Positions 1 to 34,112 of a stretch of DNA of 34,112 bases are shown here, piece by piece. Below the pieces are notes generated by a model. That model had not been told where the DNA came from. It did not search any database and was given only the letters and a program-made list of their open reading frames with translations. The position numbers and the translations under genes are program-made. The first letter of the stretch is position 1; every line of letters starts with the position of its first letter. Source of the stretch: Massilia sp. (GTDB lineage: Bacteria > Pseudomonadota > Gammaproteobacteria > Burkholderiales > Burkholderiaceae_D); assembly GCA_028291845.1 (NCBI GenBank), contig JAQGNM010000362.1, positions 1 to 34,112 of the forward strand. Reading direction: 5' to 3'.

Positions 1-839
1 TGCAGCCAGCGCGCCAGTTCCCACAGGGCCTGCTCGAACGCGCGCTGGCCGGCGGCCGCCAGGTTGGCGGCATCGGTAAAGCGCTCGGGGTGGTCCATCG
101 GTTGGCGGAAGCGTTCCTTCCGGGCGAGCAGCCGGCGCCAGGCCTGGGGGATAGTCACGCAATGCCCATCGACCTCGAGCGGTGGCATGTCGAGCGCATC
201 CGGATCGCCGTGCGGTGCCAGGCCCATCACCTTGCCTTCGTTGCCCGCGCCGGGAAACAGCGCATTGGTCAGCAGGAAGTAGAACATGCCGAGACCGACC
301 GGATTGCTTTCGTCGCGGTTCCACAGCTGCTTGGCGATGCACTCGACGCCCGTGCGGGTGGCGATGTAGAACGAGGAGACCTCGACCGAGTGCGGCTGCG
401 CATGGCCTTGCCAGTGCTCGGTGAAATCCTCGACGGCGCTGCCCTGCCCGTCGACCACCATGACCGCGGCCGACTCGAACGGCGACGGGTGGAAAGCGCT
501 GTACAGGTGCGCCAGGTGGTGCGAGATGCGGGCACGCCTGGCGCCGGGCGCCAGCCGGATCGTCTGTTCCAGCTCGCGCTCGTAGTCCTCCAGCCGGCCG
601 ACCTCGGCGTCCGACGAGTAGCATTCCACCAGCACGTCGATAGGAGGGTCGAGGTCTGGGTCGAGGCCTGGCAAGTGCGGGGCATAAATCCCGGCCAGGT
701 CGCCGACCCGGCCCCAATGGTGCTTTTGGCGCGTGAGCCGCTCCTTCTGGATGGCCCACAACAGTTCCGAGCCGCGCATCAGGCAGATGCTGGCATCCTG
801 CGTCCGGTTAATCCCCAACACCATCGGTTCGTGTGTCAT
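1..839 (-). CDS. Carbamoyltransferase (NodU/CmcH family), N-terminal part, truncated by window edge
   Basis: Hand translation of the minus strand from ATG at 839 gives MTHEPMVLGINRTQDASICLMRGSELLWAIQKERLTRQKHHWGRVGDL...ISHHLAHLYSAFHPSPFESAAVMVVDGQGS...NPVGLGMFYFLLTNALFPGAGNEGKVMGLAPHG. It is open to the window edge. The LGIN..DAS, SHHLAH..SAF and VDGQG motifs are typical of carbamoyltransferases. Not in the supplied ORF track because the stop lies outside. Confidence 0.85.
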   Translation of the reverse strand, partial: MTHEPMVLGINRTQDASICLMRGSELLWAIQKERLTRQKHHWGRVGDLAGIYAPHLPGLDPDLDPPIDVLVECYSSDAEVGRLEDYERELEQTIRLAPGARRARISHHLAHLYSAFHPSPFESAAVMVVDGQGSAVEDFTEHWQGHAQPHSVEVSSFYIATRTGVECIAKQLWNRDESNPVGLGMFYFLLTNALFPGAGNEGKVMGLAPHGDPDALDMPPLEVDGHCVTIPQAWRRLLARKERFRQPMDHPERFTDAANLAAAGQRAFEQALWELARWL

Positions 840-948
840 GGCCGCCCCTGTCGAACGATGCCAGTGTAGCAGTGCCGGCAGAGGTGTTGGCGCGGAAATG
901 CGAAAGGCCCGGTTGCGCGTTAGTCCTGCCCTCGAGCGAGCGGGAACG

Positions 949-2049
949 TTATTGGCTTACGGCGCGGCCCAGATCACGCAGCGGGTGCGCCCGCTCGGGC
1001 CATGGCGAGGCGAAAAAGCCCTCGACCATGTCGCTGGAGACGGCATCGAGGGTCGGCGGGTTCCAGGCCGGCGCATTGTCCTTGTCGATCGCCAGCGCGC
1101 GAATGCCTTCCAGCACTTCGCCGTGTTCGAAATTGCGGCGCACTAAAATCCGTTCCATGCGCAGGCAGTCGGCCAGGTCGAGGCCGGCGCCGCGATTGAG
1201 TAGTTCCAGCGTCACTTTCAACAGCAGCGGCGAGCGCTTTCGCATGGCGGCCAGCGCCTTTTGCATGATCACGCTGTCGTCACCGGCCAGCGATTCCATG
1301 ATCGCTTCGATGCTGGCATGGCTGAAATGGCGGTCGATGGCATCGCGCTGGGCAGCCAGAGGGGCGGCGCCGGCGCCGTCACGGTACGGCGCGGCAAAGG
1401 CCGCAACGGCGTCGCGCAACTGCGCGCCCGGCGTCGTTTCGATCAGTTCCATCAACGCAGGCATCGATGCCTGCGTGGTAAACGTGTCGGCCAGGCCGCA
1501 ATACAGGGCGTCGGCGGCGCGCACCGTCAAGCCGGTCAAGGCCAGGTAGTAGCCCAGCTTGCCCGGTGCGTGGCTGAGAAAATAACTGCCGCCGACGTCC
1601 GGGAACAAGCCGATATTCACTTCCGGCATCGCCAGTTTGCTGCCGTCGGTGACCACCCTTAAACCGCGCTGGCGGTTCGCTTCCGACACGCCGAGCCCGC
1701 CGCCCATGACGACGCCGTCCATCAGGGCGATATACGTTTTCGGGTAGTGGTGAATCAGGTAATTGAGCCGGTATTCTTCGGTGAAAAAATCTTCCAGGGA
1801 GGCGCTCCCGCCGGTGACGGGCAAGGTGCCGACCTCGTAAAAATAGCGTATATCTCCGCCGGCGCACAGCGCCTTGTCGGTACTGCTGCGCAAGACCACG
1901 GCATCGACGCCATCGTCGTCTTGCCAGGCCAGCAAAACATCGGTCAAGGCGCGAATCATTTCAAGCGACAAGGAATTGAGGGTGCGCGGACGGTCCAGGG
2001 TGATGATGCCGGTGCGCTTGGCGATGCGGGTCTTGACGAAGTCGGTCAT
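949..2049 (-). CDS. Enoyl-CoA hydratase/isomerase family protein, probable 3-hydroxyisobutyryl-CoA hydrolase
   Basis: 366 aa; crotonase-fold motifs (ITLDRPRTLNSL, ALCAGGDIRYFYE, ALMDGVVMGGGLGVS, MPEVNIGLFPDVGGSYFLS) characteristic of HIBYL-CoA hydrolases. Confidence 0.85.
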   Translation of the reverse strand: MTDFVKTRIAKRTGIITLDRPRTLNSLSLEMIRALTDVLLAWQDDDGVDAVVLRSSTDKALCAGGDIRYFYEVGTLPVTGGSASLEDFFTEEYRLNYLIHHYPKTYIALMDGVVMGGGLGVSEANRQRGLRVVTDGSKLAMPEVNIGLFPDVGGSYFLSHAPGKLGYYLALTGLTVRAADALYCGLADTFTTQASMPALMELIETTPGAQLRDAVAAFAAPYRDGAGAAPLAAQRDAIDRHFSHASIEAIMESLAGDDSVIMQKALAAMRKRSPLLLKVTLELLNRGAGLDLADCLRMERILVRRNFEHGEVLEGIRALAIDKDNAPAWNPPTLDAVSSDMVEGFFASPWPERAHPLRDLGRAVSQ

Positions 2050-2121
2050 GGGGAGAAATCGGGATCGGTAAAGCGGCTATTTTAGCAGCCGCGTTTTGCG
2101 ATCAGCTTCCACATACAACAA

Positions 2122-2146
2122 GAGCGCCCGAAGGCGCTCCTATCCA
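2122..2146 (-). terminator. Hairpin terminator downstream of hpf
   Basis: Minus strand GAGCGCC-TTCG-GGCGCTC: 7-bp perfect stem with UUCG-type tetraloop, preceding a T-rich stretch, just after the hpf stop. Confidence 0.65.
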
Positions 2147-2160
2147 TGGTAGTTGGCAAA

Positions 2161-2517
2161 TTACAGGGCAGCTGGAGAAATTTCTTCCTCTGACAGGTGC
2201 TTGATCGCCTGGTGATTGTGGTCCTGGACCTGGGATTTGTATTTCACGACCTGGCGGTCGAGCTTGTCGATCAGACAATCGATGGCGGCGTACAGGTCCT
2301 GGGACAGGGCGTTGACGTTGATTGTTTTGCCCGGAAGTCGGAGGTTGATTTCGGCTTTTTGCCGTTTTTCTTTTTCAGTCAGATTGTCGACGCACAGAAT
2401 GACGGCAATGTCGATCACTTGATCAAAATGGCGCCGCACCCTTTCCAACTTCGCTTCTACGTATTCACGGATGGCTGGGGTGACTTCAAGATGATGTCCG
2501 CTGATTGTGAGATTCAT
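2161..2517 (-). CDS. hpf: Ribosome hibernation promoting factor, short form (HPF/RaiA family)
   Basis: [41 protein letters not shown]...; adjacent to rpoN as in many proteobacteria. ATG at 2517 preferred over the upstream GTG at 2523. Confidence 0.9.
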
Positions 2518-2596
2518 ACACACTCCTTCAAAGTTGTCGCTTCCTGTTCATGCATTCTGCATAAAGCCGAATGTAGAGGAACACTGAAAAAACGAT

Positions 2597-4084
2597 CTAC
2601 AGGTTCTTGCGAAGGGCGACGGGTGGAATCTTCAGCGCCTCACGGTATTTTGCCACCGTGCGGCGCGCAATGACCATTCCCTGTTCCCCCAGCATGTCTG
2701 CGATCTTGCTGTCTGAAAGTGGGTTTTTAGGGTCTTCCGCTCCTGTCAATTGCACGATGAGCGCCCGGATCGCTGTCGACGATGCTTCGCCGCCGGCGTC
2801 GGTCGCCACGTGGCTGCCAAAGAAATATTTCAACTCAAACATTCCATGCGGGGTCAGCATGTATTTCTGAGTGGTTACCCGAGAGATAGTGCTCTCGTGT
2901 AGGCCCAGTGTATCAGCAATTTCACGCAGCACAAGTGGACGCATGGCAACTGCGCCATGGGAGAAAAAGTTGCGTTGACGCTCGACGATGGCCTCGGCCA
3001 CCCGCAGAATCGTGTCGAAACGCTGGCGCATATTTTTGATCAGCCACTTCGCTTCCTGCAACTGCGCGCCCATCTGTCCTTCGCCTTTGCCCTGCTTTAA
3101 CAGGTTGGCGTACATGCTGTTGACGCGCAGCCGCGGCATGACGTCGTTGTTCAGGCTGACGGTCCAGCCGCCGCGCGCCTTGCGCACGATAACGTCCGGA
3201 ACCACGTAGTCGGACGCGCCGGCACCAAACCCGGCGCCGGGATGGGGATTGCATTGGCGGATGACCGCCTGCGCTTCGCGCAAATCCTCGTCGTCGCAGT
3301 CGAGCGCTTTTTTCAGCTTGTTGAATTCGCGCTGGGCAAACCAGGTCAGGTGATTGCAGACGATCGCCAGGGCCATGCGGCGCGTCACCATCGGCACACC
3401 CGGCATGCGGCGGATCTGGATCGCCAGGCATTCGGCGGCGTCGCGCGCGCCCACGCCGGCCGGATCAAAACTCTGCAACAACGACAAGGCCGTTTTCAGC
3501 TCGTCCGGATCGATCTCCAGTTCCGGCGGCAGGCGCTGGTGGATTTCCTCCAGCGTTTCAGTCAGATAGCCGTTGTCGTCGAGCGCATCGATCATCAGCT
3601 CGACCAGGGCGCGGTCGCGCACTTCCAGCATGGCCAGGCGCATCTGCTCGCCCAGGTGCTCGCGCAGGCTGGCGGCGGAAGCTTCGATCTGCGGGCGCGA
3701 ATCCTCGTCGTCGGGCGACTTGTTGCGCGACGCTTCGCTCCAGTCCTCGCCTTCGCCGCTGGTGTCCTGGACGCTCTCGCCGCCCATGTCGACGTTGTCG
3801 CCGGCATCAAGTTCGGCCGCGGGCGCGTCGCCAGGCGGCGCGTCCTGGTTCGACACTTCCGGCGCTTCGGCATTGCCGGTGGCGCCGACGGCGCCGTCGG
3901 CCAGCAGACGCACGGAATTGTCGAGCGGGTCGTCGAGACGCTCCAGCAAGGGATTGTCGGTCAACAGCTGTTCAAGCTCCTGGTGCAATTCGAGCGTCGA
4001 CAACTGCAGCAGGCGGATCGACTGCTGCAGCTGGGGCGTGAGCGCCAGGTGCTGCGAGGTGCGTAGTTGGAGTGACTGTTTCAT
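2597..4084 (-). CDS. rpoN: RNA polymerase sigma-54 factor
   Basis: [33 protein letters not shown] start, C-terminal RpoN box [12 protein letters not shown]. The supplied ORF start at 4237 extends 51 codons into lptB; the ATG at 4084 is the credible start. Confidence 0.97.
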
Positions 4085-4097
4085 GGCGTGATGTGGC

Positions 4098-4856
4098 TTA
4101 CATGCGGAAGTGTTCGCCCAAATACACGCGCCGCACCGACTCATCGGCGATGATGTCGTCCGGACGGCCCGAGGCCAGCACGGCGCCCTGATTGATGATG
4201 TAGGCGCGGTCGCAGATGCCCAGCGTTTCGCGCACATTGTGGTCGGTGATCAAAACGCCGATGCCGCGCTCCTTGAGAAAACGGACGATGCGCTGGATCT
4301 CGATGACGGCGATCGGATCGACGCCGGCGAACGGTTCATCGAGCAGCACAAAACGCGGATTGGTGGCCAGCGCACGGGCGATTTCCACGCGCCGCCGTTC
4401 GCCGCCCGACAGCGATAAAGCCTGGTTCTCGCGCAGCTTGTCGATCTGCAGGTCGGCCAGCAGGCTGTCGAGCCGCTCGCTGATCTGCGCTTTGGTCAAG
4501 GGCTTGCCATCGACCTTTTGCAGCTCCAGCACGGCGCGGATGTTTTCTTCCACCGTCAATTTACGAAACACCGACGCTTCCTGCGGCAGATACGACAGCC
4601 CCAGGGCGGCGCGCCGGTGGATCGGCAGGCTGGAGATATCGACGCCGCTGATGTCGATCGAGCCGGCGTCGGACGGCACCAGGCCGACGATCATGTAGAA
4701 GGAGGTGGTCTTGCCGGCGCCGTTCGGACCGAGCAAACCCACCACTTCGCCGCACTCGACCTGCAGCGAGACGTCACGCACCACCAGGCGCTTGCCGTAG
4801 CTTTTTTGCAGGCCGCGCACGATCAGGGTGCTGCCGCAGGGTTTCGCTTCCATCAT
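4098..4856 (-). CDS. lptB: LPS export ABC transporter ATP-binding protein LptB
   Basis: Walker [10 protein letters not shown], signature LSGGERRR, Walker [14 protein letters not shown]; position between lptA and rpoN. Confidence 0.97.
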
Positions 4857-5461
4857 GGCTTTTTCGCCGGCGTAGCTGGTGCGGCCGGGGCGGCGGGTGC
4901 CGGGGCGGCGCCGGGCGCCAGTTTCGGCTCGATCACCATGCGCACCCTGCCGCCATTGGCCTTGCTGGTGCCGCTGACGTCGTTCTCGACCGAATACACT
5001 TCCTTGCGGCTGTCGTAGGAGAGATAGGGGCCCTGCACTTCCTGGGTCTTGCGCTGGCCCTCGAGCGTGGTGATTTTCGCTTTCGAGAACATCTTGACGA
5101 TTTCCGCCTTGTTGTCGTACTCGATGCGCTCGGCTTCGCCCTCGTCCCAGACGTCGCCGCCATCGCGCTTCTGGCGGAAGGTGGCCAGGCCGCCCGGGGC
5201 GGCATAGAAGGTGGCGTAGACGTAGCCTTCCGGATCGCTCTTGACGACGGCGCGGCCGGCCTTCATCAACAGGGTGCCGCGCTGCAGGACCACGTTGCCG
5301 ATCAGGGTGCGCACCTGGGTGACGTCATTGCCGGTGGCCGAATCGGCGTCGATGATGGTCGGCTTGCTCGAATCGGCGCGTTCGGCGTAGGCCGTACCAC
5401 CGATGATGGTGAAGGCGGCGGCGGCGGCGGTCAGGGCGAAGCTGAGGAGGCGAAATTTCAT
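4853..5461 (-). CDS. lptA: LPS transport periplasmic protein LptA
   Basis: Signal peptide and OstA-like domain ([37 protein letters not shown]); 4-nt overlap with lptB. Confidence 0.93.
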
Positions 5462-5494
5462 GTTTGGTTCCCGGTTCTGGTGAATACGTCGGCA

Positions 5495-6097
5495 TCAGCG
5501 CTTCGGCTGGGGCGGATAAACGATGTGCACGCGGTGATACAGGTCGACCTGGCTGGCCGCGCGGTCGGCCAGCATGCCGGTGGCGGTGACGACGGTGGCG
5601 TCCTGCAGCATCTCGACCGGCAGGTCGGTGCGCAGCTTGTCTTCGTCGGTGAGGATGGTCAGCGCCTCGGTTTTCAGGCGCAGGCGCGGGCCGTGCGGCG
5701 AGCCGGGGCGCTCGACCAGCACCTGGCCCATCATGTCGACGATGTTCTTGACCTGGTCGATGCGGCCGGTGGCGGCCGTCATGGTCATCGGCGGCAGCGG
5801 CGCCGACAGGCTTTGCACGACCGGCCGCAGGACGTCGGCGGTGTCGGTGTCGGGATGGTGGGTCAGCTTGTCGCCGGCGACGATATAACGCGGCTTGCCG
5901 GCGGGGTCCATCTTGACGACGGAAAATCCCTCGACGATGTAATCGGGCTCGCTTTTCGAGATGTCGTTGCCGCCCAAATCGCCGCGGTTGATCACCTCGA
6001 CCAGCCACAGGCTGCCGAGGGCGAACAGCACGCCGGTGCCGATCATGGCGCCGACCTGCCAGCGGTGCGCGGTGCGCTTATGGTGAGCCTTGGCCAT
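5495..6097 (-). CDS. lptC: LPS export ABC transporter periplasmic protein LptC
   Basis: Single N-terminal TM, 'PDYIVEGFSVVKMDPAGKPRYIVAGDKLTHHPDTDT' LptC motif; operon position. Confidence 0.92.
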   Translation of the reverse strand: MAKAHHKRTAHRWQVGAMIGTGVLFALGSLWLVEVINRGDLGGNDISKSEPDYIVEGFSVVKMDPAGKPRYIVAGDKLTHHPDTDTADVLRPVVQSLSAPLPPMTMTAATGRIDQVKNIVDMMGQVLVERPGSPHGPRLRLKTEALTILTDEDKLRTDLPVEMLQDATVVTATGMLADRAASQVDLYHRVHIVYPPQPKR

Positions 6098-6111
6098 GGT
6101 CAGTCGCGCGG

Positions 6112-6675
6112 TCAGGCGAAATACGGCGCCAGCGCCGTATCATAGGTGTTCTGGGCGCGCATGATCAGGTCGCACACTTCGCGCACCGCCCCGCGCCCGC
6201 CATTGGCGCCGGTGACGTAGTGGGCGCGGTGCTGTACTTCCGGGTGCCCGCTCGGCACGGTGACGGCAAAGCCGACCTTGCGCAACAGCGGCAGGTCGAT
6301 GACGTCGTCGCCGATGTAAGCGCATTCCGGTGCGCTCAAGCCGGTCAGCGCCAGCACCTCGGCGAAGGCGATGCGCTTGTCGTGGGTGCCCTGATAGACG
6401 TGGGCGATTTTTAAATCGGCGGCGCGGCGCACCACCACCGGCGATTTGCGCGCACTGATGATGGCCACCTGCACGCCGGTTTTCTGCAGCAATTCGATGC
6501 CCAGCCCATCGAGCACGTTAAACGTCTTGGTGACTTCGCCGTCGGCGCCGTAGGTCAGGCTGCCGTCGGTGAGAACGCCGTCGACGTCGAGAATGAGCAG
6601 ACGCACGCTCGCCGCGCGGCGGACGTGGTCCGGCACCGGATTGAAGGGTGCGGCATTGAATACGGGGTCGGCCAT
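6112..6675 (-). CDS. kdsC: 3-deoxy-D-manno-octulosonate 8-phosphate phosphatase (HAD family)
   Basis: LLILDVDGVLTDGSL...IISARKSPVVVRRAADLKI...YIGDDVIDLPLLRKVGFAVTVPSGH; operon position. Confidence 0.95.
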   Translation of the reverse strand: MADPVFNAAPFNPVPDHVRRAASVRLLILDVDGVLTDGSLTYGADGEVTKTFNVLDGLGIELLQKTGVQVAIISARKSPVVVRRAADLKIAHVYQGTHDKRIAFAEVLALTGLSAPECAYIGDDVIDLPLLRKVGFAVTVPSGHPEVQHRAHYVTGANGGRGAVREVCDLIMRAQNTYDTALAPYFA

Positions 6676-7685
6676 CAGATTACCTTGGCGCGCGTGAGGT
6701 CGTGGATATGCAGGGCGCCTACCAGGCGGTCATCGGCGTCGACCACCAGCATCTGGTTGATGCGGTTTTCTTCCATGATGGCCACCGCATCGACCGCCAG
6801 TTGCTCGGCGCGCACGCGGCGCGGGTCGAAGTGCATGACGTCGCGGATCATGATTTGGGTGAAATCCTGCACCCGCTCGATCAGGCGGCGCAAGTCGCCG
6901 TCGGTGAACACGCCGATCGGGCGGCGGTCGGCATCGACAATGGCCGTCATGCCCATGCCCTTCTGGGTGATTTCAAGCAGCGCCTGCGGCAGGGTGGCGT
7001 TTTCGCCGACGGCCGGCACGGCGTCGCCGCTGCGCATGACGTCGTGCACGTGGGTCAGCAGGCGCCGCCCCAGCGCGCCGCCCGGGTGCGAGCGGGCGAA
7101 ATCTTCTTCCTTGAAACCGCGCGCGTCCAGCAGCGCCACGGCCAGGGCGTCGCCCAGCGCCAGGGTGACGGTGGTGCTGGCGGTGGGGGCCAGGTTCATC
7201 GGGCAGGCTTCCTTGGCCACCGAGACGTCGAGGTGGACATCGGCCATTGCTGCCAGCGAGGAAGCCGGTTTGCCGGTCATGGCGATCAGCGGCGCGCCCA
7301 TGCGCTTGACGATCGGCAAAATGGCCATCAGCTCGGCCGATTCGCCCGAGTACGAGATGGCGATGAAAGCGTCTTGCGGGGTCACCATGCCAAGGTCGCC
7401 GTGGGCCGCTTCGGCCGGGTGGACGAACATGGCCGGGGTGCCGGTCGAGGCCAGGGTGGCGGCGATCTTGCGGGCGATGTGGCCTGATTTGCCAATCCCC
7501 GAGACCACCACCCGACCGCTGCAGGCGAGCAGCAGATTGACGGCGCGACCGACGCTGTCATCGACCGCAAGGCGGTCGTAGACGGCGCGGATGGCGTCCG
7601 CCTCGATTGCCAGCGTCTCGCGCGCCAGCTGCATCGACCGTTGCGTCGACCGCTGCGCCAGGTTTTCGTCAAAAGCTTTCAACAT
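6675..7685 (-). CDS. kdsD: D-arabinose 5-phosphate isomerase (KpsF/GutQ type, SIS + CBS domains)
   Basis: SIS domain VVVSGIGKSGHIARKIAATLASTGTPAMFVHPAEA..., two CBS domains; stop overlaps kdsC start (TGATG). Confidence 0.93.
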   Translation of the reverse strand: MLKAFDENLAQRSTQRSMQLARETLAIEADAIRAVYDRLAVDDSVGRAVNLLLACSGRVVVSGIGKSGHIARKIAATLASTGTPAMFVHPAEAAHGDLGMVTPQDAFIAISYSGESAELMAILPIVKRMGAPLIAMTGKPASSLAAMADVHLDVSVAKEACPMNLAPTASTTVTLALGDALAVALLDARGFKEEDFARSHPGGALGRRLLTHVHDVMRSGDAVPAVGENATLPQALLEITQKGMGMTAIVDADRRPIGVFTDGDLRRLIERVQDFTQIMIRDVMHFDPRRVRAEQLAVDAVAIMEENRINQMLVVDADDRLVGALHIHDLTRAKVI

Positions 7686-7805
7686 TGTTTTTTCATGGGT
7701 TACACTCGTTCAGGCAGTATAAACGAATTGGGAAAGCAAAAAACTTGCCAGACATTTTAAATCAAGCTTGCCCGGTTGGCGGCGCCCCCGGCGGACAGGA
7801 TTAGC

Positions 7806-9791
7806 ATGGCGTCCGGCCTCGAACTGACCCTGTTATTACTCGGTAGCGCCGTGCTCGGCGTGGTGTTGTTCCGCATGCTGCAACTACCGCCGATGCTCGG
7901 CTATCTTGCCGTCGGCATCCTGATCGGCCCGCACGCGCTGGGGCTGGCCGACAACAACGCCTCCACCCATGCGCTGGCCGAATTCGGCGTGGTGTTCCTG
8001 ATGTTTTCCATCGGCCTGGAGTTTTCGCTGTCGCAGTTAAAGGCAATGCGCTCGATCGTGTTCGGCCTGGGCCTGGCCCAGGTGGTGGCGACGATCGCCG
8101 CCACCATGCTGTTCGGCCTGCTGCTGGCGACCCAGCTGCCACCCTCTCTTCACATCAGCTGGCAGGCGGCGTTTGCGTTGGGCGGCGCGCTGGCGATGTC
8201 GTCGACCGCGATCGTCTCGAAAATGCTGACCGAGCGGCTGGAACTGGAAAGCCCGCACGGGCGGCGCATCATCGGCATCTTGCTGTTCCAGGATCTGGCG
8301 GTGGTGCCGCTGTTGATATTGACGCCGTCGCTGGCGCAAAACCCGAGCGAGCTGGCCGCCACCCTGGGCTGGGCCAGCTTGAAAGCGGTGGTGGTGCTGG
8401 TGCTGCTGCTGTTCTTCGGTCAGAAGCTGATGCGAAAATGGTTCACGCTGGTGGTCAAGCGAAGGTCGCAGGAGCTGTTCATGTTGAACCTCCTGCTGAT
8501 CACCCTGGGCGCGGCCTGGATTACCGAAAAGGCCGGGCTGTCGATGGCGCTGGGCGCTTTTGTGGCCGGCATGCTGGTGTCGGAGACCCAGTACAAGCAC
8601 CAGGTGGAAGAGGACATCAAGCCGTTCCGCGATGTGCTGCTGGGCCTGTTTTTCATCACCATCGGCATGCTGCTCAACGTCGGACTGGTGATGCAGCACT
8701 GGGCGCTGGTGCTGCTGCTGCTGTGCGCCCCGGTGCTTTTAAAATTTGCCCTGATTGCCCTGCTGGCCAAGCTGTTCGGGGCCTCCGACGGCGTCTCGAT
8801 GCGCACCGGCCTGGCGCTGGCGCAGGCCGGCGAATTCGGTTTCGTGCTGCTCAATCTCGCCGCCGGCACCGCGCTGATCGACCCCTTCATCATCCAGCTG
8901 GTGCTGGCCTCGATGGTGCTGTCGATGCTGGTGGCGCCCTTGATCATCGCCAAATCCGACCAGATCGTCATGAAGATCGCGGCCAACGAGTGGATGCTGC
9001 AGTCCTTGCAGTTGACGCAGATCGCCAGCCGCACGATGTCTCTGCAAAAGCACGTGATCGTGGCCGGTTTCGGCAGGAGCGGCCAGTCGCTGGCGACCTT
9101 GCTGACGGAAGAAAAAGTGGCATACCAGGCGCTCGACCTCGACCCGGAACGGGTGCAGGAAGCGCAGGCGGCCGGCGCCCACGTGGCCTACGGCGACGCC
9201 GCCCGCCGCGAGTCGCTGGTGGCAGCCGGCATCAACCGCGCCAGCTGCCTGGTGATCACCTATGCCGACACGCCGTCCGCATTGAAAGTGCTGCACATGG
9301 CGCACGAGATGGCGCCCTCGCTGCCGGTGATCGTGCGCAGCCACGACGATACCGACCTCGATTTATTGAAGCGCGCGGGCGCGGCGGAGGTGGTGCCGGA
9401 AGCGCTCGAGGGCAGCCTGATGCTCGCTTCCCACGCGCTGGTGCTGCTGGGCGTGCCCCTGCGCCGCGTGGTGCACCGGGTGCAGGAAGCGCGCGACGAA
9501 CGCTACGCCTCGCTGCGCGGCTACTTTCACGGCGCCGGCGACGTCTCGGACGATCCGGAGCACATGTATGTGCGCCTGCATACGGTGACGTTACGAGAAA
9601 ATGCCGGCGCGGTCGGCAAACGCATCGAGGAGTTGAAGCTGGCCGATGTGGGGGCGGAAGTGACCGCGGTCAGGCGCGGCAAGCAGCGGCTGGAGACGAC
9701 CGAGCAAACGGTGCTCGATGCGGGCGATGTGGTGGTGCTCAGGGGGAGTGGGGATGCGGTTTCGCGGGCTGAGCGCCGTTTGCTGCAGTAG
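7806..9791 (+). CDS. Monovalent cation:proton antiporter-2 (CPA2/Kef-type) with TrkA-N/TrkA-C domains
   Basis: Multi-TM CPA2 domain (PPMLGYLAVGILIGPHALGL), RCK domain HVIVAGFGRSGQSLATLL, C-terminal TrkA-C-like region. The upstream start at 7776 is less credible. Confidence 0.9.
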   Translation: MASGLELTLLLLGSAVLGVVLFRMLQLPPMLGYLAVGILIGPHALGLADNNASTHALAEFGVVFLMFSIGLEFSLSQLKAMRSIVFGLGLAQVVATIAATMLFGLLLATQLPPSLHISWQAAFALGGALAMSSTAIVSKMLTERLELESPHGRRIIGILLFQDLAVVPLLILTPSLAQNPSELAATLGWASLKAVVVLVLLLFFGQKLMRKWFTLVVKRRSQELFMLNLLLITLGAAWITEKAGLSMALGAFVAGMLVSETQYKHQVEEDIKPFRDVLLGLFFITIGMLLNVGLVMQHWALVLLLLCAPVLLKFALIALLAKLFGASDGVSMRTGLALAQAGEFGFVLLNLAAGTALIDPFIIQLVLASMVLSMLVAPLIIAKSDQIVMKIAANEWMLQSLQLTQIASRTMSLQKHVIVAGFGRSGQSLATLLTEEKVAYQALDLDPERVQEAQAAGAHVAYGDAARRESLVAAGINRASCLVITYADTPSALKVLHMAHEMAPSLPVIVRSHDDTDLDLLKRAGAAEVVPEALEGSLMLASHALVLLGVPLRRVVHRVQEARDERYASLRGYFHGAGDVSDDPEHMYVRLHTVTLRENAGAVGKRIEELKLADVGAEVTAVRRGKQRLETTEQTVLDAGDVVVLRGSGDAVSRAERRLLQ

Positions 9792-9792
9792 T

Positions 9793-9905
9793 AGGGGGAC
9801 TGGCGCCGTAGGTGCCTGTCCCATTTTTCTTCACCGCTAACGTAACTGGATAATGTGCTTCTGATCTGACATGGGACAGGCACCCTGCGGTTGCCAGTCC
9901 CCCCT
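9793..9905. repeat. REPIN-like inverted pair, copy A
   Basis: AGGGGGACTGGCGCCGTAGGTGCCTGTCCCAT (9793-9824) faces the near reverse complement ATGGGACAGGCACCCTGCGGTTGCCAGTCCCCCCT (9871-9905). It fills the whole gap between two convergent stop codons. Confidence 0.9.
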
Positions 9906-11039
9906 CTAATCATCAAAACTGACCACCCTATTCCGCCCCGTCTCCTTGGCCTGATACAGCGCCGAATCCGCATGCGCCACCAACATCTGCGCCACCCCTT
10001 CGATGGCGTGGTCGCGTTCGAAATCGTCGAGGGTCGCCACGCCGATCGACACCGAGACCGGCAGCAATTCTCCGCTGGACAGTTCGAACGGGATGTTGGC
10101 GATGCTGGCGCGGATGCGCTGGGCCACCATGGTGGCGCTTTCCAGGTCGGCGTCGATCAGCAGCACGACGAATTCCTCGCCGCCGAAACGGCCCAGGGCG
10201 TCCGAAATGCGCAACTCGGCCTTGATGCGGTTGGCCACCTCGCGCAGCACTTCGTCGCCGCCCTGGTGGCCGACGCTGTCGTTGACCGTCTTAAAATGGT
10301 CGATGTCGATGTACATGCAGGAGATCCGGTACGCCTGGCGCCGCGCGCGGCCGATTTCTTCCAGCAGGCGGCGGTCGATGTAGCGGCGGTTGTAGACGCC
10401 GGTGAGCGAGTCGGTCAGGCCGATGTACTTCAGCATTTCGTTGCTGATGACGTTTTCCAGGCAGATGGCGATGATCGAGGCCATATGCTCGACAAAATCC
10501 GTACCCAGCGCCGGCGTGAAGCGCGCCGCGTCGGTGCTGCCCAGATTCAGGCTGCCGATCACGCGGCGGTTGCGCAGCAGCGGCACCTGCGCAATGCTTT
10601 GCAGGCCGGCCGGCGCGCCGGGAAACAAGTCCTGGTGCAGGCCCGGCACATACGGACCCAGGAGCGGCTTGGGCGGGCCGGTCAGTGCCTCCCGGCGCGC
10701 GGGGACAAAGCCGAGCGCGTGTTCGCTGTCGACGAAAATCAGTTCGGGAAAGGCGGCAAAATCGACTCCCAGCTTGTCCATCACGGTGTGGATGTCGTCT
10801 TCCTTGTCGACCAGCGACAGGGTGACGATGTCGAGGTTGGAAATCGCCGGCAGGCTGCGGAAGATGGTGCCGATCAGCTCGGGAAAGGTGCCGGCGCCGA
10901 CGATCTCCAGGTCGAAGGCCTGGTGGCGGCACATGATCGAATGATTCAGTTCGGCTTGTTCGATCAGGTAGGCCAGGCGCGCGTGCAAGGACGCATTTTC
11001 GGCTTCCAGTTCGGGCGGCGAGACAAGCTGGTCGGACAT
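9906..11039 (-). CDS. Diguanylate cyclase (GGDEF) with N-terminal DUF484/GAF-like region
   Basis: GGDEF domain with intact RFGGEEFVVLL; DSLTGVYNRRYIDRRL start of domain; N-terminal ELEAENASLHARLAYLIEQAELNHSIM resembles DUF484/GAF proteins. Start placed at MSDQLVSPPEL. Confidence 0.88.
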   Translation of the reverse strand: MSDQLVSPPELEAENASLHARLAYLIEQAELNHSIMCRHQAFDLEIVGAGTFPELIGTIFRSLPAISNLDIVTLSLVDKEDDIHTVMDKLGVDFAAFPELIFVDSEHALGFVPARREALTGPPKPLLGPYVPGLHQDLFPGAPAGLQSIAQVPLLRNRRVIGSLNLGSTDAARFTPALGTDFVEHMASIIAICLENVISNEMLKYIGLTDSLTGVYNRRYIDRRLLEEIGRARRQAYRISCMYIDIDHFKTVNDSVGHQGGDEVLREVANRIKAELRISDALGRFGGEEFVVLLIDADLESATMVAQRIRASIANIPFELSSGELLPVSVSIGVATLDDFERDHAIEGVAQMLVAHADSALYQAKETGRNRVVSFDD

Positions 11040-11164
11040 GGCGCTCCTGACAAATATCGATAAACGGTGAATTTTCACCAATTATCGCAACCTTACGCCA
11101 AGTTGAGCCGCTTGGAAACGAAAAAAGTTGTCGGTAGATACTTTTTTTGTCTGAAGAAAACGGC

Positions 11165-12013
11165 CTAGTCGAATGCCAGGTGGCCGTCGACCGCTTGCCC
11201 GACCGAAATCTTTGTACCGGCGCCGCCGCTGACGATGCAATTCATGCCCACGCAGACGGCGTCATCGAACCGCGGTTTGCGCCGGTACGCTTGCAGCACG
11301 TCGAGCGGATCGGGGCCGCGTACGCCGGTGGCCTGGTCGATCGACGGGATCGGGCAGCGCGGGCAGGGTTTGACGGGCTTGATGACGGCGGCGCCGATTT
11401 CGAACTGAGCGACGTAGTCTTCTTCGAAGCCTTCCAGGCCGGCCACCACCAGGTTGGGGCGGAAGCGGTTCATCGGCAGTGGAGAACGGCCGGCCTTGTG
11501 CAGGTGGGCGTTGATGTCGTCGAGCGAGGCGGCGCCGATCACCAACAGGGGGTAGCCGTCGGCGAAGCGGCTGGGCGCCCCGGCCCCGCCGGTATAACGG
11601 TGGCCCGTGTAGCGCTCGGCGCCGGGGGCGAAGCGCACCAGCCGGCACGGCACGCCGATGGCCTGGCTGATCCAGCGCGCGGCCGGCTCGCCGCAATCGC
11701 AGGCGTCGACGCTGTCGTCCCACACCGTCACGCGCACGGTCGGCGCGCCGCGGTCTTCTTCGTAAGGCAAGGAAAATGGCAACTGGCCCGGCATCGACAG
11801 CATCAGGGCCTGCTCCATCAGGGCCGGCTGGACCAGCGCCATTCGCGGATATTCGCGCTGGCTCAGAAACTGGCCTTGGCCATCGACCACCATCCATTCG
11901 CGGTCGGCCACCTGCCCGGTCGACAGGCCCGACGGCGTCAGGGTCGCTTCCTGCAGTTCGATGCCGGCGCAGGATTTGATGGGATAAATGGTCAAGCTGG
12001 AGACGGAAGCCAT
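11165..12013 (-). CDS. MOSC domain protein (YcbX-like, MOSC-N + MOSC)
   Basis: MASVSSLTIYPIKSCAGIELQEATLTPSGL...DREWMVVD...FRPNLVV...KPCPRCPIPSIDQATG. Confidence 0.9.
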   Translation of the reverse strand: MASVSSLTIYPIKSCAGIELQEATLTPSGLSTGQVADREWMVVDGQGQFLSQREYPRMALVQPALMEQALMLSMPGQLPFSLPYEEDRGAPTVRVTVWDDSVDACDCGEPAARWISQAIGVPCRLVRFAPGAERYTGHRYTGGAGAPSRFADGYPLLVIGAASLDDINAHLHKAGRSPLPMNRFRPNLVVAGLEGFEEDYVAQFEIGAAVIKPVKPCPRCPIPSIDQATGVRGPDPLDVLQAYRRKPRFDDAVCVGMNCIVSGGAGTKISVGQAVDGHLAFD

Positions 12014-12156
12014 GGCGGTCGCGGCAGTAATAAAGCGCCAGTATCGCAGTTCAATGGCAAATGCGCCGCCGCGATTCCGCTGGGAATGTCGCCGCCTGTG
12101 GCCCGGCACGCGGTAACATCGCTGTTTTACTCACCTTGCCAGGGGACGAACCGTTC

Positions 12157-12675
12157 ATGCAAACCCCACCTGCTTCCCCACAACGCTGGGTTGTCATGGG
12201 CGTTTCCGGCTGCGGCAAGAGCGCCGTCGGACAGCAGCTGGCCGACCTGCTGCAGGTCGAGTTCGTCGAAGGCGACGCCTGGCACAGTCCGGCCAGCATT
12301 GCCAAGATGGCCGCCGGCATCGCCCTGACCGACGCCGACCGCGCCGACTGGCTGCAGCGCCTGCGGGAGCGCATCGCCGCCGCGCGCGCCGCCGGCGTCG
12401 GCCTGGTACTGGCCTGCTCGGCCCTGAAACGCCGCTATCGCGACCTGCTGCGCCAGGGCGATCCCGCCCTGTGCTTCGCCCACCTGGACGGCGCCCCCAC
12501 CCTGATCGCCCAGCGCATGCACGCGCGCACCGGCCACTTCATGCCGCCGTCCCTGCTCGAAAGTCAACTGCGCGACCTCGAACCGCTCGAACCCGACGAG
12601 TGCGGCATCCGCCTCGACATCGCCAAATCAACCGCAACGCTGGCGCAAGAAACTGCCGATTTTCATCAGCAATAA
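12157..12675 (+). CDS. gntK: Gluconokinase
   Basis: WVVMGVSGCGKSAVGQQLADLL...EGDAWHSPASIAKMAAGIALTDADRADWLQRL...ACSALKRRYRDLLR. Confidence 0.9.
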   Translation: MQTPPASPQRWVVMGVSGCGKSAVGQQLADLLQVEFVEGDAWHSPASIAKMAAGIALTDADRADWLQRLRERIAAARAAGVGLVLACSALKRRYRDLLRQGDPALCFAHLDGAPTLIAQRMHARTGHFMPPSLLESQLRDLEPLEPDECGIRLDIAKSTATLAQETADFHQQ

Positions 12676-12703
12676 AAAAAGGCGCCTAAGCGCCTTTTAA
12701 AAA
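12674..12703. terminator. Rho-independent terminator downstream of gntK
   Basis: AATAAAAAAAGGCGCCTAAGCGCCTTTTAAAA: GGCGC/GCGCC stem flanked by A- and T-tracts, overlapping the gntK stop. Confidence 0.85.
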
Positions 12704-12770
12704 ATGCAAACCACCAAGTCACTCCCCGAGGCGACGCATGATCCGAATCGGGTCTACGTCCAAAAATCAT

Positions 12771-12783
12771 CCGGCTCCGCCGG
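12771..12783 (+). repeat. Left copy of 13-bp target-site duplication CCGGCTCCGCCGG
   Basis: Identical to 12965-12977; directly abuts the terminal inverted repeat of the 181-bp element. Confidence 0.85.
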
Positions 12784-12964
12784 TAATGCCGTTCAGTTAA
12801 GCACGCTCGGCCCGAGCGCCCGTGAGATTTGCATGCATGGGACAGTCACCCTCAGGTGCCAGACCCCCAACAAATAGCCGCCCGGATCCTCAGCAGCAGG
12901 GGGACTGGCGCCGCAGGTGCCTGTCCCATTGGGTGCGCACTCACGCCTTAACTGAACACCATTA
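12784..12964. mobile_element. MITE-like 181-bp non-autonomous element with IS4-family-like terminal inverted repeats
   Basis: Left end TAATGCCGTTCAGTTAAG, right end (reverse complement) TAATGGTGTTCAGTTAAG: 16/18 match. Perfect 13-bp flanking direct repeats, no transposase ORF. Confidence 0.8.
12837..12929. repeat. REPIN-like inverted pair, copy B (opposite arrangement), inside the MITE-like element
   Basis: ATGGGACAGTCACCCTCAGGTGCCAGACCCCC (12837-12868) and AGGGGGACTGGCGCCGCAGGTGCCTGTCCCAT (12898-12929). The second is 31/32 identical to the left unit of copy A. Confidence 0.85.
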
Positions 12965-12977
12965 CCGGCTCCGCCGG
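12965..12977 (+). repeat. Right copy of 13-bp target-site duplication CCGGCTCCGCCGG
   Basis: Identical to 12771-12783; followed by TGATTTTTG, the partner of CAAAAATCA upstream of the left copy. Confidence 0.85.
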
Positions 12978-13038
12978 TGATTTTTGCCTGACTGGTTCTG
13001 CGCCGCTAAGCCGCTTTTCCTTGGCCTACTGACTAGAA

Positions 13039-13068
13039 CAAACAAAAGTAGGGGTGTACTTTTGTTTG
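13039..13068 (-). terminator. Hairpin directly after the ychF stop (probable terminator)
   Basis: CAAACAAAAGTA-GGGGTG-TACTTTTGTTTG: 12-bp perfect stem, 6-nt loop, abutting the ychF stop codon. Confidence 0.6.
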
Positions 13069-14160
13069 CTAAACATTGAATAGGAAGTTCAGCACATCCC
13101 CATCCTTCACCACATACTCTTTCCCCTCGGCACGCATCTTGCCCGCTTCCTTGGCGCCCGCCTCACCCTTGTAGGCGATGAAGTCGTCATAGGCGATGGT
13201 CTGGGCGCGAATGAAACCGCGCTCGAAATCGGTGTGGATGACGCCGGCCGCTTGCGGGGCGGTGTCGCCGATGTGGATGGTCCAGGCGCGCACTTCCTTG
13301 ACGCCGGCGGTGAAATAAGTCTGCAGGCCGAGCAGCTTTTGGGCGGCGCGGATCAGGCGGTCCAGGCCGGGCTCTTCCATGCCCATGTCGGCCAGGAAAG
13401 CGCCCTTGTCCTCGTCGTCGAGGTCGGCGATTTCCGCTTCGATGGCGGCGCAGATGGCGACGATCGGCGCGTTCTGCTCCTTGGCGTAGGCGGTCAGCTG
13501 GTCCAACAGCGGGTTATTCGTAAAACCGGTGTCGGACACGTTGGCGACGAACATGGCCGGTTTTGCCGTGATCAGGCACAAGGTCTTGATGATGGCCATC
13601 TCGTCGGCATCCAGGCCCAGGGTGCGCACCGGTTTGCCTTCGTTCAGGTGCGGCAGCAGGCGTTCGCAGATCGCGACCAGCTTGGCGGCATCCTTGTCGC
13701 CCGAGCGGGCCTTTTTATTTTCGCGGTGGATGGCTTTTTCGACGGCCGCCATGTCGGCCAGCGCCAGTTCGGTCTGGATGACTTCGATGTCGTCGAGCGG
13801 GCTGATCTTGCCGGCCACGTGGATCACGTTGTCGTCCTCGAAACAGCGCACGACGTTGACGATGGCGTCGGTTTCGCGGATGTGCGACAGGAACTGGTTG
13901 CCCAGACCCTCGCCTTTCGACGCGCCCGCCACCAGCCCGGCGATGTCGACGAACTCGACGATGGCGTTGACCATCTTTTCCGGCTTGACGATGTCGGCCA
14001 GCGCCTGCATGCGTGGATCGGGCACCTCGACGACGCCGACGTTCGGCTCGATGGTGCAGAACGGATAATTTTCAGCCGGGATACCGGCCTTGGTCAGCGC
14101 ATTGAAAAGGGTGGACTTGCCGACGTTGGGCAAGCCGACGATGCCGCATTGGAGACTCAT
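13069..14160 (-). CDS. ychF: Redox-regulated ATPase/GTPase YchF
   Basis: [42 protein letters not shown]...[22 protein letters not shown]... Confidence 0.97.
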
Positions 14161-14370
14161 GGGAAGACTTTCTGATTCGATTGGCGGGACCAGACGTCAT
14201 CGCCAATCCCAAACCCCATATTGTAACCGCGACCGCCCTGCCCTGCCGCAAAAATAGCCACTGCCAGCGCGTGGTTGGCTTGGCGGCGATGTTGATTCTG
14301 CGCCGCGAACAAAAAAATCAAACGCAGGAATCGCGCCTGACCGCTGCTTGCAGCGGTTTTTAGGCCGGCA

Positions 14371-15591
14371 TTAGAAAACGCGGGACGGCGACACGCTGGC
14401 GGCGCCGCCTTCGATCAATGGCGCCATCTTTCCCCAAATGACAGGTTCGATCTGCGGCCGGTAGTCGAGCGCTGCTGCGCACATGCTGTCGATGATGTCG
14501 GCCGGCGCATCGACCAGGCAGTGCTGCTTGCCGAATTCGATCAACGCTTGACGTGTCGGCCACGACTTGGACTTGTTCATCTTTAAGGCCAGGGTATCGC
14601 GCGGCAGATACACCGTCGTGTTGACAAGGTCGTACTGTGGCGACAGCGACGCATCGCCGGCATCGGGGTGGGTGTAGAGCAGGCCGAAATTTTTAAGATG
14701 GGCGTCGCCGTTACGCAGCACGACGGACAACACCAGCGAACGGAAAAATTCACCGAGCGCGCGGTGTCGATACTGCGGCGCCGTGAACGCGGCGATCGCC
14801 TTGGCCACCATTTCATAACTGCTGTCGTATTTCTCGTGGTTTTGAAAGCCCATCAAGGAAGTCATGTCCTCGAAGCCAAGGTAGCCGCCTTGCCCGTCCA
14901 GATCGAAGCGCTCGACCACGAACAAGCCACGGTCGTCCGACAGCCAGAATTCAGGCATGTTCAAGCCGGCGTTTTTGGCAATGCTCATGCAGTGAAATTC
15001 GTTTTCCGCCAGATCCGCAAAATCGTCGCCCGCCGCCTTGATGATGAGATTCCTGTCCTTGACGATACTTTTGACGATCACATCGTCGCCGGCGTGTTGT
15101 TTTTTCTCTGGTATCAACACTTTCGGTTGCACCCCGGAGATGCCGGACATTTGCGCGTATTTCAGCGCCAGCGATTCGAACAAGGCCTCACTGCCTGGAT
15201 AGCTCAGGATGTCGCTTAAACTTTCTCCTGCATCGACCGGCTCGCTGTCAGCGCCCTCGATGCGGCACTGGACCCGGCCGATCATGTCGCGCCCGGTCAA
15301 CGCCAGCAGATTGAAATCGTCGAGCTTCATGGTTTTGCCGAAGGATTGCCGCATCCAGTCGAGCAAATAGCCTTCCGGCAGATTTTGCCGCATGACCCCG
15401 GGCAGGATATTGGACGCATAGCTTTGCGCCCGCAGCGGCATGGTCAGGGCGATCTCGCGTGCGACCTGGTCGGTATCGTAATTGAACACGATCTGCGACT
15501 CGCGGCTCAGACGTCCGGAGTAGCCCTGCGGCACCGACACCAGCATGTTGCGGATTTTGACAATGTCCTGTTTGCTGCGAAGTTGCGCCAT
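14371..15591 (-). CDS. hipA: HipA-family serine/threonine kinase toxin
   Basis: SGISGVQPKVLI, VVERFDLD, LVLSVVLRNGDAHLKNFGLLY (HipA catalytic loop), LSPQYDLVNTTVY; partner XRE gene immediately upstream. Confidence 0.92.
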   Translation of the reverse strand: MAQLRSKQDIVKIRNMLVSVPQGYSGRLSRESQIVFNYDTDQVAREIALTMPLRAQSYASNILPGVMRQNLPEGYLLDWMRQSFGKTMKLDDFNLLALTGRDMIGRVQCRIEGADSEPVDAGESLSDILSYPGSEALFESLALKYAQMSGISGVQPKVLIPEKKQHAGDDVIVKSIVKDRNLIIKAAGDDFADLAENEFHCMSIAKNAGLNMPEFWLSDDRGLFVVERFDLDGQGGYLGFEDMTSLMGFQNHEKYDSSYEMVAKAIAAFTAPQYRHRALGEFFRSLVLSVVLRNGDAHLKNFGLLYTHPDAGDASLSPQYDLVNTTVYLPRDTLALKMNKSKSWPTRQALIEFGKQHCLVDAPADIIDSMCAAALDYRPQIEPVIWGKMAPLIEGGAASVSPSRVF

Positions 15592-15619
15592 GGCTGCCTC
15601 GGATCACGACGGATAATGA

Positions 15620-15868
15620 CTAATCATCGCGGAACATTGCTGGCAGATCGGCCTCGGTCGGTCGACCTTTGCCGGGTGCAATGGTAACGGTCAGATCGAG
15701 CGCACGTGCAATACGCAAAAGCCGCCGCAAGCCGATATCGGTCTGGCCCGCAAAAAAGCTGTTCAAGGTGCGGCGGCTGATCCCGGCAGATTTCGCCAGC
15801 GACTCCTGCGTCATGTTCCGTTCCGCGCGTCTCAGTTCAATCACCCGGATAAGATCTACAATGTCCAT
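15620..15868 (-). CDS. hipB: HipB-like XRE/HTH antitoxin
   Basis: MDIVDLIRVIELRRAERNMTQESLAKSAGISRRTLNSFFAGQTDIGLRRLLRIARALDLTV: HTH-XRE. ATG at 15868 preferred over 15895. Confidence 0.85.
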   Translation of the reverse strand: MDIVDLIRVIELRRAERNMTQESLAKSAGISRRTLNSFFAGQTDIGLRRLLRIARALDLTVTIAPGKGRPTEADLPAMFRDD

Positions 15869-15885
15869 GTGCAGAGTATTGCACA
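15868..15885. promoter_or_regulatory. Putative HipB operator 1
   Basis: TGTGCAGAGTATTGCACA, palindrome TGTGCA-N6-TGCACA overlapping the hipB start. Confidence 0.65.
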
Positions 15886-15907
15886 ATTTATTCATTTTTA
15901 GCTAAAT

Positions 15908-15925
15908 CGTGCAGTATATTGCACA
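15908..15925. promoter_or_regulatory. Putative HipB operator 2
   Basis: CGTGCAGTATATTGCACA, near-identical to operator 1 with a 40-bp offset. Confidence 0.65.
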
Positions 15926-15932
15926 AATTTCC

Positions 15933-17015
15933 CTAGATGGATCGTATCATGGTGCTGTCGGGGTTTGCCAGAAAAGCCGCGAATTCGTCCCGTAAACGCC
16001 CGCCTTCGCCGATGGCGCGCTGCCAGGCAGCGATGCGGGCATCGTGATCGAGCCCGTGAAACGTGAAATCCTTGCGGTCGGGCAGCTTGGCGCGCGGCAG
16101 GGTTTGCAGGAACTGCCGCGATGGCGCGACGATCAATACGTTGTCGAGCCAGTTGCGTTGCGGGCCGCGGGCGGCGCGCCGCCACGGCAACGACTTGTCG
16201 AGCCAGCCTGGAATGATGTGCTCGCCAAAGTGGGGATACAGCACGATGTCGCCGGCCTGGCGCGCGTATGGCAAGGCCAGGTGGTAGTCGCTGATGCCGC
16301 CGTCCCAGTAGTGGCCGGGCGGCGCCCCTGGTAAATCGCGCACCGGTTGCATGATCAGCGGCAGGCTGCCCGAGGCCAACAAGGCAGGCGCCAGATTGTC
16401 GGCGTCGAGGTGGGCGAAATGGGTCGTAAAATCGTCGAAACGCTGATGCAGCCAGCCGGCGCCGCCGCGCGCATCGCCCAGCACCACCCGTTCGACCATG
16501 CGGGCCAGCGCGCGCCGCCCGGTCAGGTTGCGCAGCGCGGCGGCGGCAAACCCGCGCATCTCGGCCCGTCTGCCGACTGGGCCGGCCAGCGCGCCGATGC
16601 CGCGGTTGGTGATCAGGTGCAGGCGATAATCGCGGTTGTTTAATATGTCGTGCTCGTGGCCGCCGATAAAATTGGCAAGCAGATCGCGGCAGACGGCATC
16701 GATTTCGGACTGCGACGGTTTTGCCGTGTAGCGCTGGTTGCTGTAGAGCTGGCCGAGGCGGGCGAACGCCGCCACCGGATCGCGTTGACAGGCCGCCGCC
16801 ATCCGCCAGGCGCCGATCGAGGAGCCGATCAGGGTACGCGCACGGGGAGACCCCGGCAGCCAGCTGCCGAAGACAAATTGGTCGAGCGCCTGAAAAATCA
16901 GGCCCTTGGCACCACCGGCGGCGCCGGGAATGATGCCGATATCGGCCGCTTGCAGCCCGTTCGCGCGGATACGGGCCAGCGCCAGTGGCCCGGCGTGAAA
17001 AGTCAGAGAACTCAT
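15933..17015 (-). CDS. Patatin-like phospholipase family protein
   Basis: IGIIPGAAGGAKGLIFQALDQF...ARTLIGSSIGAWRMAA (GxSxG nucleophile elbow)...HYWDGGISDYHL (patatin DGG/A). Start placed at MSSLTF. Confidence 0.85.
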   Translation of the reverse strand: MSSLTFHAGPLALARIRANGLQAADIGIIPGAAGGAKGLIFQALDQFVFGSWLPGSPRARTLIGSSIGAWRMAAACQRDPVAAFARLGQLYSNQRYTAKPSQSEIDAVCRDLLANFIGGHEHDILNNRDYRLHLITNRGIGALAGPVGRRAEMRGFAAAALRNLTGRRALARMVERVVLGDARGGAGWLHQRFDDFTTHFAHLDADNLAPALLASGSLPLIMQPVRDLPGAPPGHYWDGGISDYHLALPYARQAGDIVLYPHFGEHIIPGWLDKSLPWRRAARGPQRNWLDNVLIVAPSRQFLQTLPRAKLPDRKDFTFHGLDHDARIAAWQRAIGEGGRLRDEFAAFLANPDSTMIRSI

Positions 17016-17126
17016 GGTGAGATTATCGCATCGGGCGCTGCCAGCTGCTGCGCCATGCATATTCGAAACTAATTGCCCCGAGAAATTAATTAAACTAAGC
17101 TCGTTTTTTTGTTCAATGAGTTTCCC

Positions 17127-18674
17127 ATGCATTATTTCGCCCCGCAGTGCCTTTTGTCTCGCTTATTCATGACCATCGCGTTGATCACGGCCGTGCCCTT
17201 GGCCGGCGCCGCCGACCTGACCTTGACGCCGGCGGCCGGGCCGCATGCGGTGGGCTTGCGCGTGATTGCCCAGGCCGACGCGAGCCGGGTCACCCTGGCC
17301 GAACCCGACGCCTTCGGCAACAGCCGCCATCCCGAGCGCGCGCGGCCAATGCAGACGCTGGTTTGGTATCCGGCGGCCGCTGCTGGCACGCAGGTGCAAT
17401 ATCTCGATTACATGAAAACCGCTTTGACGGAGAACGACGCCGCCCGGCCGGCGGCGGAATTGGCCAGGGAAGGTGCTTCTTTGCTCACCGGAAACGCAGC
17501 CGCCCGCGCGCGCCTTCAGCACAGCATGCTGGCAACGCGCGACGCCGCCCCGGCGGCGGGCAGCTATCCGGTGATTATCTACGCGCCCAGTTTCGCCGCC
17601 CCGGCCCATGAAAATGCCGACCTGTGCGAATACCTCGCCAGCCATGGTTATATCGTGCTGGCCAGCGCCAGCCGCGGTCCGCGCACCGCTGTCATGACCG
17701 ACGACCTCGAGGGGGTGGAAGCGCAGGCGACCGATATCGCCTGGCTGAGCGGGTTTGCCGCCACCGTTCCCGGCGCCGACCTGCGCCAGGTGGCGGTGGT
17801 CGGGTTCAGTTGGGGCGGCCTGGCCAACGTGTTCGCCGCGGCGCGCTCGGCGCGCATCAAGGCGCTGGTCAGCCTGGACGGTTCGGTGCGCAGCTATCCA
17901 CAATTGATTGCCGCCGCCACCTACGTGACGCCGGCCAGCGTGGCCGTGCCGATGTTGTCGATCGGCTCGGCGCCGCAATCGATCGAGCGGCTCAACGAGC
18001 GCGAAAAAAGCACCGCCAGCAGCTTTTTGAACAGCATGAAGTTTTCCGACGTTTATCTGGCGACCAATATGTGGATGGAGCACATGCACTTCGCCGGTAG
18101 AACCTTGCGCATTCAAAGCGACGACGGTTTCAAGGACTACTCGCGCGACGAACTGGCGCTGGCGTCGACCTGGAACGCCCGCTACGTGCGCGCCTTTCTC
18201 GACGCCTATCTCAAGCACGACGCGCCGGCCAAGGCCTTCCTCGGCAATGGGCCGGTGGCCAATGGCGTGCCGAAACACATGATGGCGATGACGGTGCGGC
18301 CGGCCAAGGCCGTGGTGCCGTCCGAAAGCGCGTTCCTGGAACAGTTCAACCGCCGCCGGCAGCAGGACGCCGTGCCGATCTTCGAAGCGATGCGCAAGGA
18401 CCAGCCAGGGTTCACCCTGACGCCGATCCAGCTGAACAACTGGGGTTACGAATTATTGCGGGCCAAGCCATCGCAGCCGCGCGGCGCCATCGAGCTGTTC
18501 AAGCTGGCCATTTTTATCGAGCCAAAATGGGGCGACGTGCACGACAGCCTGGGCGAAGCGTACGAAGCGGCGGGCGAAAAAACGCTGGCCATCGCCGCCT
18601 ACCAACAGGCGCTGGCGCTCGATCCATCGCAGGCAAACTCGGCGCAACGTTTGAAAGTGTTGCGCGCGCAATAA
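17127..18674 (+). CDS. Secreted alpha/beta hydrolase (dienelactone hydrolase/PAF-AH-like) with C-terminal TPR segment
   Basis: N-terminal signal-like sequence, nucleophile elbow VVGFSWGG, C-terminal AIELFKLAIFIEPKWGDVHDSLGEAYEAAGEKTLAIAAYQQALALDPSQANSAQRLKVL (TPR). Confidence 0.82.
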   Translation: MHYFAPQCLLSRLFMTIALITAVPLAGAADLTLTPAAGPHAVGLRVIAQADASRVTLAEPDAFGNSRHPERARPMQTLVWYPAAAAGTQVQYLDYMKTALTENDAARPAAELAREGASLLTGNAAARARLQHSMLATRDAAPAAGSYPVIIYAPSFAAPAHENADLCEYLASHGYIVLASASRGPRTAVMTDDLEGVEAQATDIAWLSGFAATVPGADLRQVAVVGFSWGGLANVFAAARSARIKALVSLDGSVRSYPQLIAAATYVTPASVAVPMLSIGSAPQSIERLNEREKSTASSFLNSMKFSDVYLATNMWMEHMHFAGRTLRIQSDDGFKDYSRDELALASTWNARYVRAFLDAYLKHDAPAKAFLGNGPVANGVPKHMMAMTVRPAKAVVPSESAFLEQFNRRRQQDAVPIFEAMRKDQPGFTLTPIQLNNWGYELLRAKPSQPRGAIELFKLAIFIEPKWGDVHDSLGEAYEAAGEKTLAIAAYQQALALDPSQANSAQRLKVLRAQ

Positions 18675-18681
18675 AACATCG

Positions 18682-19266
18682 TCAGGCGGTGTGCAGCTGC
18701 ATGGTGGCGGCGTCGAACTTGCCATCAAAAACCAGCGGCAGCACCCGTAAGGCTTTGTCGATGGCTTCCTCGATCAGCGATTGCTCTTCCTTGCGCGGGG
18801 GTTGCAGCACGAAATCGGCGACCGCTTGCTGTGTATTGCGGCTACGCGGATGGCCGATGCCGATGCGCAAGCGCCAGTAATCCTGGGTGCCCAGCGCCGA
18901 GGTGATGTCCTTCAGACCGTTGTGGCCGCCGGATGAACCGCCTTTTTTCATCTTGACGGTGCCAGGGGACAGATCGAGTTCGTCGTGCACCACCAGGATT
19001 TCATCCGGGTTGATTTTATAAAAACGCGCCAGTTGGCCGACCGACAGGCCGGAGCGGTTCATGAAAGTGAGCGGCTCGAGCAAAAACACATCGTTGCCGC
19101 CGATTTTGGCTTTTCCCACCTTGGCGTTGAAACGCGATTCGTGCTGCAGGCGGCAGCCTGGCAGGCTGTTGGCAAGGTTGTCGACCAGCCAGAAGCCGGC
19201 ATTGTGGCGGGTTTGTTCATATTCGGGGCCGGGGTTGCCGAGGCCGACGATCAGGCGGATGGACAT
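18682..19266 (-). CDS. pth: Peptidyl-tRNA hydrolase
   Basis: [32 protein letters not shown]...[14 protein letters not shown]...[30 protein letters not shown]. Confidence 0.97.
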
Positions 19267-19340
19267 ATCAGATAATTAGGAATACAAAAGGTGCAGAGTA
19301 AGGCAAAACGTGCAAATGAAGTGCTTCCTGAAATACAGCG

Positions 19341-19378
19341 AAAAAAAACCCGCCGGGCCGGAGCCGAGCGGGTTTTTT
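19341..19378. terminator. Rho-independent terminator between rplY and pth
   Basis: AAAAAAAACCCGCCGGGCCGGAGCCGAGCGGGTTTTTT: strong stem with A/T tracts on both sides. Confidence 0.85.
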
Positions 19379-19394
19379 ATTTACCGATGAAGAA

Positions 19395-20021
19395 TTACTT
19401 CTTCTTGGCATCCGCTTCGGCTTCGGCGGCAGGCGCTTCGGCAGCAGCTTCGTCCGACACTTTACCGGCTGGGATGGCAGCGGTGGCAACGGTTTGGTCG
19501 TCGCCGTGAGCAACAACGGTCACGCCTTTAGGCAGGGTCAGTGCCGACACGTGGATCGAATTGCCGACTTCGATGTTGGCCAGGTCGACTTCGATGAATT
19601 CCGGCAGATCGGCTGGCAGGCAGGAGATGTCCAGATCGGTCAGCACGTGCGAAATGACAGCACCGCTCAGTTTCACCGCAGGCGAGACGTCGGCGTTGAT
19701 GAAGTGCAGCGCGACTTTCTTGTGGATCGGCTGATTCGAGTCGACGCGCTGGAAGTCAGCGTGCAGCACCAGTTGTTTAAAAGCGTGCATTTGGAAGTCG
19801 CGCAGCACGACTTGCTGGCTGGCGCCGTCGATTTCGAGGTCGAGGACCGAACCGTGGAAGGCTTCTTTCTTCAGCGCGTGGTACAGCGCGTTGCCGTCCA
19901 GCGAGATCAGTACGGGAGCAGCGGTGCCGCCGTAGATGATGCCAGGCGTCTGGCCGGAATTACGCAGGCGGCGGCTCGCTCCGGACCCCTGCAAAGTGCG
20001 ATTAAAGGCGATAACTTTCAT
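19395..20021 (-). CDS. rplY: 50S ribosomal protein L25/general stress protein Ctc
   Basis: [32 protein letters not shown]...; Ctc-type C-terminal extension; adjacent to prs and pth. Confidence 0.95.
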
Positions 20022-20144
20022 GTGTTGCTCCATTAAGTGCGGGACTGAATTGTCCCGCGGTTGAAACGCCCGCGACCAGGCGTTTCCAAAGTCGGCCACT
20101 GGTATGTTGTGACCGATAAAACTGTGAATTACTTAAAACGGCAA

Positions 20145-20172
20145 CGGCGCCCTGGCTGTGGCCGGGGCGCCG
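20145..20172 (-). terminator. Hairpin between prs and rplY (possible terminator/attenuator)
   Basis: CGGCGCCCTGGC-TGTG-GCCGGGGCGCCG: 12-bp stem including one G:U; only a short T-run follows on the minus strand. Confidence 0.5.
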
Positions 20173-20194
20173 CGGGGAACCAAAACAGCGGTTC

Positions 20195-21145
20195 TTAGTC
20201 GATAAACAGGGAGATCACCGAATCTCCCTTGATGATGCGTTTGAACGTTTCAGCCAGCAGCGGCGCGCACGACACCTGGCGGATCTTGCCGCAGGCGGCA
20301 GCGGCAGGCGACAGCGGAATCGTGTCCGTCACCACCAGCTCGTCGAGCGGCGAGGCGGCGATACGGTCGATCGCCGGACCGGACAGCACCGGGTGGGTGC
20401 AATACGCCACCACTTTCTTGGCGCCGCGCGATTTGAGCACTTCGGCTGCCTTGGTGAGCGTACCGGCGGTATCGACCATGTCGTCCATGATGACGCAGTT
20501 GCGCCCTTCGACTTCACCGATGATGTTCATCACTTGCGACACGTTCGCCTTCGGGCGGCGCTTGTCGATGATGGCCAGATCGCAGCCGAGGCGCTTGGCC
20601 AGCGCACGGGCGCGCACCACGCCGCCGACGTCGGGCGAGACCACCAGCAGGTCGTCGTAGTTTTTCTTTTGCAGGTCGCCCAGCAGCAAGGGCGATGCGT
20701 AGATATTGTCAACCGGGATGTCGAAAAAGCCCTGAATCTGGTCGGCGTGCAAATCCATGATAAGGACGCGCTCGACACCGGCTTTTTCCAGCATGTTGGC
20801 GACCACTTTGGCCGAGATGGCCACGCGCGCCGAACGGGGGCGGCGATCCTGGCGGGCATAACCGAAATACGGGATGGCGGCGGTGATGCGGCCGGCGGAG
20901 GCGCGTTTCAGGGCATCGACCATCAGGATGATTTCCATCAGGCTGTCGTTGGTGGGTGCGCACGTCGATTGCAGAACAAAAACGTCTTTACCGCGGACGT
21001 TCTCGTTAATCTCGACCATCACTTCGCCATCGGAAAACTTCGATACCACTGCCTTGCCGAGGGGGATGCCGAGATTTTTTACGACTCCTTCCGCCAGCGC
21101 CGGATTAGCGTTGCCGGTAAAAACCATCAGGTTTTCGTAAGCCAT
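20195..21145 (-). CDS. prs: Ribose-phosphate pyrophosphokinase
   Basis: [30 protein letters not shown]...[36 protein letters not shown]...; ATG at 21145. Confidence 0.97.
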
Positions 21146-21295
21146 GGGAGTCCCAAGAGAAAATACGTTGAAGGCTTGATGTAACGCCAGTCCACTGAAA
21201 GCCGACTGCCGCTGTACTAAAGAGTGGCCCGAGCGCGGGTCCGGCGATCTTGGCGGCTGGACGCGAATGGCGCATCGACAGTCCGACAAAATGAA

Positions 21296-21372
21296 TGGCA
21301 GGGGAACAAGGATTCGAACCTTGGTATGCTGGAATCAAAATCCAGTGCCTTAACCAGCTTGGCGATTCCCCT
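21296..21372 (-). tRNA. tRNA-Gln (anticodon TTG)
   Basis: Minus strand AGGGGAATCGCCAAGCTGGTTAAGGCACTGGATTTTGATTCCAGCATACCAAGGTTCGAATCCTTGTTCCCCTGCCA. Cloverleaf pairs; anticodon loop TTTTGAT; encoded CCA. Confidence 0.95.
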
Positions 21373-21438
21373 ACGCAACTGCTTGCTTGTCGCAATGTAG
21401 GACGCATTGTATCGTCAAACATCACGCCAGGCCAAATT

Positions 21439-22353
21439 CTATTCGATAACACCATCAATTTGCAACTGCGCCAGCAGCGGATGCGCTTGCAGTGAACCGG
21501 CGATAAACGCACGCCATGTCGGCGGCACTTGCGCCAGCACCGCGCGGGCTGCGGCTTCGTCGGCAAACGCGCAAAACACGCATGCTCCTGAACCCGTCAT
21601 CCTGGCGTCGCCGTATGCCCCGAGCCATTCGACCGCCTCGGCTACCGGCGGGAACAAGCGCGTTGCAACTGCTTGCAAATCGTTTTTACCAAACCCCTTG
21701 AGACCGCTTTCTGTCTTCAGGTGTCTGGAAAAGTCCGTTATTCTGACCGGTTTCGAGTCCCTTGTCAAATCATCGGCGCAGAAAATTGATGCGGTCGGCA
21801 CTTCGATACCGGGAGCGATGACCAGGTAGCAGCAGTCGGGCGTGGCGACCGGCTGCATGCGCTCGCCCACGCCTTCGACGAAGGCATTGCGGCCGAATAC
21901 AAAAAACGGGATGTCGGCGCCCAGCGGCAAACCCAGCGCCATCAGTTCGTCAGTCGTAAAACCCGCCTGCCACAGGTGATTGACGGCCATCAAAGCGGTG
22001 GCGGCGTCCGACGAGCCGCCGCCGAGTCCGCCGCCCATCGGCAAGCGTTTGACGATACCGACGTCGACGCCGGGCGGCAGCGCGCCATGTTTTTCACGGT
22101 AGGCCGCCTGCAACAGGCGCAGCGCACGCACCACCAGGTCGCTCTCGGCGGGCACGCCCGGCAGATCGCTGGTGCGCACGATCAAGTCGTCGCCGCGCAA
22201 TTCAAAATCGAGGCTGTCGCCGTAATCGATCAGCTGAAACACCGATTGCAGCAAGTGGTAACCATCGGCGCGCCGTCCCGTGACATGCAAAAACAGGTTG
22301 AGCTTGGCCGGCGCCGGGCAGTTGCGCAGCGATCGCAATGCATGCACGCCCAT
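21439..22353 (-). CDS. ispE: 4-(cytidine 5'-diphospho)-2-C-methyl-D-erythritol kinase
   Basis: APAKLNLFLHVTGRRADGYHLLQSVFQLIDYGD...KRLPMGGGLGGGSSDAATAL (GHMP kinase). ATG at 22353; the ORF-track N-terminus is read-through of lolB sequence. Confidence 0.95.
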   Translation of the reverse strand: MGVHALRSLRNCPAPAKLNLFLHVTGRRADGYHLLQSVFQLIDYGDSLDFELRGDDLIVRTSDLPGVPAESDLVVRALRLLQAAYREKHGALPPGVDVGIVKRLPMGGGLGGGSSDAATALMAVNHLWQAGFTTDELMALGLPLGADIPFFVFGRNAFVEGVGERMQPVATPDCCYLVIAPGIEVPTASIFCADDLTRDSKPVRITDFSRHLKTESGLKGFGKNDLQAVATRLFPPVAEAVEWLGAYGDARMTGSGACVFCAFADEAAARAVLAQVPPTWRAFIAGSLQAHPLLAQLQIDGVIE

Positions 22354-22354
22354 G

Positions 22355-22960
22355 TCAGCCCTGGCCGTCAAGCACGATGCGGATCGCCAGTTCCTCGGCG
22401 TTGCCTGCCCCATCGCGTTCGGCGTCGATGCGCTTGGGCGCGGGCCGCCCGTTTGCATCGTTTTGCCACGAAACAAAGCGCAAGCGCCAGCCATCGCGCG
22501 TGGTGACAGTGTTGTTGGCGGCCGAGGCCACAAAGCGGCTGCCGTCGGCGGCGGCGGCATAGCCTTGCAACCAGTCACGCAGGCCCGACACCGGCAAGGT
22601 CCAGCCCAGCGATGCGGTGGTCAGCGATTCGAGGTCGGGCGCCACGCGCGGCGCCTTGTCGGCCTGCACCAGGGTCGCCGACTCGGGGGTGACGGTGATG
22701 GTGGCGATGGTGGCCATCGGCGAGGACAGGGTGACGTCGAGGCGGCTGGGGGTTTGCACCCAGGTGAACTTGCCGGTCAGCGATTCCGGCGTGCCATTGT
22801 GCTTGTAATTGACGGACAGGCGGCCGCTGGTGTCGAAGTTGCTGCGGTAGGGGGCGATCAGGCTGGCGGCGGCGCCGCTTTGCTGTGGCGGCGCGACAGT
22901 GGCGCAGCCGCCCAGCAGCGCGGCGCACAGGCCCGCTGCGATGAGGTGATTGACGTGCAT
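22355..22960 (-). CDS. lolB: Outer membrane lipoprotein LolB
   Basis: Lipobox LLGGC, GRLSVNYKHNGTPESLTGKFTWVQTPSRLDVTLSSPMATIATI; directly upstream of ispE. Confidence 0.92.
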   Translation of the reverse strand: MHVNHLIAAGLCAALLGGCATVAPPQQSGAAASLIAPYRSNFDTSGRLSVNYKHNGTPESLTGKFTWVQTPSRLDVTLSSPMATIATITVTPESATLVQADKAPRVAPDLESLTTASLGWTLPVSGLRDWLQGYAAAADGSRFVASAANNTVTTRDGWRLRFVSWQNDANGRPAPKRIDAERDGAGNAEELAIRIVLDGQG

Positions 22961-22995
22961 TGGTTCTCAGGTTCTCGCTATCGATTCCGGCTCGC

Positions 22996-24801
22996 TCACA
23001 CGTCGGTGCGCAGGCGAGCGAGGGTGTTTTTCAGGGCGTCGTTTTTTGGATCCTTGCTTTTCGCTTCGCGCCACAGCTTGCGGGCATCGGCTTGCTGGCC
23101 CTTTTGCCATAGCACCTCGCCGAGGTGGACGGCGATTTCAGGATCGTTGCGCAAGGCGTAAGCCTGGCGCAGCTGCTTTTCGGCCGCGCTCAGATTACCC
23201 ATACGAAATTGCACCCAGCCCATGCTGTCCATGATGAAGGGATCGTCCGGCGCCATTTTCAGGGCTTTGGAGATCAGCTCGAATGCTTCCGGCAGGCGCA
23301 CGTTGCGCTCGGCCAGCGAGTAGCCGAGGGCGTTGTAAGCATGGTGGTTGTCGGGCGCCTGCGCCATCACCTGGCGCAGGGCTGTTTCCATTTCCTCGAG
23401 GTGGCCGGTTTTTTCGGCCAGCATGGCAAAATCGTACAGCACGTCGGCATTGCTGGGGAACTTGGCCAGGCCCGCCTGCAGCAAGGCATACGCCTCTTGC
23501 GTGCGGCCGGCGTCGCGCAACACCTGGCCGTTGGCCAGCAATACCTGGGCCTGTTCGGCCTCGGTCGGCGCCGGCAACGCGGCCAGCAGCTTTTGTGCGC
23601 CCGCCAGATCGCCGCCCTTGCCCATCAACTGGGCCCGTTTCAGCTGAGCGCCAAACCAGCCGCGCTCGTCTTCGCCGATGTTGTCCAGCCAGGCCAGCGC
23701 GGCCTTGGTGTCGCCGCGGTCGTCGGCCAGTTGCGCCAGCAGGGTGTAGGCGCGCGCGGTGTCGGTCTCGCCATCGGCCTGCTTGCCGGCGCTCTCGGTA
23801 AACCGTTTGAGGTAGGTTTCGGCGTTGGCGCTGTCGTTCATCTGCAGCGACACGATGCCCAGCGCGTACAGGGCGGTCAGGTTATCTGGTTGCCCTTTGA
23901 GCAAGGTGCGCAACTGCTCGCGCGCGGGGACGAACTGGCGCGCGCTCACCAGCAAACGGGCGTACGCCATGCGCACTTCGCGGGCGTTCGGATAGGTTTT
24001 GAGAAAGCGCGCCAGCAGCGCCTGGGCGGCAGGCTCGTCGGCGCTGACCTGGGCCAGCATCAGCACGGCGATTTCGGCATCGGGCTTGAGCGCCAGCGCC
24101 GCCTGCGCCTCCTGCCGGGCACGCGCCTTGTCGCCGCGGCTGAAAGCGGCCTGGGCCAGCACGATGCGCCCTTCCACGCTGGCGCTGTACGGCGCCACCA
24201 GGCGTTCGAGCATGGCGTTGGCCACCGCCTTGTCCTTGGCGCGCGCCAGCAGCTGCTGGGTCTGGAACATCAGCAGGCCGCGCTCGGCGGGGCTGGCGTC
24301 GGCCAGACGGCTGCGAAAGATCGCTTCGGCCTCGCCGATATCGTCCGACAGCAGCACATAGCCCAGGTAATACTGTTTCGCTTCGTCCGATTGCGGGGCC
24401 AGCTCGCGCCACAGGCGGATTGCCGCCAGGGTCGGCTCGCCCTGCTGCGCCGCCAGCGCGATTTCAGTGGCGCGCTGGGCCAGCCGGGGATCGCGCGTCT
24501 GCTGCGCGGCGCCCATCATGACGATGTAGGGCTCTTGCCAGTTGCCGTTTTTTAAGTCGATTTCGGCGAGCATCAATTTGTACAGCAGCTCGCTGGTCAG
24601 GGCGACGTTGGGCAGCGGCATATCGTCCTGCGCCGCGGCGGGCGCCACGCTTTCCGGCGTGGTGCGCTCGACCGACCAGGCGGGGGTGTCGACCGGCGGC
24701 GGCGGCGACCCAGCGGCGCCGCCTGCTTGCGCCCGGGCCGCGGGCGTGGCGCACGCCGTCAACAGGGCAGCGAGAGTTACAATGACGAAAGCGTTTTTCA
24801 A
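22996..24801 (-). CDS. TPR-repeat lipoprotein/periplasmic protein upstream of lolB
   Basis: Lipobox-like LLTACA, multiple TPR motifs (NHHAYNALGYSLAERNVRLPEAFELISKALKMAPDDPFIMDSMGWVQFRMGNLSAAEKQLRQAYAL). Confidence 0.85.
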   Translation of the reverse strand: MKNAFVIVTLAALLTACATPAARAQAGGAAGSPPPPVDTPAWSVERTTPESVAPAAAQDDMPLPNVALTSELLYKLMLAEIDLKNGNWQEPYIVMMGAAQQTRDPRLAQRATEIALAAQQGEPTLAAIRLWRELAPQSDEAKQYYLGYVLLSDDIGEAEAIFRSRLADASPAERGLLMFQTQQLLARAKDKAVANAMLERLVAPYSASVEGRIVLAQAAFSRGDKARARQEAQAALALKPDAEIAVLMLAQVSADEPAAQALLARFLKTYPNAREVRMAYARLLVSARQFVPAREQLRTLLKGQPDNLTALYALGIVSLQMNDSANAETYLKRFTESAGKQADGETDTARAYTLLAQLADDRGDTKAALAWLDNIGEDERGWFGAQLKRAQLMGKGGDLAGAQKLLAALPAPTEAEQAQVLLANGQVLRDAGRTQEAYALLQAGLAKFPSNADVLYDFAMLAEKTGHLEEMETALRQVMAQAPDNHHAYNALGYSLAERNVRLPEAFELISKALKMAPDDPFIMDSMGWVQFRMGNLSAAEKQLRQAYALRNDPEIAVHLGEVLWQKGQQADARKLWREAKSKDPKNDALKNTLARLRTDV

Positions 24802-24895
24802 GGCAATTCCAAGATGACCCGATTGATCTCAGATTCTACGCGCAACCCAGCTGGCGCGTGCGGCATTGCCGCGCAACACGCAACGCGTGGCGGCA

Positions 24896-25729
24896 ATGCC
24901 TGAACTGCCCGAGGTCGAAGTCACCCGGCGCGGCGTCGCCCCCCATCTGGAAGGGCGCCAGGTCAAACGGGTGCTGCTGCGCCGCGACGGCTTGCGCTGG
25001 CCGTTCCCCCCTGCCCTGTCCGACTTGCTGGCCGGCCGGCGCATCCTGTCGACGGGCCGGCGCGGCAAATACTTGTTGTTGCACTTTGAACACGGCACCC
25101 TGATCATCCATCTGGGCATGTCCGGCCATTTGCGCGTGCTCGATCCGGCCACCGAATGCAAAAAGCACGATCATTTCGACTTGATCGTGCAAGGCCCGGA
25201 CGGCGAACAAGCGCTGCGCCTGAACGATCCGCGCCGCTTCGGCGCGGTGCTGTGGCATGCCAACGACGACGGCGAACTGGACAGCCACGTGCTGCTGCGC
25301 GGCCTGGGCGTCGAGCCGCTGGAGGACGGTTTTACGGGCGAAACCCTGTTTCGCGCCAGCCGCGGCCGCACCTCTCCGATCAAGCAGTTTTTATTGGGCG
25401 GCGATATCGTCGTCGGGGTCGGCAATATCTATGCGTGCGAGAGCTTGTTTCGCGCCAAAATCAATCCAAAAACCGCCGCCGGACGCATCTCGCGTGGCCG
25501 TTATGACACCCTGGCGCTGGCCATCCGCGAGATTCTCGCCGAAGCCATTGTGCAAGGCGGCAGCACCTTGCGTGATTTTCTTGCGGTCAACGGACAATCT
25601 GGCTATTTCCAACAGACATATTTCGTCTATGATCGTGAAGGAGTGCCGTGCCGCAACTGTGGCACGCCGATCCGCCGGATCGTGCAGGGGCAGCGCTCGA
25701 CGTTTTATTGTGTGAACTGCCAGAAATAA
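24896..25729 (+). CDS. mutM: Formamidopyrimidine-DNA glycosylase
   Basis: [19 protein letters not shown]-terminus and C-terminal zinc finger [26 protein letters not shown]. Confidence 0.97.
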
Positions 25730-25745
25730 CTGGCGCGGGTGAGAC

Positions 25746-27674
25746 ATGGTGCAGGATTTTCAACAATACGGCGCATGGCGCCAGGGCGTGGTGGCGGCGC
25801 TGGAAAACTACCGGATGTGGGTCAATGCGGCCGAGCTGAGCGACGGCGCCACCGACCAGCGGATCGGCCGCGCCCTGGCGCGCCTGGCCGACGACAAGCT
25901 GTCGGTCGCCTTCGTCGCCGAATTCTCGCGCGGTAAATCGGAGCTGATCAACGCCCTGTTTTTCGCCGATTACGGCCAGCGCATCCTGCCGTCGGCGGCC
26001 GGCCGCACCACCATGTGCCCGACCGAACTGCTGTATGACCCGGCGCACCCGCCCAGCCTGCGCCTGCTGCCGATCGAAACGCGCGCCAACAACCTCTCGA
26101 CCAGCGACTACCGCGACGATGCTAGCGCCTGGACCGTGCTGCCGCTGTCGCTCGACGCCGGCGAGCAGATGACGGAAACCTTCAAGCAGGTCAGCCTGAC
26201 CAAGCTGGTCACCCCGGCGGAGGCGAAAAAATACGGCCTGTACGACGAGGACGATCCCGATGCGCTCAGCACGCTCGACGCGCACGGCATGGTCGAAGTG
26301 TCCCTGTGGCGCCACGCCATCATCAACTTTCCCCATCCCCTGCTCAAACAGGGCCTGGTGATTCTCGATACGCCGGGCCTGAACGCCATCGGCACCGAGC
26401 CGGAACTGACCCTCAACCTGATTCCGAACGCGCACGCGGTGCTGTTCATCCTGGCCGCCGAAACCGGCGTGACCAAGAGCGACATCGACGTCTGGCGCAC
26501 CCACATCGGGCCGGGGCGCGGGCGCATCGTGGTGCTCAACAAGATCGACGCCATGTGGGACGAACTGAAAAGCGACGCCGCCAACGACGCCGAGATCGCC
26601 CGCCAGCAAGCCAGCGTGGCCCATCTGCTGGCCTTGACCCCGCGTCAGGTGTATCCGGTGTCGGCGCAAAAGGCGCTGGTGGCGAAGATCAACGGCGACA
26701 TGCCGCTGCTGGAGAAAAGCCGCCTGGGAGAATTGGAAGCGGCGCTGTTCAACGAACTGATTCCGGCCAAGAAGGAGATCATCCGCGCCCAGCTCGACGA
26801 GGACATGGCGCAGTTGGCCAGCGCCCAGCAGGCGATGCTGGGCGCGCGCGGACGCGATATCGTCGAGCAGCTGCAGGAACTGCGCAGCCTGCGCGGCAAG
26901 AACCAGAGCGTGGTCGCGCACATGTTAAAGCGCGTGGAAATCGAAAAAAAGGAGTTCGACGCCAGCCTGGTCAAATTGCAGGGCACCCGCGCCGTGTTCG
27001 CGCGCTTGTCGACCGAGTTATTTACCACCATGGGCATGGACGTCGTGCAGGAAGAAGTCGACGCCGTGCGCGAAGCGATGCAGGCCAGCCGCTTCGCCAC
27101 CGGCATGCGCGGGCCCGTCAAATTCTTTTTCGAGCAAGCGCGCGCCAACCTCGACGCAGCCGCCGACAAGGTGCAGGAAATCGGCGCCATGATGGAATCG
27201 ATGTACAAGAAATTCTCGGCCGAGCATGGGCTGGCGCTGGCCTTGCCGATGCTGTTCTCGTTCGACAAATACCGCGCCGAGATCGACGCCATCGAGGCGG
27301 TCTACCAAAAGCAGTTCGGCACCACCACCTTGCTGCTGACCGGCCGCGCCGCCCTGATGGAGCGCTTTTTCGACTCGATCGCCTCGCGCGTGCGCAAGAC
27401 CTACCGGGCCGCCAACGCCGACGTCGAGGCCTGGCTGAAGGTGATCATGGCGCCGCTGGAAGCGCAGATCCGCCAGCACAAGGATCAACTCAAACATCGC
27501 CTCGCCTCGATCGGCCGCATCCACGACGCCACCGACAGCCTCGAACAAAAGATCGAAGCATTCGAGACCACCCAGGGCAATCTGCAGCAGGTCGAGGGGC
27601 AGTTGCGCCAGCTGGCCGCCAAGGTCGGCGCCGCCCTCGATGCGGCGCCCACCGTGCTGGATGCCGCCGCGTGA
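25746..27674 (+). CDS. Dynamin-family (bacterial dynamin-like) GTPase
   Basis: P-loop-like VAEFSRGKSELINALFF, G2 region GRTTMCPTELLYDP, G3 DTPGLNAIG, G4 VLNKID, C-terminal coiled-coil-like region. Confidence 0.85.
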   Translation: MVQDFQQYGAWRQGVVAALENYRMWVNAAELSDGATDQRIGRALARLADDKLSVAFVAEFSRGKSELINALFFADYGQRILPSAAGRTTMCPTELLYDPAHPPSLRLLPIETRANNLSTSDYRDDASAWTVLPLSLDAGEQMTETFKQVSLTKLVTPAEAKKYGLYDEDDPDALSTLDAHGMVEVSLWRHAIINFPHPLLKQGLVILDTPGLNAIGTEPELTLNLIPNAHAVLFILAAETGVTKSDIDVWRTHIGPGRGRIVVLNKIDAMWDELKSDAANDAEIARQQASVAHLLALTPRQVYPVSAQKALVAKINGDMPLLEKSRLGELEAALFNELIPAKKEIIRAQLDEDMAQLASAQQAMLGARGRDIVEQLQELRSLRGKNQSVVAHMLKRVEIEKKEFDASLVKLQGTRAVFARLSTELFTTMGMDVVQEEVDAVREAMQASRFATGMRGPVKFFFEQARANLDAAADKVQEIGAMMESMYKKFSAEHGLALALPMLFSFDKYRAEIDAIEAVYQKQFGTTTLLLTGRAALMERFFDSIASRVRKTYRAANADVEAWLKVIMAPLEAQIRQHKDQLKHRLASIGRIHDATDSLEQKIEAFETTQGNLQQVEGQLRQLAAKVGAALDAAPTVLDAAA

Positions 27675-28753
27675 ACGTTGTCGACGCGCTGGCCGATCCA
27701 GGCTTTTCAGCCGCCGTCATCGCCTGGCAGAGAGCCCACGGCCGCCACGCCCTGCCCTGGCAAAACACCCGCGACGCCTACCGCATCTGGCTGTCCGAGA
27801 TCATGCTGCAGCAAACCCAGGTGGCGGCGGTGCTGGGCTACTACGCGCGCTTTCTCGAGCGCTGTCCGACCGTGCAATCGCTGGCCGAAGCGTCGTCCGA
27901 GGAAGTGATGCAGCTGTGGAGCGGGCTCGGTTACTACACCCGCGCGAGAAACCTGCACGCCTGCGCGAAACGGGTGGTGGCCGAATACGGCGGCCAGTTT
28001 CCGATCGACCCCGCCCTGCTGGCCGACCTGCCCGGCATCGGCCGCTCGACGGCGGCGGCGATCAGCGCCTTTGCCTACGGCACCCGCGCGGCGATTTTGG
28101 ACGGTAACGTCAAGCGGGTGTTTGCCCGCGTGTTCGGCGTCGAACAGTACCCCGGCATCAAACCGGTGGAGGATGCCTTGTGGCGGCGCGCGGAGGCGCT
28201 GTTGCCCGAGTCTGGTATCGAACGTTATACCCAAGGCTTGATGGACCTGGGGGCGACACTGTGCACGCGCGCCAATCCGGCCTGCGAGCGTTGCCCTTTG
28301 CAGAACCGCTGCGTGGCCTACGCCACCGGGCGCACCGCCGAACTGCCGGTGCGCAAACCGTCCAAGGCGACGCCGGAAAAGCGCGCCGCCATGCTGGTGG
28401 TGCTCGACGCCGGCCAGGTGTTATTGGAACAGCGCGCCGACAGCGGCATCTGGGGCGGGCTGTTGTCGCTGCCGGAAGTGGACGGCCACGCCGCCGTCGA
28501 CGTCGCCCTGCCCGACCCTTTATTGTCGGCGCAACGCTTCGGCGCGGTCGACACCATCGATGCGCTGCTGCCGCTGACGCACGGTTTTACCCACTACAAG
28601 CTGCATATTCATCCGCGCCAGGTGCAGTTGTCTGCGCGTTCGGCGCCGGTAGCGGGTTTCGTGTGGTGGGACCTGGACAAGATCGGGGCGGCGCCGCTGC
28701 CGGCGCCGGTGAAGAAGTTGCTTTCGCAGTTAGCCAGCCCGTCGCTGTTTTAG
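27671..28753 (+). CDS. mutY: A/G-specific adenine glycosylase
   Basis: GTG start overlapping the preceding TGA (GTGA); LPWQNTRDAYRIWLSEIMLQQTQVAAVL...LPGIGRSTAAAISAFAYG..., Fe-S motif CTRANPACERCPLQNRC, C-terminal NUDIX-like domain. Confidence 0.96.
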   Translation: MNVVDALADPGFSAAVIAWQRAHGRHALPWQNTRDAYRIWLSEIMLQQTQVAAVLGYYARFLERCPTVQSLAEASSEEVMQLWSGLGYYTRARNLHACAKRVVAEYGGQFPIDPALLADLPGIGRSTAAAISAFAYGTRAAILDGNVKRVFARVFGVEQYPGIKPVEDALWRRAEALLPESGIERYTQGLMDLGATLCTRANPACERCPLQNRCVAYATGRTAELPVRKPSKATPEKRAAMLVVLDAGQVLLEQRADSGIWGGLLSLPEVDGHAAVDVALPDPLLSAQRFGAVDTIDALLPLTHGFTHYKLHIHPRQVQLSARSAPVAGFVWWDLDKIGAAPLPAPVKKLLSQLASPSLF

Positions 28754-28754
28754 C

Positions 28755-28867
28755 AGGGGGACTGGCACGCGCGCAGCGCGGTGCCTGTCCCATTTTGGCT
28801 TCGTGGAAAAGCAGGATGTGGCGCAGAGCGAAGAATGGGACAGGCACCCTCGGGTGCCTGTCCCCCT
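28755..28867. repeat. REPIN-like inverted pair, copy C
   Basis: AGGGGGACTGGCACGCGCGCAGCGCGGTGCCTGTCCCAT (28755-28793) facing ATGGGACAGGCACCCTCGGGTGCCTGTCCCCCT (28835-28867); between convergent mutY and dgt. Confidence 0.9.
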
Positions 28868-28881
28868 GCTGCCAGCGCCAA

Positions 28882-30018
28882 CTACAACTCGTCGATGGAA
28901 AAAATCCTGCGATGCTCGCGAATCGCATACCGGTCCGTCATCCCCGCGATGTAATCGGCGATCTTGCGAGCCTGTTTCGATACGTCGCCGTCAATCACCT
29001 GATAATCGGGCGGCAGCAGCACCGGGTCGCGCATGAAGGCGTCGAACAAATCGTTGACGATGCGGCTGGCTTTGACGCGCATGCGGTTGACCTGGTAATG
29101 GCGATACAGATTCGCGTGCAGAAAACGTTTCAAGGCCGTCGTCTCGGCCTTCATGCTGTCCGAAAAACGGATCAGCGGCGGCGCGGCGCGCACGTCGTCG
29201 ATGTTTCGCGGGGCGGCGTCGAGGATCAGGGCGGCGGAGGTGGCGACCACGTCCGCCGTCATCACCGTGATCATGCGCCTGGAGGTTTCGTACAGCGCGC
29301 GCCGGCCCGGCAGGCCGGGGTATTTCGCTTCCACTTCGCGATGAAAGCGGGCAAACAGATCGACTTCCATCATCTGCCCCATGGTGATCAGGCCCGAGCG
29401 CAGGCCGTCGTCGATGTCATGGTTGTTGTAGGCGATTTCATCGGCCAGGTTGGTCAATTGCGCTTCCAGGCTGGGCTGGGTACGATCGAGAAAGCGTTTG
29501 CCCAACTCTCCCAGCTGGCGGGCGTTGGCGTTCGAGCAGTGCTTTAAAATCCCTTCACGCGTTTCGAACATCAAATTCAAGCCGTCGAAGTCGCCGTAGT
29601 GCTCTTCGAGCGAGTCGACCACCCTTAAACTTTGCAGGTTGTGTTCGAAGCCGCCGTACTCGCGCATGCATTCGTTGAGCACGTCCTGGCCGACGTGGCC
29701 GAACGGCGTGTGGCCCAGGTCATGCGCCAGCGACACCGCTTCGACCAGGTCTTCGTTGATCTGCAGGCTGCGCGCCAGGGTACGGCCGATCTGCGCCACT
29801 TCGATCGAATGGGTCAGCCGGGTGCGGAACAAATCCCCCTCGTGGTTCAAAAAAACCTGGGTCTTGTATTCGAGGCGGCGAAAGGCGGTCGAGTGGATGA
29901 TGCGGTCGCGGTCGCGCTGGAACTCGCTGCGCGAGCCGGCGGCGGCTTCCGGAAAGACGCGGCCGCGCCCTTGCGACGAATGCGCCGCGTAGGGCGCCAG
30001 CTTGTCGTCGAAGTTCAT
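28882..30018 (-). CDS. dgt: Deoxyguanosinetriphosphate triphosphohydrolase-like protein
   Basis: HD domain: [47 protein letters not shown]...[19 protein letters not shown]. Confidence 0.95.
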
Positions 30019-31679
30019 GGCGCGCTGCAGGCGGCGATGGTGGCCAGCAGCAGCTCGCGCGGGGCGCCGCCGATGCTGGGCGCACCGAGCGGCTTCAACA
30101 AGATGAACTTGATGTCGCCGCCCTCGTTTTTCTTGTCCACTTCCATCAGCTCGAGCCAGCGTTCGGGCGCCATGCGCGGCGCCACCGTCGGCAGGCCGGC
30201 GGCCTGCACCAGCGCGCGCACGCGTTCGAAGGCGGCGTCGTCGATATGGCCCAGGCGGCGCGACAGGTCGGCCGCCATCACCATGCCGCAGCCGACCGCC
30301 TCGCCGTGCAGCCAGGCGCCGTAGCCCATGCCCGCTTCGATGGCATGGCCGAAGGTGTGGCCGAAGTTGAGGATGGCGCGCAGGCCCCCTTCCCGTTCAT
30401 CCTGGCGCACCACCTCGGACTTGATTTCGCAGGAGCGCGCCACGGCGTACGCCAGCGCCGCGCGGTCGCCCGCCACCAGGGCGCCGATATTGGTTTCGAT
30501 CCAGCTGAAAAAGACGGCGTCGATGATGGCGCCGTGCTTGATCACTTCGGCCAGGCCGGCCGCCAGCTCGCGCTGCGGCAAGGTGGCCAGCGCGGCGGTA
30601 TCGGCCAGCACTGCGCGCGGCTGATAGAAGGCGCCGATCATGTTCTTGCCGAGCGGGTGATTGATGCCGGTCTTGCCGCCCACCGAGGAGTCGACCTGCG
30701 CCAGCAAGGTGGTCGGCAGCTGCACGAAGGGCACGCCGCGCATGTAGCTGGCGGCGGCGTAACCGGTCAGATCGCCGATGACACCGCCGCCCAGCGCCAC
30801 CAGGGTCACCTTGCGGTCGCATTTATGCTGCAACAAGGCGTCGAACACCTTCATCAGCGAGTCGTGCGTCTTGTACTGCTCGCCGTCGGGCAAAATAATT
30901 TCCAGCACGTCGCGGCCGGCATCGCGCAGGGCGCGCGTCACCCCTGCCAGGTACAGCGGGGCGACGGTGGTGTTGGAGACGATCGCGACCTGGCGGCCCC
31001 GAATGTGGCGGGTGAGCAACTCGGCGTCGGCCAGGACATTGGCGCCGATCACGATCGGGTAGCTGCGCTCGCCAAGATCGACGGTAAGAGTAAGTGGGGA
31101 CGATTGCTGGGTCATCGATTTGGTGGCCGCCAGAGCCTGCTCGCGCGCAGGCGCGCCGAGCAAGTCCAGCTGGTCCAGAATTATTTGAACCATCGATTGT
31201 ACGTTAGGGCGGCCGGTGTCGATCACCAGTTCGGCGATCTCGCGGTACAGCGGCTCGCGCTGGAGCAGCAATTCTTCGAGTTTGCGGCGTGGATCGGCGG
31301 TTTGCAGCAGCGGCCGGTTCTTGTCATGGGCGGTGCGCTGGAGGATGCTGTGGACGTTGGCGCGCAGGTAGACCACGGTGCCGCCGGCGGCCAGGCGGGC
31401 GCGATTTTCGGCCGAGAGGACGGCGCCGCCGCCGGTGGCGAGCACGATGCCGTCCTGGCCGCACAGGTCACGGATGACCTCGGCTTCGCGGCGACGAAAA
31501 CTTTCCTCGCCTTCGATCTCGAAAATCCACGGGATCGAGGCGCCCGTGCGGGCCTCGATCTCGTGGTCCGAGTCGACGAATCGCTTGCCAAGCTTGCGGG
31601 CAAGGATGCGGCCGATGGTGGTTTTCCCAGCGCCCATCAATCCGACCAGATAAATATTCTTGCTTGCTTGATGGGCCAC
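30015..31679 (-). CDS. aroKB: Fused shikimate kinase/3-dehydroquinate synthase (AroK-AroB)
   Basis: One 554-aa ORF: AroK part [34 protein letters not shown]...GGGAVL, then without a stop the AroB part [17 protein letters not shown]...[48 protein letters not shown]. Confidence 0.93.
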
Positions 31680-31704
31680 GATGTCTACATGCTATCGGCC
31701 CCGC

Positions 31705-33660
31705 TTACGGGCAACTGAAGGTCACCTTGAACGGGTAGGTTGTGGTTACCGCCTTGGGCGTGGTGATGTTCACATTGAACGTACTCACCAATGCCTTGGT
31801 GCAAGGCGTCGGCTGGGTGCTGCCAATGGTAATTGTATGATACGAACCCTGATTTCCACTAATCGTGTTGCCGGTGAGGTCATCGCCGCTGGCCGAATGG
31901 GGGAAAATATTTTGGACGGTATCCGGCGCCGCGCCGACCGCGGTGCCGTTGTTGATGTTCGCTATGGAAATCTTGGTACCGAAAGGCATCGGATTGTTGT
32001 TCACGTCGCTGATCAGCAAACTGAACACTTTCGACTCGCTGGCGCCGACCGTGCCCAAGTCCGTCTCGATGCCTGGCAAGCGCGTTGCCGAACCGTTCAG
32101 ATAGACGTTGCTGGCGCTGCTACCGCTGAAAAACAGGGCGGTTTTTTTGAAGATCGTGTTGGTACCATCGGTCGAACTGGCGCAAATGGTGGCAACACCA
32201 GGGCGCGTTGCATCGTTCATGCCGACACCGCCGGCCCCGTAATTGTTGCACGGTGTGCCTGGGGTATTCGCGCTGTTCGAGCGCGGGTCCTGGGTGCGGA
32301 AATCCACCGAGCAGCCGCCATTGACGGTGTTGCAGCCGCCCTTGTTCGAGCTGCCCACGGCGCCCAGGTTGGTTTGGAACACCACAGGGGTGCCATCCGG
32401 CACCGGGTTGCCGAACTGATCGGCAATCAACACGTTGACAAACGCCGCAGGGACGGCAACCCCGCTGTCGTAGCTCAAGCCTTCGAGATTGCTGGCGGTA
32501 GTGCTCAGCGAAAACGCCTTTTGCACCGCCAGGCCTGTAGTGACGACGATCGAGTCGGACAGGGTGGAAATGCCGCTTTCGAGCGTCGCCTGGACGCGGA
32601 AGGTGGTTGCCTGCGATCCCGAATTGACGGTGGTGATCACTTCGCCATTCTGGTCGGTGGTATCGACTGCCTTGTTGACCGTGACAGCCGTGGTGGTGGT
32701 GCCGAATTTGACCAACTGGCCCGCCAAGGGCTTGCCGAAAATATCGAACACCTTGAACTTGAGGGTCGCCGTTTCGGTGCGCGAGATGCCACCCTGGCCC
32801 TTGATGACGATCGACTGGTCGACCGGCGTGGCCGAAGAAAACTGTACCGATGCGGCAGCGGGCGAGGCGATGTCGAGGATGGCGCTGGCAGGCGCGACGG
32901 CGCCTTGCACGGACGCGCTGATGGTGTCGCGGGTAGCGCACCCAAGGTCGCGGTAGACCGCCTGGGCCGTGCCGTTGGTGGTATTGACGGTAGCGGCCAG
33001 GGTGGCTTTGCCAGCGGTCACGCAGGCTGAACTGAGCGACACCGCCAGCTGCTCACCCGTGTAGCGGGCGCCAGCGGCCAGCACATCGACCGACAGGGTG
33101 GTGGAACCGTAAGCGGCGATCGCTGCCGGCTGCAAGCTCAATGGCCCCAAGGTCAGCGCGGTGGCGCCGACCGAAAAGGTCGCGCTGGAAACAATACTGG
33201 CTCCGCCGACATCGGCGGTGACTGTGACCTTGCCGGCGCCGTCGGCAGCCAGCGATGCAGGCCGCATCGTCACGCTCGCCACACCGCTGGCATCGGTCAG
33301 TGCGGTGCCCACCGACGGCGAAAACACCGCCAGGGTGGTCTCGGTGGCAAAGGTGACCAGCGCGCCGCTGACTGGCTTGCCGTCTTTGTCCTTGACGGTC
33401 GCCTTGACTACCAGGGGAGTGCCGGCACTGAGCGCATTGACCGCCTGGCCAGCAGCATTGGAGAGGGCCAGCGTAACAGTCGGCAACACCGGCGTTGGCG
33501 TGACCGGGGTAGTGGGCGTGGTCGGCGTCACTGTGCTGCCGCCGGTGGTGCCGGCTGAACCGCCGCCGCCACCGCACGCCGCCAGCGAGGCGGAAAACAG
33601 GCCGATCGCGGCGTAACGGGCCATGATGGCGGGGGACAGCGATTTTTTCATCGGTTGCAT
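31705..33660 (-). CDS. Secreted lipoprotein with bacterial Ig-like (Big_1/invasin-type) domains
   Basis: Lipobox LAAC, GGGGGSAGTTGGSTVTPTTPTTPVTPTP linker, repeated Ig-like segments (VKATVKDKDGKPVSGALVTFATET..., FKVFDIFGKPLAGQLVKFGTTTT..., VLIADQFGNPVPDGTPVVFQTNLGAVG). Confidence 0.82.
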   Translation of the reverse strand: MQPMKKSLSPAIMARYAAIGLFSASLAACGGGGGSAGTTGGSTVTPTTPTTPVTPTPVLPTVTLALSNAAGQAVNALSAGTPLVVKATVKDKDGKPVSGALVTFATETTLAVFSPSVGTALTDASGVASVTMRPASLAADGAGKVTVTADVGGASIVSSATFSVGATALTLGPLSLQPAAIAAYGSTTLSVDVLAAGARYTGEQLAVSLSSACVTAGKATLAATVNTTNGTAQAVYRDLGCATRDTISASVQGAVAPASAILDIASPAAASVQFSSATPVDQSIVIKGQGGISRTETATLKFKVFDIFGKPLAGQLVKFGTTTTAVTVNKAVDTTDQNGEVITTVNSGSQATTFRVQATLESGISTLSDSIVVTTGLAVQKAFSLSTTASNLEGLSYDSGVAVPAAFVNVLIADQFGNPVPDGTPVVFQTNLGAVGSSNKGGCNTVNGGCSVDFRTQDPRSNSANTPGTPCNNYGAGGVGMNDATRPGVATICASSTDGTNTIFKKTALFFSGSSASNVYLNGSATRLPGIETDLGTVGASESKVFSLLISDVNNNPMPFGTKISIANINNGTAVGAAPDTVQNIFPHSASGDDLTGNTISGNQGSYHTITIGSTQPTPCTKALVSTFNVNITTPKAVTTTYPFKVTFSCP

Positions 33661-33724
33661 GGTCGATCCAGTGAGAATGGCGCAACCCGCTTCAGAGGGC
33701 GGGCCGGGCGGTTGAACTGAGTAA

Positions 33725-34112
33725 TTAACGGGCAGGCGGCGCGTCGGCGACGATCTTCGGCGTCAGGAACACCAGCAGTTCCGTCTTCGAGGTTTCGCGT
33801 CCGGTGGTCTTGAACAGGTGGCCGATCAGCGGCACGTCGCCCAGCAGCGGCACCTTGGTGTCATTGGTGCGGTCGGTCTGCTGATAAATACCGCCCAGCA
33901 CCACGGTGCCGCCATTTTCAACCCGCACCTTGGTCTTCACGTGCTGGTTGTTGATGGCGAAACCGGCCGGCGTGGAGTCGCCCTTGGAATCCTTGTTCAC
34001 TTCGACGTCGAGCATGACGTTGCCGTCAGGCGTGATCTGCGGGGTCACTTCCAGGCGCAGGTTGGCCTTTTTGAAGGTGATCGAGGTGGCGCCGCTGCTG
34101 GTGGCGACCTGG
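33725..34112 (-). CDS. pilQ: Type IV pilus secretin PilQ, C-terminal part (truncated by window edge)
   Basis: Minus-strand translation QVATSSGATSITFKKANLRLEVTPQITPDGNVMLDVEVNKDS...INNQHVKTKVRVENGGTVVLGGIYQQ...VPLLGDVPLIGHLFKTTGRETSKTELLVFLTPKIV. The frame is open through the window edge. Confidence 0.95.
   Translation of the reverse strand, partial: QVATSSGATSITFKKANLRLEVTPQITPDGNVMLDVEVNKDSKGDSTPAGFAINNQHVKTKVRVENGGTVVLGGIYQQTDRTNDTKVPLLGDVPLIGHLFKTTGRETSKTELLVFLTPKIVADAPPAR

Follow-up and report, generated by a model that had tools for sequence, protein, structure and literature searches.

The elements studied here, a MITE of a Massilia species, its IS4-subgroup relatives and E. coli IS4, mostly insert into intrinsic terminators, and they do so at rates that exceed those of control positions matched for the flanking target arms. 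The MITE lies in the 34,112-nt stretch that we analyzed (the window), part of a whole-genome draft of Massilia sp. (614 contigs, 4.85 Mb). It is very probably a non-autonomous member of the IS4 subgroup, and the transposase acting on it would target symmetric sites composed of an A-tract, a GC-rich core and a T-tract, a rule that intrinsic terminators satisfy best.

A 181-bp MITE and its copies in the Massilia genome

The element interrupts a host repeat between convergent genes, with the following layout in the window:

12061..12675, + strand: gntK-like gluconokinase gene, context (Pfam AAA_33, SKI)
12727..13064, no strand: host target repeat, multi-hairpin and intergenic, interrupted by the MITE; its flanks match a dispersed ~200-bp repeat
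12762..12766, no strand: left A-tract arm of the target, the T-tract for transcripts of the - strand
12771..12783, no strand: left target-site duplication (TSD) CCGGCTCCGCCGG, the hairpin core (window sequence; repeat alignment)
12784..12964, + strand: 181-bp MITE without a transposase reading frame (window sequence, ORFs and own-genome BLAST)
12784..12801, + strand: left terminal inverted repeat TAATGCCGTTCAGTTAAG, which matches the left end of IS4 at 17/18
12837..12850, no strand: internal palindrome, left arm ATGGGACAGTCACC
12916..12929, no strand: internal palindrome, right arm GGTGCCTGTCCCAT
12947..12964, - strand: right terminal inverted repeat, TAATGGTGTTCAGTTAAG as read on the - strand
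12965..12977, no strand: right TSD CCGGCTCCGCCGG (window sequence; repeat alignment)
12981..12985, + strand: right T-tract arm of the target, the T-tract for transcripts from the gntK side
13069..14160, - strand: ychF GTPase gene, context (Pfam YchF-GTPase_C, MMR_HSR1)

A preliminary description had reported a 181-bp element with inverted ends and a perfect 13-bp TSD, and every base of the element and its duplications is as it stated, with TAATGCCGTTCAGTTAAG and TAATGGTGTTCAGTTAAG agreeing at 16/18 positions. The neighbors it named, gntK and ychF, were identified by Pfam, and the IS4 ends it had given agree with the copy that we examined in MG1655 (IRL TAATGCCGATCAGTTAAG, IRR TAATGCCAGTCAGTTAAG), where the TSD is 12 bp. 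The MITE resembles E. coli IS4 in its left end, which differs at 1/18, in TSD length (11-13 bp in IS4) and in having targets built of A-tract, core and T-tract. Unlike the MITE, which encodes nothing, IS4 is autonomous, spans 1426 bp and encodes InsG; the interiors of the two are unrelated. The palindrome inside the MITE, GGGACAGKCACC...GGTGCCTGTCCC (12837-12929; L019-L030), is also present at loci of the same genome that lack IS4-type ends, and it resembles a REP unit that was captured by the MITE or inserted into it.

Against its own genome, the 181-bp element gave 62 BLAST matches, of which 13 are long (107-181 bp, at least 93% identity). Assembly breaks within the repeat cut most of the long matches short at the edge of a contig. 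The end pattern, with up to two mismatches, was found at 17 places, against 0 for a reversed-pattern control; with the 62 matches, this means that the element is not a product of chance. The window type accounts for seven exact left ends and for eight right ends. By joining contig ends we rebuilt four more complete insertions whose halves bear matching 12- or 13-bp TSDs (C103/C112, C458/C594, C225/C155 and C497/C154), and unpaired ends lie in C182, C527, C172, C196 and C387. Together with the window copy this makes at least ten insertions, and all flanks that could be read consist of a GC-rich palindrome followed by a T-tract. TSDs of the 181-bp type measure 13, 12, 12, 13 and 13 bp. Its size, terminal inverted repeats, TSDs, copy number, lack of a meaningful reading frame and ends in common with full-length IS are those of a MITE. 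A search of 59 further genomes from the same family and order did not find the element, save for one trivial 32-bp match.

A related 104-bp element with ends TAATGCCAGTCACTTAAG occupies the same kind of hairpin in C572, with a 10-bp TSD. The MITE types of this genome other than the 181-bp one combine diverged IS4-type ends with the same GGGACAGG interior (L089 in C572, L018 in C512, L016 in C274 and L017 in C352); they span 104-164 bp in C572, C512 and C274, and the one in C352 is not fully bounded.

The target itself is a dispersed host repeat with ~40-50 copies in this genome, many of them uninterrupted. At uninterrupted copies, among them C244, C582, C586, C109, C276 and C369, the matches to the left and right flanks of the window insertion overlap by exactly 13 bp, the length of the TSD, and the pre-insertion state can therefore be seen directly in paralogous copies. 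The empty site that had been deduced from the window alone, CAAAAATCAT-CCGGCTCCGCCGG-TGATTTTTG, exists in this form, for example, in C244, C582 and C276. In four genomes of the same genus, the gntK-ychF gap does not align and no orthologous empty site could be read there. We also considered that the whole 340-bp repeat, its 181-bp center included, might be one ancient repeat whose apparent TSD is an internal hairpin repeat. Several MITE copies do lie within the same repeat family, but many copies of that family are uninterrupted, unrelated terminators have received the MITE too (C103/C112, C387), and elements related to it, likewise with these ends and with TSDs, are found in other species. 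The empty copies and unrelated targets refute this reading, which can hardly be right.

The ~200-bp repeat reads CCCCGA...TCGGGG, then A-tract-CCGGCTCYGCCGG-T-tract, then TAAGCCGG, then CAAACAAAAGTAGG...CACTTTTGTTTG. It gave 53 matches in this genome against 2, 0, 0 and 1 in the four same-genus genomes, and judging from these counts it appears largely confined to this species. Example loci of this species-specific multi-hairpin intergenic unit are window positions 12727-13064, L068, L067 and L074; a comparison with Rfam gave no match above threshold.

Full-length partners in related genomes

The end pattern TAATGNNNNTCAGTTAAG is present in 70/296 genomes of the family, whereas controls gave counts close to zero. 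Many matches are paired 100-280 bp apart and delimit other MITEs; other pairs lie ~1.4 kb apart and delimit elements of 1415-1433 bp. One of these (L135, in genome G210) is 1415 bp long and interrupts a perfect terminator, where a 12-bp TSD flanks it. Its transposase, an intact protein of 441 aa in which the domains Nterm_IS4 and DDE_Tnp_1 are present, matches NCBIfam IS4_1 at 272.7 bits, is 36% identical to E. coli InsG and carries YERRWQIETSYRELK, which fits the YREK motif Y-2-R-3-E-6-K. The 18-bp ends of the MITE are found on a full-length IS in G210 and, within the genus of the window, on a decayed full-length copy in G002; an intact 453-aa frame is present in G003 of the same genus. The multiple copies, TSDs, full-length IS4-subgroup partners in genus and family and identified transposase uphold the earlier assignment of the element as a MITE with IS4-type ends.

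IS4-subgroup elements have -AATR...WTW ends and 10-13-bp direct repeats (Table 1, PMC2266710), and the MITE, with its TAATGCCGTTCAGTTAAG ends and TSDs of 12-13 bp (10 bp for the C572 type), agrees with both. The single-ORF DDE transposase of the IS4 family is lacking in the MITE, which we therefore class only as a non-autonomous derivative of the subgroup. Because Pfam and protein searches found no IS4-type transposase in its own assembly, a 614-contig draft, we infer that it is mobilized in trans. An IS4-type DDE transposase would bind the 18-bp ends of the MITE, then cut and paste it by the chemistry of the IS4 family. It would choose a symmetric target made of an A-tract, an ~18-bp GC-rich core and a T-tract and cut around the center with a 10-13-bp stagger, so that the core is duplicated. 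Insertions would fall at the apex of terminator hairpins because intrinsic terminators best meet this target rule genome-wide, and in the Massilia genome one dispersed terminator-like repeat would be the main landing pad.

In G241, G221, G108, G166, G154, G107 and G270, we observed one MITE family per species, with the same 18-bp ends and an unrelated palindromic interior. The possibility that the MITE core is an independent REP in each species was rejected, as 8/8 loci checked in G241, G221 and G108 bear IS4-type ends; by its sequence distribution, only the GGGACAGG of the Massilia genome appears to be an independent REP-like unit.

Terminators as insertion targets

In 11 relatives, where 9/51 paired copies had no clear TSD, we assembled 42 sites duplicated over 10-13 bp; the Massilia genome gave 6 more, four of them joined from contig ends, and E. 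coli IS4 gave 13 (12 distinct loci). Aligned on the TSD center, the targets share A at positions -9 to -13, T at +9 to +13 and a GC-rich core between them. The two halves are complementary across the center at 64% of positions in relatives; reshuffling the right halves lowers this to 51% (z = 6.9, 0/20,000 shuffles). For E. coli IS4 the corresponding values are 67% and 48% (z = 5.2).

Counting as a strong hairpin any 31-nt core that folds below -10 kcal/mol, we found strong hairpins at 27/42 sites of relatives, 6/6 sites of the Massilia genome and 8/13 sites of E. coli IS4, against 5.4% of arm-matched background positions in 800 kb (22% with the strictest arms). In E. coli, strong hairpins occupy 7/12 distinct loci, tdk-adhE and pdxK-crr among them. 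The hairpin center lies at most 1.5 nt from the insertion center at every strong-hairpin site. Copies on named plasmids, with transposases 40-65% identical to that of L135, are in perfect terminators in Burkholderia ambifaria pBMC401, Photobacterium sp. DA100 and P. ganghwense, and the copy on Paraburkholderia phymatum pBPHY01 is in a strong terminator; the same check found no strong terminator at copies in Caballeronia, a second P. phymatum plasmid and Rhizobium. In E. coli strain 20AR0192 (L202), a copy of IS4 has an ibs type I toxin-antitoxin gene on either side and sits at a near-perfect hairpin beside ibsA.

The hairpin or terminator targeting proposed in the preliminary description therefore stands as far as terminators are concerned, in the Massilia genome, 11 relatives, E. 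coli IS4 and named Burkholderiaceae/Vibrionaceae copies. Recognition of the hairpin as such cannot be told apart from recognition of the arrangement of A-tract, GC core and T-tract, and about one-third of sites are not hairpins. What the transposase appears to capture is this arrangement; it may also read the hairpin itself.

A transposase that recognizes a hairpin or cruciform, in extruded or single-stranded DNA, in place of the A/T arms is conceivable but, on balance, unlikely. The half-to-half complementarity beyond composition and the tight centering would favor such recognition, and so would the finding that 20/28 intergenic sites are hairpins, compared with 11/77 intergenic arm-matched controls (p = 5.6e-8). 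Other IS likewise insert on axes of palindromy, among them the IS4-family ISRm22 in REPs (PMC1525189). However, 15/42 sites of relatives and 5/13 E. coli sites are not strong hairpins, yet arm scores of 7-9 out of 10 are kept in 11/15 of the former. Hairpin recognition as an independent factor, strong against arm-matched and intergenic controls, adds little once the GC core is matched as well as the arms: in a model that includes intergenic position, p is then 0.50 for hairpin energy, and other hairpin measures give p = 0.03 to 0.44. Background A5-core-T5 sites are themselves hairpins in 6/8 cases. The system suits the separation of DNA-structure from DNA-sequence recognition by a DDE transposase, and a common laboratory strain would do for it, given that the pattern recurs in E. 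coli IS4.

Intergenic position contributes independently in the site model, and several E. coli IS4 copies within genes lack hairpins, as would be expected if insertion were near-random and only insertions in terminators were harmless enough to persist. Such survivorship is improbable as the explanation. Selection cannot yield exact centering on the apex, nor can it yield near-invariant A/T arms at a fixed distance, which are present in non-hairpin sites too. Targeting of the A-tract/GC-core/T-tract arrangement by the transposase accordingly remains our preferred reading.

Known IS targets and the effect on termination

Arm specificity in IS4 was known before; the terminator rule with its controls, and its extension to E. 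coli IS4, are new. The 2008 survey "IS4 family goes genomic" noted for some IS4-subgroup elements a "spectacular apparent insertion specificity in left and right target arms" and did not use the word terminator (PMC2266710). That specificity now gains a functional reading, in which the arms would be the A- and T-tracts of intrinsic terminators. In the non-subscription literature searched, we found no statement that the IS4 subgroup targets intrinsic terminators. The pheST attenuator of E. coli is said to have received an IS4, as described by Mayaux and colleagues in 1984. This is an early single case of IS4 in a terminator-type hairpin; unlike the present set, it is one event and not a rule.

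ISRm22 of S. meliloti, from the IS4Sa subgroup, inserts on the palindromy axis of REPs (Tobes and Pareja; PMC1525189, PMC2266710). Like the MITE, it is an IS4-family element on the axis of a palindromic repeat with noted arm specificity, but it is not a MITE, belongs to another subgroup and has REPs, not intrinsic terminators, as its described targets. IS231A, also of the IS4 family, reportedly prefers a symmetric GGG-N5-CCC target with bendability implicated (work of Hallet and colleagues in 1994). It shares the preference for a symmetric target with the MITE and differs in end type and consensus, and it is not known to be linked to A/T-tract terminators. Outside the family, IS1397, ISKpn1, IS621 and ISPsy8 insert in REP/PU palindromes (PMC1525189). 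As for the MITE, intergenic hairpin repeats are their landing sites. They nevertheless belong to other IS families (IS1397 to IS3, IS621 to IS110) and target repeat-specific sequence, not terminators generally.

Landing in terminators would explain how such elements multiply with little damage and predicts that IS4-type insertions mostly alter transcript ends, not coding sequences. The preliminary description had further suggested that the insertion may leave termination largely intact. By folding, the empty hairpin at the window site has -17.1 kcal/mol; after insertion, the right junction has -12.7 kcal/mol, because the ATTA terminus of the element pairs with flanking TGAT, and the left junction, on the other strand, -10.1 kcal/mol. 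Folding thus predicts a largely rebuilt terminator, and preserved termination is plausible at the window site. The suggestion carries over less well to other sites: the median fold of 41 hairpin sites falls from -15.9 kcal/mol before insertion to -6.8 and -6.4 kcal/mol after it, ~40% of the original. We regard as rather doubtful the broader proposal that the whole IS4 subgroup, in Beta- and Gammaproteobacteria alike, generally lands in intrinsic terminators, which its transposase would read as hairpin or cruciform, and that core duplication makes insertion self-sealing for termination and nearly harmless. At the window locus, gntK has its own terminator-like hairpin, GGCGCCTAAGCGCC-TTTT at 12681-12698, just 3' of the stop codon and before the interrupted repeat; the gntK-ychF gap thus contains a terminator-like hairpin besides the target.
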